Below, one piece after another: positions 1-64,000 of a DNA stretch of 64,000 nt. Below the pieces are notes generated by a model, which saw nothing but the letters and a program-made list of their open reading frames with translations, was not told the origin of the DNA and did not search any database. The position numbers and the translations under genes were made by a program. The DNA comes from Hydrogenophaga sp. (GTDB taxonomy: Bacteria; Pseudomonadota; Gammaproteobacteria; Burkholderiales; Burkholderiaceae_C), in assembly GCF_011772445.1 (NCBI RefSeq), contig NZ_WVZN01000026.1, forward strand, positions 58,960 through 122,959, given 5' to 3'. How positions within the stretch are numbered: position 1 is the first letter of the stretch; each line of letters starts with the position of its first letter.

Positions 1-913
1 GCGCGAGTTGCTCGGGTTCCAGCACGCCGCCAATGGCGATCACGGGACGGCCCGCCAGGCGCACCCACCAGGCGAGGTTGTCCAGGCCCTGCGCGTGCCA
101 GGGCATGTCCTTGGTGGTGGTGGGCCACACCGGGCCGCAGGCGATCAGGTCGGCCCCGGCACCGCGCGCGCGGCACAGTTCCCAGAGGCTGTGCGAGCTC
201 ATGCCCAGTTGGAGACCGCGCGCCTGCGCGGCGGCGATGGTGGTGCGCTCGGTGGGGCGCAGGGCGAGCCAGTCCTCCTGGCCCAGGTGCAGCGCGGGCG
301 CATTCAGGTTGAGCGCCGTGCGCCAGTGGTCGTTCACCACCAGCGTGGTGCCGGGCACCGCGCGCGCGGCGTCCAGCGCGGCGCGGATGTCCTGCGCCAC
401 GGACGGGTCGTCGCGCCGCGCCTTGATGCGCAGTTGCACCAGCTCCACGCCGGCCTCGGCGCAGGCGCGCACGCGCGCGGCGCTGTCGACGATGGCGTAG
501 ACGCCCCAGGTGCGCGGCACGCCGAGCGGCGCCACCCAGGGCAGGGGCTGGTCGTCCACCGACAGCACGGGCAGGTCGAGCGCGCCCGCGCCGTCGGGCA
601 GGCGCGCGAGCACGGCCGCATCGGCCGCCACCCAGCCCGCGCGCCGCGCGCGCTCGAAGCGCTCGGCGTGGTCGGCCGGCCCGGTGCGCGGCCGCGTGAG
701 CCAACCCGTGGCCTGTGGCGTGTCCAGCCAGTCGTGCGGGTTGCCGGTGATCACCACGGCCGCCGCGCCGAGGTCGCGCAGCGCGCGCGCGAGTTCGGGC
801 ACGGACAGCGAGCCGGGCTGGCGGCCCAGGCGCCGCGCGGCTTCGGTGGCGTCGAGCCGCAGGGACACGTCGAGGGTGGATTCGGTGAATGGGGTGTCCG
901 TCATCTCAGTCAT
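1..913 (-). CDS. thiE: Thiamine phosphate synthase with N-terminal extension (partial, 3' end outside window)
   Basis: ThiE joins the pyrimidine (HMP-PP) and thiazole phosphate moieties to give thiamine phosphate. The visible 304 residues contain the TIM-barrel from about residue 137, with QLRIK at 160-164, VNDHW near 193, HLGQEDW near 209, GMSSHS near 237 and GPVWPTTTK near 260, the phosphate and pyrophosphate binding signatures of the family. The first 135 residues are extra compared with ordinary ThiE (about 210 aa); a stretch around 50-76 (VVITGN, GWLTRPR) resembles the C-terminal part of the HMP-P kinase ThiD, so this may be a decayed ThiD-ThiE fusion (inference). The ATG overlaps the thiG stop as ATGA, so translation is coupled. 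Last gene seen of the thi operon; the stop codon lies beyond base 1. Confidence 0.88.
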
Positions 914-1734
914 CCGAGCAGCATAGGCCTTCCCGACACGGGGGTGCTGGCGACCGCCATGTCCTGCGGCGCCATCACGCCGGCTTCGAAGGCCAGGCGA
1001 CCCGCGCGCACGGCGTCGGCGAAGGCGCGCGCCATGGCCACGGGATCGCGCGCGTGCGCCACGGCCGAGTTGAGCAGCACGGCGTCGAAGCCGAGCTCCA
1101 GCGCCAGCGCGGCGTGCGAAGGCGCGCCGATGCCGGCGTCCACCACCAGCGGCACCTGCGGCAGCCGTGCGCGCAGCGTGCGCAGCGCCCAGGGGTTGAG
1201 CAGGCCCTGGCCCGAGCCGATGGGCGCCCCCCAGGGCATCAGCAGCTCGCAGCCGGCGTCGAGCAGGCGTTGGCAGGTGACGAGGTCGTCGGTGCAGTAG
1301 GGGAACACGGCGAAGCCGGCCTTCACGAGTTCGGCGGCGGCCTCCACCGTGCCCCAGGGGTCGGGCTGCAGGGTGTGCTCGTCGCCCACCACCTCCAGCT
1401 TGATCCAGTGCGTGTCCATCAGCTCGCGCGCCATGTGCGCCAGGGCCACGGCCTCGCGCGCGCTGCGGCAGCCGGCGGTGTTGGGCAGCAGGCGCATGCC
1501 GCGCGCGCGCAGCGGCGGCAGCAGCTCGTTCAGGAAGGCGTTGTCGCCGCCATCGCCCGCGACCATGCGGCGCAGGCCCACGGTGACCACGCCCGCGCCG
1601 CTGGCGGTGATGGCGTCACGCAGCACGGTTGGCGAGGGGTAGCCCGCCGTGCCCAGCATCAGGCGCGAGCTGAGGGTCTCGCCATAGGCTGTCCAGCTCG
1701 GGGTGGTCGAAGCGTTCGTGTCATGGGTGTTCAT
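910..1734 (-). CDS. thiG: Thiazole synthase ThiG
   Basis: ThiG (274 aa) forms the thiazole phosphate from DXP, dehydroglycine and the sulfur carried on the ThiS thiocarboxylate. The Schiff-base lysine is in the motif [10 protein letters not shown], and the phosphate-binding loop is seen in [13 protein letters not shown] and the following [11 protein letters not shown] segment. The length is normal for the family (about 260). The ATG at 1734 is chosen because it follows the thiS stop by a few bases; a TTG two codons upstream is less likely. It lies between thiS and thiE, as expected for a complex that works with ThiS. Confidence 0.95.
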
Positions 1735-1736
1735 GT

Positions 1737-1952
1737 TCAACCTCCGACGATGGCCTCGAAAGTGCTGACGTCGTCGCCGGCTTGCAAGACGGTGTCGGCG
1801 CGCGCCGCGCGCGGCACGAAGCGCGCGTTGAGCGCGGTGGCCACGCGCTCGGGCCGCAGGCCTTCGCGCTCCAGCAGGGCCTGCAGCGTGGTGCCGGGTG
1901 GGCAGGGCGTTTCGCGGCCATTCAGGCGAACGGTGGGGGTGGGCTCTGTCAT
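1737..1952 (-). CDS. thiS: Sulfur carrier protein ThiS
   Basis: A 71-residue ubiquitin-fold sulfur carrier. The sequence ends in Ile-Val-Gly-Gly, the C-terminal diglycine that is adenylated and thiocarboxylated before sulfur transfer to ThiG. The N-terminus TVRLNGRE and the middle [11 protein letters not shown] are typical of the family. The start ATG overlaps the thiO stop (ATGA), and the stop lies only a few bases before thiG, so the three genes are almost certainly translated together. Confidence 0.94.
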
Positions 1953-3037
1953 GGCGGGGATTCTCCGTTGCGCGCCCAGCCCGCGGCGGCCAGGGCGTCC
2001 TGCACCAGCGCGGGCGCGATCATCCAGCCGTGGCGGAACAGGCCATTGATGCGCAGCAGGCCCGGCGCGTGTTCGACGCAGGGCAGGTGGTCGGCGCACG
2101 CGGGGCGCAGGTTGGTTTCCAGGTGATCGATGCGCGCCTCGGCCAGTTCCGGCAACACGCTGTGCGCGGCCGACATCAGCTCCAGCGCGCTGCGCAGGCT
2201 CACGGGCGAGCGGTCCTCGCTCTCGATCTCGCTGGCGCCGATCACGATGCGCTCGCCCGGGCGCGGCACCAGGTACACGCGGTGGCGCGGGTGCAGCAGG
2301 CGCACGGGCCGCTGCAGGCGCACACCGGGCGCGTGCAGCCACACCACCTCGCCGCGCACGCCGCGCAGCGGCACCTCAGGCCGCGCGCCCAGGCCGCGCG
2401 TGTCGATGGCGAGGTCCGCCGCGAAGCCGCTGCCGTCGGCCAGTTGCAGGCGGCCCGGGTGCACCGCCTCCACCCGCGTGTCCCAGCGCCAGCGCACGCC
2501 GTCGGCCTGTTCGGCCAGGGCCTGCAAGGACTCGCGCGGCAGCAGTTGGCCTTCGCCGGGCAGCAGCCAGGCCAGCAGGCCGGGGGCCAGCGCGGGCTCC
2601 AGTTCGCGCAGCGCGGCGGCATCCAGCGGTTGCGGCGCGGGCGCTTCGGCCACGGCGCTCAGGCGCGCGAGCGTGCGCTGCGCGCTGCCGCGGTCGCTGC
2701 CGTGCGCCAGCAGCAGGCTGCCCTCGGTGCGCACCAGCTCGGGGGCGCCGCCTTCGCGCAGGCGCTGGCCGATGGCGCGCCACAGCGGCAACGAGCGCCA
2801 GCCCAGGCGGGCCACGGCGGGCTCGGCGCCGTCCAGTTCGGCCAGCGGGCTGAGCATGCCCGCGGCCGTGAAGCCCGCGGCGTGGGGCCGACCCAGCGCG
2901 GGCGCCACGCGGCCCTGCACGGGCGGCAGCGGGCCGTCGGCCGGGTCGAACACGGTCACGTCGTGCCCATCGCGCGCCAGCCACCAGGCCAGCAGCCGAC
3001 CCAGCACACCCGCGCCCGCGATGCCGATGCGTGCCAC
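1949..3037 (-). CDS. thiO: Glycine oxidase ThiO (FAD-dependent)
   Basis: A D-amino-acid-oxidase family flavoenzyme, 362 aa, that oxidises glycine to dehydroglycine for thiazole formation in aerobes. The N-terminus holds the FAD dinucleotide-binding motif [13 protein letters not shown], and the C-terminus has the family segments [12 protein letters not shown] and [17 protein letters not shown] start (Val-Ala-Arg-Ile) three bases after the thiC stop fits the Rossmann start; no good ATG is available. Presence of ThiO rather than ThiH is consistent with an aerobic organism. It overlaps thiS by four bases. Confidence 0.92.
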
Positions 3038-3039
3038 GC

Positions 3040-4995
<1,956 letters not shown>

Positions 4996-4997
4996 TC

Positions 4998-5040
4998 ATG
5001 CCGGGTGCCCGGAACCGCCACGGGGCGGAGGGCCCGGCAT
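4998..5040 (-). promoter_or_regulatory. Leader inverted repeat between riboswitch aptamer and RBS hairpin
   Basis: Perfect eight-base arms ATGCCGGG and CCCGGCAT (4998-5005 and 5033-5040) flank a GC-rich interior. The structure lies between the TPP aptamer and the RBS hairpin, so it may take part in switching, but no T-run follows and it does not look like an intrinsic terminator. Confidence 0.4.
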
Positions 5041-5059
5041 GCCGTTCACCTCGGCATGC

Positions 5060-5158
5060 GCTCTTCTTTCGCCGGTACTAGCCGGATCAAGTTCACGGGT
5101 TCGGCCTTCAGCCATCTCAGCGCCGGCCTTTGCAGGCCGGTGCACCCCGGAGCAAGGG
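5060..5158 (-). promoter_or_regulatory. TPP riboswitch (THI element)
   Basis: The minus strand carries the hallmark THI-box blocks in order: GGGGTGC near 5148, CTGAGATGG near 5117, then ACCCGTGAACTTGATC and CCGGCTAGTACCGGCG down to about 5068. These correspond to the HMP-sensing helix and the pyrophosphate-sensing helix of the aptamer. It lies about 130 bases upstream of thiC, the usual location, and is expected to turn off thiCOSGE when thiamine pyrophosphate is plentiful. Confidence 0.95.
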
Positions 5159-5229
5159 GGAGTGTACGACGCAGGCCCGCGGGGGCATAGTGGCGGGCCA
5201 TTCACCCATCGATTGCCCAGGAGACTGCC

Positions 5230-5619
5230 ATGAAGACCAATCCCATCGGCTGGTTCGAGATCTACGTGCAGGACGTGCCCCGAGCGAAAGCCTTCTACGA
5301 AACGGTGTTCCAGGGCAAGCTGGCGCCACTGGGCAACCCCGACCCGAAAGACCCCTCGGGCATGGAGATGTGGGCCTTTCCGTCGTCCATGGAAAGCTAC
5401 GGCGCGCCCGGCGCGCTGGTGAAGATGGAAGGCATGCCTTCGGGCGGCAACAGCACGATCGTGTACTTCGCCTGCGACGACTGCGCGGTCGAGGCCGCGC
5501 GCGCCGCGTCAAACGGCGGCGCGGTCTTCAAGGAGAAGATGTCCATCGGCGAGTACGGCTTCATTGCCCTGGTCAACGACACCGAGGGCAACATGATCGG
5601 CCTGCACTCGATGCGCTGA
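5230..5619 (+). CDS. VOC family (glyoxalase/bleomycin-resistance fold) protein
   Basis: A 129-residue single-domain vicinal-oxygen-chelate protein. The sequence starts IGWFEIYVQDVPRAKAFYETVF, typical of the first beta-alpha-beta-beta module, and ends GFIALVNDTEGNMIGLHS, where the Glu is a usual metal ligand position. Members include lyases, dioxygenases and uncharacterised binding proteins; nothing here fixes the substrate. A purine-rich AGGAGACTGCC precedes the ATG. It is transcribed away from the thi operon and converges on the next gene, leaving only six bases between the stops. Confidence 0.85.
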   Translation: MKTNPIGWFEIYVQDVPRAKAFYETVFQGKLAPLGNPDPKDPSGMEMWAFPSSMESYGAPGALVKMEGMPSGGNSTIVYFACDDCAVEAARAASNGGAVFKEKMSIGEYGFIALVNDTEGNMIGLHSMR

Positions 5620-5625
5620 GGTCCC

Positions 5626-6171
5626 TCAGGCACCGGACGGTGCCGTCGTGTCGACCTTGCCGTCTTTCACCGGCAGCGTGGCGCCGGGCTTGAACGAGGT
5701 GCGCACCGTGGCGTCCTGGCCGTCGAGGCGGTAGGTCACGTCGTAGCCGGAGAGCTTCTGCGATTTCTCGTTCACCGTGCGGCAGCGGCGCTCCGTGGTG
5801 GTCACGGTGTCGTTCTTCTGCATGTTCTTCTGCACCTGGTTGCCCGCGTAGCCGCCGGCCGCGGCGCCGGCCACGGTCGCCACCGTCTTGCCCGAGCCCT
5901 TGCCGATGGTGCTGCCCAGCAGGCCGCCGGCCAGGCCGCCGACCACGGTGCCGGCGATGCGGTGCTCGTCCTTCACGGGCGCCTGCCGCTGCACGGCCAC
6001 GTTCTCGCACACCTCGCGCGGCGTGCTCACGGTGGTCATCACTTCCTTGACGGACAGCACCTGGGCCTCCTTGGGCTTGGCCAGGGTCTGGTAGCCGCCC
6101 ACGGCGCCGGCACCCAGCACCACCATCGCCAGGCCGCCGAGGGCCATGCCTTTGATCATTGACTTGTCCAT
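5626..6171 (-). CDS. Glycine-zipper 2TM-domain membrane protein
   Basis: A 181-residue protein with an N-terminal hydrophobic segment (about residues 7-27, GMALGGLAMVVLGAGAVGGY) and, around residues 72-108, a glycine-zipper region (GTVVGGLAGGLLG, VATVAGAAAGGYAGNQVQ) like that of SlyB/OmpA-associated 2TM proteins. The C-terminal part is a small soluble domain with Cys residues (VCENV, RRCRT). Such proteins sit in the cell envelope; a specific function is not known. The ATG at 6171 is chosen over an upstream one because it begins with the short polar stretch and signal-anchor expected. Confidence 0.8.
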   Translation of the reverse strand: MDKSMIKGMALGGLAMVVLGAGAVGGYQTLAKPKEAQVLSVKEVMTTVSTPREVCENVAVQRQAPVKDEHRIAGTVVGGLAGGLLGSTIGKGSGKTVATVAGAAAGGYAGNQVQKNMQKNDTVTTTERRCRTVNEKSQKLSGYDVTYRLDGQDATVRTSFKPGATLPVKDGKVDTTAPSGA

Positions 6172-6301
6172 GCGCTCACTCCTGGTTTGTCGGTGAGCGA
6201 AATCTAGTCTGCAGGTGGGGCGTGCCTGTAACCGCAGGTGTCTCGGGCCGGGCAATCGAAACAACTCGGTAACGCCCTTTACGGGGCGGCCGACTGGGCG
6301 A

Positions 6302-6880
6302 TCAGTCCAGCAACGAACCCAGCACGGGCAGCTGGCTCTTGCGCAGGCGCGTGGTGCGCTGGAAGAACAGGCTGTTGGGGATGCGCAGGTGCGTGGGCTC
6401 CTTGCCGTCCACCGGGTCTTCCTTGAGTGTGGTGTAGACGAGGTTGATGTCGAGCACCTCGCCGGCCAGGCCGGGCTTGTCGCCCCCTTCCAGCAGTTCG
6501 ATGTGGTCGTGCAGGCCGAAGGGGCGCGTGGTGAAGATCAGCACCGAGCAGAAGATGTTGGAGAGCACGCTCCAGGCGGCGAAGAAGGCGATGGCGCCCA
6601 CCGTGACGAAGCCGGTGAAGCCGGCCCAGATGACGCCGGCCGACACGCCCATGCGGTCCAGGATCCACAGCAGGGCCGCGCCGCTCAGCAGCAGCGTGAC
6701 GAGGCGCTTGCTGCCCACGGTGAAGTCCAGCGGCAGGTTCTTTTCGACCGAGAGGCGGTTGATGAAGCGGTGCAGCAGCGAGCGCAGCAGCATCGCGAAC
6801 AGGATGATCAGGACGATCTGCAGCGCGATGGAGATGGCTTCGACCCAGGGGTGGGCCCAGTCGGGGAGGAAAGGTCTCAT
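6302..6880 (-). CDS. Small MscS-family mechanosensitive channel
   Basis: A 192-residue MscS-type protein. Two hydrophobic segments (about 15-38 and 58-76) precede the pore helix region GVIWAGFTGFVTVGAIAFFAAWSVLSN (about 82-109), which has the Gly/Ala spacing of TM3, and then the start of the beta domain (FTTRPFGLHDHIEL). It is shorter than E. coli MscS (286 aa) because the C-terminal cytoplasmic vestibule is reduced to about 70 residues. Probable role: release valve in hypo-osmotic shock. Transcribed away from higBA with about 100 bases between the two starts. Confidence 0.85.
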   Translation of the reverse strand: MRPFLPDWAHPWVEAISIALQIVLIILFAMLLRSLLHRFINRLSVEKNLPLDFTVGSKRLVTLLLSGAALLWILDRMGVSAGVIWAGFTGFVTVGAIAFFAAWSVLSNIFCSVLIFTTRPFGLHDHIELLEGGDKPGLAGEVLDINLVYTTLKEDPVDGKEPTHLRIPNSLFFQRTTRLRKSQLPVLGSLLD

Positions 6881-6950
6881 GGACCGGGCATTGTGCCAAG
6901 GGCGCTGAGGACGCTGATGACGGCCCAAGGCAGTCAGGGAAGTTTTGCGA

Positions 6951-6969
6951 TAGTCCCAATTTGGGACTA
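6951..6969 (+). promoter_or_regulatory. higBA operator palindrome
   Basis: TAGTCCCAA-T-TTGGGACTA is a perfect palindrome with nine-base arms and one central base, ending 11 bases before the higB start. A possible -35 (TTGCGA, 6945) and -10 (TAAACT, 6967) flank it, so a protein bound here would block the promoter. HigA antitoxins normally autoregulate by binding such palindromes; that assignment is inference. Confidence 0.75.
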
Positions 6970-6980
6970 AACTCCGCACC

Positions 6981-7292
6981 ATGCGCGTCATCGCCATCTC
7001 GACACTGAAGAATTTCTGGGAGAAGGCGGAGCACCGCGATGCGGAGCAGGCTCTGAAAGCCTGGCTGGAGGAAGCGCAGGCCGCGAACTGGCAGCAGCCG
7101 GCCGACATCAAGGCCCGGTTTCGCAGCGCGAGCGTGCTCAGGAACCGGCGCGTGGTGTTCAACATCAAGGGCAACGACTACCGCTTGATCGTCACGGTGG
7201 CGTACCGATTTCAGGCGGTGTATGTGAAGTTCGTGGGCACGCATGCCCAGTACGACGCGATCGACGTCAACACGGTGGAGATCGATCCATGA
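6981..7292 (+). CDS. higB: HigB-family type II toxin (mRNA interferase)
   Basis: A 103-residue RelE-superfamily toxin of the HigB (host inhibition of growth) type, which cuts mRNA on the ribosome. Recognisable family segments are the N-terminal MRVIAISTLKNFWEK, the middle FNIKGNDYRLIVTV and the C-terminal FVGTHAQYDAID. The gene is upstream of its antitoxin, the reverse of most type II pairs but normal for higBA, and its stop overlaps the higA start as ATGA. A palindromic operator lies just upstream. Confidence 0.9.
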   Translation: MRVIAISTLKNFWEKAEHRDAEQALKAWLEEAQAANWQQPADIKARFRSASVLRNRRVVFNIKGNDYRLIVTVAYRFQAVYVKFVGTHAQYDAIDVNTVEIDP

Positions 7293-7699
7293 GCAAGACC
7301 AAGCTGGCCCTGAACCCCATCCGCACGGAGGCGGACTACCGCGCGGCGCTCAAGCGGGCCGAGGCGTTCTTCGATGCCGCCGAGGAGCCCGATCCGGACA
7401 GCGAGGAAGGCGCGCACTTCGAGGCGCTGCTCACGCTCATCGAGGCGCACGAGCGCAAGCACTACCCGGTGTTGCCGCCGGATCCGGTGGAGGCGATCCG
7501 CTTTCGAATGGAGCAAGCCGGGTTGACCGTGAAGGATCTGGAGCCCCTGATCGGGCGCAGCAACAGGGTGTACGAAGTTTTCGCGCACAAGAGGCCGCTG
7601 ACTCTGCCGATGATCCGAAGGCTGCACCAGGCTCTGGGCATTCCGGCTGAGGTGCTGATCGCCGAGCCCACGCCGCGCTACGGGGACAAGCACCGCTGA
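7289..7699 (+). CDS. higA: HigA-family antitoxin / transcriptional repressor
   Basis: A 136-residue antitoxin. The N-terminal half (IRTEADYRAALKRAEAFF) is the toxin-binding part seen in HigA proteins with this extended architecture; the C-terminal half (about 70-125) is a helix-turn-helix: GLTVKDLEPLIGRSNRVYEV followed by a recognition-helix region and LGIPAEVLI. It should neutralise HigB and repress the operon through the palindrome at 6951-6969. Start and stop codons overlap with higB. Confidence 0.9.
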   Translation: MSKTKLALNPIRTEADYRAALKRAEAFFDAAEEPDPDSEEGAHFEALLTLIEAHERKHYPVLPPDPVEAIRFRMEQAGLTVKDLEPLIGRSNRVYEVFAHKRPLTLPMIRRLHQALGIPAEVLIAEPTPRYGDKHR

Positions 7700-7746
7700 A
7701 TTGCGAGCTTGCTCCACGCCGTACGCTCAGCCGCTACACTGCTCCA

Positions 7747-7929
7747 ATGCCCTCCAAGCCCGACAAACCAGTCCTTGGCCAAGCGCCCCGCCGCAAGCCC
7801 AGTGCGGAGGCTGTGCGTCGTTCCGTGGCCAGCTCGACGGCCATCGAGACGGGGCAAAGTGTCGCTGAGCTGGAATCCAAGTTGCGACAGCCTTCGCGGC
7901 GGTTCTCGCACATCACTCTGGCACGCTGA
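7747..7929 (+). CDS. Small protein of unknown function, possible Fic antitoxin
   Basis: A 60-residue, Arg/Ser-rich open frame just after higBA and running into the 3' end of the frameshifted Fic gene on the other strand (17-base overlap). TACACT at 7735-7740 could be a -10 box placed for a nearly leaderless transcript. Residues around 28-33 read S-T-A-I-E-T, close to the S/T-x-x-x-E-G/N helix with which class I antitoxins block Fic proteins. Known class I antitoxins are co-directional and upstream of fic, while this one is convergent, so the link is only a suggestion. It could also be non-coding. Confidence 0.4.
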   Translation: MPSKPDKPVLGQAPRRKPSAEAVRRSVASSTAIETGQSVAELESKLRQPSRRFSHITLAR

Positions 7930-8571
7930 CACCCTTCGGGCTTTCGCCCAGGGCCTCCGCCACAAAGTCCCTCATCGGCTGGTAGTTGCCATTGAATCCC
8001 GCATGGATGGCGCCAACGTACGCTGGCTTGCGTGCGTCCATCCGCGGTAGTCCAGCGGGTCGTTTCCTGCCTGCACGGCCATCACATCCGCCAGCAGGCG
8101 CGACAGCCGTCCGTTGCCTTCGCGAAACGGGTGGATCAGGATGAACTCCACGTGCGTGATGGCGATGGCTTCGATCAATTCGTTGGTTGACAGGCGGCTG
8201 CATGGCGTCCACCGCGTCAAGTGGTCGCGTTCGTACTCGGCCAGCAGGCGCGGAATCTGAGGAACGGCCGCAAAAGGGAAGCCATCCTTGCTCATGGTGA
8301 CCTGACGTACCTGCCCCGCCCATGCATAAACGTTTCCCAACCACCGCCGGTGCCATGTCATCAGGTCATCCGTCGTGATGGTGCGGTCGGGCAGCTGGTC
8401 GACCAACACATCTTGATAGAGCTGGTTCAGCAGTTCCAGCTCAAGGTCATCCATGTCGGCTGGCGACGCAATGCCGACGAGGTTGCGCAGGACCTGCTCG
8501 CCGGAACCTGGCTCGTATTCCCCTTCCGAGCCGTCGACTGCGTAGCGACCAACCATGACCCCTCCGTTCAA
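7913..8571 (-). pseudogene. Fic/Doc-family AMP transferase gene, frameshifted near 8037
   Basis: The first frame (8571 to about 8038) encodes a Fic domain with the complete active-site motif HPFREGNGRLSR and the upstream WAGQVRQVTMSK flap region. At Gly-Trp (8038) the reading frame switches: frame one ends after 20 unrelated residues at 7972, while the next frame continues with a natural Fic C-terminus (DARKPAYVGAIHAGFNGNY) to a stop at 7913. Inserting one G after TGG at 8038 joins the two exactly, giving about 219 residues. So this is either a recent one-base deletion or a sequencing error. The HxFxxGNGR motif is upstream of the break, so a truncated product might keep some activity. Confidence 0.8.
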
Positions 8572-8623
8572 ACCGCCCGGTGTGTGGGGGCGGATGTTGG
8601 ATCATGCCTTGTGCTGACGTTGC

Positions 8624-10926
8624 TTACCCGCCCAGCGCCCGCAACACCTCTTCCGCCGTCGCCGGCGCATGCATCGCCTCGGGGTCGCCCTGCGCCCGCG
8701 CCACCGCGTCGCGCAGTGCCTCATACACGCTGATCGCCAGCATGAAGGGCGGCTCGCCCACGGCCTTGCTGCCGTGCACGTTGTCCTCGCGGTTGGCCTC
8801 GGGCCACAGCTCGATGTTCCAGTGCGGCGGCAGGTCGCCGGCCGTGGGGATCTTGTAGGTGCTGGGCGCGTGGGTCTGCAGCTGGCCCTTGTCGCTCCAA
8901 ACCAGTTGCTCGGTGGTGAGCCAGCCCATGCCCTGGATGAAGCCGCCCTCGATCTGTCCGATGTCGATGGCCGGGTTGATGCTGTGGCCCACGTCGTGCA
9001 GGATGTCCACGGCCAGCACGCGGCTCTCGCCGGTGAGCGTGTCGATGGCGACTTCGCTGACGGCCGCGCCATAGGCGAAGTAGTAGAAGGGCCGGCCCTT
9101 CATCGTCACCTTGTCGTAGTGGATCTTGGGCGTGCGGTAGAAGCCGTCGCTCCACAACTGGATGCGGTTGGCGTAGGCGGCGTGCACCACGTCCTCGAAG
9201 CGGCGCGTGCTTCTGGGCGTGATGACTTCGCCCCCAAGAAAGCGCACCGCGCCCGCACCGCAGCCGTCCAGGCCGGCGACGAAGGCGGCCAGGTTGTCGC
9301 GCACGTGGCGCGCGGCGAACTGCGCGGCGCGGCCGTTGAGGTCGGTGCCGCTGCTGGCGGCGGTGGCGCTGGCGTTGGGCACCTTGCTGGTGTCGGCCGC
9401 GGTGGCGATCACGCGCTCGAAGGGCACGCCGAGTTCGTCGGCCACGATCTGCGCGACCTTGGTGTTCAGGCCCTGGCCCATCTCGGTGCCGCCGTGGTTC
9501 ACCAGCACGCTGCCGTCGGTGTAGACGTGCACCAGGGCGCCGGCCTGGTTGAACAGGGTGGCGGTGAAGCTGATGCCGAACTTCACCGGCGTGAGGGCAA
9601 TGCCCTTCTTGATGACCGGGCTCCTGGCGTTGAAGGCGTCGATGGCGGTGCGGCGTTCTTCATAGCGCGAGGTGCGCGCCAGCGTGGCCATGAGCGGCTC
9701 GAGGATGTTGTCCTCCACCTGCATGTCGTAGTGCGTCCGGTCGCGCTCGCCCACGCCGTAGACGTTGCGCAGCCGCACCTGCAAGGGATCCAGCCCCAGG
9801 TGGCGGGCGATGTCGCTCAGGATGCGTTCGATGGCGATGACGCCCTGCGGCCCGCCGAAGCCGCGAAAGGCGGTGTGGCTTTGCGTGTTGGTCTTGCAGC
9901 GGAAGGAATCAATGGCGACGTCTTCCAGAAAGTAGGCGTTGTCGCAGTGGAAGATGGCGCGGTCGGCCACAGGGCCGGAGAGGTCGGCGCTGAAGCCGCA
10001 GTTGCCCAGCATGACGATGCGCAAGCCGCTAAGGCGGCCGCTGTCGTCGAAGCCCACGCGGTAGCGGTAGGCAAAGGGGTGGCGCTTGCCGGTGAGCATG
10101 AAGTCGTCGTCGCGGTCCAGGCGCAGCTTCACGGGCTGCCCGGTCTTGCGCGCGGCCAATGCGGCCCACACGGCGAGGTGGCCGGCCTGCGTTTCCTTGC
10201 CGCCGAAACCACCGCCCATGCGCCGGCATTCCACGGTGACCGCGTGGTTGGGGATACCCAGCGCGTGCGCGACCCAGTGCTGCACCTCGCCGGGGTGCTG
10301 GGTGCTGCTGTGGATCCACCATTGGCCCTGCTCCAGAGGCAGGGCGTAGGCAATCTGGCCTTCCAGGTAGAAATGTTCCTGGCCGCCGACCTCGAACTCG
10401 CCGTCCAGGGTGTGTGGGGCGCGCGCCAGCGCGGCGGCGGCATCGCCACGGGCCACGTGCACGGGGGGCAACACGTAGCTCTGGCGCTCGTGCGCCTCGT
10501 GCACGGTGAGCACGGGGTGCAGGGGGTCGATGCGGGGCTTGACGAGGCGCGCGGCGCGGCGCGCGGTCATGGCGTCGTCGGCCACGATCAGGCCCATCGC
10601 CTGGCCCAGGAACTGCACCGTGTCCTGCGCGAACACGGGCTCGTCGTGGCCGAAGGCGGCCAGCAGGGGGTCGCCGGGCACGTCGGCGGCGCTGACGAAG
10701 GCGCGCACGCCGGGCAGGGCCAGCGCGGCGGCGGTGTCGAAGCCGCGCAGGCGGCCATGCGCCACGGGCGAGCACACGGGCGCGGCATGCAGGGTGCCGC
10801 GCACCTCGGGGATGTCGTCGATGTAGGTGGCGGCGCCGGCCACCTGGGCGCGGGCGCTTTCGTGGAAGCGCGAGCTGCCGGCGGCGCTGGGCGCGGCTTG
10901 TTGCAACAGGGCGGTGTCGGGAGCGT

Positions 10927-10930
<4 letters not shown>
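8624..10930 (-). CDS. xdhB: Xanthine dehydrogenase, molybdopterin-binding subunit
   Basis: The large subunit (768 aa) of bacterial XdhAB, which hydroxylates hypoxanthine to xanthine and urate at a molybdenum cofactor. Family signatures are GGQEHFYLEGQIAYALP near 180, the Moco loop RRMGGGFGGKE near 235, TAFRGFGGPQG near 355 and GGEMGQGLNTK-type segment (here HGGTEMGQGLNTKV) near 490. The ATG overlaps the xdhA stop (ATGA). No xdhC (Moco sulfuration and insertion factor) follows, although it often does; the next gene downstream is the Fic gene. Confidence 0.95.
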
Positions 10931-12405
<1,475 letters not shown>

Positions 12406-12438
12406 GCGGACCAGCATACCCATACCACCACGGCACGT

Positions 12439-12456
12439 CATATGCTTGGGCGTATG
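12439..12456. promoter_or_regulatory. Candidate LysR-type binding site in xdhA/LysR intergenic region
   Basis: CATATGC-TTGG-GCGTATG is an inverted repeat with one mismatch in seven and contains T-N11-A spacing. It is the only clear dyad in the 94 bases between the divergent starts of xdhA and the LysR gene, where a LysR protein would usually bind. The role is inferred. Confidence 0.45.
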
Positions 12457-12499
12457 CCGCCAATGCCCGATATCCGATGCCACACGAGATGACACCGTC

Positions 12500-13456
12500 A
12501 TGAAATACGGCCCCATGTTCGAGCGCATCGACCTGCACCTGATCCGCGTGTTGCACACCGTGCTGACGGAGCGCAGCGTCTCGCGCGCGGCGATCAAGCT
12601 GGGCATGTACCAGCCGGCGGTGAGCGCCTCGCTCAAGCGCCTGCGCGAACTGGCCGGCGACCCCTTGCTGGTGCGTTCGGGCGCCGGCATGGTGCCCACC
12701 GTGGCCGGGTTGCGCATGATCGAGCCGGCCGCCGACATCCTGCGCAGCGCCGAGGTGCTGTTCTCCGACGCCCGCGCCTTCGACCCCGCCACCGCCACCC
12801 ACACCTTCAGCCTGGCCGCCAGCGACTACCTGGACCCGCTGTTCCTGCCCACGCTGGTCACGCAGATCAAGGCGCAGGCGCCCCACGCCAGCATCGACAT
12901 CCACCCGCTCTCGCGCGACGCCGACTACCGCACCCACCTCGCCCAGGGCACGGTGGACGTGGTGATCGGCAACTGGGCCCAGCCACCGGACGACCTGCAC
13001 CTGGGCCGCCTGTTCGGCGACGAGGTGGTGAGCCTGGTGGCCAGCCACCACCCGGCGGTGCGCCGCGGCTGGGACACCGAGGCCTGGCTCAGCGCCGAGC
13101 ACATCGCGCCCACGCCCACCCACCCGGGCGCGCGCGGTGTCATCGACGAGCACCTGGCCGCGCAAGGCCTCACGCGCCACATCACGGCGCGCTGCCCGCA
13201 CTTCGGGCTGATCCCGGCCATGGTGGCGGGCAGCCTGCTGGTGCTGACCACCGGGCGCCAGTACTGCGAACGCTACGTGGGCGCGCTGCCCGTGACCGTC
13301 CTGATGCCGCCGGTGAAGTTCCCCCGCATGATGTATTACCAGCTCTGGCACGAGCGCACCCACGCCTCCAATGCGGGGCGCTGGCTGCGCGAGCAGATCA
13401 AATCCGTCGCCGCCTCGCTGCGCGCGAGCGAATCCACCCGCGCCGAGGCCGCATGA
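12500..13456 (+). CDS. LysR-family transcriptional regulator, likely of purine catabolism
   Basis: A 318-residue LysR-type protein. Residues about 9-66 form the winged HTH (HTVLTERSVSRAAIKLGMYQPAVSASLKRLRE in two overlapping helices), followed by the linker and an effector-binding periplasmic-protein fold starting near HTFSLAASDYLDPLF. Its divergence from xdhA and its coupling to the ABC transporter downstream suggest it senses a purine intermediate and controls both (inference). The stop overlaps the ATG of the first 62-base repeat unit, which leads into the transporter gene. Confidence 0.9.
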   Translation: MKYGPMFERIDLHLIRVLHTVLTERSVSRAAIKLGMYQPAVSASLKRLRELAGDPLLVRSGAGMVPTVAGLRMIEPAADILRSAEVLFSDARAFDPATATHTFSLAASDYLDPLFLPTLVTQIKAQAPHASIDIHPLSRDADYRTHLAQGTVDVVIGNWAQPPDDLHLGRLFGDEVVSLVASHHPAVRRGWDTEAWLSAEHIAPTPTHPGARGVIDEHLAAQGLTRHITARCPHFGLIPAMVAGSLLVLTTGRQYCERYVGALPVTVLMPPVKFPRMMYYQLWHERTHASNAGRWLREQIKSVAASLRASESTRAEAA

Positions 13457-13576
13457 GTGCCGCACGGCCGCCCGAAGGCACTCGCACCGCAGCGCACCGC
13501 GCGAAGGTTTCACTATGAGTGCCGCACGGCCGCCCGAAGGCACTCGCACCGCAGCGCGCCGCGCGAAGGTTTCACT
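13453..13576 (+). repeat. Two tandem 62-bp units, each with a small ORF, SD and ATGA junction
   Basis: Units 13453-13514 and 13515-13576 differ by a single base. Each starts with ATG, encodes a 21-residue peptide beginning MSAARPPEGTRTA, contains an inverted repeat (GAGTGCC and GGCACTC) and ends GAAGGTTTCACT, which puts an AAGG Shine-Dalgarno seven bases before the next ATG. Because 62 is not a multiple of three, the stop of each peptide is the TGA of ATGA at the next start. Hence LysR, peptide 1, peptide 2 and the ATPase gene are linked by four-base overlaps. Whether the peptides are made is unknown. Confidence 0.9.
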
Positions 13577-15202
13577 ATGACTCCTGAGAACCTACGACTC
13601 GAACTCACCGGCATCACCAAGCGCTACCCCGGCGTGGTGGCCAACGACGGCGTCTCGCTCCGTGTGCGCCCCGGCGAGATCCACGCCGTGCTGGGCGAGA
13701 ACGGCGCCGGCAAGTCCACGCTGATGAAGGTCATCTACGGCGCGGCCAAGCCCGACGAGGGCACGGTGCGCTTCAACGGCCAGACCGTGCACGTGCGCAA
13801 CCCGCAGGAGGCCCGCGCCCTGGGCATCAGCATGGTGTTCCAGCACTTCAGCCTGTTCGATTCGTTTACCGTGGCGGAGAACGTGTGGCTGGGGTTGGAG
13901 AGCCGATCGCCGGGCCGCCCCAAGATCGGCTCTGCCCCTAGGGGGGAGGCGGCGCGCAGCGGCGCTTCGGGGGGGGCAGGTGCTTCGGTGTCGCTGGCGC
14001 AGGTGCGCGAGCAGGTGCGCGCCAAGGCCGGCGAGTACGGCCTGGACGTGGACCCCGAGCGGCCGGTGCACACCCTCTCGGTGGGCGAGATGCAGCGCGT
14101 GGAGATCATCCGTGCGCTGCTCACCAACCCGCAACTGCTGATCCTGGACGAGCCTACCTCGGTGCTCACGCCGCAGGCGGTGGAGAAGCTCTTCGTGGTG
14201 CTGCGCCAATTGGCGGCCGAGGGCTGCAGCATCCTCTACATCAGCCACAAGCTGCACGAGATCCGCGAGCTGTGCACCGCCTGCACGGTGCTGCGCGGCG
14301 GCAAGGTCACCGGCGTGTGCGATCCGCGCGAGGAGAGCAACGCCTCGCTCTCGCGCCTGATGATCGGCGCCGAGCCGCCCGAGTTGACGCACCGGCCCCT
14401 GCACGCGGGTGAGCCGGTGCTGCAGGTGCGGGCGCTCACCCTGGCCAGCGACGACCCGTTCGGCACTGCGCTGCACGAGGTGGGGCTCACCGTGCGCGCG
14501 GGCGAGGTGGTGGGCATCGCGGGTGTGTCGGGCAACGGCCAGGGCGAGTTGCTGCGCGCCCTCTCGGGCGAGGACGTGCGCGCGCCCGCCGGCAGCGTCC
14601 GCCTGGGCGATCGGGATGCCTCCGCCCTGGGCCCGGCGAAGCGCCGCGCGCTGGGATTGCACTTCGTGCCCGAGGAACGCCTGGGCCGCGGCGCCGTGCC
14701 CACGCTGTCGCTCGCGCAGAACCTGCTGCTGTCGCGGCGCGACGCGGTGGGCCGCGGCGGCTGGGTCCGCGTGGGCGCGCTGCGGCGGCAGGCGGCGGAC
14801 ATCATCGCGCGCTACCAGGTCAAGGCCAACGGCCCGGACGCGGCAGCCAAATCGCTGTCGGGCGGCAACCTGCAGAAGTTCATCGTCGGCCGCGAGATCG
14901 AGGCGAAGCCGAAGCTGCTGATCCTGAGCCAGCCCACATGGGGCGTTGACGTGGGCGCCTCGGCGCAGATCCGTGGCGAGATCCTGGCCCTGCGCGACGC
15001 CGGTTGCGCCGTGCTGGTGGTGAGCGAGGAGCTGGAGGAGCTGTTCGAGATCAGCGACCGTTTGCACGTAATCGCCAAGGGGCGTCTGTCGCCCAGCCTG
15101 GACCGCGCCGACGCCACGGTCGAGCGCATCGGCGAATGGATGTCGGGCCTGTGGGAGGCCACGCAGAACAACGAGAAGGAGACCGCGCATGCTGCGGCTT
15201 GA
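13577..15202 (+). CDS. ABC transporter ATPase, purine/nucleoside importer (NupO-like), with repeat-derived insertion
   Basis: A 541-residue protein with two fused nucleotide-binding domains, as in the importers that pair with BmpA-type binding proteins. The first domain has Walker A GENGAGKST (40-48), signature LSVGE (near 168) and Walker B LLILDEPTS; the second has a degenerate Walker A (GVSGNGQGE), signature LSGGN and LLILSQPTWGVD, the usual asymmetry. Residues about 109-138 (GRPKIGSAPRGEAARSG and neighbours) are extra between the Q-loop helix and the next helix and look like translated intergenic repeat. The ATG at 13577 is coupled to the repeat peptide upstream and the gene overlaps the first permease by 14 bases. 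Confidence 0.9.
   Translation: MTPENLRLELTGITKRYPGVVANDGVSLRVRPGEIHAVLGENGAGKSTLMKVIYGAAKPDEGTVRFNGQTVHVRNPQEARALGISMVFQHFSLFDSFTVAENVWLGLESRSPGRPKIGSAPRGEAARSGASGGAGASVSLAQVREQVRAKAGEYGLDVDPERPVHTLSVGEMQRVEIIRALLTNPQLLILDEPTSVLTPQAVEKLFVVLRQLAAEGCSILYISHKLHEIRELCTACTVLRGGKVTGVCDPREESNASLSRLMIGAEPPELTHRPLHAGEPVLQVRALTLASDDPFGTALHEVGLTVRAGEVVGIAGVSGNGQGELLRALSGEDVRAPAGSVRLGDRDASALGPAKRRALGLHFVPEERLGRGAVPTLSLAQNLLLSRRDAVGRGGWVRVGALRRQAADIIARYQVKANGPDAAAKSLSGGNLQKFIVGREIEAKPKLLILSQPTWGVDVGASAQIRGEILALRDAGCAVLVVSEELEELFEISDRLHVIAKGRLSPSLDRADATVERIGEWMSGLWEATQNNEKETAHAAA
13905..13990 (+). repeat. REP-like GC-rich element inserted in frame in the ATPase gene
   Basis: The segment contains several short dyads (GCCGATC...GATCGGC, CCCCTAGGGGGG, GCGCGCAGCGGCGC) in an arrangement like the intergenic repeats at 18421, 49629 and 50582, but here it is translated as about 30 Gly/Ser/Arg/Ala-rich residues. 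No frame is broken. The relation to the intergenic copies is structural, not a close sequence match. Confidence 0.55.
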
Positions 15203-16244
15203 AGTCCGTCCCCAGCCCTCGAAGCTGTGGGGCTACGCCTCGCCGCTGCTGGCGCTGGCCATCACGGTGCTCATCGGCATCGGCCTGTTCGAGGTGCTGG
15301 GCAAGGACCCGGTGCGCGGGCTGCAGGTGTTTTTCTGGGAACCCGTCAAGAACACCTATGCCATTTCCGAGCTGCTGGTGAAGGCCACGCCGCTGCTGAT
15401 CATCGCGCTGGGGCTGGCGGTGTGCTTCCGCTCCAACGTGTGGAACATCGGCGCCGAGGGGCAGTACATCATCGGCGCGGTGTTCGCCGGTGGCGTGGCG
15501 CTGCTGGCCGACAAGACCACGGGCCTGTGGATCGTGCCGGCGGTCATCCTGGCCGGCACGCTGGGCGGCATGCTGTGGGCCGGCATCACCGCGCTGCTGC
15601 GCGACCGCTTCAACGCCAACGAGATCCTGGTGAGCCTCATGCTCGTGTACGTGGCGGTGCAGGTGCTCAACTACCTCGTCTACGGCCCGTGGAAAGACCC
15701 GGGCGGCTACAACTTTCCGCAGACCAAGACCTTCGAGCGCGTCGCGCAGATGCCGCGCCTGATGGACGGCTCGCGCGTGAACATCGGCCTGCTGTTCGCG
15801 CTGCTGGGTGTGGCGGGCGTGTGGCTGTTCCTGTTCCGCACAGTGTCGGGCTACGCGCAGATCGTCGGCGGCCTGGCGCCCATGGCCTCGCGTTACGCGG
15901 GCTTCTCCTCGCGCAAGGCGCTGTGGGTGGCGCTGCTCGTGTCGGGTGGTGCGGCGGGCATGGCCGGTGCCTTCGAGGTGGCCGGCCCCATCGGTCAGCT
16001 TACGCCCTACGTGCCGGCCGGCTACGGCTTCGCGGCCATCATCGTGGCCTTCGTGGGGCGGCTGCACCCGGTGGGCATCGTGTTCTCGGCCGTGTTGATG
16101 AGCATGTTCTACATCGGCGGGGAGCTCGCGCAGTCGCGCCTGGGCCTGCCCAAGTCCATCACCGGGGTGTTCCAGGGGCTGCTGCTGTTCTCGCTGCTGG
16201 CCTGCGACACGCTCATCGCCTATCGCATCAAGTGGAGCAAGTGA
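15189..16244 (+). CDS. ABC transporter permease, BmpA/NupP type
   Basis: A 351-residue inner-membrane permease with about eight to ten hydrophobic helices. The hallmark of this family (BPD_transp_2) is the segment GLAVCFRSNVWNIGAEGQYIIGA (split here near residues 75-98) and the EAA-like loop ending in FVGRLHPVGIVFSAVLMS near 280. It should form a heterodimer with the second permease. The gene overlaps both the ATPase (14 bases) and the next permease (ATGA-type junction). Confidence 0.92.
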   Translation: MLRLEVRPQPSKLWGYASPLLALAITVLIGIGLFEVLGKDPVRGLQVFFWEPVKNTYAISELLVKATPLLIIALGLAVCFRSNVWNIGAEGQYIIGAVFAGGVALLADKTTGLWIVPAVILAGTLGGMLWAGITALLRDRFNANEILVSLMLVYVAVQVLNYLVYGPWKDPGGYNFPQTKTFERVAQMPRLMDGSRVNIGLLFALLGVAGVWLFLFRTVSGYAQIVGGLAPMASRYAGFSSRKALWVALLVSGGAAGMAGAFEVAGPIGQLTPYVPAGYGFAAIIVAFVGRLHPVGIVFSAVLMSMFYIGGELAQSRLGLPKSITGVFQGLLLFSLLACDTLIAYRIKWSK

Positions 16245-17164
16245 TGGAGTCCTACGCGCTGCTCATCGCCGCCACGCTCAACGCGGGCACCGTGCTGGCC
16301 ATCGCCTCGCTGGGCCTGCTGATCAACGAGAAGGCCGGCATCGTCAACCTGGGCGCCGAGGGCATGATGCTCTGCGCCGCGCTGGCCGGATTTGCCACGG
16401 TGGTGCACACCGGCAGCACCTGGGCCGGCTTCCTCGCGGGCATGGGGGCGGGCGCGCTGCTCGCGGCCGTTTTCGGCGTGCTGGTGATCTGGCTCAACAC
16501 CAACCAGTACGCCACGGGCTTGGCGCTCAGCCTGTTCGGCGCGGGTTTCTCGGCCTTTGCAGGCACCGGCTATGTGCAGGCCACGCTGCCCGAGCAGGTG
16601 CGCTGGTCCGTACCGGGCCTGGCCGACATCCCCTTCCTGGGCGCGGCCTTGTTCCGCCACCACCCCATGGTCTACGGCTGCGTGGCCATCGCCATCGGGC
16701 TCATCTGGTTCCTGTACCGCACGCGCGCGGGCCTGGTGCTGCGCAGCGTGGGCGAGAGCCCCGAATCCGCGCACGCCCTGGGCTACCCGGTCCGCCGCAT
16801 CCGCCTGCTGGCGGTGATGGCCGGCGGCGCGCTGTGCGGCCTGGCGGGCGCCTACGTGTCCACCGTGTACACGCCGCTGTGGGTGGAGGGCATGATCGCC
16901 GGCAAGGGCTGGATCGCCCTGGCGCTGACCACCTTCGCCACCTGGCGTCCCGCGCGCGTTCTGTTGGGCGCCTACCTGTTCGGCGGCGTCACCATGCTGC
17001 AGTTCCACCTGCAGGCCATCGGTTTGCAGATCCCCAGCCAGTTCCTGACCATGCTGCCCTACGTGGCGACCATCGTGGTGCTGGTGCTCATCTCGCGCAA
17101 CCCGACCTGGATCCGCGTGAACATGCCGTCGTCGATCGGAAAACCGTTCTACCCGGGTTCATAA
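16244..17164 (+). CDS. ABC transporter permease, BmpA/NupQ type
   Basis: The second, shorter permease (306 aa) of the same importer, with the matching motif LLINEKAGIVNLGAEGMML near residue 22 and the loop GKGWIALALTTFATWRPARVL near 222. The ATG shares its A with the upstream TGA. It has about eight predicted membrane helices. The binding-protein gene follows after 92 bases. Confidence 0.92.
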   Translation: MESYALLIAATLNAGTVLAIASLGLLINEKAGIVNLGAEGMMLCAALAGFATVVHTGSTWAGFLAGMGAGALLAAVFGVLVIWLNTNQYATGLALSLFGAGFSAFAGTGYVQATLPEQVRWSVPGLADIPFLGAALFRHHPMVYGCVAIAIGLIWFLYRTRAGLVLRSVGESPESAHALGYPVRRIRLLAVMAGGALCGLAGAYVSTVYTPLWVEGMIAGKGWIALALTTFATWRPARVLLGAYLFGGVTMLQFHLQAIGLQIPSQFLTMLPYVATIVVLVLISRNPTWIRVNMPSSIGKPFYPGS

Positions 17165-17256
17165 TTTGCTTGTCACATTGAATACCCTATGGGGGTAGCG
17201 TTGCAGCCGCTCCTCTCCACCCGATTCACCCCAACCGTCGACACCCGAGGACACCC

Positions 17257-18414
17257 ATGACCGACCTCCACAAGCGTTCCCTGTTCAAGGTCGCCGCGAT
17301 GAGCGCGCTGGCCGCTGCCGTGCTGATCGGCTGCGGCAAGAAGGAAGAAGAGGTGGCGGCGCCCGCGCCCGCCCCGGCGCCCGCGGCCCCCGCCGCCGCC
17401 CCCGCCGCGCCCGAGCCGCTGAAGATCGCCTTTGCCTACGTCGGCCCGGTGGGCGACGGCGGCTGGACCTTCGCGCACGACAACGGCCGCAAGGCGCTGG
17501 AGGCCGAGTTCGGCAACAAGGTCGTCACCAGCTTCGTCGAAAGCGTGCCCGAAAGCGCCGACGCCGAGCGCGTGATCCGCGACATGGCCTCCAACGGCAA
17601 TAAGCTCATCTTCGGCACCACCTTCGGCTACATGGAGCCCATGCTCAAGGTCGCCGCCGACTTCAAGGACGTGAAGTTCGAGCACGCCACCGGCTACAAG
17701 ACGGCCGAGAACCTGCGCACCTACGACAGCCGCACCTACGAAGGCGCCTACATGGCTGGCGTGATCGCGGGTTCCATGACCAAGACCAACACCCTGGGCG
17801 TGGTGGCCTCCATCCCTATTCCCGAGGTGATCCGCAACATCAACAGCTTCACGCTGGGCGCGCAGTCGGTGAACCCCAAGATCAAGACCAAGGTGGTCTG
17901 GGTGAACGGCTGGTTCGACCCGCCGAAGGAAACCGAGGCCGCGACCTCCCTGCTCAACGGCGGCGCCGACGTGCTGTTCCAGAACACCGACTCCTCCGCC
18001 GTGCTGCAGACGGCCGAGAAGGCCGGCAAGCGCGCCTTCGGCTGGGATTCGGACATGACCGCCTACGGCCCCAAGGCCCACCTGGGCTCGGCCGTCATCA
18101 ACTGGGGCCCGTACTACATCAAGGCCACCAAGGACGCGCTGGAAGGCACCTGGAGCACCGGTGGCGTGTGGTGGGGCCACAAGGAAGGCGCGATCGACAT
18201 GGTTTCCATCGCCGACGACGTGCCGGCCGAGACCAAGGCCAGGATCGACACCATCAAGGCCGGCCTGAAGGACGGCAGCTTCCACCCCTGGACCGGCCCC
18301 ATCGTGGACCAGGCCGGCAAGGAAGTGCTGGCCAAGGACCAGAAGGCCGACGACGCCTTCCTGGGCGGCATCAAGTTCTACGTCAAGGGCGTGGAAGGCA
18401 AAGTCCCGAATTAA
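17257..18414 (+). CDS. BMP-family substrate-binding lipoprotein of the purine importer
   Basis: A 385-residue lipoprotein: signal peptide with lipobox LIGC (Cys26), then a flexible Ala/Pro linker (about 33-55), then the BMP fold (FAYVGPVGDGGWTFAHDNGR, VIFGTTFGY-type loop and ETEAATSLLNGGADV). BMP proteins such as BmpA/PnrA bind purine nucleosides. Place in the operon directly after the ATPase and two permeases, and beside xdhAB, supports a purine ligand. A strong terminator and a REP-like element follow. Confidence 0.92.
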   Translation: MTDLHKRSLFKVAAMSALAAAVLIGCGKKEEEVAAPAPAPAPAAPAAAPAAPEPLKIAFAYVGPVGDGGWTFAHDNGRKALEAEFGNKVVTSFVESVPESADAERVIRDMASNGNKLIFGTTFGYMEPMLKVAADFKDVKFEHATGYKTAENLRTYDSRTYEGAYMAGVIAGSMTKTNTLGVVASIPIPEVIRNINSFTLGAQSVNPKIKTKVVWVNGWFDPPKETEAATSLLNGGADVLFQNTDSSAVLQTAEKAGKRAFGWDSDMTAYGPKAHLGSAVINWGPYYIKATKDALEGTWSTGGVWWGHKEGAIDMVSIADDVPAETKARIDTIKAGLKDGSFHPWTGPIVDQAGKEVLAKDQKADDAFLGGIKFYVKGVEGKVPN

Positions 18415-18420
18415 GGGGAC

Positions 18421-18495
18421 ACCCCCGCCGCGCTTCGCGCGACCCCCTCAAGGGGGCGGCACCTGCGGCCCGGCAAAGCCGGTTCCGCGGTGCCC
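18421..18495. repeat. REP-like intergenic element, copy A
   Basis: A GC-rich unit of about 75 bases made of hairpins in the order CGCGCTTCGCGCG, CCCCCTCAAGGGGG and GCCCGGCAAAGCCGG. Two near-identical copies are at 49629-49703 and 50582-50656. It lies between the binding-protein stop and the terminator. Confidence 0.85.
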
Positions 18496-18506
18496 TGGGT
18501 TGAAAA

Positions 18507-18534
18507 GGGCTGCCCAAGGGCAGCCCTTTTTGTT
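18507..18534 (+). terminator. Rho-independent terminator after the purine importer operon
   Basis: Perfect arms GGGCTGCCC and GGGCAGCCC, extended by AAAA upstream, followed by TTTTTGTTT. It ends the LysR-importer transcript four bases before the possible start of the Rieske gene. Confidence 0.92.
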
Positions 18535-18546
18535 TGAATGCACACC

Positions 18547-19542
18547 ATGATCGAACGGCAACTCTGGCATCCCGTGGTGGCGTCGCACATGCTGCGCGAG
18601 GCGCCGATGGCCCTGGGCCTGCTCGGTGAGTCGCTGGTGCTGTGGCGCGACCACGGCACCGTGCACGCCTGGGCCGACCGCTGCCCGCATCGGGGCGCGC
18701 GGCTGTCGCTGGGGCGGGTGCTCACCACGGTGCACGGCCCGCGGCTGGAATGCGCGTACCACGGCTGGCAGTTCGAGGCCGGCGGGCGCTGCCGCCACGT
18801 GCCGGCCTCGCCCGACTTCCAACCACCCCCCGGCCACGCCACCACGGCATTCGAGGCGCGCGAGGCGCACGGGCTGGTCTGGGTGCGGCTGGACACGCCC
18901 GGCGCCGAGCTCCCGCAGGCGCCGCCGGCCTTCCCCGAAGCCGGGGACAGCGCCTGGCGCCGCGTGGTCTGCGGCCCCTACGTGGTGGCCACCAGCGCGC
19001 CGCGGCTGGTGGAGAACTTTCTCGACCTCAGCCACTTCGGCTTCGTGCACGAGGGCTGGCTGGGCGAACGGGGCCACGCGCAGGTGATGAGCGGCGTGGT
19101 GAGCGAGAGCCCCGAAGGCGTGCAGGTGCTCAAGGCACGCGCCTGGCAGCCGCGCGGCTACGCCGAGGCCGAGAGCGGCGCCTGGATCGACTACGCCTAC
19201 GAGGTGCCACACCCTTACGCCGCACTGCTGCGCAAGGACGCGAGCGACGGCGACCCGGTGCGCAACGCCATTGCGCTCTTCATCCGCCCCGACGGCGAGG
19301 AGGCCTGCACCGCGTGGTTCGTTATGACCACGCAGAACGACCGGTCCAGTGACGAAGCGCTGATCGACTTCCAGGACACGGTGTTCGCGCAGGACCGGCC
19401 CGTGGTGGAATCGCAAAGCCCCAAGGCGCTGCCGATCGGCCGCACCGCGCGCGTGAGCGAGGTGCACGGCCCCGCCGACCGCGTGAGCAGCGCCTACCGC
19501 CGCTACCTTCAACGCCTGGGCATCGCCCTCGGAACCTGCTGA
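18547..19542 (+). CDS. Rieske non-heme iron oxygenase, possibly HpxD-like purine oxygenase
   Basis: A 331-residue ring-hydroxylating oxygenase alpha subunit of the VanA/PobA-like single-component class. The Rieske 2Fe-2S ligands are CPHRGA and CAYHGWQF (near 40-65), and the mononuclear iron ligands are in the segment NFLDLSHFGFVHEGW (near 155). An ATG nine bases upstream (18538) is also possible; no clear Shine-Dalgarno distinguishes them. Between a purine importer and an adenine deaminase, the best guess is a purine substrate, as for HpxD of the Klebsiella hpx cluster. The matching reductase is not in the window. Confidence 0.85.
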   Translation: MIERQLWHPVVASHMLREAPMALGLLGESLVLWRDHGTVHAWADRCPHRGARLSLGRVLTTVHGPRLECAYHGWQFEAGGRCRHVPASPDFQPPPGHATTAFEAREAHGLVWVRLDTPGAELPQAPPAFPEAGDSAWRRVVCGPYVVATSAPRLVENFLDLSHFGFVHEGWLGERGHAQVMSGVVSESPEGVQVLKARAWQPRGYAEAESGAWIDYAYEVPHPYAALLRKDASDGDPVRNAIALFIRPDGEEACTAWFVMTTQNDRSSDEALIDFQDTVFAQDRPVVESQSPKALPIGRTARVSEVHGPADRVSSAYRRYLQRLGIALGTC

Positions 19543-19549
19543 AGCCACC

Positions 19550-20569
19550 ATGAAGCCCGCCGACCTGAGCCCTGCCGAACTCGCCGCCCACCTGCCCAAG
19601 GCCGAACTGCACATCCACATCGAAGGCTCGCTGGAGCCCGAGCTGATCTTCGCGCTGGCGCAGCGCAATCACGTGAAGTTGCCCTATGCCAGCGTGGAGG
19701 CCCTGCGCGAAGCCTACGCCTTCACCAACCTGCAGAGCTTCCTCGACATCTACTACGCCGGCGCCAGCGTGCTGCTGCGGGAGGACGACTTCTTCGACAT
19801 GGCCTGGGCCTACTTCCAGCGCGCCTATGCCGACCGCGTGATCCACGCCGAGATCTTCTTCGACCCGCAGACCCACACCGCGCGCGGGGTGGACATCGGC
19901 GTGGTCATCGGCGGGCTGCGGCGCGCCTGCGAATGGGCGCAGGCCGAACTGGGCATGTCCAGCCGGCTCATCCTGTGCTTCCTGCGCCACCTCAGCGAGG
20001 AGGAGGCTTTCGCCACGCTGGAGGCGGCCTTGCCGTACCGCCAGCACTTCATCGGTGTGGGCCTCGATTCGAGCGAAGTGGGCCACCCGCCCGAGAAGTT
20101 CTCGCGCGTGTTCGCACGCTGCCGCGAACTGGGGCTGCGCATCGTCGCCCACGCGGGCGAAGAGGGGCCTCCAGCCTACGTCTGGAGCGCGCTGAACGAA
20201 CTCAAGGCCGAGCGCATCGACCATGGTGTTCGTTCCCTGGACGACCCCGCGCTGGTGGCCGAGCTCGCACGGCGGCGCACGCCGCTCACTGTGTGTCCGC
20301 TGTCCAACCTCAAGCTCTGCGTGGTGAAAGACCTGCGCGAGCACCCGATGAAACGACTGCTGGACGCCGGCCTGTGCGCCACCGTCAACAGCGACGACCC
20401 GGCCTACTTCGGCGGCTACCTCAACGCCAACTTCACGCAGACCGTGGAGGCCCTGGGCCTGTCACGCGATGAAGTCATCACCCTGGCACGCAACAGCTTC
20501 GATGCAAGTTTTATCGACGAAGACACCCGGCGACGCTACCTTGCGCGGGTGGACGCGGCGCTGGGCTGA
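19550..20569 (+). CDS. Adenine deaminase (adenosine deaminase family)
   Basis: A 339-residue zinc hydrolase. Metal and catalytic motifs are ELHIHIEGSLEPEL (His pair), HAGEEGP, RIDHGVRS and NSDDPAYFGG. The combination EGSLEPEL, FFDPQTH and GLDSSEVGHPP is characteristic of the branch that deaminates adenine rather than adenosine (Aah1/prokaryotic Ade type), although databases often name it adenosine deaminase. It converts adenine to hypoxanthine, a substrate of XdhAB. Starts seven bases after the Rieske gene, so probably in one operon. Confidence 0.9.
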   Translation: MKPADLSPAELAAHLPKAELHIHIEGSLEPELIFALAQRNHVKLPYASVEALREAYAFTNLQSFLDIYYAGASVLLREDDFFDMAWAYFQRAYADRVIHAEIFFDPQTHTARGVDIGVVIGGLRRACEWAQAELGMSSRLILCFLRHLSEEEAFATLEAALPYRQHFIGVGLDSSEVGHPPEKFSRVFARCRELGLRIVAHAGEEGPPAYVWSALNELKAERIDHGVRSLDDPALVAELARRRTPLTVCPLSNLKLCVVKDLREHPMKRLLDAGLCATVNSDDPAYFGGYLNANFTQTVEALGLSRDEVITLARNSFDASFIDEDTRRRYLARVDAALG

Positions 20570-20577
20570 GGCGTGCC

Positions 20578-20662
20578 GTGCGGTGAATGCGCGACCTATT
20601 CACCGCACACAGTGCGGTGAATAAGGTGTCAATGCGGCGAATGCGGCGTATATTCGCCGCAT
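20578..20662 (+). promoter_or_regulatory. Array of five alternating half-sites before the Fic-wHTH gene
   Basis: Five copies of the 11-mer (G/A)TGCGG(T/C)GAAT are present: forward at 20578, reverse at 20598, forward at 20612 and 20632, reverse at 20652. They form two divergent pairs, and the last pair overlaps the start codon at 20661. The pattern is that of a multi-site operator; the Fic protein downstream has a C-terminal winged helix and is the natural candidate repressor (inference). Confidence 0.75.
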
Positions 20663-21800
20663 GAAGTACGGTGATTGGGACGGCGTCGGTACCTTCATCT
20701 GGCAGGACGACTCCTGGCCGGCGATGCGCTACGACCTGGCAGCGCTGGCTCCCGCGTTGGCCCGGGTGAGTCATTCCCAGGGGCTGCTCCTGGGCCGCCT
20801 GGCCGAGGTGGGCCTGGAGCAGCGCGAGCGCGCCTGCCTCCAGGCGCTCACCGACGACGTGATCAAGACCAGCGCGATCGAGGGCGAGACGCTTGAGCCG
20901 GCATCGGTGCGTTCGTCGGTGGCGCGCCGCCTGGGCGTGGACATCGGCGCGCTGGCACCGAGCGACCGCCACGTGGACGGCGTCGTGGACATGGTGCTGG
21001 ACGCCACCACCCGCTGCCAGGAGCCCTTGAGCGCCCGGCGGCTGTGGGGCTGGCATGCGGCGCTGTTCCCTACGGACTTCAACGGCCTGCACCGCATCCG
21101 CGTGGGGCAGTGGCGCAACGACGCGGGTGGACCGATGCAGGTGGTGTCGGGCGCGCTGGGGCGCGAGCGTGTGCATTTCCAGGCGCCACCTGCATCCCGA
21201 CTGGTGTCGGAAACGGACAACTTCCTCGCCTGGGCCAATGCCGACACCGGCGAGCCCCTGCTCATCAAGGCCGGCCTGGCGCACCTGTGGTTCGTCACGC
21301 TGCACCCGTTCGACGACGGCAACGGCCGCATCGCGCGCGCTGTGGGCGACCTTTTCCTGGCGCGGGCCGACGGTGGTTCGCAGCGCTACTACAGCCTGTC
21401 GGCGCAGATCCAGCGCGAGCGCAAGGCCTATTACCAGGTCCTGGAATGCACGCAGCGCGGCGATCTCGACGTGACGCCCTGGCTCGCCTGGTTTCTCGAC
21501 GCCCTGCAGCGCGCGCTGGACGCCGCGCTCGAAGGGCTGGTGTCGGTGCTGGGCAAGGCGCGCTTCTGGCAGCGCTGGGCGCAGGTGCCGTTCAACGAGC
21601 GGCAGGTGTTCATGCTCAATCGCGCGCTGGACGCTCCCGACGGGCACCTGAGCACGGCCCGCTGGGCCAAGCTCACGCGCTGCTCGAACGACACCGCCTT
21701 GCGCGACCTGCAGGTCCTGCTGAAGCTGGGCGTGATCCGCCGCCTGCCGGCTGGCGGACGCAGCACAAGCTACGAGATCGCGCCCTTGACCAGCGCCTAA
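20661..21800 (+). CDS. Fic-family AMP transferase with DUF4172-like N-terminus and C-terminal winged helix
   Basis: A 379-residue class II Fic protein. Residues near 75 carry the autoinhibitory helix TSAIEGE, the centre has the active-site loop HPFDDGNGRIAR (near 214), and the last 60 residues (LSTARWAKLTRCSNDTALRD, then VIRRLPAGGRS) form a winged-helix DNA-binding domain. It should AMPylate a target protein when inhibition is released. The half-site array overlapping its start suggests autoregulation. The ATG at 20661 is within the last half-site, with little room for a normal Shine-Dalgarno. A terminator follows. Confidence 0.88.
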   Translation: MKYGDWDGVGTFIWQDDSWPAMRYDLAALAPALARVSHSQGLLLGRLAEVGLEQRERACLQALTDDVIKTSAIEGETLEPASVRSSVARRLGVDIGALAPSDRHVDGVVDMVLDATTRCQEPLSARRLWGWHAALFPTDFNGLHRIRVGQWRNDAGGPMQVVSGALGRERVHFQAPPASRLVSETDNFLAWANADTGEPLLIKAGLAHLWFVTLHPFDDGNGRIARAVGDLFLARADGGSQRYYSLSAQIQRERKAYYQVLECTQRGDLDVTPWLAWFLDALQRALDAALEGLVSVLGKARFWQRWAQVPFNERQVFMLNRALDAPDGHLSTARWAKLTRCSNDTALRDLQVLLKLGVIRRLPAGGRSTSYEIAPLTSA

Positions 21801-21812
21801 AATACCGCCCCG

Positions 21813-21846
21813 ACGCGAGCCGGTGCTTCCCCGGCTCGCGTTTTTT
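21813..21846 (+). terminator. Rho-independent terminator after the Fic-wHTH gene
   Basis: Eleven-base arms ACGCGAGCCGG and CCGGCTCGCGT with a TGCTTCC loop, followed by a T-run to 21846. It lies 13 bases after the stop and isolates the Fic gene from the next operon. Confidence 0.92.
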
Positions 21847-21875
21847 CATCATCGGAAGCCATGTAGAGGAACACC

Positions 21876-22976
21876 ATGTACAAAAACCTCGCGGCCTGGC
21901 GCGCCTTCGCGCCAGCATTGGCCGCCTTGTTTTTCTCTCCCCTTGTCGTCCATGCCCAGGCGGTCAAGCCGCCGGTGAAGGCCGCCTTCGTCTATGTGGC
22001 GCCGCTCACCGAGGCCGGCTGGGTGCGCCAGCACGAGCTCGGCCGCCAGGCCGTGCAGGCCGCGCTGGGCGATCGTGTCGAGACACGCTACGTCGAGAAC
22101 GTGGCCGAAGGCGCCGACGCCGAGCGCGTGATCCGCGACCTCGCGCAGCAGGGCCACCACATCATCTTCACGCCCAGCTTCGGCTACATGGAGCCCACGC
22201 TGAAGGTGGCGCGCGAATTTCCTAACGTGAAGTTCGAGTCCATCACCGGCTACAAGGCCGCGCCCAATGTGGCCACCGCAAACGCGCGCTACTACGAGGG
22301 CCGCTACCTGGCGGGCGTGGCGGCGGGCAGGCTGGCCACGCAGGCCGGCTACGTGGCGGGCTTTCCCATTCCCGAGGTGATCCAGGGCATCAACGCCTTC
22401 ACGCTGGGCATGCGCTCGGTGAATCCGCGGGCCACGGTCAAGGTGGTGTGGCTGGGCGAGTGGTTCAACCCGCCGCGCGAGCGCGACGCGGCCATGACGC
22501 TGATGAACCAGGGCGCCGAGGTGCTGGCCTTTCACACCGGCAGCAACGCCGTGATGGTGGCCGCGCAGGAGCGCGGCAAGTTGGCCGTGGCCTACCACTC
22601 CGACATGCGATCGGTGGCGCCCGACGCGCAGGTGGTGGCCGTGACGCACCGCTGGGGCGATTACTACACGCGGCGCGTGAAGGCCGTGCTGGAAGGCACC
22701 TGGCGCAGTGAGCAGGTGTGGGGCGGCGTGGGCCAGGGCTTCATCCGCGTCGAGGGCTTTGGCAAGAAGGTGCCCGAGGCCGTGCAGAAGGAAGTGAACG
22801 CGCGCCAGGCCGACATGGCGGCGGGCCGCCTGCCGGTGTTCGCGGCACCGGCCTCGGCCCCCGTGCTCGGCCAGAACGGCCAAGCCGTGATCGCCGCCGG
22901 CCAGCGCCTGAGCGACGAACAGATTCTGAAGATGAACTGGTTCGTCGATGGTGTGCAGGGCACGCTCACGCCCTGA
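21876..22976 (+). CDS. BMP-family substrate-binding protein, second copy, periplasmic
   Basis: A 366-residue paralogue of the protein at 17257, sharing the blocks EGADAERVIRDLAQQG, TPSFGYMEPTLKVA and FPIPEVIQGINAFTLGMRSVNP. It has a cleavable Sec signal ending VVHAQA and no lipobox, so it should be soluble in the periplasm. No ATPase or permease is next to it; it may share the importer at 13577-17164, with a different ligand, and deliver guanine or a nucleoside for the guanine deaminase that follows (inference). Confidence 0.88.
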   Translation: MYKNLAAWRAFAPALAALFFSPLVVHAQAVKPPVKAAFVYVAPLTEAGWVRQHELGRQAVQAALGDRVETRYVENVAEGADAERVIRDLAQQGHHIIFTPSFGYMEPTLKVAREFPNVKFESITGYKAAPNVATANARYYEGRYLAGVAAGRLATQAGYVAGFPIPEVIQGINAFTLGMRSVNPRATVKVVWLGEWFNPPRERDAAMTLMNQGAEVLAFHTGSNAVMVAAQERGKLAVAYHSDMRSVAPDAQVVAVTHRWGDYYTRRVKAVLEGTWRSEQVWGGVGQGFIRVEGFGKKVPEAVQKEVNARQADMAAGRLPVFAAPASAPVLGQNGQAVIAAGQRLSDEQILKMNWFVDGVQGTLTP

Positions 22977-23049
22977 TGCACACGCGCGCATGATCGCCAT
23001 CGGCGCGTCCGTATGACAGCGCGCCGCGGGCCGTGTAGGCTCGCGGCCC

Positions 23050-24333
23050 ATGAAAGCCTACCGCGCCAGCCTGCTGCGCTTCGACGAAGACAGCGGCGCC
23101 CCCTTGTTCGATGATGATGGCCTGCTGGTGATCGGCCCCGATGCCAACGGCCGTGCCGTGGTGCGCGCCGCGGGCGTGCACGGCGCGCTGATCGGCCGTT
23201 TTCCCGGCGTGGCCGTGGAAGACCTGCGTGGCCAGCTCATTGCCCCGGGTTTCGTGGACATGCACATCCACTACCCGCAGACCGATGTGATCGGCGCGCC
23301 CGCGGCCGGCCTGCTGCCCTGGTTGGAGCAGTACACCTTCCCCCACGAGTCGCGCTTCCACGAGCCGGCCCATGCGCGCGAGGTGGCGCGCTTCTTCTTC
23401 GACGAACTCGCGCGCAACGGTGTCACCACCGCGCTCACCTTTTCCACCTCGCACCCGGCCTCGGCGGACGCGGCCTTCGAAGAGGCGCGCGCACGCGGCC
23501 TGCGCTTCATGACCGGCAAGGTGCTGCAGGATCGCCACAGCCCTGACGGCGTGCGCGATCAGACCGAGCAGAGCCTGATCGATACCGAGGCCGGCATCCG
23601 CCGCTGGCATGGTGTGGATCGCCTGGGCTACGCCATCACGCCGCGCTTCGCGCCCACCAGCACGCCCGCGCAGTTGCGCGGCGCGGGCGAACTCGCGGCG
23701 AAATACTCGGACGTGTGGATCCAGTCGCACGTGGCCGAGAACCGCGACGAAGTGCGCTGGGCGATGGAGCTGTTTCCCGACAGCCGCAGCTACCTCGGCA
23801 TCTACGAGGACTTCGGCCTTCTGCGCGAGCGCGCGGTGTACGCGCACTGCATCCACCTGAGCCAGGCCGACCGCGAGCGCATGGCCGCCACCGGCGCCGT
23901 GGCGGCCGTAAGTCCCACGAGCAATCTGTTCCTGGGCAGCGGCTTCTTCGACTACCAGGCCGCTGACGCCGCCGGCATGCGCTACGGCCTGGCCAGCGAC
24001 GTGGGTGGCGGCACCAGCTTCTCGCCCTTTCGCACCATGCTGGCGGCCTACGTGGTGGGCCGCGAAGGCCAGACCAAAGCCGGCCTGAGCCTCACGCCCG
24101 GGCAGCTTTGGTGGCAGCACACCGCGGGCGCGGCGCGCGCGCTCGGGCTCGACGGCGTGGTGGGCAACCTGCAGCCCGGCTGCGAAGCGGACTTCGTGGT
24201 GCTGAACCCGCGGGCCACGCCGCTGCTGGCGCGCAAGACGGCGCAGGCGAACAGCCTGGACGAGCTGCTGTTCGCGCTGATCGTGCTCGGCGACGACCGC
24301 GTGGTGTCCCGCACCGTGGTCAACGGGCGCTGA
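23050..24333 (+). CDS. guaD: Guanine deaminase
   Basis: A 427-residue amidohydrolase that turns guanine into xanthine and ammonia. Zinc and catalytic motifs are GFVDMHIHYPQTD (near 77), the HVAENRDEVRW segment (near 228), HCIHLS (near 266) and ASDVGGGTSFSPF (near 317), the last being the specific guanine-deaminase signature. Xanthine is a substrate for XdhAB in the same window. The start follows the BMP-protein stop by 73 bases. Confidence 0.95.
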   Translation: MKAYRASLLRFDEDSGAPLFDDDGLLVIGPDANGRAVVRAAGVHGALIGRFPGVAVEDLRGQLIAPGFVDMHIHYPQTDVIGAPAAGLLPWLEQYTFPHESRFHEPAHAREVARFFFDELARNGVTTALTFSTSHPASADAAFEEARARGLRFMTGKVLQDRHSPDGVRDQTEQSLIDTEAGIRRWHGVDRLGYAITPRFAPTSTPAQLRGAGELAAKYSDVWIQSHVAENRDEVRWAMELFPDSRSYLGIYEDFGLLRERAVYAHCIHLSQADRERMAATGAVAAVSPTSNLFLGSGFFDYQAADAAGMRYGLASDVGGGTSFSPFRTMLAAYVVGREGQTKAGLSLTPGQLWWQHTAGAARALGLDGVVGNLQPGCEADFVVLNPRATPLLARKTAQANSLDELLFALIVLGDDRVVSRTVVNGR

Positions 24334-24334
24334 A

Positions 24335-24355
24335 GCCCGCGCGGCCAGCGCGGGC
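24335..24355. terminator. Possible bidirectional hairpin between guaD and metallophosphoesterase gene
   Basis: GCCCGCGC-GGCCA-GCGCGGGC is a perfect eight-base stem between two converging genes. No T-run follows on either strand, so it is a weak terminator candidate. Confidence 0.4.
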
Positions 24356-24364
24356 GGGGTGCGG

Positions 24365-26302
24365 TCAGCGCGCCACGATGGCCAGGCGGTCGTCGCGGTT
24401 CAGCCGGGCCCAGAAGGCGCCGGTGCCGGCGTTGAATCCCACCACCGTGGTGTTGCCGCAGCCTGCGTCCACGTCGGCGGGCAGCGCCGTGAGGTAGTTG
24501 CTCTGGTAGGCCAGCGCGCTCACGCAGGCCGCGCTGGCCAGCGGCACCCAGGCTTGCGTGGCCTTGTCGTAGCGTGCGATCGCGCTGTTGGCCGCCGTGC
24601 GGCCGGCGGGCGCCACGAACTCCACCACGTAGCTGTCGCCGACCTTGTCCTCCGTCAGCGCCCAGCCCTTTGTGGCGTGCGCCGGCAGCACCACGGGCGC
24701 CTTGCCGAGCTCGGTGCCGTTGCCATAGCTGCCCGGCAGGCCGGTGTCCGCTGTGATGTCCTTCACCGCACCGTACGGGTCGATATAGGTGCCGTCCTGG
24801 CCGCTGATGCCGCTGATGATGAGCTCGTCGCTGAGGGTCTCGCTGCTTCTGGCCTGCCAGTTCAGCAGCACCTGCTTCTTCAGGTCGATGGTGGTCGCGC
24901 GCACCTCCACCTCTTCGTCCGGCGTGCCCACGTTGACGATCCGCGCGCGCTGGCTGTTGTTCAGGTTGGGGCTGAAGCTCTGGTGGCGCTGGAAGATGTA
25001 GCGGTACATCATGGACTCCATCTCCAGGTTGCTGTTCGCGAACGAGTAGCCCGGCGTGGCGTTCATGCTGCGGGTGCGGGTGTCATGGCGGTTGAACGTC
25101 TGGTTCAGGCCATCGAGCAGGCGCGCGCGACTGCCACCGGCCGACACACAGGTGCTGGTGCGGTAGCTCGGGTCGTAGACGCCGAAGCGCTGGATGTCGC
25201 TGGGCACGCTGGAGGGATACACGGTCTTGGCGCAGCGGTCTCTGGTGCGCACGAAGCGGTCCATCAGCGTCCAGACGGGGGCGGCCAGTTCCTTCAGCGG
25301 ATCGCTGTTGGCAAGCACCGAATGCTTGATGAAGTAGGCGCGGTAGTCGATCGTCGGACCGGTGACCTCGAACACCGAGGCGTTCACGTCGACGAAGCCG
25401 GTGCCTTCGTTCTGCACCTTCAACATCAGGTAGTCCTGAATGCGCTCGTGCTCGCTGAAGCGGGTCTCGTAGCCCTTGTAGGCGGCATTGCCCGAGATGA
25501 TCTGCATGAAGGGGCGCTCGGTGTTGTCCCGGATCAGGCTGCGCGAATAGTGGTGCTCGTGGCCGCTGACATAGATCACGTCGTGCGCGGCCAGCAGCCG
25601 GCGGTACTTGTCATACGCGTCGCGGAACTGCACGTCGTTCTCGATGGAGATGCTGCCGTCGATGATGTTCTCTCGCACCAGGCCGTAGCGGCTGCCCGCA
25701 AAGGAGTTGTGCGTCTGCAGGATGATGTGGTCGACCTTGGCCGCGTGCTTGTTGACCATGGCCTCGACGAAGTCGAACGAGCGCTCGAACCAGCCGTAGG
25801 AGATGTTGATCAGCAGGACGTTGTCGCGCACCAGTGCGTAGTTCTTGTTGCGCGTGCCGGGCATGTGTTCTGCGTCGGCGGGGATGAAGGGTTCCACGGC
25901 GTCGTGCCAGTCCTGGTCCGTTCCCTTCGGCTCGTGGTTGCCCATGACCGGCAGGATGCTGAGCTTGTCCTTGTACTGGTCGGCCACCTCGCGCCACAGC
26001 GCGTATTCCTCGGGCGTGCCGTTTTCGACCAGGTCGCCCACGGCGAGGACGACTTTCACGCCCGATCGCACGTAGAAGTCGAGTACGGCCGTCATGGGGT
26101 GCTGGGCCACGCCGGAGCTGCTGCCCTGCGTGTCGGGCAGCACGCCGATCCTGAGCGTGGTGGGCGCGCTGCTTGCGGGAGGGGTGGGCGCAGTGCCGCC
26201 GTCGGCGGCGCCGCCGCCGCCACCGCCGCAGGCGACGAGCATGAGGCCCGCGGCCAGGGCGATCGCGCTGGCCCGGAGTCGGGGATTCTTCTTGGTGAAC
26301 AT
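24365..26302 (-). CDS. Secreted lipoprotein metallophosphoesterase (purple acid phosphatase-like)
   Basis: A 645-residue lipoprotein: signal peptide with LVAC (Cys25), then a GGGGGG-rich spacer. The calcineurin-like domain has its metal ligands in order: VLPDTQG, VGDLVENG, VMGNHEPKG, LQTHNSF and VSGHEHHYSR (about residues 50-295). The C-terminal 330 residues are a separate region without known features. Probable role: hydrolysis of a phosphate ester at the cell surface or in the periplasm. The ATG at 26302 gives the correct signal peptide. It converges with guaD. Confidence 0.85.
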   Translation of the reverse strand: MFTKKNPRLRASAIALAAGLMLVACGGGGGGAADGGTAPTPPASSAPTTLRIGVLPDTQGSSSGVAQHPMTAVLDFYVRSGVKVVLAVGDLVENGTPEEYALWREVADQYKDKLSILPVMGNHEPKGTDQDWHDAVEPFIPADAEHMPGTRNKNYALVRDNVLLINISYGWFERSFDFVEAMVNKHAAKVDHIILQTHNSFAGSRYGLVRENIIDGSISIENDVQFRDAYDKYRRLLAAHDVIYVSGHEHHYSRSLIRDNTERPFMQIISGNAAYKGYETRFSEHERIQDYLMLKVQNEGTGFVDVNASVFEVTGPTIDYRAYFIKHSVLANSDPLKELAAPVWTLMDRFVRTRDRCAKTVYPSSVPSDIQRFGVYDPSYRTSTCVSAGGSRARLLDGLNQTFNRHDTRTRSMNATPGYSFANSNLEMESMMYRYIFQRHQSFSPNLNNSQRARIVNVGTPDEEVEVRATTIDLKKQVLLNWQARSSETLSDELIISGISGQDGTYIDPYGAVKDITADTGLPGSYGNGTELGKAPVVLPAHATKGWALTEDKVGDSYVVEFVAPAGRTAANSAIARYDKATQAWVPLASAACVSALAYQSNYLTALPADVDAGCGNTTVVGFNAGTGAFWARLNRDDRLAIVAR

Positions 26303-26456
26303 GGAGGTCTTCCTGGTTGTGGTGAGGCCAGGCTGTCGATGCCTGGCACGCCGACAATGCGGAAGACCGGTTGCATGCACATGAATGCACGGCCGGATGA
26401 GGCCTTTCAGGGGCATCCGATGGGATGAGGTCCCTTCGGACCGTGGTCCGTTCGGA

Positions 26457-27455
26457 TCAGCCGTAGCTCAGCGGGTGCGCCTTGCCCCAGAACACGCGGT
26501 ACAGGTAGATCGTGTAGACGATGATCATCGGCAGCGTGATCGCCACGCCGATGAAGATGATGGTGAGCGAGCTGGTGGCGGCCGCCGCGTCCCACAGCGT
26601 GAGCCGGCCGATGACGATGTCCGGGAAGATGCTGTAGGCCAGGCCGAAGAAGGCCAGCACGAAGATCAGCACCGTGTTCACGAACACCAGCCAGCCGTAG
26701 CCCGCGGCGATGAGGTTCGGACGCGTCACCACCCATTGCACGGCGAAGAAGGCCGCCGCGCAGATGAGTGGCACGGGCAGCAGCGCGAAGATCTGCGGCA
26801 GGCCGAACCACTTCTCGAACACCGCGGGACTCACCAGCGGCGTGGCAACCGAGATGGCCAGCAGCGCCACGCCCATGGGCCACAGCGCCCCGCGCGCCCA
26901 GCGCACCGCCTTCTGCTGCAGCTCGCCGTCGGTCTTCATGATCAGCCAGCCGGCGCCCAGCAGCAGGTAGGCCGCGGGCAGCGTGATGGCGATGCCGAGG
27001 CTGAACAACAGGCCCAGCACGCCGGTGTCGAAGCCCGTGATGTAGCTGCCCAGCATCCAGCCCTGCGAGGCGCTGGCGGCCAGCGAGCCGGCGAAGAAGG
27101 CGCGGTTCCAGAACGGCAGGTACCTCGTGGGCGCCTTCACGCGGAAGTCGAAGGCCACGCCGCGCAGGATCAGGCCCACGATCATGATGGCGGCGGGCAA
27201 GTACAGGGCCTGCAGCACCAGGCCGTGCGCCTTGGGAAAGGCCACCAGCAGCACGCCCACGCCCAGCACCAGCCAGGTTTCATTGGCGTCCCAGAAGGGG
27301 CCGATGCTGCTGACCATGGTGTCCTTCTGCACCTCGTCGCCCAGCGGCAGCAGCAGGCCCACACCGAGGTCGTAGCCGTCGAGCACCACGTAGGCCAGCA
27401 GCGCCAGGCCCATCACGGCCATGAAGATCAGGGGGAGGAATTCGGCCCAGGTCAT
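26457..27455 (-). CDS. cydB: Cytochrome bd ubiquinol oxidase subunit II
   Basis: A 332-residue inner-membrane subunit with about eight transmembrane helices. Family marks are the N-terminal YVVLDGYDLGVGLLLP, the segment IGPFWDANETWLVLG and the C-terminal helix with YTIYLYRVFWGK. It forms the heterodimer with CydA. The gene starts 26 bases after cydA. No cydX-like small gene is visible in the 150 bases downstream, as in many cyanide-insensitive (CIO) type oxidases. Confidence 0.93.
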   Translation of the reverse strand: MTWAEFLPLIFMAVMGLALLAYVVLDGYDLGVGLLLPLGDEVQKDTMVSSIGPFWDANETWLVLGVGVLLVAFPKAHGLVLQALYLPAAIMIVGLILRGVAFDFRVKAPTRYLPFWNRAFFAGSLAASASQGWMLGSYITGFDTGVLGLLFSLGIAITLPAAYLLLGAGWLIMKTDGELQQKAVRWARGALWPMGVALLAISVATPLVSPAVFEKWFGLPQIFALLPVPLICAAAFFAVQWVVTRPNLIAAGYGWLVFVNTVLIFVLAFFGLAYSIFPDIVIGRLTLWDAAAATSSLTIIFIGVAITLPMIIVYTIYLYRVFWGKAHPLSYG

Positions 27456-27481
27456 GTCGTGTTTCCTTCGCTTGCAGCGGC

Positions 27482-28843
27482 TCAGGCGCCGGCCTTGCCC
27501 ATTTCGCCGGAGGGGGCCTCGGGCGCATGTTTGACGGGGTTCTCGGCCATGTACTTGAGCACGCCCACGTAGGTGATCAGCAGCAGACCGTAGACGACCA
27601 GATAGCCCACCAGCGTGGCGGCCACGTTGGCCGGTGCGATGGGGGTGACCACGTCGGCCGTGCGCAACAGGCCGTAGACGATGAAGGGCTGGCGGCCGAT
27701 TTCGGTGACGTACCAGCCCGCCAGCGTGGCCACCCAGCCCGAGAAGGTCATGGCCGCGAGCGTCCACAACAGCGGTCGCGGCAGCGCCAGGCGCGTGTCG
27801 CTGCGCTGCGGCCAGACCTTCCACACGCTCCACAGCGCCACCAGCAGCATGAGCGTGCCCATCCCCACCATCACGCGAAAGGCATAGAACACCGGGGCCA
27901 CGGGCGGGTGCGCGCCCGGAAATTCCGACAGGCCCTTGATCTCGCCATCCCAGTCGTGCGCCAGGATGAGGCTGCCGAGCTTGGGCACCTTCAATGCGTA
28001 GTGCGTGGTGCGGGCGGCTTCGTCGGGAATGCCGATCAGCGTGAGCGGTGCGCCGCGCTCGGTCTCCCAGATGCCTTCGAGGGCGGCGATCTTGGCGGGC
28101 TGGTGCTTCAGGGTGTTCAGGCCGTGCAGGTCGCCCACGAAGATCTGCACCGGTGCCAGCAGCACGGCCGCGAACACGGCGGTGCGCAGCGCCTTGTGCG
28201 TGCCGCCCGTGGCACTGCCCTTGATGAGTTGCCAGGCGCACAGCCCCGCGACGAGGAAGGACGCCGTGAGACCGGAGGCCAGCAGCTTGTGCGCCAGGCG
28301 GTAGGGGAACGAGGGGTTGAAGACGATGGCGAACCAGTCGAGCGGCATGAATTCGCCGTTGACGATCTCGGCGCCCGCGGGCGTCTGCATCCACGAGTTG
28401 AGGCTGAGGATCCAGAAGGCCGAGAAGGTGGTGCCCAGCGCGACGAGGAAGGTGGCGATGAGGTGCATGCGCTCGCTCACGCGCCCCCGTCCGAACAGCA
28501 TGATGCCGAGGAAGCTGGCCTCGAGGAAGAACGCGGTGATGACCTCGTAGCCCAGCAAGGGGCCGGCGATGTTGCCGGCCTTTTCCATGAAGCCCGGCCA
28601 GTTGGTACCGAACTGGAAGCTCATGGTGACGCCCGAGACCACGCCCAGCGCGAAGCTCAGCGCGAACACCTTGGTCCAGAAGTAGTACGCCTCTTCCCAG
28701 GCCTGCTCGCGCGTCTGCACGAAGCGGATGCGGAAGAACAGCAGGAACCAGCCCAGGGCGATGGTGATGGTGGGGAAGAGGATGTGAAAGCTGATGTTCG
28801 CGGCGAACTGGATGCGCGAGAGCAGCAGGGTGTCGAGGTCCAT
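27482..28843 (-). CDS. cydA: Cytochrome bd ubiquinol oxidase subunit I (short Q-loop, CIO type)
   Basis: A 453-residue subunit that binds hemes b558, b595 and d and oxidises ubiquinol. The N-terminus LLLSRIQFAANISFHILFPT carries His ligands, and GLEASFLGIMLFG-type segment is here FFLEASFLGIMLFG. The Q-loop between helices 6 and 7 is short, typical of the CIO branch rather than E. coli bd-I. It is encoded after a GbsR/MarR regulator on the same strand, giving the order regulator-cydA-cydB. Confidence 0.93.
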   Translation of the reverse strand: MDLDTLLLSRIQFAANISFHILFPTITIALGWFLLFFRIRFVQTREQAWEEAYYFWTKVFALSFALGVVSGVTMSFQFGTNWPGFMEKAGNIAGPLLGYEVITAFFLEASFLGIMLFGRGRVSERMHLIATFLVALGTTFSAFWILSLNSWMQTPAGAEIVNGEFMPLDWFAIVFNPSFPYRLAHKLLASGLTASFLVAGLCAWQLIKGSATGGTHKALRTAVFAAVLLAPVQIFVGDLHGLNTLKHQPAKIAALEGIWETERGAPLTLIGIPDEAARTTHYALKVPKLGSLILAHDWDGEIKGLSEFPGAHPPVAPVFYAFRVMVGMGTLMLLVALWSVWKVWPQRSDTRLALPRPLLWTLAAMTFSGWVATLAGWYVTEIGRQPFIVYGLLRTADVVTPIAPANVAATLVGYLVVYGLLLITYVGVLKYMAENPVKHAPEAPSGEMGKAGA

Positions 28844-28867
28844 GGGGCGTTCCTTGCGTCCGTGGGG

Positions 28868-29464
28868 TCAGGCCGCGTTCTTGTCGTTGCGCGCGGTGGG
28901 GGCCTTGCCGGTGAGCCGGTCCTTCAGTTCGAGCACACGCGTGACCGTAGCGCCCATGCCCATGAGTTGCAAGGCCGTCTCGGGCGCGAGCTTCTGCACG
29001 TCGTCGAACCAGGTCATGAGCCGGTCGATGAGGTCGTGCATCTCGCGCATGCGTTGCTGGGCGTGGCGTTCGGCGTCGGTCTTGGGGGTTTCCAGCAGCG
29101 CGGTGCGCAGCATGGACAGCGTGGGTTCGATCTCGCGGCGGCGGCGCTCCTCGGCCAGCACGCGGAAGATCTCCCACACGTCCGACGGCGCCTCGAAGTA
29201 CTCACGGCGGTCGCCGGCCTGGTGGCGCAGGCGCACGAGTCGCCAGGCCTGCAGTTCCTTCAGCCCCATGCTGACGTTGGAGCGCGAGAACTCCAGCGTC
29301 TCGGCGATCTCGTCGGCGCACAGCGGCTTGTCGGCGATGTAGAGCAGGGCGTAGATCTGCCCCACGGTGCGGTTGATGCCCCAGCGGCTGCCCATCTCCC
29401 CGAAGTGGGCGACGAACTCGCGGTTGAGGGGAGGGAGGTGGTCTTGCAGCGGCATGGCCGGCAC
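28868..29464 (-). CDS. GbsR/MarR-family transcriptional regulator
   Basis: A 198-residue winged-helix protein. The DNA-binding part (about 25-95) includes GRWGINRTVGQIYALLYIAD-type wording (here MGSRWGINRTVGQIYALLY) and the recognition region EIAETLEFSRSNVSMGLKEL. The C-terminal half is an alpha-helical dimerisation domain. Being the first gene before cydAB, and having two palindromes just upstream, it probably controls its own operon and the oxidase (inference). A second in-frame ATG is three codons downstream. Confidence 0.88.
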   Translation of the reverse strand: MPAMPLQDHLPPLNREFVAHFGEMGSRWGINRTVGQIYALLYIADKPLCADEIAETLEFSRSNVSMGLKELQAWRLVRLRHQAGDRREYFEAPSDVWEIFRVLAEERRRREIEPTLSMLRTALLETPKTDAERHAQQRMREMHDLIDRLMTWFDDVQKLAPETALQLMGMGATVTRVLELKDRLTGKAPTARNDKNAA

Positions 29465-29479
29465 TGTAGCCGGATTTGC

Positions 29480-29509
29480 CTGAAGTTTCAGGAATTACTG
29501 AAATTTCAG
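29480..29509 (-). promoter_or_regulatory. Double palindrome, candidate operator of the GbsR/MarR regulator
   Basis: CTGAAATTTCAG (29498-29509) is a perfect 12-base palindrome and CTGAAGTTTCAG (29480-29491) is the same with one mismatch; their centres are 18 bases apart, nearly two helical turns. They lie 16-45 bases upstream of the regulator start. Function is inferred from position. Confidence 0.75.
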
Positions 29510-29550
29510 GATGACGCCAAGGGATTGCCCACCCGCACGTCGCGGGCCGA

Positions 29551-29733
29551 CTACTTGGTGAGGATCAGCTTGTTCTGCGCGGTCAGGCTCAGCTTGTAGT
29601 GCTGGCCGTCGTGTTCGATGAACACGTCGCGCCGGCCGCCGCTGAGCTGACCGAACTGCACCTGCACGGGCGGCACCTGAACAGGCGCGGGCGCGGGCGG
29701 CGAGGACGGAGGGGCGGTTTTCACGGAAGGCAT
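29551..29733 (-). CDS. hemP: Hemin uptake protein HemP
   Basis: A 60-residue protein with the HemP C-terminus: [15 protein letters not shown] followed by [12 protein letters not shown]. The N-terminal 30 residues are a Pro-rich, poorly conserved tail. HemP proteins in beta-proteobacteria are iron-regulated and needed for haem uptake, where they appear to activate haem-receptor genes. The ATG at 29733 places the start right after the promoter; the longer frame would include the Fur site. No haem transport genes are adjacent in this window. Confidence 0.88.
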
Positions 29734-29737
29734 CCTG

Positions 29738-29773
29738 ACATCATAAACACAAATGCGAACTATTCGCAAACAA
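29738..29773 (-). promoter_or_regulatory. hemP promoter with Fur-box-like dyad
   Basis: On the minus strand, -35 TTGCGA and -10 TATGAT are separated by 18 bases. The spacer contains TGCGAA-TAG-TTCGCA (29754-29768), an inverted repeat similar to beta-proteobacterial Fur boxes. Fur control fits the iron-regulated nature of HemP; it is inferred. Confidence 0.65.
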
Positions 29774-29829
29774 GTGGCGAAATGAATCGATCAGAAGGCG
29801 CCGATGGCCGCTGCCTACAATCGCCGCCC

Positions 29830-30396
29830 ATGAGCATCAAGAGCGACAAGTGGATCCGCCGCATGGCCGAGCAGCACGGCCTGATCGACCCCTTCGAGCC
29901 CGGGCAGGTCCGCCAGGTCGATGGCAAGCGCGTCATCAGCTACGGCACCAGCAGCTACGGTTACGACATCCGCTGCGCGCCCGAATTCAAGGTCTTCACC
30001 AACATCCACAGCACGGTGGTGGACCCGAAGAACTTCGACGAGAACAGCTTCGTCGACGTCAACAAGGACGTCTGCGTCATCCCGCCCAACAGCTTCGCGC
30101 TGGCGCGCACGGTGGAGTACTTCCGCATCCCGCGCAACGTGCTCACCATCTGCCTGGGCAAGAGCACCTACGCCCGCTGCGGGATCATCGTCAACGTGAC
30201 GCCCTTCGAGCCCGAGTGGGAAGGCTACGTGACGCTGGAGATCAGCAACACCACGCCGCTGCCGGCCAAGATCTACGCGGGCGAGGGCATCGCCCAGGTG
30301 CTGTTCTTCGAGAGCGACGAGGTCTGCGACGTGTCCTACAAGGACCGTGGCGGCAAGTACCAAGGCCAGGTGGGCGTGACGCTGCCCAAGGCCTGA
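29830..30396 (+). CDS. dcd: dCTP deaminase
   Basis: A 188-residue member of the dCTP deaminase/dUTPase family that makes dUTP from dCTP for dTTP synthesis. It matches the family over its length, with [13 protein letters not shown] near 38, [10 protein letters not shown] near 110, the catalytic Glu in VTLEISNT near 138 and the C-terminal KYQGQ near 176. Divergent from hemP; 53 bases separate it from the next gene. Confidence 0.97.
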
Positions 30397-30449
30397 TCTC
30401 TGGCCTACCATCGCGAACGTGCCCGTGCGCCGGGCGAAGGAGCTTCGCG

Positions 30450-31331
30450 ATGAAATGGGAAAACAACCGGCAGTCCGACCAGATCGAGGACCGGCGCAAC
30501 AGCCCGGGCGGCGGGGGCCGCATCCCGCGCATCGGGGGCGGCCGGGGCATCGGCATCGGCACCATTGCCATCGCGCTGATCGCGGGCTGGGTGTTCGGCA
30601 TCAACCCGCTGACCATCCTGGGCGCGTTGGACGGCGGGGGCCTGCAGGCGCCCATGGAAGCGCCGCAGGCCCAGACCGGCGCCCCCAGCGACGACATGGG
30701 CCGCTTCGTGGCCGCCGTGCTCGGCGGCACCGAGGACGCCTGGGGCGCGATCTTCCAGGCCGCCGGTGCGCAGTACCAGAAGCCGCGCCTGGTGCTGTTC
30801 CGCGGCGCCACGCCAACGGCCTGCGGAACGGGCCAGTCGGCCATGGGCCCTTTCTACTGCCCAGGCGATCAGAAGGTCTACATCGACCTCAGCTTCTACG
30901 ACACCCTGCGCCGCCAGCTCGGCGCGCCCGGCGACTTCGCCCAGGCCTACGTGATTGCGCACGAGGTGGGCCACCACGTGCAGAACCTCATGGGGATCAC
31001 CGACCAGATGGAGAAGGCGCGCGGCCGCGCGAGCGAGCGCGAGTACAACGCGCTGTCGGTCCGGCTTGAGTTGCAGGCCGATTGCTTCGCGGGCATCTGG
31101 GCGAACCACAACCACCAGCAGGGCCAGGTGATCGAGCCCGGCGACGTGGAGGAGGCGCTGAACGCGGCGGCGGCCATCGGCGACGACGCGCTGCAGCGCA
31201 AGAGCCAGGGCCACGTGGTGCCCGACAGCTTCACCCACGGCACGAGCGAGCAGCGCCAGCGCTGGTTCCACAAGGGGCTGGAGACGGGGGACGCGCGCGC
31301 CTGCGACACGTTCAAAGCCGCGTCACTCTGA
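30450..31331 (+). CDS. Neutral zinc metallopeptidase, membrane anchored (YpfJ-type)
   Basis: A 293-residue protein of the putative neutral zinc metallopeptidase family. A short cytoplasmic head rich in Gly/Arg is followed by one membrane segment (about 38-52), and the C-terminal domain carries HEVGHHVQN (near 171) and the downstream LQADCFAGIWA region. The substrate is unknown. The ATG follows GAAGGAGCTTCGCG, a good Shine-Dalgarno. Confidence 0.88.
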   Translation: MKWENNRQSDQIEDRRNSPGGGGRIPRIGGGRGIGIGTIAIALIAGWVFGINPLTILGALDGGGLQAPMEAPQAQTGAPSDDMGRFVAAVLGGTEDAWGAIFQAAGAQYQKPRLVLFRGATPTACGTGQSAMGPFYCPGDQKVYIDLSFYDTLRRQLGAPGDFAQAYVIAHEVGHHVQNLMGITDQMEKARGRASEREYNALSVRLELQADCFAGIWANHNHQQGQVIEPGDVEEALNAAAAIGDDALQRKSQGHVVPDSFTHGTSEQRQRWFHKGLETGDARACDTFKAASL

Positions 31332-31410
31332 GGTGGCGGACCCGGTCACGGGCGAGGTTGTAGCGCGGGTGCGACAATAGCGGGCTTACCGCCACCCCGG
31401 CGTTCCCGAC

Positions 31411-32859
<1,449 letters not shown>

Positions 32860-32870
32860 TCACCGCGTGA

Positions 32871-33704
32871 TCACTTGCCCGGGCGCTGCGACTGGGCGCA
32901 CTTCACCTCGAAACGCTCCACCTCGCCCGGCCCCGCGCCCAGCCGGGCGGCCGTGAGGCAGCCGCCCCACACGCAGCCCGTGTCCAGCGCCAGCAGGCCC
33001 GGCTGGTCCACGCTGCGCAGCGTGGACCAGTGACCGAAGGCCACGGGTGTGTCCGCCGTGCGCCGACCGGGCACCTCGAACCACGGGAAGTGGCCCTCTG
33101 GCGCGGCACCCGCACCGTCCTTGGTCTCGAACTCCATCTCGCCATCGGGCGTGCAGAAGCGCAGCCGTGTGAAGGCATTGACGATCACGCGCAGCCGGTC
33201 GCTGCCGCGCAGCGTGTCGGCCCAGCGCGCGGGCTGGTTGCCGTACATCTGATGAAGGAAGTCGCGCCAGTCGGGCGCCTGCAGCACGGTCTCCACCTCG
33301 TGCGCCAGTTGAAGCGCCCCTGCCGCGTCCCACTGCGGCAGCACCCCCGCGTGCACCAGCAACCAGCCGCGCTCCATCAGGGCGAGCGGGCGCTGGCGCA
33401 GCCAGTCGAGCAGGTCGGCGCGGTCCGGCGCGGCCAGGATGTCGCCGATGGTGTCGCTGCGGTGCGGCTTGCGCACGCCCTGCGACACCGCGAGCAGGTG
33501 CAGGTCGTGGTTGCCCAGCAGGCATTGCCCGCTGGCGCCGAGCGCGATCAGGCGGCGCAGCGCGGCCAGCGACGCGGGGCCGCGGTTGACCAGGTCACCC
33601 AGCACCACGAGCCGGTCGCGGCTGGGGGAGAAGCCGACGGTGTCGAGCAGGCGGCCCAGGGCCTCGTCACAGCCCTGCACATCGCCGATGAGATAAATTG
33701 CCAT
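32871..33704 (-). CDS. apaH: Symmetrical diadenosine tetraphosphatase
   Basis: A 277-residue metallophosphatase that splits Ap4A into two ADP. The metal-binding sequence is GDVQGC (7-12), GDLVNRGP (near 36), LGNHDLHLL (near 62) and VHAGV (near 116), followed by the family C-terminal segment ALDTGCVWGG. Length is normal. It converges with rhlE (11 bases between the stops). Confidence 0.95.
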   Translation of the reverse strand: MAIYLIGDVQGCDEALGRLLDTVGFSPSRDRLVVLGDLVNRGPASLAALRRLIALGASGQCLLGNHDLHLLAVSQGVRKPHRSDTIGDILAAPDRADLLDWLRQRPLALMERGWLLVHAGVLPQWDAAGALQLAHEVETVLQAPDWRDFLHQMYGNQPARWADTLRGSDRLRVIVNAFTRLRFCTPDGEMEFETKDGAGAAPEGHFPWFEVPGRRTADTPVAFGHWSTLRSVDQPGLLALDTGCVWGGCLTAARLGAGPGEVERFEVKCAQSQRPGK

Positions 33705-33727
33705 CGCCCGATTATGGGTAGGACCCC

Positions 33728-35047
33728 ATGGACACCCTCCTCATCGTCTTCCTCACGCTGCTCAACGGCGCATTCGCGATGTCCGAACTCGCGCTCGCCT
33801 CCAGCCGCAAGGCCCGCCTGGCGGCCATGGCCGAGGCCGGCGACAAGGGCGCGCACACTGCGCTGGAGCTGCTCGACAACCCCACGCAGTTCCTCTCGTC
33901 GGTGCAGGTGGGGATCACCTCCATCGGCATGCTCAACGGCATCGTGGGCGAGGCGGCCTTCAGCGACGACCTGGGCCTGTGGTTCCAGTCCTTCGGCCTG
34001 GAGGACACCGTTGCGGGCGTGTTGGCCACGGCGATCGTGGTGACCGTCATCACCTTCATCACCATCGTCTTCGGCGAGCTGGTGCCCAAGCGCATCGGCC
34101 AGCTCTACCCGGAGGCGGTGGCGCGCTGGGTCTCGCGCCCGATGGCGGCGGTGGCGCGTGGCGCCAAGCCCTTCGTGTGGCTGCTCACGCACACCACGCA
34201 GTGGGTGCTCAAGGCCCTGCGCGTGGACAACTCGGCCGCGCAGGTGGTGACCGAGGCCGAGATCGAGGCCAGCCTCGCCGAGGGCGTCGACGCCGGCATC
34301 ATCGAGGCGCAGGAGCACCGCATGGTGCGCAACGTGTTCGGGCTCGACGACCGCCTGCTCACCTCCATCATGGTGCCGGCCTCCGACATCGAGTGGCTGG
34401 ACGCCGGTGCGGGCATCGACGAGGCGGTGCGCCAGGCCGCGGCCACGGGCCACTCGTGGTACCCGGTGTGCCGGGGCGGACTGGAGGACGTGGTGGGCGT
34501 GATCCACGTGCCGCGCCTGCTGGCGCTGCAGGCCGATGGCGAGCAGGGGGCCGTGGGCGCGCAGGCGCAGCCGGCCGTGTTCGTGCCCGAGACGCTCACC
34601 GGCATGGAACTGCTGGAGCAGTTCCGTGCACGGGCCACGCGCATGGTGTTCGTGGTGGACGAGTACGGCGTGGTGCAGGGCCTGCTCACGCCGCTGGACA
34701 TGCTGGAGGCGATCACCGGAGAACTCTCGCCCGAGATGCCGGTGGACGCCTGGGCGCGCCAGCTCGAGGACGGGAGCTGGGAGGTCGACGGCGCGATGCC
34801 GGTGGCCGAGCTGAAGTCGCGCCTGGAGATCGACGCGCTGCCCGATGAGGACAAGGGCCGCTACGCCACCGTGGCGGGGCTGATGCACTCGATGGCCGGC
34901 GAACTGCTGATCCAGGGGCAGTTTGTCGACGGCGCGGGCTGGCGCTTCGAGGTGCTGGAGGTCGACGGCCGGCGCATCGCGCGCGTGCTGGTCACGCCGC
35001 TGCCACCGCCGCGGCCCGAGGCCGGCGAGCCCCGCGAGGACGGCTGA
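33728..35047 (+). CDS. CNNM/CorC-family membrane protein (DUF21-CBS-CorC_HlyC)
   Basis: A 439-residue inner-membrane protein. The DUF21 domain (about 1-190) has four hydrophobic helices and the signature QVGITSIGMLNGIVGE; a CBS pair (about 205-330) and a CorC_HlyC domain (about 350-430) follow. The family is often annotated as hemolysin, but the better-supported role is magnesium or cobalt export or homeostasis. Divergent from apaH with 23 bases between the starts. Confidence 0.9.
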   Translation: MDTLLIVFLTLLNGAFAMSELALASSRKARLAAMAEAGDKGAHTALELLDNPTQFLSSVQVGITSIGMLNGIVGEAAFSDDLGLWFQSFGLEDTVAGVLATAIVVTVITFITIVFGELVPKRIGQLYPEAVARWVSRPMAAVARGAKPFVWLLTHTTQWVLKALRVDNSAAQVVTEAEIEASLAEGVDAGIIEAQEHRMVRNVFGLDDRLLTSIMVPASDIEWLDAGAGIDEAVRQAAATGHSWYPVCRGGLEDVVGVIHVPRLLALQADGEQGAVGAQAQPAVFVPETLTGMELLEQFRARATRMVFVVDEYGVVQGLLTPLDMLEAITGELSPEMPVDAWARQLEDGSWEVDGAMPVAELKSRLEIDALPDEDKGRYATVAGLMHSMAGELLIQGQFVDGAGWRFEVLEVDGRRIARVLVTPLPPPRPEAGEPREDG

Positions 35048-35048
35048 A

Positions 35049-37313
35049 TCAGCGCACGCCCCACCAGGGCGGCAGCAGCGCACGCACCTCGGGGCTGGCG
35101 AAGCGCTCGTCGAGCAGCAGCAGCGTGCCCCGGTCCTGCGGCGTGCGGATCAGGCGGCCGGCGGCCTGCACCACCTTGTGCAGGCCGGGATAGAGGTAGG
35201 TGTCGGCCCAGCCTTGCGCACCGGTGGCCTGCAGGCGCTCGCGCAGTGCCTCGCTCAGCGGGTCGGGGGGCGGCAGGCCCAGCGTGGCGATGCTCACGCC
35301 CACCAGGCGCGAGCCGGGCAGGTCGATGCCTTCGCCGAACACGCCACCCAGCACCGCGAAGCCCATGCCCTGGCCGCCTTCCACGAAGCGCGCGATGAAG
35401 GCTTCGCGCGCGGCCTCGTCCATGCTGCGCGACTGCGACCACACCGCCACGTCCGGGTGCGCGGTACGGAACGCCTCCATCGCCTGCGTGAGGTAGTCGA
35501 AGCTGCTGAAGAAGGCGAGGTGGTTGCCCGGGTGCGCGCGGTAGTGCGCGCCGAGTTCGTCCACCAGGCGCGGCAGGGTGCGCACGCGGTCGGCCCAGCG
35601 CGTGGACAGGCCACGCGCCACGCGCACCGACCACTGGGCCGGGTCGAAGGGCGAGGCCACTTCGATGCGCGCGACCGGCTCGGGCAGGCCCAGCAGGCGC
35701 TGCGCGTGCGCCATGGGCGCGAGCGTGGCCGAGAACAGCGTGGCCGCGTGCGCGCCGGCCCAGCGTGGTTCGAGCAGCTCGGCCGGCAGCAGGCAGCGCA
35801 GCGCGAGCTGCGGGCGCGGCTTGCCGCGCCGCGTGGGAGGGCCGGGTGATCGCTCCAGCACCGAGTGCGCGCCGAAGCGCTCGGCCACGCGCAGGAAGTG
35901 CACCGCCTCGAACAGCCAGGGCTGCAGGCCCGCGGCGGCCTGCGGGTGGCGCGCCATGAAGTCGGTGAGCGTGGCGACGTGGCGGCCCAGCGTGGCGATG
36001 AAGGCGGCCGGGAGGGCGTCGTCGAGCGCCGGGGTCGCGGGCTCGTCGAGCGCCAGCGCGCCCCAGGCGCGGTGCACCGCGTCCATGGTGGCCTTCAGGG
36101 CCTGCGGCGCCTGCGCGCGCCAGGCGCCGAAGCGCTGCGGGTCCAGCTCGGCGCTGTACATGCGGCGCGCGCGCTCGGCCAGGTTGTGGGCCTCGTCCAG
36201 CAGCAGTTGCACGCGCCAGCCCTCGGCCTGAGCGAGCGACCAGGCCTGCGCGTTCAGGTCGAACCAGTGGTTCACGTCGCCCACCACCACGTCGGCCCAG
36301 CGCTGCATCTCCTGCGCCAGGTAGTACGGGCAGATGCGGTGCGCCAGCGCGATCTCGCGCAAGGCATCGCGGTCGAGCCATGCCGCGCGCGCGGCCTGCT
36401 CACGCGCGGCGCCCAGGCGGTCGTAGAAGCCCTGCGCCAGTGGGCAGGACTCGCCGTGGCAGGCCTTGTCGGGGTGCTCGCAGGCCTTCTCGCGCGCCAG
36501 GCGTTCCAGCACGCGCAAGGGCCGCGCGTTCAGTCGGCGCAGGCCGTCGAGTGCGATCGCGCGGCCCGTCGTCTTGGGCGTGAGCACCAGCAACTGGTCG
36601 CTGCCCACCACGGGCATGGCGCGCAGCGCGCCGAACAGCGTGGCCGCGGTCTTGCCGATGCCGGTGGGCGCCTGTGCGAGCAGGTGGCGCCCCGCGCGCT
36701 GCGATCGGAACACGGCCTCGGTGAGCTCGCGTTGACCCGCGCGATAGCCATCGAAAGGGAAGGGCGTGGCGGCCAGCGCGGCGTCGCGCGCGCGGCGGTG
36801 CTCGGTCTCCTGCCGGGCCCAGTCGCGGTAGCGCGCGCAGAGGTCCTGCGTGAAGGCGCGCAGCGAGTCGCGCGTGCCCTGGCGCGTGAGCACCGTCTCG
36901 TGGCCGCTGTCGATGTCGTAGTAGATCAGCGCGAGTTCGATGCTGTCGAGGTGCTCCGCCTCGCACAGCAGCCAGCCGTACACCTGCGCCTGCGCCCAGT
37001 GCAGGGCCTGGCGGTTGGGCGTGATGAGCGTCGGGTCGCCTCGGTGGGTCTTGGTTTCGTCGAGGCGGCGCGCCTGGGGGTCGTAGCCGTCGGCGCGGCC
37101 CTGCAGCAGCAGGCCTTCGCACAGGCCCGAGAGCGTGCGCTCCCGTTGGTAATGCGCGGGGCGGCGCGCGGCCACGCTGGCGTGGCCCGCGATGCCTTCG
37201 AAGGCGCTGGGCGCGGGCGTGAAGCGGTGGTCCAGATCGCCCGCGCGCGCCGCGAAGTCGCACAGGCGCCGCACGGCGACGCGCAGGGGCTCGGAGACGG
37301 GTTCGGCGGACAC
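35049..37313 (-). CDS. XPD/DinG-like ATP-dependent DNA helicase with N-terminal nuclease-like domain
   Basis: A 754-residue superfamily 2 helicase. The N-terminal 150 residues contain GRADGYDPQARRLDETKT, which matches a PD-(D/E)xK nuclease pattern, followed by the helicase core with Walker A APTGIGKTA (near 222), four Cys (CEHPDKACHGESC and CPYYLA, about 285-350) suited to a 4Fe-4S cluster, and DEAH (LLLDEAHNLAERAR, near 385). C-terminal motifs include GGVFGEGIDLPGSRLVGV and VVQAAGRLIRTPQD. A GTG start at 37313 is chosen since the upstream frame overlaps the divergent gene. Probable role in DNA repair. Confidence 0.85.
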   Translation of the reverse strand: MSAEPVSEPLRVAVRRLCDFAARAGDLDHRFTPAPSAFEGIAGHASVAARRPAHYQRERTLSGLCEGLLLQGRADGYDPQARRLDETKTHRGDPTLITPNRQALHWAQAQVYGWLLCEAEHLDSIELALIYYDIDSGHETVLTRQGTRDSLRAFTQDLCARYRDWARQETEHRRARDAALAATPFPFDGYRAGQRELTEAVFRSQRAGRHLLAQAPTGIGKTAATLFGALRAMPVVGSDQLLVLTPKTTGRAIALDGLRRLNARPLRVLERLAREKACEHPDKACHGESCPLAQGFYDRLGAAREQAARAAWLDRDALREIALAHRICPYYLAQEMQRWADVVVGDVNHWFDLNAQAWSLAQAEGWRVQLLLDEAHNLAERARRMYSAELDPQRFGAWRAQAPQALKATMDAVHRAWGALALDEPATPALDDALPAAFIATLGRHVATLTDFMARHPQAAAGLQPWLFEAVHFLRVAERFGAHSVLERSPGPPTRRGKPRPQLALRCLLPAELLEPRWAGAHAATLFSATLAPMAHAQRLLGLPEPVARIEVASPFDPAQWSVRVARGLSTRWADRVRTLPRLVDELGAHYRAHPGNHLAFFSSFDYLTQAMEAFRTAHPDVAVWSQSRSMDEAAREAFIARFVEGGQGMGFAVLGGVFGEGIDLPGSRLVGVSIATLGLPPPDPLSEALRERLQATGAQGWADTYLYPGLHKVVQAAGRLIRTPQDRGTLLLLDERFASPEVRALLPPWWGVR

Positions 37314-37346
37314 GGAGCGGGGATCATACGGAAGGACAATCGCGCG

Positions 37347-38078
37347 GTGAGCGAGCCTTCCCTTTCCCTTCCGCTGACCCGGCGCCACCACCAGCGCCTG
37401 CGACAGATGCACCGCTCGGCGGGCTGGCCCTGCCACGATCCGATCGAGGTAGAGCTGATCGCGGCGGGCTGTCTGCAGCGCTGTTTTGACGGCGCCGGGC
37501 GCGAGCACCTGCGCGTGAGCGACGCGGGCATCGCGCTGTTGGCGCGCATCTACGCGCGCAACCGCGCCGCGCTGTCGGCGCACGAGGCCCTGGTGCAGCG
37601 CGTGGCGCTGGAGCAGACGCGCTCGGGCCGCCTGGCCTGGTGTGGCCTCGCGCTGCGCGCGCCCCTGCCGCGCGCGGACGAGCCGCTGGCCAACGACTGG
37701 GTGATGGCCTGCCCCGACGTGTACTCGATCCGCCGCAGCTCGCGCGCCGACTGGCTGGAGCCCGTGGTGCACGAGATCAAGGTGAGCCGCGCGGACCTGC
37801 TGTCCGACCTGCGCAAGGCCGACAAGCGCGCGGCCTACCTCGGCATGGCTGGCGCGGTGTGGTACGTGCTGGGGCGCGACGCCAAGGGCCGCCCGGTGGG
37901 CGATGAGACCGACGTGCCCGAGGACTGCGGCGTGCTGATCGACAGCGGCGCCATGGGCTGGGAGGTGCGCCGCGAGGCACCGCGCCGCGCGGTGCCGCAA
38001 CTGCCGCTGGGCGTGTGGCTGGCCTTGGCCCAGGCCACTCCGCTGCGAATCGACGAGCCCGATCAGCAAGGGCTCTGA
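37347..38078 (+). CDS. Nuclease-like protein of unknown function (PD-(D/E)xK-type core)
   Basis: A 243-residue protein not recognised by name. Residues near 16-72 look like a small wHTH-type region (EVELIAAGCLQRCFDGAG, LRVSDAGIALLARIY); the middle has CPDVYSIRRSSRADWLEPVV then HEIKVSRADLLSDLRKADK and YVLGRDAKG, in which D/E...ExK-type spacing recalls a restriction-endonuclease fold. GTG start (Val-Ser-Glu). It is divergent from the helicase at 37313 with only 33 bases between the two GTG codons, so they may share regulation or function. No Shine-Dalgarno of note. Confidence 0.6.
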   Translation: MSEPSLSLPLTRRHHQRLRQMHRSAGWPCHDPIEVELIAAGCLQRCFDGAGREHLRVSDAGIALLARIYARNRAALSAHEALVQRVALEQTRSGRLAWCGLALRAPLPRADEPLANDWVMACPDVYSIRRSSRADWLEPVVHEIKVSRADLLSDLRKADKRAAYLGMAGAVWYVLGRDAKGRPVGDETDVPEDCGVLIDSGAMGWEVRREAPRRAVPQLPLGVWLALAQATPLRIDEPDQQGL

Positions 38079-38258
38079 GCCCGGCGTGCGTGAGCGGTCG
38101 CGTCGCGCCGCGTCTCACCTGGTTCTCTCCAAAGCCATCGGGTTATCGGCCGTCCTGCCGTGTCGGCCTCGGACGGGCTGCGGATACCCGGGCGCGCGCT
38201 GCGTCGGTACCTTGCCCTGGGGTCGCGCCGTGACCCGAGTTCGCTGGAGAGATGGGGC

Positions 38259-40328
38259 ATGAAGCTGGAACGTCGTTCGATGCGTTGGTTCGCGGCCGCG
38301 ATGGCCGTGGTGTATCTGGGTGCGTGCGGCGGTGGGGGCGGGGATGCGCCCGGCGACACCGGTGGCTCGGGGCGCAACGCCAGTCCGAGCCCCAGTCCTG
38401 CCCCGGGTTCAAGCCCCGGCCCGAGCCCGAGCCCGAGCCCCGCCCCAGGCGGCAGTCCGCCGCCGTCTCCGCCGCCAGCCAACACGCCGCCCGCCGCGCC
38501 GCCACCGGGTTCGGGCACCGCGCCGATTCCCGATCCCGGCGCCCCACCGGCCGCGCCGTTCACCGTGACGATCACGTCGGCGCCGCAGCGGGGTTTGAAG
38601 CTCGAATGGCCGGCGGTGGCCGGTGCCCTCAGCTACCGGATCGATCGCGATCTCGATGCCAACGACGGCGTCGATCTCTTTTTCAACATCGGCAACGTGC
38701 CCTCCCCGGCCACCTCGCACAACTTCACCGACCTGCGCCTGGCGGACGCACTGAGTTACAAGTACCGGGTCCGCGCCCTGAGCGCCTCGGGGCTGGTCTT
38801 GGCGACGACCACCACCTCGGTCAGCGGCGACCTGGCCGCATCGATCGACATCCAGCACCCCACCTCGCCGCTGGACGATTCCAGCGACAACATGTCACGC
38901 GCCATGGCGACCGCCACACGCGAGGGTGTTTCCCTCCGCCATGTCCTGGCCGTGGGCCAGCCCGGGGCGGAGCAGGCCCAAGGCCTCGTCAAGATCTATG
39001 AGCGTGACTTCCACGGCGGTGCCTGGACCGAGGTCCAGACGCTGAGGAAGCCCTCGTCGCCGAACCTGCAGGACCATTTCGGCGCCAGCGTGTCCCTCTC
39101 GCCCAATGGGCAGTACCTGGCGGTGGGCATACCGGGCGACGACCGGCCGACGCAGGGGATGGGCATCAATCCCCAATTGAACGCCGGCATGGAGGACGTG
39201 GACGATTCGGGCGCCGTGCAGGTGTACCGCTACGTCGGTTCGGCCTGGGTCCCGCATGGCTGGTTCAAGGCGATCAACGCGGGGCGCGGTGACGCCTTCG
39301 GCACCGCCGTGGCCATCAGCGACGAGGGCCACCTGATCGTGGGGGCGCCCAACGAGGACAGCCCGGCCTCCGCTGGCCTCTTCCTGCCGACATCCGCCGA
39401 CGCGCCGGAGTTGCGCGACGACCCCAGTGGCAATGACCGGGGAGCCATATACAACTACGTGAACGGTGCGTCGGCGTACTCGTTCGGTGGGTTCGTGAAG
39501 CCCCCCACCACCGGGGGCGGGACCTCGCTGCACTTCGGCGCGGCCATCGCGATCGATCCTCTGGCCCAACGGGCCGCCGTGGGCGCGCCCAGGGCCTCGT
39601 ACAACGGCGCTTCCGCTGGCGGCGTGGTGGTCTATGACATTGCCTGGACCCTGCCGCCGCCGCCGCTCCTGCAATCGGTCGTTGCCATCTGGGCGTTGCG
39701 AAGCACCTTCGGACCGGGCGGCGACCGTATTCCCTCGTCGAACACCGACAACCCCATTCCGCCATCGGACGCCTACCGCGGCCTGGGCGGCTCCCTGTCC
39801 ATGAGCCAGGACGGCAACTGGCTGGCCGCCGGTTACGCCGACAAGAGCGGCCTGGTGGCGCAGACCGGCGCGACGCTGCCTTCGCGCGCGGGCCAGGTGA
39901 CCCTGTACCGCCGCAACCCGAACGGCACCTGGGCCGCCCACTCCTGGCTCACGGCGCCGGTGCCGGTCAGTGGCGACCGCTTCGGCATCAGTGTGTCCCT
40001 GGTCAACAGCGACAACGGGCTGCAGGTGCTGGCCGGGGCGCTTGAAGACAGCAGCGGGCAGAAGGGCCTGACGCGGGCCGCGGACATCGTGCCCGAGAGC
40101 TTCGTGGCGGTGCGCGGCAGCGGCGCGGCCTACGCCTTCGCCGGGCGCGCCGACCTCAGCCAGCCGCCGGTGCTCAAGGCCCGGTTGAAGTCACCCGAAC
40201 CCCTCATCGACCAGTTCCTTGGCCAGGCCACCGCCATCACCCTCGACGGCAACGAACTGCTGCTGACGGGTGAATTCAAGGGCAACACGGGACGGCCCAC
40301 GGGGCAGGCGATCTTCTTCGGCTATTGA
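38259..40328 (+). CDS. FG-GAP repeat lipoprotein, first of a tandem pair
   Basis: A 689-residue lipoprotein: the signal ends YLGAC with Cys23. A Pro/Ser-rich linker (about 40-100) leads to a fibronectin type III-like domain (about 110-190, LEWPAVAGALSYRIDRDL) and then a beta-propeller of about six blades, each with a phrase such as FGASVSLSPNGQYLAVGIPG, FGTAVAISDEGHLIVGAPNED or FGAAIAIDPLAQRAAVGAPR. FG-GAP repeats occur in secreted and surface proteins that bind ligands. Start at 38259 because GGAGAG lies seven bases before. The paralogue follows after 28 bases. Confidence 0.83.
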   Translation: MKLERRSMRWFAAAMAVVYLGACGGGGGDAPGDTGGSGRNASPSPSPAPGSSPGPSPSPSPAPGGSPPPSPPPANTPPAAPPPGSGTAPIPDPGAPPAAPFTVTITSAPQRGLKLEWPAVAGALSYRIDRDLDANDGVDLFFNIGNVPSPATSHNFTDLRLADALSYKYRVRALSASGLVLATTTTSVSGDLAASIDIQHPTSPLDDSSDNMSRAMATATREGVSLRHVLAVGQPGAEQAQGLVKIYERDFHGGAWTEVQTLRKPSSPNLQDHFGASVSLSPNGQYLAVGIPGDDRPTQGMGINPQLNAGMEDVDDSGAVQVYRYVGSAWVPHGWFKAINAGRGDAFGTAVAISDEGHLIVGAPNEDSPASAGLFLPTSADAPELRDDPSGNDRGAIYNYVNGASAYSFGGFVKPPTTGGGTSLHFGAAIAIDPLAQRAAVGAPRASYNGASAGGVVVYDIAWTLPPPPLLQSVVAIWALRSTFGPGGDRIPSSNTDNPIPPSDAYRGLGGSLSMSQDGNWLAAGYADKSGLVAQTGATLPSRAGQVTLYRRNPNGTWAAHSWLTAPVPVSGDRFGISVSLVNSDNGLQVLAGALEDSSGQKGLTRAADIVPESFVAVRGSGAAYAFAGRADLSQPPVLKARLKSPEPLIDQFLGQATAITLDGNELLLTGEFKGNTGRPTGQAIFFGY

Positions 40329-40356
40329 GTAGCGGATTCTTTTGAAGGAACAGGGA

Positions 40357-42384
40357 ATGCAGACGGTGCGTCGTTCGATGCGGTGGTTCGCGGCCGCGAT
40401 GGCGGTGGTGTATCTGAGTGCTTGCGGTGGTGGGGTGGACGACCCCGCTGATGGCGGTGGATCGGGGGGCGGGTCGGCGCCGGCGCCGAGCCCCAGTCCA
40501 AGCCCGGGGGGTGATCCCGGCGGTTCTCCGCCGCCGCCGCCGCCTCCGCCTGCGTCGCCTCCACCACCCTCGGCGCCGCCGCCTTCGGGTTCGCCGCCAG
40601 CGTCCCCGCCGCCGGGCTCGGGCACGGGACCGATCACGGATCCGGGCAACGGATCGGGTACGCCCGCGATCGCATTGACGATCACGTCCGTGGCGCAACG
40701 TGGACTGAAGCTCGACTGGCCTGCAGTGTCCGGCGCCTCCAGTTACCGCATCGAGCGGGATGTCGATGCCACCGATGGCGCCGACAACTTCACGCAGCTT
40801 GCCGAATCGACGGTGCCCTCGAGCACCTTCACCAACCTGAGCCTGGTGGACGCAATGAACCACAAGTACCGTGTCACGGCTTGTGGGCTCAGCGGTTGCA
40901 ATCTGGCGGTGGGGACCACGCCGGTCACGGGTGACCTGGCCCGATCCATCGTCTCGGCCAGCGCCGACGTCGATGACAACAACGTGGCTCGCGCGATGGC
41001 GACCGGCAAGCGGGGCAGCACGCACGTGCTCGCCATTGGCGTTCCCGGTGCCGACGGCGAACGCGGCATGGTGCTGGTCTATGAACGGGCGGAAGGCGGC
41101 GCGCAGTGGTCGAGTTTGCCCACGTCTCTCGCCCGGACGAATGGCGCCGTGTCCGATCGTTTCGGTGCGAGCGTGGCGCTGTCGCCGAATGGGCTGTGGC
41201 TCGCGGTGGGGATACCCGGCGACGATGCACCCACCGCACTGGACGGCGTCAATCCCAACCCGCCCGCTGGCACGGCCTTGGTGGACGGCTCGGGCGCGGT
41301 GCAGGTGTACCGGTATTCCAGCGGCAACGGTTGGACGCTGGTCGCGCGAATCAAGGCAGCCAATGCGGGCGCGAAGGACGCGTTCGGCTCCGCGGTCGCC
41401 ATCGGAGACGAAGGACAGCTTCTCGTCGGCGCGCCGAACGAGGACGGCGGAGCCAATGGCGACGTCTATCGGTACGGCACCGCCGAGGCCAGTGCGTTCG
41501 ACGACAACTCGAGCGAGGACCGTGGCGCGGTGTACGCATACGCGGCCAGCGGCGACCTCTACAGCTTCAAGGCCTACGTGAAGCCGCCCGTGCAAACGGG
41601 CTCGACCGCCGTCTTCTTCGGAGCGGCCATCGCGGCGGACCAGTTCGCGCAGCGTGTCGCCGTGGGGGCGCCGCGCGCGTCGTTCAACGGCCTGCTGGCC
41701 GGTGGCGTGTTGATCTATGACTTCGCCTGGCTCTGGGCCGATGCAACGAAACCCGCCTCGTTGGCGTCCGGTTTCGCGCCGTCGGCCAATCGCTCTTCGT
41801 CGGTGTCCTCCAATCCGGACGCATCGTCTTCCGCCTACAAGGGCTTCGGCGGGGCCCTGTCCATGAGCGCCGGTGGCGACTGGTTGGCCGTGGGCTACCC
41901 CGACAAGGGCCACGACCCGCTGGACGGCAGCGCGATCCGGTCGGCCGCGGGCCAGGTGGTGGTGTACCGGCGCCAGAGCACCTTGTGGAGCGAGTACTCG
42001 GTGTTGTTGGCGCATGCGCCGCGGGCGGCCGATCGCTTCGGCATCAGCGTGTCGCTGGTGACCGCCAACGGGCCGCGATTGCTGGTCGGTGTGCGCGAGG
42101 ACGGCAGCCGGCACAACGGCCTCAAGCGTCCGGCGGACATCGCGCTCGAGGACAGCAGCCTCCCCGCCTCACCCTCGGAAGCCGGCGCAGGCTACTACTT
42201 TGTCGAGAACCCGGATCCCGATCCCAGCCAGCCGAGGATGGTGACCAAGGCACGACTGAAGGCGCCAGTCGCCAGGCAAGGCCAGTGGTTGGGCCAGGCC
42301 ACGGCCATGACGCGGGACGGCAGCGAGCTGTTGCTGAGTGGCAAGCACATCGACGGGTCCAGCGCCATCTTCTTCGGCTACTGA
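40357..42384 (+). CDS. FG-GAP repeat lipoprotein, second of a tandem pair
   Basis: A 675-residue paralogue of the gene upstream, with the same order: lipobox Cys23 (YLSAC), Pro/Ser-rich linker, fibronectin-like domain (LDWPAVSGASSYRIERDV) and propeller repeats (FGASVALSPNGLWLAVGIPG, FGSAVAIGDEGQLLVGAPNED). The signal peptides are almost identical (RRSMRWFAAAMAVVYL in both), so the pair arose by duplication. An AAGGAACAGGGA Shine-Dalgarno supports the ATG at 40357 over the TTG at 40342. It converges with the P-type ATPase gene, overlapping it by seven bases. Confidence 0.83.
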   Translation: MQTVRRSMRWFAAAMAVVYLSACGGGVDDPADGGGSGGGSAPAPSPSPSPGGDPGGSPPPPPPPPASPPPPSAPPPSGSPPASPPPGSGTGPITDPGNGSGTPAIALTITSVAQRGLKLDWPAVSGASSYRIERDVDATDGADNFTQLAESTVPSSTFTNLSLVDAMNHKYRVTACGLSGCNLAVGTTPVTGDLARSIVSASADVDDNNVARAMATGKRGSTHVLAIGVPGADGERGMVLVYERAEGGAQWSSLPTSLARTNGAVSDRFGASVALSPNGLWLAVGIPGDDAPTALDGVNPNPPAGTALVDGSGAVQVYRYSSGNGWTLVARIKAANAGAKDAFGSAVAIGDEGQLLVGAPNEDGGANGDVYRYGTAEASAFDDNSSEDRGAVYAYAASGDLYSFKAYVKPPVQTGSTAVFFGAAIAADQFAQRVAVGAPRASFNGLLAGGVLIYDFAWLWADATKPASLASGFAPSANRSSSVSSNPDASSSAYKGFGGALSMSAGGDWLAVGYPDKGHDPLDGSAIRSAAGQVVVYRRQSTLWSEYSVLLAHAPRAADRFGISVSLVTANGPRLLVGVREDGSRHNGLKRPADIALEDSSLPASPSEAGAGYYFVENPDPDPSQPRMVTKARLKAPVARQGQWLGQATAMTRDGSELLLSGKHIDGSSAIFFGY

Positions 42385-44363
42385 GCCTTGCCCCGCAGCA
42401 GGCGCAGCCCGTTGAACACCACCAGCAGGCTCGCGCCCATGTCGGCGAACACCGCCATCCACATGGTGGCGTTGTCGAACAGTGCGAGCAGCAGGAACAC
42501 GAACTTGATGCCCAGCGCCAGCGCGATGTTCTGCCACAGCACCGCATGTGTGCGCCGCGACAGGCGGATGGTCTCGGGCAGCTTGCGCAGGTCGTCGTTC
42601 ATCACGATCACGTCGGCCGCTTCCATGGCGGTGTCGCTGCCCGCGCCGCCCATGCCGAAGCCGATGCTGGCCGCGCTGAGCGCGGGGCCGTCGTTGATGC
42701 CGTCTCCCACCATGCCCACGGCGCCCTGGGCGCGCAGGGCCTCGATGGCGTCGAGCTTGTCCTGCGGCAGCAGGTTGGCGCGCACCTCGCCGATGCCGAC
42801 CTGCGCCGCGATGGCTTGCGCCGTGGCGGGGTTGTCGCCGGTGAGCATGACGGTGGTGATGCCCAGCGCGTTCAGTTCCTCGATGGCCTGGCGGCTCGTG
42901 GCCTTGGTGGTGTCGGCCACCGCGAACAGCGCCAGCACGCCCTGATCGCCCGCGAGCAGGGTGACGGTGCGGCCCTGGGCCTCGTGCTCGCGCATCAGCG
43001 CTTCCAGCTCGGGTGAGCACTGCTGGCGTTCTTCCATCCAGCGGTGGTTGCCGAGCGCGTAGGCCTGCCCGTCCACGGTGCCGCGCACACCGCGGCCGGC
43101 TTCGGCACCGAAGCCATCGATGGCCAGGGCTGCGTTGTCGAGGCCAGCGGCGATGGCTTTGGACACGGGGTGGTCCGAACGTCCCGCCAAGCTGCGTGCG
43201 ATGCCCAGTACGCGCTCGGCCGGCAGGGCGCTGGACAGCACCGCCTGCGCCACCAGGCGCGGCTTGCCCTCGGTCACGGTGCCGGTCTTGTCCACCGCCA
43301 GCACGCGCAGGCGGCGCGCGTCCTCCAGGTACACGCCGCCCTTGATGAGGATGCCGCGCCTTGCCGCCGCCGCGAGGCCGCTGACCACCGTCACCGGCGT
43401 GGAGATCACCAGCGCGCAGGGGCAGGCGATGACGAGCAGCACCAGCGCCTTGTACACAGCCGTGAGCCAGGGCCAGCCGAACAGCAGCGGGCCGAGCAGC
43501 GCCACGGCCAGGGCGATGGCGAACACCGCCGGCGTGTAGATGGCCGCGAAGCGGTCGACGAAACGCTGCGTGGGCGCGCGCCTGGACTGCGCCTGCTCGA
43601 CCGCGTGGATGATGCGCGCGAGCACGGTGTCGCTCGCGGGCTTGCTCACCTCGAACTCCAGCGCGCCGTGCTGGTTGATGGTGCCGGCGAAGACCTCGTC
43701 GCCCGGGGCCTTGTCCACGGGGATGCTCTCGCCCGTGATGGGCGACTGGTCGGCCGCGCTGTGGCCGCTGGTGATCCGGCCATCGAGCGCAAAGCGTTCG
43801 CCGGGCTTCACGCGCACGGTCGCGCCCACGGCGACCGCCTTCGCGTCCACCACGGCCCATTGGCCGCTGGCCTGGCGCACCTCGGCCTGCGGCGGCGACA
43901 GGGCCAGCAGCCCTGCGATGGCGTTGCGCGCGCGCTCCACGGAACGCGCCTCGATCAACTCGGCCAGCGAGTACAGCGCCATCACCATGGCCGCCTCGGG
44001 CCACTGGCCGATGAGAAAGGCCCCGGCGACGGCGACCGCCATCAGCGCGTTGATGTTGAGCTGGCCGCGACGCAGGGCCGCCAGGCCCTGCTGGAACACC
44101 TCGGTGCCCGCCAGCGCAATGGCCGACAGGGCGATGCCCATGCCCGCGAGCTTCCAGCCCCAGGTCTCGGGCGCCAGGAAGTGCAGACCTTCCGCGGCGA
44201 GGGCCAGCAACAGCGCAGCGCCCATGCGCCACCAGTCGCGCGCGGTGGCGGGGCCATGGACATGGTCGTGGGCATCGTGGCCATGGCCATGGCCCTCGTC
44301 GTGTGGGTGCCGGTGATCGTGCGGGCGCGGATGGGCGGGGGGCGGGCAGCAGGCCTTGGACAT
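42378..44363 (-). CDS. Heavy-metal P1B-type ATPase (Zn/Cd/Pb exporter)
   Basis: A 661-residue inner-membrane metal pump. Motifs: CPCAL (transmembrane metal site, near 324), DKTGTVTEG with the phosphorylated Asp (near 368), TGES in SPITGESIP (near 218) and MVGDGINDGPAL near 560. The first 36 residues are His-rich (PHDHRHPHDEGHGHGHDAH) and replace the usual CxxC HMA domain. CPC without an HMA Cys pair and with a His tail is typical of zinc/cobalt/cadmium exporters. The ATG at 44363 leaves 11 bases after AAGGAG; a second ATG at 44372 is almost inside it. Confidence 0.9.
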   Translation of the reverse strand: MSKACCPPPAHPRPHDHRHPHDEGHGHGHDAHDHVHGPATARDWWRMGAALLLALAAEGLHFLAPETWGWKLAGMGIALSAIALAGTEVFQQGLAALRRGQLNINALMAVAVAGAFLIGQWPEAAMVMALYSLAELIEARSVERARNAIAGLLALSPPQAEVRQASGQWAVVDAKAVAVGATVRVKPGERFALDGRITSGHSAADQSPITGESIPVDKAPGDEVFAGTINQHGALEFEVSKPASDTVLARIIHAVEQAQSRRAPTQRFVDRFAAIYTPAVFAIALAVALLGPLLFGWPWLTAVYKALVLLVIACPCALVISTPVTVVSGLAAAARRGILIKGGVYLEDARRLRVLAVDKTGTVTEGKPRLVAQAVLSSALPAERVLGIARSLAGRSDHPVSKAIAAGLDNAALAIDGFGAEAGRGVRGTVDGQAYALGNHRWMEERQQCSPELEALMREHEAQGRTVTLLAGDQGVLALFAVADTTKATSRQAIEELNALGITTVMLTGDNPATAQAIAAQVGIGEVRANLLPQDKLDAIEALRAQGAVGMVGDGINDGPALSAASIGFGMGGAGSDTAMEAADVIVMNDDLRKLPETIRLSRRTHAVLWQNIALALGIKFVFLLLALFDNATMWMAVFADMGASLLVVFNGLRLLRGKAQ

Positions 44364-44484
44364 GGGCGACATCTCTCCTTGCCCCGATTGCAAGGCCTGT
44401 AGCGGGTACGGAGTCAAGCCCGCACCGCCAGAAAGGACAAACCCCGCCGCAGCGGGGTCTGTCGCCAGCAAGCGCGCGGTCCGA

Positions 44485-45762
44485 TCAGGCCAGCATGTCG
44501 GCCCAGATGTTGCGCGCCCAGCCGAAGGCGTAGGCGCCTTCGATCTCGCTCGCCGCGCTGGACAGGCCGCCCGAGCCGGGCACCGTCAGCATGGTCTTCT
44601 GCGCCGCGTCGTAGCGGTGCACGCTGGCCACGTGCACCACATCCCTGGCGGTGACGAAGCTGTAGCAGGTGTTGGCGTACAGCGGGTTCTGCGGTGGCTG
44701 CTGGCCCGTCAGCAGCGAGACCACCGCGGCCGCGCAGGTCTTGCCATGCTGGTTGGCCATGTGGCCCGACTTGGGCATGGCCGGCGCGATCTGGATCGCG
44801 TCGCCCAGCACGTGGATGTTCTTCGCCGCCTTCGATTCGAAGGTGAGGAAGTCGACCTCGCACCAGCGGCCATTGGCCGTGGCCAGGCCGCTCTTGACGG
44901 CGATGGCGCCGGCGCGCATGTCGGGCAGCACGTTGGCCACGCCAGCCTTGAAGTCGTCGTTGAACTCGAACTTCAGCGTGTTCGTGGCCGCGTCCACGTC
45001 CACCACCTTGTGCTTGGGCCGGTACTCGATGAGGCCCTTGTAGTGCTCGTCCCAGGCCTTGAGGAACAGGCCCTTCTTGGAGGTGATGTCGTCGTTGGCG
45101 TCGAAGATGATGACCTTGCTCTTCGGCTTGGCGACCTTGAAGTAGCTCGCCACCATGCAGGCGCGCTCATACGGGCCGGGGGGGCAGCGGTACGGTGCCA
45201 GGGGAATGGACAGCGCGTACACGCCGCCGTCGGGCATGGCCTTGAGCTGCTCATGCAGCGCCGCGGTCTGCGGTCCGGCCTTCCAGGCGTGAAGGACCTT
45301 GTCCGACGCGCCGGGCTTGGCCAGGCCGGGGATGGTGGGCATGAAGTCGATGCCCGGCGAGAGGATGAGCCGGTCGTAGGGCAGGGTGGCGCCGCTGGCC
45401 AGCTTCACGGTGCGCTTGTCCGCGTCGATGCTCTCGACCGTGTCGCGCACCACTTTCACGCCATGCTTGCGCTGCAACTGGTCGTAGGAGACGGTGATGT
45501 CGGCCAGCGTCTTGTGGCCGCCCACCACCAGGTTGCTCAGCGGGCAGGACACGAAGTTCGCATTCGGCTCCACCAGCGTCACGTCCACGCGGCCCTCGGA
45601 GAACAGGCGCACGTACTTGGCGGCCGTGGCGCCGCCGTAGCCGCCGCCCACCACCACCACTTTCGGCCCACCGCTGCCGCCGGTGGCGCAGCCCGCCAGC
45701 AGGCCCAGGCCCGCCACCGCGGAGCCCGCGCCCAATGTCTGTACGAATTGACGTCGTTGCAT
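44485..45762 (-). CDS. fccB: Flavocytochrome c sulfide dehydrogenase, flavin subunit
   Basis: A 425-residue periplasmic FAD protein. The N-terminus MQRRQFVQTL is a Tat signal. FAD binding is by VVVVGGGYGGATAAKYV, with further marks at CPLSNLVVGG (redox Cys) and HVLGDAIQIAPAMPKSGHMANQHG. It should oxidise sulfide and pass electrons to the cytochrome encoded upstream. It lies next to the sox cluster, where it is often called SoxF. The ATG at 45762 gives the Tat signal; an upstream ATG adds five residues. Confidence 0.9.
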   Translation of the reverse strand: MQRRQFVQTLGAGSAVAGLGLLAGCATGGSGGPKVVVVGGGYGGATAAKYVRLFSEGRVDVTLVEPNANFVSCPLSNLVVGGHKTLADITVSYDQLQRKHGVKVVRDTVESIDADKRTVKLASGATLPYDRLILSPGIDFMPTIPGLAKPGASDKVLHAWKAGPQTAALHEQLKAMPDGGVYALSIPLAPYRCPPGPYERACMVASYFKVAKPKSKVIIFDANDDITSKKGLFLKAWDEHYKGLIEYRPKHKVVDVDAATNTLKFEFNDDFKAGVANVLPDMRAGAIAVKSGLATANGRWCEVDFLTFESKAAKNIHVLGDAIQIAPAMPKSGHMANQHGKTCAAAVVSLLTGQQPPQNPLYANTCYSFVTARDVVHVASVHRYDAAQKTMLTVPGSGGLSSAASEIEGAYAFGWARNIWADMLA

Positions 45763-45773
45763 GGTGCGGCTCC

Positions 45774-46076
45774 TCACTTCTTCTGGGCCGCGAAGTACGC
45801 GGCAAGTTGGGCCAGCTGCTCATCGCTGTAGCCCTTGGACAGCTGGTGCATGATGGTCGCGGGCCGCTGGCCGTTCTTGAAGGCCAGCAACTGCTGCAGC
45901 AGCTCGTCCTTGTTGCGGCCGGCCAAGCCGATCATGCCGGGCTGGGCGCGGCCCTCGGTGCCGTGGCAGTTGGCACAGGCCGCGGCCCAGACGCGGACCT
46001 GGTTGACCTGGGCCTGCGCCCCGGCGCTCAGGGCCAGCAGCGTCGCCGCCGCCAGCCACCTTGTTGTTCTCTGCAT
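45774..46076 (-). CDS. fccA: c-type cytochrome, partner of FccB (FccA/SoxE-like)
   Basis: A 100-residue periplasmic monoheme cytochrome c. A Sec signal ends GAQAQV, then comes CANCHG (haem attachment, near 34) and a Met axial ligand candidate in PATIMHQLSKGY. It is 12 bases upstream of fccB, so the two form a flavocytochrome c pair. Transcribed divergently from soxC. Confidence 0.88.
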   Translation of the reverse strand: MQRTTRWLAAATLLALSAGAQAQVNQVRVWAAACANCHGTEGRAQPGMIGLAGRNKDELLQQLLAFKNGQRPATIMHQLSKGYSDEQLAQLAAYFAAQKK

Positions 46077-46235
46077 CGTCGTCTCCGATTGCGGGTTGGG
46101 ATGAAAGCGCACCCAAAACTGTAGCAGCGGGCCTTCCTCGAAAAACAGATATCGGTATGCCTGGGGTGCGTAGCGGCCCTCTGGGATTGAAGACCAGCCG
46201 GTGGGGAAGTGCATCAAGGGTTTACGCTCATCCAA

Positions 46236-46258
46236 ATATCAGCAATTAACGATATAGT
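46236..46258 (+). promoter_or_regulatory. Possible regulatory dyad and -10 box before soxC
   Basis: ATATC (46236-46240) and GATAT (46251-46255) form an inverted repeat around AGCAATTAAC, and TATAGT (46253-46258) could be a -10 box. This AT-rich patch stands out in the otherwise GC-rich fccA-soxC divergent region. A SoxR (ArsR-type) regulator could bind here, but no sox regulator gene is in the window. Confidence 0.4.
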
Positions 46259-46293
46259 CGCACCCCTGAGATTCCTCCTGAACGGACCGCGCC

Positions 46294-47646
46294 GTGTCTG
46301 ACCCACTGCAACACACGATCGGGCGGGTGCTGCCCGCCCCCGAAAACCACCTCGACGCCGAGAAGCTCGAGCAAGCGCGCAAGGCGCGGCGCAGCTTCAT
46401 GGGCAAGGCCCTGGCGATGGGCGCAGGCGCCGTCACCGCAGGCCACGCCTCGCGCGCGCTGGCGAGCGAAGGCGAGGGCGAGGGCGATCCCGCCATCCTG
46501 AAGATGCCCGAGCACACGCGCGGCCTGGGCCGCCCGGTGGCCGAGAACCCCTATGGCCAGCCGAGCAAGTGGGAAGCCAACCTCCAGCGCCGCCAGAGCC
46601 CGGGCCTCACGCGCGTGCCGCAGGCCTCGGTGAGTTTCACGCCGCTGCAGGGCCTGTTCGGCATCATCACGCCCAGCGGCCTGCACTTCGAGCGCCACCA
46701 CCAGGGCTGGTGGGACATCGACCCGAGCCAGCACCGCCTGATGGTGCACGGTCTGGTGAAGCGCTCGCGCGTGTTCACCATGGACGACCTGATGCGCCTG
46801 CCCAGCGTGTCGCGCATCCACTTCATCGAATGCGGCGCGAACTCCGCGCCCGAGTGGGGCAACGTGGCCCTGCCCAGCGTGCAGTACACGCACGGCATGG
46901 TGAGCTGCTCGGAGTTCACCGGCGTGCGCCTGTCCACCCTGCTCGAGATGTGCGGCGCGGACAGCAAGCTCGGCAAGTACGTGCTGGCCGAGGGCGCCGA
47001 CGGCTCGTCGATGACGCGCACCATCGACATGGAACGCGCCATGGAGGACTGCATCGTCGCCTGGGCCATGAACGGCGAGATGCTGCGCCCCGAGAACGGC
47101 TACCCCTTGCGCCTGGTGGTGCCGGGCATCCAGGGCGTGAGCTGGGTGAAGTACCTGCGCCGCCTGGAGGTGGGCGACCAGAAGTGGGCCAGCAAGGACG
47201 AGGCGGTGCACTACATCGACCTCATGCCCGACGGCACGCACCGCCAGTACACCGGCATCCAGGAGTGCAAGAGCGTGATCACCACGCCATCGGGCGGGCA
47301 GATGCTGCTCGACAAGGGCTACTACAACGTCAGCGGCCTGGCCTGGTCGGGGCGCGGCGCGATCAAGCGCGTGGACGTGAGCGTGGACGGCGGGCGCACC
47401 TGGCGCACCGCGCGCCTCGAAGGCCCCGTGCTGGACAAGGCGCTGACCCGCTTCAACATCGACTGGGTGTGGGACGGCAAGCCCGCCATTCTGCAAAGCC
47501 GCGCCATCGACAGCACCGGCTACGTGCAACCCAAGATCAACCAGCTGCGCGCGGTGCGTGGCACGCGCTCGATCTACCACCAGAACGCGATCCAGTCGTG
47601 GAAGGTGTCCGAGAACGGCGAAGTGTCCAATGTGCAAGTCTTCTGA
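46294..47646 (+). CDS. soxC: Sulfite dehydrogenase-type molybdenum subunit SoxC
   Basis: A 450-residue Mo-containing sulfane dehydrogenase that works with SoxD to oxidise the sulfane sulfur bound on SoxY. The Tat signal is RRSFMGKAL near residue 32. The sulfite-oxidase fold has IHFIECGANS (Mo-ligand Cys, near 182) and VVPGIQGVSWVKYLRRLEV near 278. It is the first gene of the soxCDYZAXB cluster. Confidence 0.95.
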   Translation: MSDPLQHTIGRVLPAPENHLDAEKLEQARKARRSFMGKALAMGAGAVTAGHASRALASEGEGEGDPAILKMPEHTRGLGRPVAENPYGQPSKWEANLQRRQSPGLTRVPQASVSFTPLQGLFGIITPSGLHFERHHQGWWDIDPSQHRLMVHGLVKRSRVFTMDDLMRLPSVSRIHFIECGANSAPEWGNVALPSVQYTHGMVSCSEFTGVRLSTLLEMCGADSKLGKYVLAEGADGSSMTRTIDMERAMEDCIVAWAMNGEMLRPENGYPLRLVVPGIQGVSWVKYLRRLEVGDQKWASKDEAVHYIDLMPDGTHRQYTGIQECKSVITTPSGGQMLLDKGYYNVSGLAWSGRGAIKRVDVSVDGGRTWRTARLEGPVLDKALTRFNIDWVWDGKPAILQSRAIDSTGYVQPKINQLRAVRGTRSIYHQNAIQSWKVSENGEVSNVQVF

Positions 47647-47649
47647 GTG

Positions 47650-48723
47650 ATGGCGATGCGAAATCTGATTCTGCTGTCCCTCGCGCTGCTCGGTGGCGCG
47701 GCGATGGCGCAAACGAAGCCCTGGCACGAGCTCGGCCGCGAGGCCACACCCGCCGAGATCAAGGCCTGGGACATCGACGTGCGCCCCGACTTCAAGGGCC
47801 TGCCCAAGGGCGCGGGCAGCGTCGCGCTGGGCGAGAAGGTCTGGGAGGCGCAGTGCGCGTCCTGCCACGGCGTGTTCGGTGAATCGAACGAGGTGTTCAC
47901 GCCCATCGTCGGCGGCACCACGCAGGCCGACATCGAACGCGGCCGCGTGAAGAACCTTGAGCCGGGCAACACCTTCCCACAGCGCACCACGCTGATGAAA
48001 GTGGCCACCGTCTCCACGCTGTGGGACTACATCAACCGCGCCATGCCGTGGAACGCGCCCAAGACGCTCAAGACCGAGGAGGTCTACGGCGTGCTCGCGT
48101 ACATCCTGCACCTGGGCGACATCGTGCCGGCGGACTTCACGCTGTCGGACCAGAACATCGCCGAGGTGCAGAAGCGCATGCCCAACCGCAACGGCATGGT
48201 GTTCCACGAGCCGCTCTGGAAGGTGTCCGGCAAGGGCGACGCGAAGAACGTGGCCTGCATGAAGGACTGCCCGACCGAGGCCGAGGTGCGTTCGTCGTTG
48301 CCCGACTTCGCGCGCGACGCGCACGGCAACATCCAGGAACAGAACCGCGTGGTGGGTCCGGTGCGCGGCGCCGACACCACGAAGCCGCCGCTCAAGGGCC
48401 CGGTGGGCAGCGCGCCGCCGCCCGCGCCGGTGGTGGTGGCCGCCGCCCCGGCGGCCGCGCCCGGCGCGGTGGACGTGAAGGCCCTGCTCACCGGCAACGG
48501 GTGCACAGCCTGCCACGGCATCAGCAACAGGATCGTCGGCCCCGGCTTCACCGAGGTCCAGGCCAAACACAAGGGCAAGGCCGACCTGGAGGCCTACCTG
48601 GCCGGCAAGATCAAGTCCGGCGGCAGCGGCGTGTTCGGCGCCGTGCCCATGCCGCCGCAGCCGCAGCTCAAGGACAGCGAGGCCCGGGCCATCGCGCGCT
48701 GGATCGCGGCCGGCCCGCGCTGA
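47650..48723 (+). CDS. soxD: Diheme cytochrome SoxD
   Basis: A 357-residue periplasmic cytochrome c, partner of SoxC. Sec signal ending AMAQT; two haem motifs: CASCHG (near 72) and CTACHG (near 285). An Ala/Pro-rich hinge of about 30 residues joins the two domains. The ATG at 47650 lies three bases after the soxC stop; a second ATG two codons on is equally possible. Confidence 0.93.
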   Translation: MAMRNLILLSLALLGGAAMAQTKPWHELGREATPAEIKAWDIDVRPDFKGLPKGAGSVALGEKVWEAQCASCHGVFGESNEVFTPIVGGTTQADIERGRVKNLEPGNTFPQRTTLMKVATVSTLWDYINRAMPWNAPKTLKTEEVYGVLAYILHLGDIVPADFTLSDQNIAEVQKRMPNRNGMVFHEPLWKVSGKGDAKNVACMKDCPTEAEVRSSLPDFARDAHGNIQEQNRVVGPVRGADTTKPPLKGPVGSAPPPAPVVVAAAPAAAPGAVDVKALLTGNGCTACHGISNRIVGPGFTEVQAKHKGKADLEAYLAGKIKSGGSGVFGAVPMPPQPQLKDSEARAIARWIAAGPR

Positions 48724-48808
48724 GCCAGGGCTTCACGCATACCCCATACCCGTTCCATTTCTCGCTCGCTACACTCGCCCTTCGCCACGCATTTGCACAG
48801 GAGTTCCC

Positions 48809-49264
48809 ATGAACAGCACCCGTCGAGACGCCTTGAAGACCACCGGGGCCTTTGCTGCCCTCGTTTCCATGGGCATCGTCACCCAAAGCCAGGCGAATGC
48901 CGCGCTCGAACGCTCCAGCTTCGAGGGCAAGACCCTGGCCGACGCGCTCAAGGCCGTGGGCGGCACGCCGGCCAACAGCGACCAGGTCACCGTGGTGGCC
49001 CCTGACATCGCCGAGAACGGCGCCGTGGTGCCCATCGGCGCGGCCAGCAAGCTGCCCAACACCACCGAGATCTTCCTCATCGTCGAGAAGAACCCCATGC
49101 CCCTGGCGGCGGCCTTCACCATCCCGGCCGGCACGCTGCCCGAGATCTCCACCCGCCTGAAGATGGGCCAGAGCTCCAACGTCATCGCCGTGGTCAAGGC
49201 CGACGGCAAGCTCTACTCGGCCACGAAAGAAACCAAGGTCACGCTGGGTGGCTGCGGCGGCTGA
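48809..49264 (+). CDS. soxY: Sulfur carrier SoxY
   Basis: A 151-residue carrier subunit. The Tat-type signal STRRDALKTT lies at residues 3-12, and the C-terminal arm ends Gly-Gly-Cys-Gly-Gly, where the Cys carries the sulfur substrate as a swinging arm visited by SoxXA, SoxB and SoxCD. SoxZ follows after 45 bases. The ATG follows an AGGAG Shine-Dalgarno (CAGGAGTTCCC). Confidence 0.96.
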   Translation: MNSTRRDALKTTGAFAALVSMGIVTQSQANAALERSSFEGKTLADALKAVGGTPANSDQVTVVAPDIAENGAVVPIGAASKLPNTTEIFLIVEKNPMPLAAAFTIPAGTLPEISTRLKMGQSSNVIAVVKADGKLYSATKETKVTLGGCGG

Positions 49265-49309
49265 TCGCCACACGCCCCTTTCGAGATTCAACGAACACAG
49301 GAGTCCACC

Positions 49310-49621
49310 ATGGCTGATCCGATGCGCATCCGCGCCGCCGTTGCCGACGGCGAAACCACCGTTCGCGTGCTCATGTCGCACATCATGGAACCCGGCACGC
49401 GCCGCGACGCCGCCGGCGCCCTCATCCCCGGCCACTTCATCACGAACGTCGACTGCACCCACAACGGCAAGACCGTGCTGCAGGCGCAGTTCACCGGCGC
49501 CGTGGCGCAGAACCCGTTCCTGTCCTTCAAGTTCAAGGGCGGCGCCAAGGGCGACAAGATCGTGGTGAAGTGGAGCGACAACAAGGGCGACTCGCGGACC
49601 GACGAAGCAAATATTGCGTAA
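49310..49621 (+). CDS. soxZ: Sulfur-carrier partner SoxZ
   Basis: A 103-residue protein with an Ig-like fold that forms the heterodimer with SoxY. Family segments: GETTVRVLMSHIMEPGTRRD, HFITNVDCTHNGKTVL and the C-terminal KIVVKWSDNKG. No signal peptide; it is exported bound to SoxY. Directly after it is a REP-like element. Confidence 0.95.
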   Translation: MADPMRIRAAVADGETTVRVLMSHIMEPGTRRDAAGALIPGHFITNVDCTHNGKTVLQAQFTGAVAQNPFLSFKFKGGAKGDKIVVKWSDNKGDSRTDEANIA

Positions 49622-49628
49622 CTGGTAA

Positions 49629-49703
49629 CCCCCCGCCGCGCTTCGCGCGACCCCCCAAGGGGGGCGTCACCTGCGGCCCGGCAGAGCCGGTTCCGCGGTG
49701 ACA
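49629..49703. repeat. REP-like intergenic element, copy B (soxZ-soxA)
   Basis: Same hairpin order as copy A with CCCCCCAAGGGGGG in place of CCCCCTCAAGGGGG and one further change. It fills most of the 143 bases between soxZ and soxA. Confidence 0.85.
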
Positions 49704-49764
49704 CTGGATGGACTGCCCCGGCTCACGACGGGTTTCTATAACTAGTAGACGAGGAGATCTCCCC

Positions 49765-50571
49765 ATGACACGACCTGTTTCCCGCGCCATTGCCTTCACG
49801 GCGCTGGTGCTTGGCGTCGCTGCCGCGCACGCGCAGTCGTCCACGGCCGAAGGCATCGCCAAGTACCGCGAGATGCTGCAGGACGGCAACCCCGCCGAAC
49901 TGTTCGAGATGAAGGGCGAGGAGCTCTGGAAACAGAAGCGCGGTCCGAAGAACGTGTCGCTCGAGCAGTGCGACCTGGGCAAGGGCCCCGGCGTCATCAA
50001 GGGCGTGTTCGTGGAGCTGCCGCGCCACTTCAAGGACACCAACCGCGTGCAGGACCTGGAGTCGCGCATCGTCACCTGCATGGAGACGCTGCAGGGCTTC
50101 AAGGCCGAGGACATCGCCAAGACCCCGTTCAACCGCGGCGAGATGGCCAACGTGACGGCCATTGCCACCTACGTGGCCACGGCCTCCAAGGGCATGAAGA
50201 TGGACCTGCCGCAGTCGCATGCGCAGGAAAAGCTCATGTACGAGACCGGCAAGCGGCTGTTCTTCACGCGCGGTGGCACGCACGATTTCTCCTGTGCCTC
50301 CTGCCACGGTTCGGACGACAAGCGCATCCGCCTGCAGGACCTGCCCAACCTCACCAAGAACCCCGGCGATGGCATCGGCTTCGCGGCCTGGCCCGCCTAC
50401 CGCGTGTCCAACGCGCAGATGTGGGGCATGCAACTGCGCCTGAACGACTGCTTCCGCCAGATGCGCTGGCCCGAGCCCAAGTTCGGCAGCGACGCCACCA
50501 TCGCGCTGAGCGTCTACATGGGCGTCAACGCCAAGGGCGCCGAGTCCGCCGTGCCCGCGATCAAGCGCTGA
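49765..50571 (+). CDS. soxA: Cytochrome SoxA, single-haem form
   Basis: A 268-residue periplasmic subunit of the SoxXA complex, which attaches thiosulfate to SoxY. Sec signal ending AHAQS. Only one haem motif is present, CASCHG (near 178); the conserved cysteine that forms the cysteine-persulfide axial ligand is in LNDCFRQMRWPEP (near 233). The N-terminal half has two Cys (EQCDLG, VTCMET) in place of a second haem, typical of the monohaem SoxA type. GAGGAG is eight bases before the ATG. Confidence 0.94.
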   Translation: MTRPVSRAIAFTALVLGVAAAHAQSSTAEGIAKYREMLQDGNPAELFEMKGEELWKQKRGPKNVSLEQCDLGKGPGVIKGVFVELPRHFKDTNRVQDLESRIVTCMETLQGFKAEDIAKTPFNRGEMANVTAIATYVATASKGMKMDLPQSHAQEKLMYETGKRLFFTRGGTHDFSCASCHGSDDKRIRLQDLPNLTKNPGDGIGFAAWPAYRVSNAQMWGMQLRLNDCFRQMRWPEPKFGSDATIALSVYMGVNAKGAESAVPAIKR

Positions 50572-50581
50572 AATGAAAACA

Positions 50582-50656
50582 CCCCCCGCCGCGCTTCGCG
50601 CGTCCCCCCTCAAGGGGGGCGGCGCCTGCGGCCCGGCAAAGCCGGTTCCGCGGCAC
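50582..50656. repeat. REP-like intergenic element, copy C (soxA-soxX)
   Basis: Same order of hairpins as copies A and B. Together with copy B it brackets soxA. Confidence 0.85.
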
Positions 50657-50700
50657 CTCTGGTCGCGTGTGGCGCGAGGCGAATCGACAAAGGAGACGAC

Positions 50701-51345
50701 ATGAACAAGCCCATCCTGACCGTATTTCTGCTGGCGGCGCTGCTGGCCGCCTGCTCCATGCCCCCGTCCCAGGCAGACGTCGAAAAGGCCACAGCCGACA
50801 CGATGAAGAACTCCTTCCAGGCCAAGGGCATCGCCACGCTCGACCGGCTGGACCAGGACCAGGCCAACGCCACCTGCCTGCAGGCCGATCTGTCAGGCAA
50901 GCCCCTGGACGAGAAGCTCGCCAAGGCCGTGGAAGAGGCCAGCACGAAGACCATCAAGTGGCCTTCGGACGGCAAGTTCCTGGGCGACTGGAAAGAGGGC
51001 GAGAAGATCGCCCAGAGCGGTCGCGGCCTGACCTGGACGGACGACGCCAAGCAGGCCAATGGCGGCAACTGCTACAACTGCCACCAGATCAGCAAGGAGG
51101 AAATCTCCTTCGGCACCCTGGGCCCCAGCCTCTACAACTACGGCAAGCTGCGCGGCGTGAGCGACCCGGCCGCCGCCGCGTCCAAACCCATCGTCGAGTA
51201 CACCTGGGGCAAGCTCTACAACGCGCGTGCCTACAACGCCTGCTCGCAGATGCCGCGCGTGGGCCACAAGGGCATCCTCAACGAGACGCAGCTCAAGCAC
51301 GTGATGGCGCTGCTGCTCGACCCGAACTCGCCCGTCAACAAGTGA
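50701..51345 (+). CDS. soxX: Cytochrome SoxX, lipoprotein form
   Basis: A 214-residue monohaem cytochrome. The signal ends LLAAC (Cys18), so this SoxX is a lipoprotein. The haem motif is CYNCHQ (near 121), and a Met in SQMPRVG (near 182) is the probable axial ligand. It is longer than typical SoxX (about 120-150 aa) by an N-terminal region of about 100 residues. ATG follows AAAGGAGACGAC. Confidence 0.93.
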   Translation: MNKPILTVFLLAALLAACSMPPSQADVEKATADTMKNSFQAKGIATLDRLDQDQANATCLQADLSGKPLDEKLAKAVEEASTKTIKWPSDGKFLGDWKEGEKIAQSGRGLTWTDDAKQANGGNCYNCHQISKEEISFGTLGPSLYNYGKLRGVSDPAAAASKPIVEYTWGKLYNARAYNACSQMPRVGHKGILNETQLKHVMALLLDPNSPVNK

Positions 51346-51352
51346 TCCGATG

Positions 51353-51387
51353 AGCCCGGGCGCCCCTTGAGGGCTCCGGGCTTTTTT
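51353..51387 (+). terminator. Intrinsic terminator or attenuator between soxX and soxB
   Basis: Stem AGCCCGG with CCGGGCT, an inner GCCC/GGGC stem, and a T6 tract (51382-51387). It lies in the 84 bases between soxX and soxB, inside the presumed operon, so soxB may have its own promoter or be transcribed at a lower level. Confidence 0.8.
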
Positions 51388-51429
51388 GCGCCTTTGAATA
51401 TCAGTGTTTGCTTCTGAAGAGAGTGCCCC

Positions 51430-53151
51430 ATGAGCCTGAGCCGCCGTGAATTCATGCAACTGCTGGCCGCCGCCAGCGCCGCCGGCATGGCCCTGGACCA
51501 TGGCGACGCCCTGGCCGCCACGGCCGGCGCCAGCGAGCGGCTGTACGACGTGCCCCGCTTCGGCAACGTGAGCTTCCTGCATTTCACCGACTGCCACGCG
51601 CAGCTCACGCCGGTGTACTTCCGGGAGCCCAGCGTGAACCTGGGTGTGGGCGATGCCACCGGCCAGGCGCCGCACCTGGTAGGCGAGGCCCTGCTCAGGC
51701 ACTTCAGGATCCGCCCGGGCACCGCGCAGGCGCACGCCTTCAGCTACCTCGACTTCACGCAGGCCGCCAGGACCTACGGCAAGGTCGGCGGCTTCGCGCA
51801 CCTGGCCACCTTGGTCAAGCGCCTGCGCGCCGAGCGCCCGCACGCCTGGCTGCTCGATGGTGGCGACACCTGGCAGGGCTCGGCCACTTCGCTGTGGACC
51901 AACGCGCAGGACATGGTCGACGCCTGCAAGCGCCTGGGCGTGGACATCATGACCTCGCACTGGGAGCACACCTTCGGCGCCCCGCGCGTGCAGGAGATCG
52001 TCGAGAAGGACCTCAAGGGCCACATCGAATTCCTGGCCCACAACATCAAGACCACCGACTTCGAGGACCTGGTCTTCAAGCCCTACACCCTGCGCGAAAT
52101 GAACGGTGTGCCGGTCGCGGTGATCGGCCAGGCCTTCCCCTACACGCCCATTGCCAACCCGCGCCACATGGTGCCCGACTGGACCTTCGGCATCCAGGAG
52201 GACCACCTGCAGAAGATGGTGGACGAGGTGCGCGGCAAGGGCGCGCAGGTGGTGGTGCTGCTCTCGCACAACGGCATGGACGTGGACCTGAAGCTGGCCT
52301 CGCGCGTCAGCGGCATCGACGCCATCCTGGGCGGCCACACGCACGACGGCATGCCCGCGCCCACGGTGGTGAAGAACCCCGGTGGCCAGACCCTGGTCAC
52401 CAACGCCGGCTCCAACACCAAGTTCCTCGGCGTGCTGGACTTCGACGTGCGCGGCGGCAAGGTGCAGGGCTACCAGTACAAGCTCATGCCCATCTTCGCC
52501 AACCTGCTGCCGGCCGACGCCGGGATGCAGGCCTACATCGACGGCGTGCGCGCGCCGCACAAGGCGAAGCTGGAAGAGAAGCTCGCCGTCACCGAAGACC
52601 TGCTCTACCGCCGCGGCAACTTCAACGGCACCTGGGACCAGGTCATCTGCGACGCGCTGATCGAGGTGAAAGGCGCGGACCTGTGCTTCTCGCCGGGCGT
52701 GCGCTGGGGCACCTCGCTCCTGCCGGGCGACGCCATCACCATGGAGGCGTTGATGGACCAGACGGCCATCACCTACCCGTCGACCACGCTCAACGAATTC
52801 ACCGGCACGCAGATCAAGGAGATCCTGGAAGACGTGGCCGACAACATCTTCAACCCCGACCCGTACTACCAGCAGGGCGGCGACATGGTGCGCGTGGGTG
52901 GGCTGCAGTACAGCATCGCGCCGAAGGAGCGCATGGGCGGGCGCATCCAGAACATGCGCCTGAAGGGCAAGCCCATCGAGGCCGACAAGAAGTACAAGGT
53001 GGCGGGCTGGGCCTCGGTGCAGGAGAACGTGAAAGGCGAGCCGGTGTGGGACGTGGTCGCCACGCACCTGCGCGCGAAGAAGGTGATCAAGGGCGTGAAG
53101 GTGAACGAGCCCACCCTGATCGGCATGAAGGGCAACCCCGGGGCCGCCTGA
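51430..53151 (+). CDS. soxB: Sulfate thiol esterase SoxB
   Basis: A 573-residue dimanganese hydrolase that releases sulfate from SoxY. Tat signal SRREFMQLL. Metal ligands: FTDCHAQL (near 53), LLDGGDTWQG (near 140), SHNGMDVDL (near 278) and GGHTHDGM (near 304). The 5'-nucleotidase-like C-terminal domain starts near 400. It is the last gene of the cluster and ends with no terminator on its own strand before the porin gene. Confidence 0.96.
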   Translation: MSLSRREFMQLLAAASAAGMALDHGDALAATAGASERLYDVPRFGNVSFLHFTDCHAQLTPVYFREPSVNLGVGDATGQAPHLVGEALLRHFRIRPGTAQAHAFSYLDFTQAARTYGKVGGFAHLATLVKRLRAERPHAWLLDGGDTWQGSATSLWTNAQDMVDACKRLGVDIMTSHWEHTFGAPRVQEIVEKDLKGHIEFLAHNIKTTDFEDLVFKPYTLREMNGVPVAVIGQAFPYTPIANPRHMVPDWTFGIQEDHLQKMVDEVRGKGAQVVVLLSHNGMDVDLKLASRVSGIDAILGGHTHDGMPAPTVVKNPGGQTLVTNAGSNTKFLGVLDFDVRGGKVQGYQYKLMPIFANLLPADAGMQAYIDGVRAPHKAKLEEKLAVTEDLLYRRGNFNGTWDQVICDALIEVKGADLCFSPGVRWGTSLLPGDAITMEALMDQTAITYPSTTLNEFTGTQIKEILEDVADNIFNPDPYYQQGGDMVRVGGLQYSIAPKERMGGRIQNMRLKGKPIEADKKYKVAGWASVQENVKGEPVWDVVATHLRAKKVIKGVKVNEPTLIGMKGNPGAA

Positions 53152-53164
53152 ACACGCTCGGGCA

Positions 53165-53200
53165 AGAAAAAAGCCACCGCCCGCGAGGGCGATGGCTGTC
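53165..53200 (-). terminator. Intrinsic terminator of the porin gene
   Basis: On the minus strand, AGCCATCGCCC pairs with GGGCGGTGGCT across TCGC, followed by T6. It lies 70 bases after the porin stop. Confidence 0.9.
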
Positions 53201-53269
53201 AAAACCAAACCTTGGAAAGGGAGGGGCCTTGCGGCCCCGGTGCGGGGCGCTCAGGCCCCGCGGTCACGA

Positions 53270-54287
53270 TCAGAAGTCGTGACGGACACCGACGGCGTAC
53301 AGGCGACGCTCGGCGATCTCGGTGCCGGCGCCGTTCTCGGCGTCGCCATCGAGGTAGGCGGCGTACACGCGCGTGCGCTTGGACAGCGAGTAGGTGGCAC
53401 CGAAAGCCAGGCCCTTGGACTTGGCGGTGTCGACACCCGAGTTCTCGGACTTGTTGTAGGCGTAGCCCACCGAGAAGTCCCAGGGACCCATCGGCACGTT
53501 GGCGCCGATCACGAAGCCGTTGGACTCCAGCGAACCCTGCTCGGCCATGTTGTAGCCGGCGGAGACGCGCACCACGCCGAAGTCGTAGGCACCGGCCAGG
53601 GTGGTGTACTCACGCTTGAGGGCGCCGACTTCGTTGTCCAGCTCCTGGTAGCCCACGCCCACATCCAGCGGGCCACCGCGGTAGCGCACGTTGAAGGCGG
53701 TGGTGTCGCGCTTGATCGGCGAGGCCTGCTCGTCCAGACCGTAGCTCACGCCGGCGGTGAAGCCGCCGAAGTTCGGCGATTCGTAGCGGATCTGGTTGCT
53801 GGCACGGGCGGAGTAGTCGGCCACGTGGCCCACGGCAACGCCACCCACCGAGTTGCTGTAGGCAATGGTGCTGGGGGTGAAGGCCGAGTCCCACAGCGCG
53901 CTGCTCACGCTGATGTCGCGGATGTCGTCGAAGGACGTGTCGTGCAGGCCGAGCTTGACGGTACCGAAGCCGCCCGACAGGCCGACGATGGACATGCGGC
54001 CGAAGCGGTAGCCGGCGGCGGTGCCGTCGTCCACGTTGAGCGCGCCTTCCAGCTGGAAGATGGCTTTCAGGCCGCCACCGAGGTCTTCGGTGCCGCGAAA
54101 GCCCAGGCGGCTGGTGCTCAGCAGGCCGCTTTGCAGTTGCGACGTGCTTTGGGCGGCGCCAGCGGCACCGGCCTTCTCGGAACCGATGGAAGCGTCCAGG
54201 CGGCCGTAGATGGTGACGCTGGACTGCGCCATGGCGGCGCCGCTGATGGTGGCCAGGGCGGCCAGAGCGATCAGGCTCTTTTTCATG
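53270..54287 (-). CDS. Gram-negative trimeric porin (Omp32 type)
   Basis: A 338-residue outer-membrane porin; the coding region ends at base 54286 (ATG 54286-54284). Sec signal ends AAMAQS; the mature protein starts SVTIYGRLDAS, as in Comamonas/Acidovorax Omp32. Typical beta-strand segments follow, and the last residue is Phe (GVRHDF), the recognition site for outer-membrane insertion. A GGAGAA Shine-Dalgarno lies upstream of the ATG. Confidence 0.93.
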
Positions 54288-54526
54288 GAATGGTTTCTCC
54301 GTTGTGGGGTCTCGGGCCCTGGTGGGGCCCGTGCCTCCCGCACCGTGCGGGACGACCGGCGTATTCCACGCCGCGAAGATAACCGTCCGATTACATTCGT
54401 AATGGTTTGCCCTATTTGCAACACGCATCCGCAAGATGTATGGGGGCTTTCACGGCCATGTAGTCGTTGTGTGCGCAACTTTGGTAACCGCGGGCGCGCG
54501 CGGTACGCCGATTGCCGGGCCTCTGG
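54287..54526. other. Divergent intergenic region between porin and ABC fusion gene
   Basis: 240 bases without a supported gene. An AT-rich patch holds ATTAC-ATTC-GTAAT (54390-54403) and TTGCAA (about 54416-54421, minus strand), which might belong to the porin promoter. No promoter could be assigned with confidence to the fusion gene. Confidence 0.4.
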
Positions 54527-57319
54527 ATGGATGGGCACGACACGACGCGGGGCGCGTCCACACGGTCCGCGAAAGGCATTCTGTCGGCGCTTGGGGCGGT
54601 CGCCCGGCGCCACCGCCGCCGCACGCTGCTGGCGATCGCGCTGCTGGTGCTCGCCAAGCTGGCCAGTGTCTGCGTGCCGCTGGTGCTCAAGGAGGTGGTG
54701 GACCGCTTCAGCGCGCCGGCCACGATGGCCACCGACCTGTCGGCTGACGCCTCGGCGGCGTTCCCCGCCGGCACGCAACTCGTGGTGCTGCCGGTCTTCC
54801 TGCTGATCGGCTATGCGGCCTTGCGCTTCTCGGCCACCTTGTTCACCGAGTTGCGCGACCTGTGCTTTGCGCGCGTCACACTGGCCACGGTCGCCGACTT
54901 CTCGCAGAAGGCGCTGGCCCACTTGCACGCCATGGGGCCGCGCTTTCACCTGCAGCGGCAAATGGGCGGCCTGGTGCGCGACGTGGACCGCGGCGCGGTG
55001 GCCCTGGGCTTCCTGCTTAGCGCCTTGCTGTTCACGCTCTTGCCCACGCTGGTGGAGATCGTGGCCGTCATGTTGATCATGGCCGCGGCGTACAGCCCCT
55101 GGTTCATCGCGATCCTGCTGCTCACCTTCCTGGCCTACGCCGTGCACACCGCCCTGATGACGCGCCGGCGCGTGCTGATCCAGCGGCGGGTCAATGCCCT
55201 GGATTCGCGCGCCAACGGCCTGCTGATGGACAGCCTCGTCAACCAGGAGGCGGTGCGAGCGCATGCCCGCGCGCCGCACGAGGTGGCGCGTTATGGCGGC
55301 GCGCGTGGCGCCTGGGTGGAGCGCAGCGTGGACAACCAGTCCGCGCTCTCGGTGCTGCACCTGGGCCAGGCCGCCATCATCGCGGTGGGTGTGGGGGCCG
55401 TCATGCTGCTCGCCGGCCAGGAGACCATGCAGGGCCGGATGACCGTGGGAGATCTGGTGCTCGTCAACGCCTACGTGCTGCAGGTCTGTCTGCCCTTGAA
55501 CGCCCTGGGCATGGTGTTCCGCGAGGCGCGTGACGCCCTGACCAACGCGGAACGGCTCTGGGACCTGTTGCGCGCGCGGCCCGACATCGAGGACAGCCCC
55601 CGCGCGCGTCCGCTGTCGGTGTCGCGCGGCGAGGTCGTCTTCGATCATGTCGACTTTGCCTACGAGCCCGGTCGCCAGATCCTCTGGGACGTGAGCTTGC
55701 GCATCGCACCCGGCCAGACCGTGGCGGTGGTCGGCGGCAGCGGCTCCGGCAAGTCCACGCTGGCGCGCCTTCTGCTGCGCCTGTATGACCCGCAGAAAGG
55801 GCGGGTGCTGGTGGATGGCGAAGACCTCGGCTCGGTCACCCTGGCGAGCCTGCGAGCGGCGGTCGGCATCGTGCCGCAGGACAGCACGCTGTTCAACGAG
55901 ACCATCGCCTACAACATCGCCTACGGACGTCCTGGCGCCACCATGGCCGAGGTGCTGGAAGCCGCGCGCGCCGCGCAGGTGGACGAGTTCATCGCCTCGC
56001 TGCCCCAGCAGTACGACACCGTGGTGGGCGAGCGCGGCATGAAGCTGTCGGGAGGCGAGAAGCAGCGGATCGCCATCGCGCGGGCTTTCCTCAAGAACGC
56101 GCCCATCCTCATCCTCGACGAGGCCACCTCCGCGCTGGACACGCGCTCGGAGCGCGCCATCCAGGGCCAGCTCGATCGCCTGTCGGCGGACCGCACCACG
56201 CTGGTCATCGCGCACCGGCTCTCCACCATCGTGGACGCCGACCGCATCCTCGTGATGGACCGAGGGCGCATCGTCGAACAGGGGCGCCACGAACAGCTCA
56301 TCGAACTGGGCGGCCTGTACGCGCAACTGTGGGATCTGCAGCGCCAGAAGCAGGCCTTCGACCGGCTGGAGCGGCAACTGGCTCGCCAGCCCGTCAACCT
56401 CGCCGCGCTGCTGGCGAGCGTGATCGATGGCCTGAGGCCGCGCCTGGACGCGCGCGCCATCCAGCTTTACACGGTGATCGATCCCGAGGGCGCACGCGTG
56501 CTGGGCGATCCCGGCGTGCTATCGCAGGTGATGTGGGACCTCGGCCAGCACGCGGTGGAGTCGACGCCGCCGGGCGGCCGGGTGGAGCTGCGGCTCGAGC
56601 GGCATCAGGAGCGCGTGCGCCTCACCGTGGCGGATGGCCGCCATGACGGCAACGGCGCAACGCCGACCGTGTCCCCCGAGGCCCCGGCCATGGACCCGCT
56701 GGCCCTGCGCTCCGCGATCGAGCGCCAGGGCGGGCAATTCAACCTCGTGGCGGCGACCTCGGTGCAGGGCATGCGCTACCTCGTCGACCTGCCGCTGCAT
56801 GCCCTCGCCGCCCCGCCGCCGGCCGACGACCGGCCCCCCGCCGAAGCAGGGCAGGACCAGGTCCACCGCCTGGCCGGTCTGCTCGTGATGGTCGTGGACG
56901 ACAAGCCGATGGCGCGCGAGGCGCTGGAGGCCGTGCTGAAAGCCGCGGGGGCGGCCACCGTCGGCTTCGGCGGCGGGGAGCCGGCGCTGCGCTGGATCGA
57001 GGACCACCCCGCGCCGCAGTGGCCGCGCGTGCTGGTGTGCGACATCGCGCTGGAGGAAGAGGACGGCTTTTCCGTCGTGCGGCGCCTGCGCCAGATCGAG
57101 ACCCGGCACGAGGCCCCGCTGGATCAGCGCATCTCGGCGGTGGCGGTGACCGGCGGTGCCCAGCCCGAACACCGCATCCGCGCGCTCATGGCGGGTTTCC
57201 AGATGGTCCTGAGCAAACCCGTGGCGCCCGACGAACTGGTGGCCACCGTGCTCGCCCTCGCGACCCGCCCCGGCGCCGGCGCAGGCGCCCTCTCTGTTCA
57301 TGAAGGAAAGCCCGTATGA
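54527..57319 (+). CDS. ABC exporter fused to histidine-kinase-like ATPase and receiver domains
   Basis: A 930-residue fusion protein. Residues about 25-320 are an ABC exporter membrane domain (six helices, as in HMT1/Atm1-type), and about 360-600 the nucleotide-binding domain with GGSGSGKST (Walker A, near 402), LSGGEKQ (near 506), LILDEATSALD and AHRLST. Next (about 620-770) comes a region like the HATPase of histidine kinases (LGDPGVLSQVMWDLGQHAVE, then STPPGGRVELRL and IERQGGQF), but the N-box Asn and the DxGxG are lost. The end (about 784-915) is a receiver domain: VVDD, phospho-site CDIAL, VTGG and SKPV. A TTG at 54512 is an alternative start. The next gene overlaps as ATGA. Confidence 0.85.
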   Translation: MDGHDTTRGASTRSAKGILSALGAVARRHRRRTLLAIALLVLAKLASVCVPLVLKEVVDRFSAPATMATDLSADASAAFPAGTQLVVLPVFLLIGYAALRFSATLFTELRDLCFARVTLATVADFSQKALAHLHAMGPRFHLQRQMGGLVRDVDRGAVALGFLLSALLFTLLPTLVEIVAVMLIMAAAYSPWFIAILLLTFLAYAVHTALMTRRRVLIQRRVNALDSRANGLLMDSLVNQEAVRAHARAPHEVARYGGARGAWVERSVDNQSALSVLHLGQAAIIAVGVGAVMLLAGQETMQGRMTVGDLVLVNAYVLQVCLPLNALGMVFREARDALTNAERLWDLLRARPDIEDSPRARPLSVSRGEVVFDHVDFAYEPGRQILWDVSLRIAPGQTVAVVGGSGSGKSTLARLLLRLYDPQKGRVLVDGEDLGSVTLASLRAAVGIVPQDSTLFNETIAYNIAYGRPGATMAEVLEAARAAQVDEFIASLPQQYDTVVGERGMKLSGGEKQRIAIARAFLKNAPILILDEATSALDTRSERAIQGQLDRLSADRTTLVIAHRLSTIVDADRILVMDRGRIVEQGRHEQLIELGGLYAQLWDLQRQKQAFDRLERQLARQPVNLAALLASVIDGLRPRLDARAIQLYTVIDPEGARVLGDPGVLSQVMWDLGQHAVESTPPGGRVELRLERHQERVRLTVADGRHDGNGATPTVSPEAPAMDPLALRSAIERQGGQFNLVAATSVQGMRYLVDLPLHALAAPPPADDRPPAEAGQDQVHRLAGLLVMVVDDKPMAREALEAVLKAAGAATVGFGGGEPALRWIEDHPAPQWPRVLVCDIALEEEDGFSVVRRLRQIETRHEAPLDQRISAVAVTGGAQPEHRIRALMAGFQMVLSKPVAPDELVATVLALATRPGAGAGALSVHEGKPV

Positions 57320-57792
57320 AAAGCCGCAGCCGGTTCATCGACGAAGAGGCCGCCCGCCTGGCCGTGTCGCTCGCGCGCCCCGCCATCGAGGCGGCGCTGC
57401 GCGACGCCGCCGTCAGCGGGCAGCACGTGCTGCACCTGGTGGTGCTGGACCCCGCGTCGCCGCCGGGCGCCTGCCGCTTCGAGGAGGCGCTGCTGTACGA
57501 GCAGACCCTCGGCCGACAGGACCGCACCACCTGGGACGCCGACTACGCCACCTACGCGCGCGACAAGGCCGCGCTGAGCTGGCGCCACGGCATGGACAGC
57601 CGCCGCCTGCAACTGCTCGAGCCGCACCGGCTGGGCGCCGAAGACCACCTGGTGTGGGGCGGGGTGTGCCTCGACGGCATCGTCGTCGCGGCGAGTGGCG
57701 CCATGCCGCAGTGGGACGAGACCTTCTCGTTCTGGGTGGCGGGCGCCCTGCGCGCGATCGCGTACGAAAGGGCGCTGTCGCAAGCGACGTAG
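57316..57792 (+). CDS. Small protein, GlcG/HbpS-like by pattern, coupled to the ABC-receiver fusion
   Basis: A 158-residue protein of unknown function. A faint GlcG/HbpS pattern is visible: an amphipathic N-terminal helix, a VVLDPASPPGACRFEEA strand-turn near 43, the sequence YARDKAALSWRHGMDSRRL near 79, and a C-terminal GGVCLDGIVVAASGA followed by PQWDETFSFWVAGALRAIA. HbpS proteins are haem- and redox-linked sensors for two-component systems, which would suit the receiver-carrying partner, but the resemblance is weak. No signal peptide. It overlaps the fusion gene by four bases and ends before a perfect hairpin. Confidence 0.6.
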   Translation: MKSRSRFIDEEAARLAVSLARPAIEAALRDAAVSGQHVLHLVVLDPASPPGACRFEEALLYEQTLGRQDRTTWDADYATYARDKAALSWRHGMDSRRLQLLEPHRLGAEDHLVWGGVCLDGIVVAASGAMPQWDETFSFWVAGALRAIAYERALSQAT

Positions 57793-57801
57793 CCCCAAAA
57801 C

Positions 57802-57838
57802 AAAACCCCCGCACACCACGACAGCGTGCGGGGGTTTT
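57802..57838. terminator. Bidirectional intrinsic terminator
   Basis: Perfect 13-base arms AAAACCCCCGCAC and GTGCGGGGGTTTT with an 11-base loop. It ends the ABC-fusion operon on the plus strand and can end the tRNA transcript on the minus strand. Confidence 0.92.
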
Positions 57839-57842
57839 CATC

Positions 57843-57918
57843 TGGTGCCGGAGAGAGGAGTCGAACCCCCGACCTTCTCATTACGAATGAGCTGCTCTAC
57901 CAACTGAGCTACACCGGC
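57843..57918 (-). tRNA. tRNA-Thr (CGT anticodon)
   Basis: 76 bases with encoded CCA. Acceptor stem GCCGGTG with CTCCGGC (one G-T pair), D-arm GCTCAGTTGGTAGAGC, anticodon loop TTCGTAA (anticodon CGT, reads ACG), T-loop TTCGACT. The sequence is close to E. coli tRNA-Thr(CGT). A perfect TATAAT (57929-57934) lies 10 bases upstream. Confidence 0.97.
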
Positions 57919-57928
57919 GAAGCCCGGC

Positions 57929-57934
57929 ATTATA
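57929..57934 (-). promoter_or_regulatory. -10 box of the tRNA-Thr gene
   Basis: TATAAT on the minus strand, 10 bases upstream of the mature 5' end. No convincing -35 is present at the usual distance. Confidence 0.7.
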
Positions 57935-57976
57935 GCCAAGGCGTGGGCCGACCGGGGGCGGTCGACCCGGCGATGT

Positions 57977-58984
57977 TCAGGCCTCGCGGTGGTAGGCGGT
58001 CACGCGCTCCACTTCGTTCTTCGAGCCCAGGATCACGCTCACGCGTTCGTGCAGCTTGCTGGGCGTGATGTCGAGGATGCGCTCGCGCCCGTTGGTGGCG
58101 GCGCCACCGGCCTGCTCCACCAGCCAGCTCATGGGGTTGGCCTCGTACATCAGGCGCAGCTTGCCCGGCTTGTCCGGCTCGCGCTTGTCCCAGGGGTACA
58201 TGAAGATGCCGCCGCGCGTGAGGATGCGGTGCACGTCGGCCACCATGCTGGCGATCCAGCGCATGTTGAAGTCCTTGCCGCGCGGGCCTTCCTTGCCCTG
58301 CAGGCACTCGTCGATGTAGCGCTTCACCGGGGCGTCCCAGTGGCGCATGTTGCTCATGTTGATGGCGAACTCTTTCGTGTCGGCGGGGATCTGCACGTCC
58401 TCCTGCGTGAGCACGAAGGAGCCCTGCTCGCGGTCCAGCGTGAACATGGCCACGCCGTCGCCCACGGTCAGCACCAGCGTGGTCTGCGGGCCGTAGACGC
58501 AGTAGCCGGCCGCCACCTGCTTGCTGCCAGGCTGCAGGAAGTCGGCCTCATCCACGCCACGGTCGTCCTCGGGCATCTTCAGCACGCTGAAGATGGTGCC
58601 GATGCTGACGTTGACGTCGATGTTGGAGGAACCGTCGAGCGGGTCGAACAGCAGCAGGTATTCGCCCTGCGGGTAGCGGTTGGGCACGACGTAGATGCTG
58701 TCCATCTCCTCGCTGGCCATGGCCGCGAGGTGGCCGCCCCATTCGTTGGCCTCGATCAGGACCTCGTTGGCGATGATGTCCAGCTTCTTCTGAACCTCAC
58801 CCTGCACGTTCTCGCTGCCGGCGGTGCCCAGCACGCCGCCCAGCGCGCCCTTGTTCACGGCGTGGCTGATGCTCTTGCAGGAGCGCGCCACCACTTCCAG
58901 CAGCAGGCGCAACTGCGAAGGGATGTGGCCGTCGACGCGCTGTTTCTCGACGAGGTAGCGGGTGAGGGAGATGCGTTGGCTCAT
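57977..58984 (-). CDS. fbp: Class 1 fructose-1,6-bisphosphatase
   Basis: A 335-residue enzyme that dephosphorylates fructose-1,6-bisphosphate in gluconeogenesis and, in autotrophs, the Calvin cycle. The metal and phosphate motif is [12 protein letters not shown] (near 120); the segment [12 protein letters not shown]-type (here [12 protein letters not shown], near 256) and [11 protein letters not shown] are family-specific. Located 14 bases after pepN on the same strand. Confidence 0.96.
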
Positions 58985-58998
58985 GGTGATGTGTCGGT

Positions 58999-61686
58999 TC
59001 AGTCGTCGGACAGCGCGCGGGTCACGACCTCGCGCACGTCGTTGCTCAGCTCGGCCTGCGCGGCCACACGGGCGATGGCCTCGCGCGCGGCGCCGCGGTA
59101 GGGCTCGGCCAGCTTCTTCCAGCGGTCCAGCGCGCGCGCCAGTCGGGCGGCCACCTGCGGGTTGAAGCGGTCGATCTCGATGACGCGATCGCTCCAGAAG
59201 ACGTAGCCCGAGGCGTCGGCGCGGTGGAAGGCGCCCGGGTTGGCATTGCAGTAGCTGAAGATGACGCTGCGGGCCCGGTTGGGATTGCGCAGGTTGAAGT
59301 CGCGGTGCGCCATCAACTGTTTCACCGCCGGCAGCACGTTGCCGCCGCGGTCGGGCGCACCGGCCTGCAGGGCGAACCACTTGTCCAGCACCAGGGCCTC
59401 GTCGCGGAACAGGTTGTGGAAGCGCGTGAGCGCCTCGCGCGCCAGCGCGTGGTCGGCCACCACCAGGGCCGACAGCGCGTTGAAGCGGTCGGTCATGTTG
59501 CCGGCGTCCTTGAAGCGCTGGTAGGCCTTGCCGGGCCACACGGTGTCACCCGTGCGGCGCGCGTTCAGGCACAGCATGGTGAGCGCCATGCCGGCCAGGG
59601 CGCGGCGGCCGGCGCTCAGCGGGTCGGGCCGGTAGGCGCCGTTGTCCTTGTGGGCCTCGTAGGCCCAGGCCCAGTCGGCCTGCAGGGCATCGGCGAGCTG
59701 CTCGCGCATGGCTTCGCGCACGGCGTGCACGCGCTGCGGGTCCACCACCTCGAGTTGCTCGGCGATGTAGGTCTCGCTGGGCAGGGTGAGCGCGAGTTCC
59801 TTGAAGGCCGCGTCGAGGCCGTCGTGGCGCAGCACCGCGCGCATGGCCTCGATGAAGGCGGCGTCCAGCGGCGCGTCCACCGCGCCGGGCGCGGCGATGG
59901 CCGCCAGCGCACGACGCAGCGCCAGGCGCTGGCCGGCCTCCCAGCGGTTGAAGGGGTCGCTGTCGTGGGCCAGCAGGTTCAGCAGTTGCTCGTCGCTGTA
60001 GTCGCACTCCAGCACCACGGGTGCCGAGAAGCCGCGCAGCAGCGAGGGCACAGGTGCGCTCTCGACGCCCTCGAAGACCACGCTCTGGCTGACCTCGGTC
60101 AGCACGAAGAGGCGCTGCTCGGGCGACAGAGGCAGTTCGCGGCCCGAGGCGTCGAGCAGACCCAGCGCCACCGGAATGACGAAGGGCTGCTTGAGTGCCT
60201 GGCCCGGCGTGGGCGCGCAGCGCTGCGTGAGCGACAGCGTGTAGCGGCGCGCCGCGGCGTCGTAGTGGCCCTCGGCGCGCACGCGCGGCGTGCCGGCCTG
60301 GCTGTACCAGCGCTTGAAAGGCTCCAGCAGGCGCGCGAGCGCGCTGTCGGGGTTGGCGTCGGCCATCGCCTGCGCGAAGTCGTCGCAGGTGACGGCCTGG
60401 CCGTCGTGGCGCTCGAAGTAGAGCTCCATGCCGCGCGCGAAACCGTCCCGGCCGACGAGGGTCTGCATCATGCGCACCACCTCGGCGCCCTTTTCGTAGA
60501 CGGTGACGGTGTAGAAGTTGTTGATCTCGACGTAGCTGTCGGGCCGCACCGGGTGGGCCATGGGGCCCGCGTCCTCGGGGAACTGCGCGGTGCGCAGCAC
60601 GCGCACGTCCTCGATGCGCTTGACCGCGCGCGCCGAGGCCTCGGCGCACAGGTCCATGCTGAACTCCTGGTCGCGGAACACCGTGAGGCCCTCCTTGAGC
60701 GTGAGCTGGAACCAGTCGCGGCAGGTGACGCGGTTGCCCGTCCAGTTGTGGAAGTACTCGTGGCCGATCACCGCTTCGATGTTGGCGAAGTCGGTGTCGG
60801 TGGCCGTGGCGGCGTTGGCCAGCACGTACTTGGTGTTGAAGATGTTGAGGCCCTTGTTCTCCATCGCGCCCATGTTGAAGTCGTTGACGGCGACGATCAT
60901 GAAGCGCTCGAGGTCGAGCGGCAGCCCGAAGCGGGCCTCGTCCCAGGCGACGCTGGCCATGAGCGAGTTCATGGCGTGCTCGGTCTTGTCCATGTCGCCA
61001 CGGCGAACGTAGACCTGCAGCAGGTGCTCCTTGCCGCTGCGCGAGACGATGCGCTGCTCGCGGCCCACCAATTGGCCGGCCACCAGCGCGAACAGGTAGC
61101 AGGGCTTGCGGTGCGGGTCGACCCACTTGGCGAAGTGGCGGCCCTCGTTGCCAGGGCCTTGCAGGTCACCCGACTCGACCAGGTTGCCGTTGGACAGCAG
61201 CACCGGGTAGCGCTGCTTGTCGGCGCGCAGCGTCACGGTGTAGCGGGCCATCACGTCGGGCCGGTCCAGGAAGTAGGTGATGCGGCGAAAGCCCTCGGCC
61301 TCGCACTGCGTGAAGAAGGTGCCCTGGCTCACGTACAGGCCCATGAGCTGGCTGTTCTTCTCGGGCGCGCAGGTGGTGAAGATCTCCAGCGTGAAGGGGT
61401 CTTCACCCTCGGGCAGGTTGTCCAGCACCAGTTGCCCTTCGTCCATGCGGAAGGAGCAGCCCGCGCCGTTGACCAGCACGCGCGCGAGGTTGAGCTCCTC
61501 GCCATCGAGCCGCAGCGACTGCGCCGGCGCCGCCGCATTGCGCCGCAGCGTCATGCGGTTGAGCACGCGCGTCTTGGCCGGGTCGAGATCGAACGTGAGT
61601 TCGACGGTGTCGATCCAGTAGGCCGGCGGGGCGTAGTCTTCACGGCGCACCACGGTGGTGGGGCCTTCACGCAGAGAACTCATCAT
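58999..61686 (-). CDS. pepN: Aminopeptidase N (M1 family)
   Basis: An 895-residue cytosolic zinc aminopeptidase. Exopeptidase motif GAMEN in [10 protein letters not shown] (near 270) and zinc site [17 protein letters not shown] with Glu in TLKEG, 19 residues on. The normal size is about 870. Two adjacent ATG codons mark the start. It is three bases downstream of prfB on the same strand. Confidence 0.96.
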
Positions 61687-61689
61687 GGA

Positions 61690-62794
61690 TCAGACCCCTT
61701 GTTTGAGCGAGGCTTCGATGAAGGGGTCGAGGTCGCCGTCCAGCACCTTCTGGGTGGCGGAGATCTCGACGTTGGTGCGCAGGTCCTTGATGCGGCTGTT
61801 GTCCAGCACGTAGGAGCGGATCTGGTGACCCCAGCCGACGTCGGTCTTGGTGTCCTCCAGTTTCTGCTGCTCCTCCATGCGCTTGCGCATCTCGTGGTCG
61901 TACAGCCGGCTGCGCAGGCGCTGCCAGGCCAGGTCGCGGTTGCTGTGCTGGCTGCGGCTGTCCTGGCACTGCACCACGATGCCCGTGGGCATGTGCGTCA
62001 GGCGCACCGCCGAGTCGGTCTTGTTGACGTGCTGGCCGCCGGCGCCGCTGGCGCGGTAGGTGTCCACGCGCAGGTCGGCCGGGTTGATGTCGATCTGGAT
62101 CGAGTCGTCGATCTCGGGGTAGACGAACACCGACGCGAACGAGGTGTGGCGACCGCCCGAGCTGTCGAAGGGGCTCTTGCGCACCAGCCGGTGCACGCCG
62201 GTTTCGGTGCGCAGCAGGCCGAAGGCGTACTCGCCCTCGATCTTGATGGTGGCGCTCTTGATGCCGGCCGTGTCGCCGGGCGTTTCGTCCTCCACCGTGG
62301 TGCTGAAGCCCTTGCGCTCGGCGTAGCGCAGGTACTGGCGCAGCAGCATGCTGGCCCAGTCGCAGGCCTCGGTGCCGCCGGCGCCGGCCTGGATGTCGAG
62401 GAAGCAGTTGAGCGGGTCCGCCGGGTTGTTGAACATGCGGCGGAACTCGAGCTTTTCCACGTCGGCCGCGATCTTGGCGGCCTCGTTGGCAATGGTCTGC
62501 AGGCCGGCGTGGTCGTCGTCGGCGGCGGACATCTCGTGCAGCTCGGTGTTGTCGGCCAGCTCACCGGCCAGGCGGTCCAGCACCAGCACCACGTCCTCGA
62601 GGGACTTCTTTTCCTTGCCCAGGTCTTGCGCGCGCTTGGGGTTGTCCCAGACGGTGGGGTCTTCCAACGCGGACTCGACTTCCTTCAGCTTCGATGCCTT
62701 GGCATCGTAGTCAAAGATACCTCCGCAGCTCGGCCACGCGGGTGGTCAGGTCATCGAGTTGCGTGCGGATGGCGTTGATCTGTTCGGCGTCCAT
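61690..62794 (-). CDS. prfB: Peptide chain release factor 2, with programmed +1 frameshift
   Basis: RF2 (367 aa) recognises UGA and UAA. The first 27 codons (62794-62714) end at CTT followed by the in-frame TGA at 62711-62713; skipping the T resumes in the second frame with GAC (62712) and runs to 61690. GGAGG, an internal Shine-Dalgarno-like sequence, is placed a few bases before CTTTGAC, as in the classical site. The GGQ motif is at [19 protein letters not shown]2 thus limits its own synthesis. Confidence 0.97.
62708..62726 (-). promoter_or_regulatory. prfB: prfB programmed frameshift site
   Basis: On the minus strand: CGGAGGTATCTTTGACTAC. GGAGG stimulates, CTT slips, TGA is the slow stop and C the next base. 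Confidence 0.96.
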
Positions 62795-62865
62795 GGCGGT
62801 TCCTGCGTGTCTTCGGCGAAAAACGGCGATTTTCTCATGCAGGGGAGGGCCCCGGGACGAGGCGC

Positions 62866-63375
62866 CTAGAAGCGCACCGTGGTGCCCACCATGAAGGCCG
62901 CCGTGCCCAGGAACTGCACCTCCAGCGAGAACCGGTCGTTGAGGCGGTAGCCCACGGAGGGAATGACCACCGGTGCGAAGCCGCCCACGTTCAGCGGCAC
63001 CTTGTCCTTGTACTTGCCGCGGTAGCCGTAGATGATGCCGGCGCTGACCGTGACGTAGACCTCTGGCCAGCGCACGAACAGGTCGGGGATGCTCTTGGCC
63101 ACGTAAGCGTAGGCCGATGGCTGCCCGAAGGAGTTGTTGAACAGCGCCAGGCCGCACATCTGGTTGTTCGGCAGGCGCCGGCTCAGGCTCATCAGATAGA
63201 CCTGCCGGTGTTCCTCGTCGAAGCGCCAGTGGTGGGTGTACGGCGAGGCGAAGACTTCGTAGCGCGGCTCGCCCTCGGGCAGGGGGTCGTCCCAGCCAGG
63301 GCAGAGGTTGAGGGCGAGGGCGGGACCGCTGGCGACCGCCGCGGCGAGGGCGAAAACGTGTCGTCGGATGGGCAT
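62866..63375 (-). CDS. Outer-membrane beta-barrel protein, PagP-like in outline
   Basis: A 169-residue protein: Sec signal ending GPALAL, then a small beta-barrel ending in Phe (VGTTVRF). Phrases such as PYTHHWRFDEEHRQVY and FNNSFGQPSAYAYV, and the closing strands VGYRLNDRFSLEVQFLGTA, fit a small outer-membrane barrel of the size of PagP, but the PagP active-site Ser and Arg could not be placed. Function unknown. Divergence from known PagP is large. Confidence 0.55.
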   Translation of the reverse strand: MPIRRHVFALAAAVASGPALALNLCPGWDDPLPEGEPRYEVFASPYTHHWRFDEEHRQVYLMSLSRRLPNNQMCGLALFNNSFGQPSAYAYVAKSIPDLFVRWPEVYVTVSAGIIYGYRGKYKDKVPLNVGGFAPVVIPSVGYRLNDRFSLEVQFLGTAAFMVGTTVRF

Positions 63376-63434
63376 CGGTGCAGTCTGCCCGAATACGCCC
63401 CCTTGGACGCCGTCCGAGTGCAACAGCCGGTGAA

Positions 63435-64000
63435 TCAGGCCTTGTCCGACAGAAATGACTCGATCAATGTGGCCAATTCCTCGGGGCGGTCGTGGTGCAT
63501 CATGTGCCCCGCGTCTTCGACGATGGCGTGCCGCAGGTCGGGCACGTGCGCGATGCGCTCGCGGAATTCGTCCAGCGTGTAGCGGCCCTTCCACCACAGG
63601 CCCAGGCTGTCGTCGCTGGCCACCACGCACAGCGTGGGCGCGCTGATGCGGCGGTACACCTCGATCGCTTCCTCGGGCCGGAACAGCACGGCGTTGGTGA
63701 CCTTGTGCGCCGGGTCGCCGAGGATCGCCCAGCGGCCCTCGGCGTCGGGCCGCGCCCACTGGCGGGCCAGCCAGTCGGCCTTGTCCCGCGGCAGGCGCGG
63801 GTTGGTCTTCATCAGTCGGCGCGCCACGCCCTCGGCGTCGGGGTAGGTGCTCAGGTCCATGTCGCCGCGCCGCTGCGCGCGAATCTCGTCCAGCCACTGC
63901 GCGTAGCGTTTGGGCGCCTGCTCCGGCGGCGAGGCCGGCATGCCGAAGCCTTCCAGGTTGACGAGCCGGCGGATGCGCTGGGGCCGCGCGCCCGCGTACA
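63435..64000 (-). CDS. Alpha/beta hydrolase, C-terminal part (start outside window)
   Basis: The last 188 residues of an alpha/beta-hydrolase protein. Visible: LVNLEGFGMPASPPEQAPKR (cap region), the acid loop near ISAPTLCVVASDDSLG and the catalytic His in EDAGHMMHHDRPEELA. The nucleophile elbow lies beyond base 64000. The type with a long cap helix and WLDEIRAQRR occurs in many uncharacterised beta-proteobacterial hydrolases. Confidence 0.8.
   Translation of the reverse strand, partial: YAGARPQRIRRLVNLEGFGMPASPPEQAPKRYAQWLDEIRAQRRGDMDLSTYPDAEGVARRLMKTNPRLPRDKADWLARQWARPDAEGRWAILGDPAHKVTNAVLFRPEEAIEVYRRISAPTLCVVASDDSLGLWWKGRYTLDEFRERIAHVPDLRHAIVEDAGHMMHHDRPEELATLIESFLSDKA

Follow-up and report, generated by a model that had tools for sequence, protein, structure and literature searches.

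ABC half-exporters of the Atm1/ABCB7/ABCB6 type, among them NaAtm1, yeast Atm1, AtAtm3 and PexA of Rhodobacter capsulatus, handle glutathione derivatives according to the portions of two reports drawn on here (PMC6424863, PMC9000953). In PexA, the contacts to glutathione that the same portion of PMC6424863 describes as conserved are Arg212, Arg216, Asn275 and Arg329, and that of PMC9000953 gives the stretch of transmembrane helix 6 (TM6) of AtAtm3 as PLNFLGSVYR. A second group of proteins that resembles the locus described here is the hybrid histidine kinases, such as ShkA, in which a catalytic domain is followed by a receiver. A third candidate, suggested by family models, is the lipid A flippase MsbA.

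In the window, by which we mean the whole 64-kb stretch of Hydrogenophaga sp. DNA that was analysed, a single gene joins features of the first two groups. Its product shares with the Atm1 types the transmembrane domain, the half-transporter layout, the TM6 motif and two pocket arginines; it departs from them in a C-terminal pseudo-ATPase and receiver, in Arg to Gln and Asn to His replacements in the pocket, and in its link to a glycan gene set. The tail has the domain order of a hybrid kinase, but it is without HisKA, a phosphoacceptor His domain or the ATP-binding boxes, and an ABC exporter stands in place of the input. The initial annotation knew of no characterised example of such a protein, and among the listed titles and abstracts of open-licence papers we likewise found neither a description of a receiver fused to an ABC exporter nor one of the glycan gene set.

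Results

The reading frame of the exporter, which is also open from a TTG at 54512, can be translated without a stop from the ATG at 54527 (Table 1). Three Pfam models score over their cut-offs, namely ABC_membrane (87 bits, cut-off 28), ABC_tran (122.5 bits, cut-off 25) and Response_reg (58.1 bits, cut-off 30.2), whereas HATPase_c gives a partial match over residues 660-717 that stays below its cut-off (19.7 bits against 26.4). Pfam listed no HisKA, and hence no phosphoacceptor His domain, at values up to E = 1. The exporter part has its Walker A, Q-loop, signature, Walker B and H-loop, and also present are D791, D792, D839, T875 and K897 of the receiver; the place of the N-box is occupied by D671 and H675, and patterns for the N, G1 and G2 boxes were not found. 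The tail thus includes a receiver, by its Response_reg score and its DD, D, T/S and K residues, and it is not a histidine kinase, having neither HisKA nor the N, G1 and G2 boxes. The initial annotation had described a complete ABC exporter half, a kinase-like ATPase without the N-box Asn and DxGxG, and a receiver with the Asp pair, phospho-Asp, Thr and Lys, all in one chain; each part of this description holds, both in the profile searches and structure prediction that it had proposed and across the family of relatives described below.

Table 1. Positions of the exporter gene, its domains and adjoining features in the window.
Feature	Position	Strand	Basis
Weak sigma-54-like promoter match, score 0.85, borderline	54501..54516	+	Weighted consensus scan
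Receiver-tailed Atm1-type ABC half-exporter, 930 aa	54527..57319	+	ORF listing, translation, Pfam, family alignment
Transmembrane domain (ABC_membrane, residues 34-320), Atm1/ABCB7/ABCB6-like	54626..55486	+	Pfam, search of the transmembrane domain against the PDB
Nucleotide-binding domain with intact motifs (residues 388-535, ABC_tran match)	55688..56131	+	Pfam, alignment
Pseudo-ATPase with the catalytic fold of a histidine kinase, lacking N-box, G1 and G2 boxes (residues ~627-765)	56405..56821	+	Pfam, alignment, AlphaFold2, Foldseek
Receiver domain (residues 787-908): phospho-Asp D839, D791/D792, T875, K897	56885..57250	+	Pfam, alignment, AlphaFold2, Foldseek
Accessory protein, 158 aa, EfgA/HbpS/DUF336-like fold	57316..57792	+	Start overlaps exporter stop; AlphaFold2, Foldseek

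The same one-frame architecture recurs in 55 further copies, 53 of them distinct, so that 54 distinct proteins are available with that of the window. Forty-three of the copies come from a species-wide scan, six from an order-wide search and six from plasmid records. The scan covered one genome per species (84,980 species) and kept 80 loci from 170 relatives; in 43 of these 80 loci the ABC exporter and the tail are matched by one and the same open frame, and in the other 37 no single frame matches both. As the scan relied on a single peptide pattern at the receiver end, the number of copies is a lower bound. For the six order-wide copies, the loci fetched initially start inside the gene, and longer stretches show a longer match. 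A tblastn search of plasmid records gave at least seven records with at least 80% query coverage in one place, at 46-51% identity and all from Burkholderiaceae genera. Identity of the copies to the window protein is 52-64% over the ABC core and 31-44% over the tail. Among the 54 distinct proteins mean pairwise identity is 66% in the transmembrane domain, 77% in the nucleotide-binding domain, 41% in the pseudo-ATPase and 52% in the receiver, so that of the two tail domains the receiver is the better conserved.

All named hosts belong to the Burkholderiales (Azohydromonas, Paraburkholderia, Caballeronia, Burkholderia, Cupriavidus, Ralstonia and Castellaniella), and the tailed exporter is present in 7 of 399 genomes of this order. 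Of 398 genomes drawn phylum-wide, only that of the window and two more from this order gave a match at E 1e-45, and in 35 genomes of the same genus no match to the tail surpassed E 7e-19.

An AlphaFold2 model of residues 599-930, built with 48 tails as input (pLDDT 87, pTM 0.63), predicts an ATPase fold of the kinase type and, after it, a receiver. Foldseek placed the hybrid kinase ShkA at the top of the PDB matches by E-value, and then the kinase cores HK853, CusS, DivL and RetS together with receivers. Receivers overlay closely (target TM ~0.9, rmsd ~2) and kinase catalytic domains more weakly (target TM up to 0.7); the entire tail overlays poorly on ShkA (TM 0.34/0.25, rmsd 15.8), the fold match being one of the individual domains. 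The loss of the ATP-binding boxes extends across the family: the N-box is found in 0/54 exporters versus 68/70 hybrid kinases, the G2 box in 0/54 versus 68/70, and DxGxG in 1/54 (near the N-box and not at the G1 place) versus 70/70. When 53 tails were searched with profiles, all 53 matched Response_reg and nine matched HATPase_c at E 0.01.

The receiver site is nearly invariant. D791, D792 and D839 are kept in 51 of the 54 distinct proteins, and both K897 and a Thr or Ser at position 875 in all 54. The three exceptions are proteins of Azohydromonas, which carry Glu-Pro and Glu, the latter at the phospho-Asp, and keep the transporter. These changes are consistent with a switch fixed in one state and equally with a receiver freed from its role. 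As the receiver appears active and the kinase domain to which it is attached appears dead, the phosphodonor would have to come from outside.

Within its own genome, the tail has as its closest relative a hybrid kinase of the glycan gene stretch described below (34%, E 8e-20). A recent takeover of the tail from a kinase of that region was rejected on the basis of a quick, midpoint-rooted tree of 90 tails (20 of 56 exporter tails and 70 of 74 kinases) in which the 20 exporter tails stand apart on a single long branch (SH-aLRT 100) with no kinase inside it. This placement suggests one fusion event at the origin of the exporter tails.

ABC motifs are intact in 56/56 aligned rows (54/54 distinct proteins). 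When the transmembrane domain alone was searched against the PDB, all 19 sequences matched at E 1e-12 or better were of the Atm1, ABCB7, ABCB25 or ABCB6 types, and judged by this domain the exporter is Atm1/ABCB7-like. The best NCBIfam model is that of MsbA (TIGR02203, residues 24-606), but its 404.4 bits lie far below the curated cut-off of 602, and this score, together with the PDB search of the transmembrane domain, which found Atm1 types and not MsbA, rules out an MsbA identity. The spacing of the PexA contacts quoted from PMC6424863 fits window residues 215, 219, 278 and 332 exactly. In all 54 distinct proteins R215 and R332 are kept, Gln219 replaces an Arg and His278 replaces the Asn, so that, of the four-residue set as that portion of the report gives it, two residues are replaced throughout the aligned family. 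The TM6 stretch of the exporter reads PLNALGMVFR, its P, L, N, L, G and R being invariant across the family. The same genome also encodes a tail-less homologue, a frame of 621 residues that is 44-46% identical to the exporter and keeps the pocket Arg, Arg and Asn, although in its TM6 motif the Asn is replaced by Gly. With both arginines and the Asn in place, an ordinary Atm1-like protein therefore exists beside the tailed exporter. From a pocket that is Atm1-like yet altered identically throughout the family, we infer a shift of substrate relative to the Atm1 types.

In annotated relatives, the exporter lies amid glycosyltransferases, heptosyltransferase-type GT9 enzymes, a HAD-family phosphatase and a carbamoyltransferase, in some cases with a UDP-glucuronate decarboxylase or a PIG-L deacetylase nearby; judged by these enzymes, the glycan would be heptose-containing and carbamoylated. 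No other flippase or polymerase was found among the glycan genes in these annotated stretches. In Burkholderia multivorans, an uptake-type ABC system lies upstream in the annotated stretch. In a set of 42 loci longer than 15 kb, which contains many close relatives and includes the three loci from which query proteins were taken, the carbamoyltransferase is found in the fetched flanks of 37 and the HAD phosphatase in 36; Mn-catalase (10 loci), ferritin-like (9) and hemerythrin (11) genes also occur. The other five loci represent four genomes, and the carbamoyltransferase is present in all four (7/7 genomes searched were positive). Azohydromonas might have been taken to be without glycan genes from its loci, which is ruled out by the carbamoyltransferase found in its genomes.

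The window's own exporter has as neighbours a porin, sox genes (upstream), a tRNA and FBPase, and no glycan genes. In this genome, the glycan set occupies two stretches on another contig, which also hold a SIS-domain protein, two proteins that combine a kinase ATPase with a receiver, and a protein related to sigma-54-dependent regulators. We take the SIS-domain protein to be of the heptose pathway type.

A carbamoyltransferase of at least 59% identity occurs in 11 of the 399 order genomes, comprising all 7 with the exporter and 4 of the 392 others (Fisher 1e-12, a value that overstates independence because the co-occurring genomes are related). At E 1e-100 there are 31 matching genomes, and the 20 excluded are 43-48% identical, the dividing line having been drawn post hoc. 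Of the four genomes with a close carbamoyltransferase and no tailed exporter, three hold most of the glycosyltransferases and one (G175) a smaller part, and the exporter is therefore not indispensable to the glycan set. Thus the exporter accompanies the set, and the set can exist without the exporter.

The start of a small gene overlaps the exporter stop. Its product has no Pfam match up to E 1, but its AlphaFold2 model (pLDDT 91.4) shares the fold of EfgA, NahX, HbpS and DUF336 proteins: the best ten Foldseek matches have E 8.5e-5 to 1e-3 and TM ~0.5-0.67, the model resembles NahX, EfgA, the DUF336 protein ORFY and heme-binding PduOC, and by its predicted structure we class it with the EfgA/HbpS/DUF336 fold. 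Weak QslA matches were seen in 5 of 22 relatives. Of the other loci fetched, 28 contain homologues 48-54% identical to it, and the exporter is intact in 27 of these. In the 399 order genomes it is found in the same seven as the exporter and in one more (G421), with a further match of 41 residues in G074, and in three genomes (G359, G132 and G386) the gene lies away from the exporter. The seven of seven order-sample genomes suggested a fixed partner of the exporter. This is ruled out by nine exporter genomes of Paraburkholderia (3) and Caballeronia (6), none of which has the small protein; these nine belong to a set of ten further exporter genomes, chosen from loci without the gene in their flanks, in which it was present only in the tenth (Castellaniella, L055). 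Because some lineages have the exporter and lack the small protein, the latter is a dispensable accessory.

A kinase-type ORF is found in the flanks of 19 of 48 exporter loci, where one constant linked kinase was looked for and not found, and relatives of sigma-54-dependent regulators lie in 9 of the 42 loci longer than 15 kb. Sigma-54-like sites were scanned with weights that we set ourselves from the consensus. Scores of at least 0.85 were obtained in 23 of 44 exporter upstream stretches (related rows) versus 4.6% of mononucleotide shuffles, and at 0.90 or above there are four sites in the 17 kb of this genome's two glycan stretches versus one in the 64-kb window. The site upstream of the window exporter would put the transcript start at the exporter ATG.

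Discussion

We propose that the protein is a receiver-gated Atm1-type exporter that serves a heptose-type carbamoylated glycan system, with a putative kinase and substrate and with presumed phosphorylation and gating, and we rate the chances of this proposal as even. Beyond the initial annotation, the analysis adds the Atm1/ABCB7-like type, the altered glutathione pocket, the neighbour of EfgA/HbpS fold and the tie to a glycan set. The half-transporter layout suggests that the exporter acts as a homodimer. Its C-terminus would be what is left of a hybrid histidine kinase, namely a dead catalytic domain with a working receiver, in which the pseudo-ATPase, its ATP site lost, may serve as a spacer or docking platform. 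A separate histidine kinase of the cell, or a small phosphodonor, would phosphorylate D839 in trans. The resulting change in receiver shape could be relayed through the pseudo-ATPase, which directly follows the nucleotide-binding domain, and could permit or block closure of the nucleotide-binding domains of the dimer, thereby setting transport. The cargo would most likely be an intermediate, product or by-product of the heptose/carbamoyl glycan pathway that is moved outward. EfgA is a formaldehyde sensor; the small protein of similar fold, which is present in many lineages including that of the window, may likewise sense a ligand.

Gating by the receiver would agree with its near-invariant site. 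This reading is weakest in that the exporter has no kinase as a constant neighbour. The proposal is also weakened because the three Azohydromonas proteins without the phospho-Asp keep the transporter, because the Atm1 types described in the consulted portions of the literature handle glutathione derivatives and R215 and R332 remain, and because the neighbours in the window are not glycan genes. Put in its fullest form, it holds that a conserved exporter family is switched directly by phosphorylation of an Asp of its own receiver, the signal being transmitted by a dead kinase domain, that export of a glycan component is under post-translational two-component control, and that the Azohydromonas switch has been fixed by the Asp to Glu change. 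We consider this statement slightly more apt to fail than to hold.

The protein may instead be an Atm1-type exporter of glutathione-, persulfide- or metal-thiol compounds that has acquired a regulatory tail, the glycan genes sharing with it only a stress programme. This is unlikely, though it deserves serious attention: the transmembrane domain is nearest to Atm1/ABCB7, the PLN-LG-R motif of TM6 and both arginines are retained, and the Mn-catalase, ferritin-like and hemerythrin genes near some relatives, like the sox genes upstream in the window, would fit such a cargo. It has to contend with the uniform replacement of two of the four contacts reported in the portion of PMC6424863 drawn on here, which the tail-less homologue of the same genome has escaped, keeping both arginines and the Asn, and with a commonest neighbour that is the carbamoyltransferase and not a redox gene. 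We think it improbable that signalling runs in the reverse direction, with the exporter as the sensor. Here the transport state would decide whether the receiver takes or drains phosphate from kinases, making the protein a flux-sensing phosphate sink for the kinases of the gene set and the sigma-54 regulators. Bce-type transporters are a precedent for flux-sensing, but Bce systems work through complexes. A nearly invariant receiver site would suit a sink, as would the sigma-54-regulator relatives in some loci and in the own glycan stretch, where they occur with hybrid kinases; however, the linked regulators vary among lineages, and exporters with the Asp to Glu change would be dead sinks.

Decay of the pseudo-ATPase throughout the family and the Azohydromonas proteins without the Asp might also be explained if the tail were a vestige or docking piece that tethers the exporter to a kinase or to glycosyltransferases, its phosphorylation having no effect on transport. 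A simple tether would need none of the DD, D, T/S and K residues that are kept in 51 of 54 proteins while the rest of the tail drifts, and we regard this explanation as very improbable. The chance that a sequencing or assembly error has joined separate genes is negligible; nothing was found in its favour, and both chance and such an error are excluded because 55 other copies, some of them on plasmid records labelled complete, repeat the domain order within a single frame.

The best-known output of two-component signalling is transcriptional, and a receiver inside an exporter, as in the receiver-gated exporter proposed here, would be a direct, fast and post-translational switch of transport. 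The family itself provides a natural comparison, between Asp and Glu at the switch residue. An Atm1-type fold, tied to glutathione compounds in the portions of the literature drawn on here, is in these bacteria linked with a glycan pathway, and a pseudo-kinase domain may act as a mechanical part.

Genes of the window and tailed exporters in other genomes

The sox (thiosulfate-oxidation) genes of the window encode, by Pfam, a cytochrome c, SoxY, SoxZ and a SoxA-type cytochrome, together with one further protein carrying a 5'-nucleotidase C-terminal domain, which we take from its gene position to be SoxB.

Coordinates of the sox genes and of the sigma-54-like matches
Feature	Location	Strand	Basis
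Thiosulfate-oxidation (sox) genes	window 47647-53151	+	Pfam
Two sigma-54-like matches, opposite orientation	L157 6046-6081	6066 + / 6061 -	weighted consensus score

The sigma-54-like pair lies close to the first glycosyltransferase start in L157, the glycan stretch of the window's own genome. Whole or partial glycan gene sets also occur at L177, L178, L179 and L180, in genomes without a tailed exporter.

Among the tailed exporters, the Burkholderia cenocepacia copy (L043) is disrupted by a frame change. In the receivers of three Azohydromonas copies (L046, L047, L050), the Asp-Asp pair is replaced by Glu-Pro and the phospho-Asp by Glu. One Caballeronia temeraria genome holds two tailed exporters (L068, L078) and two carbamoyltransferases.
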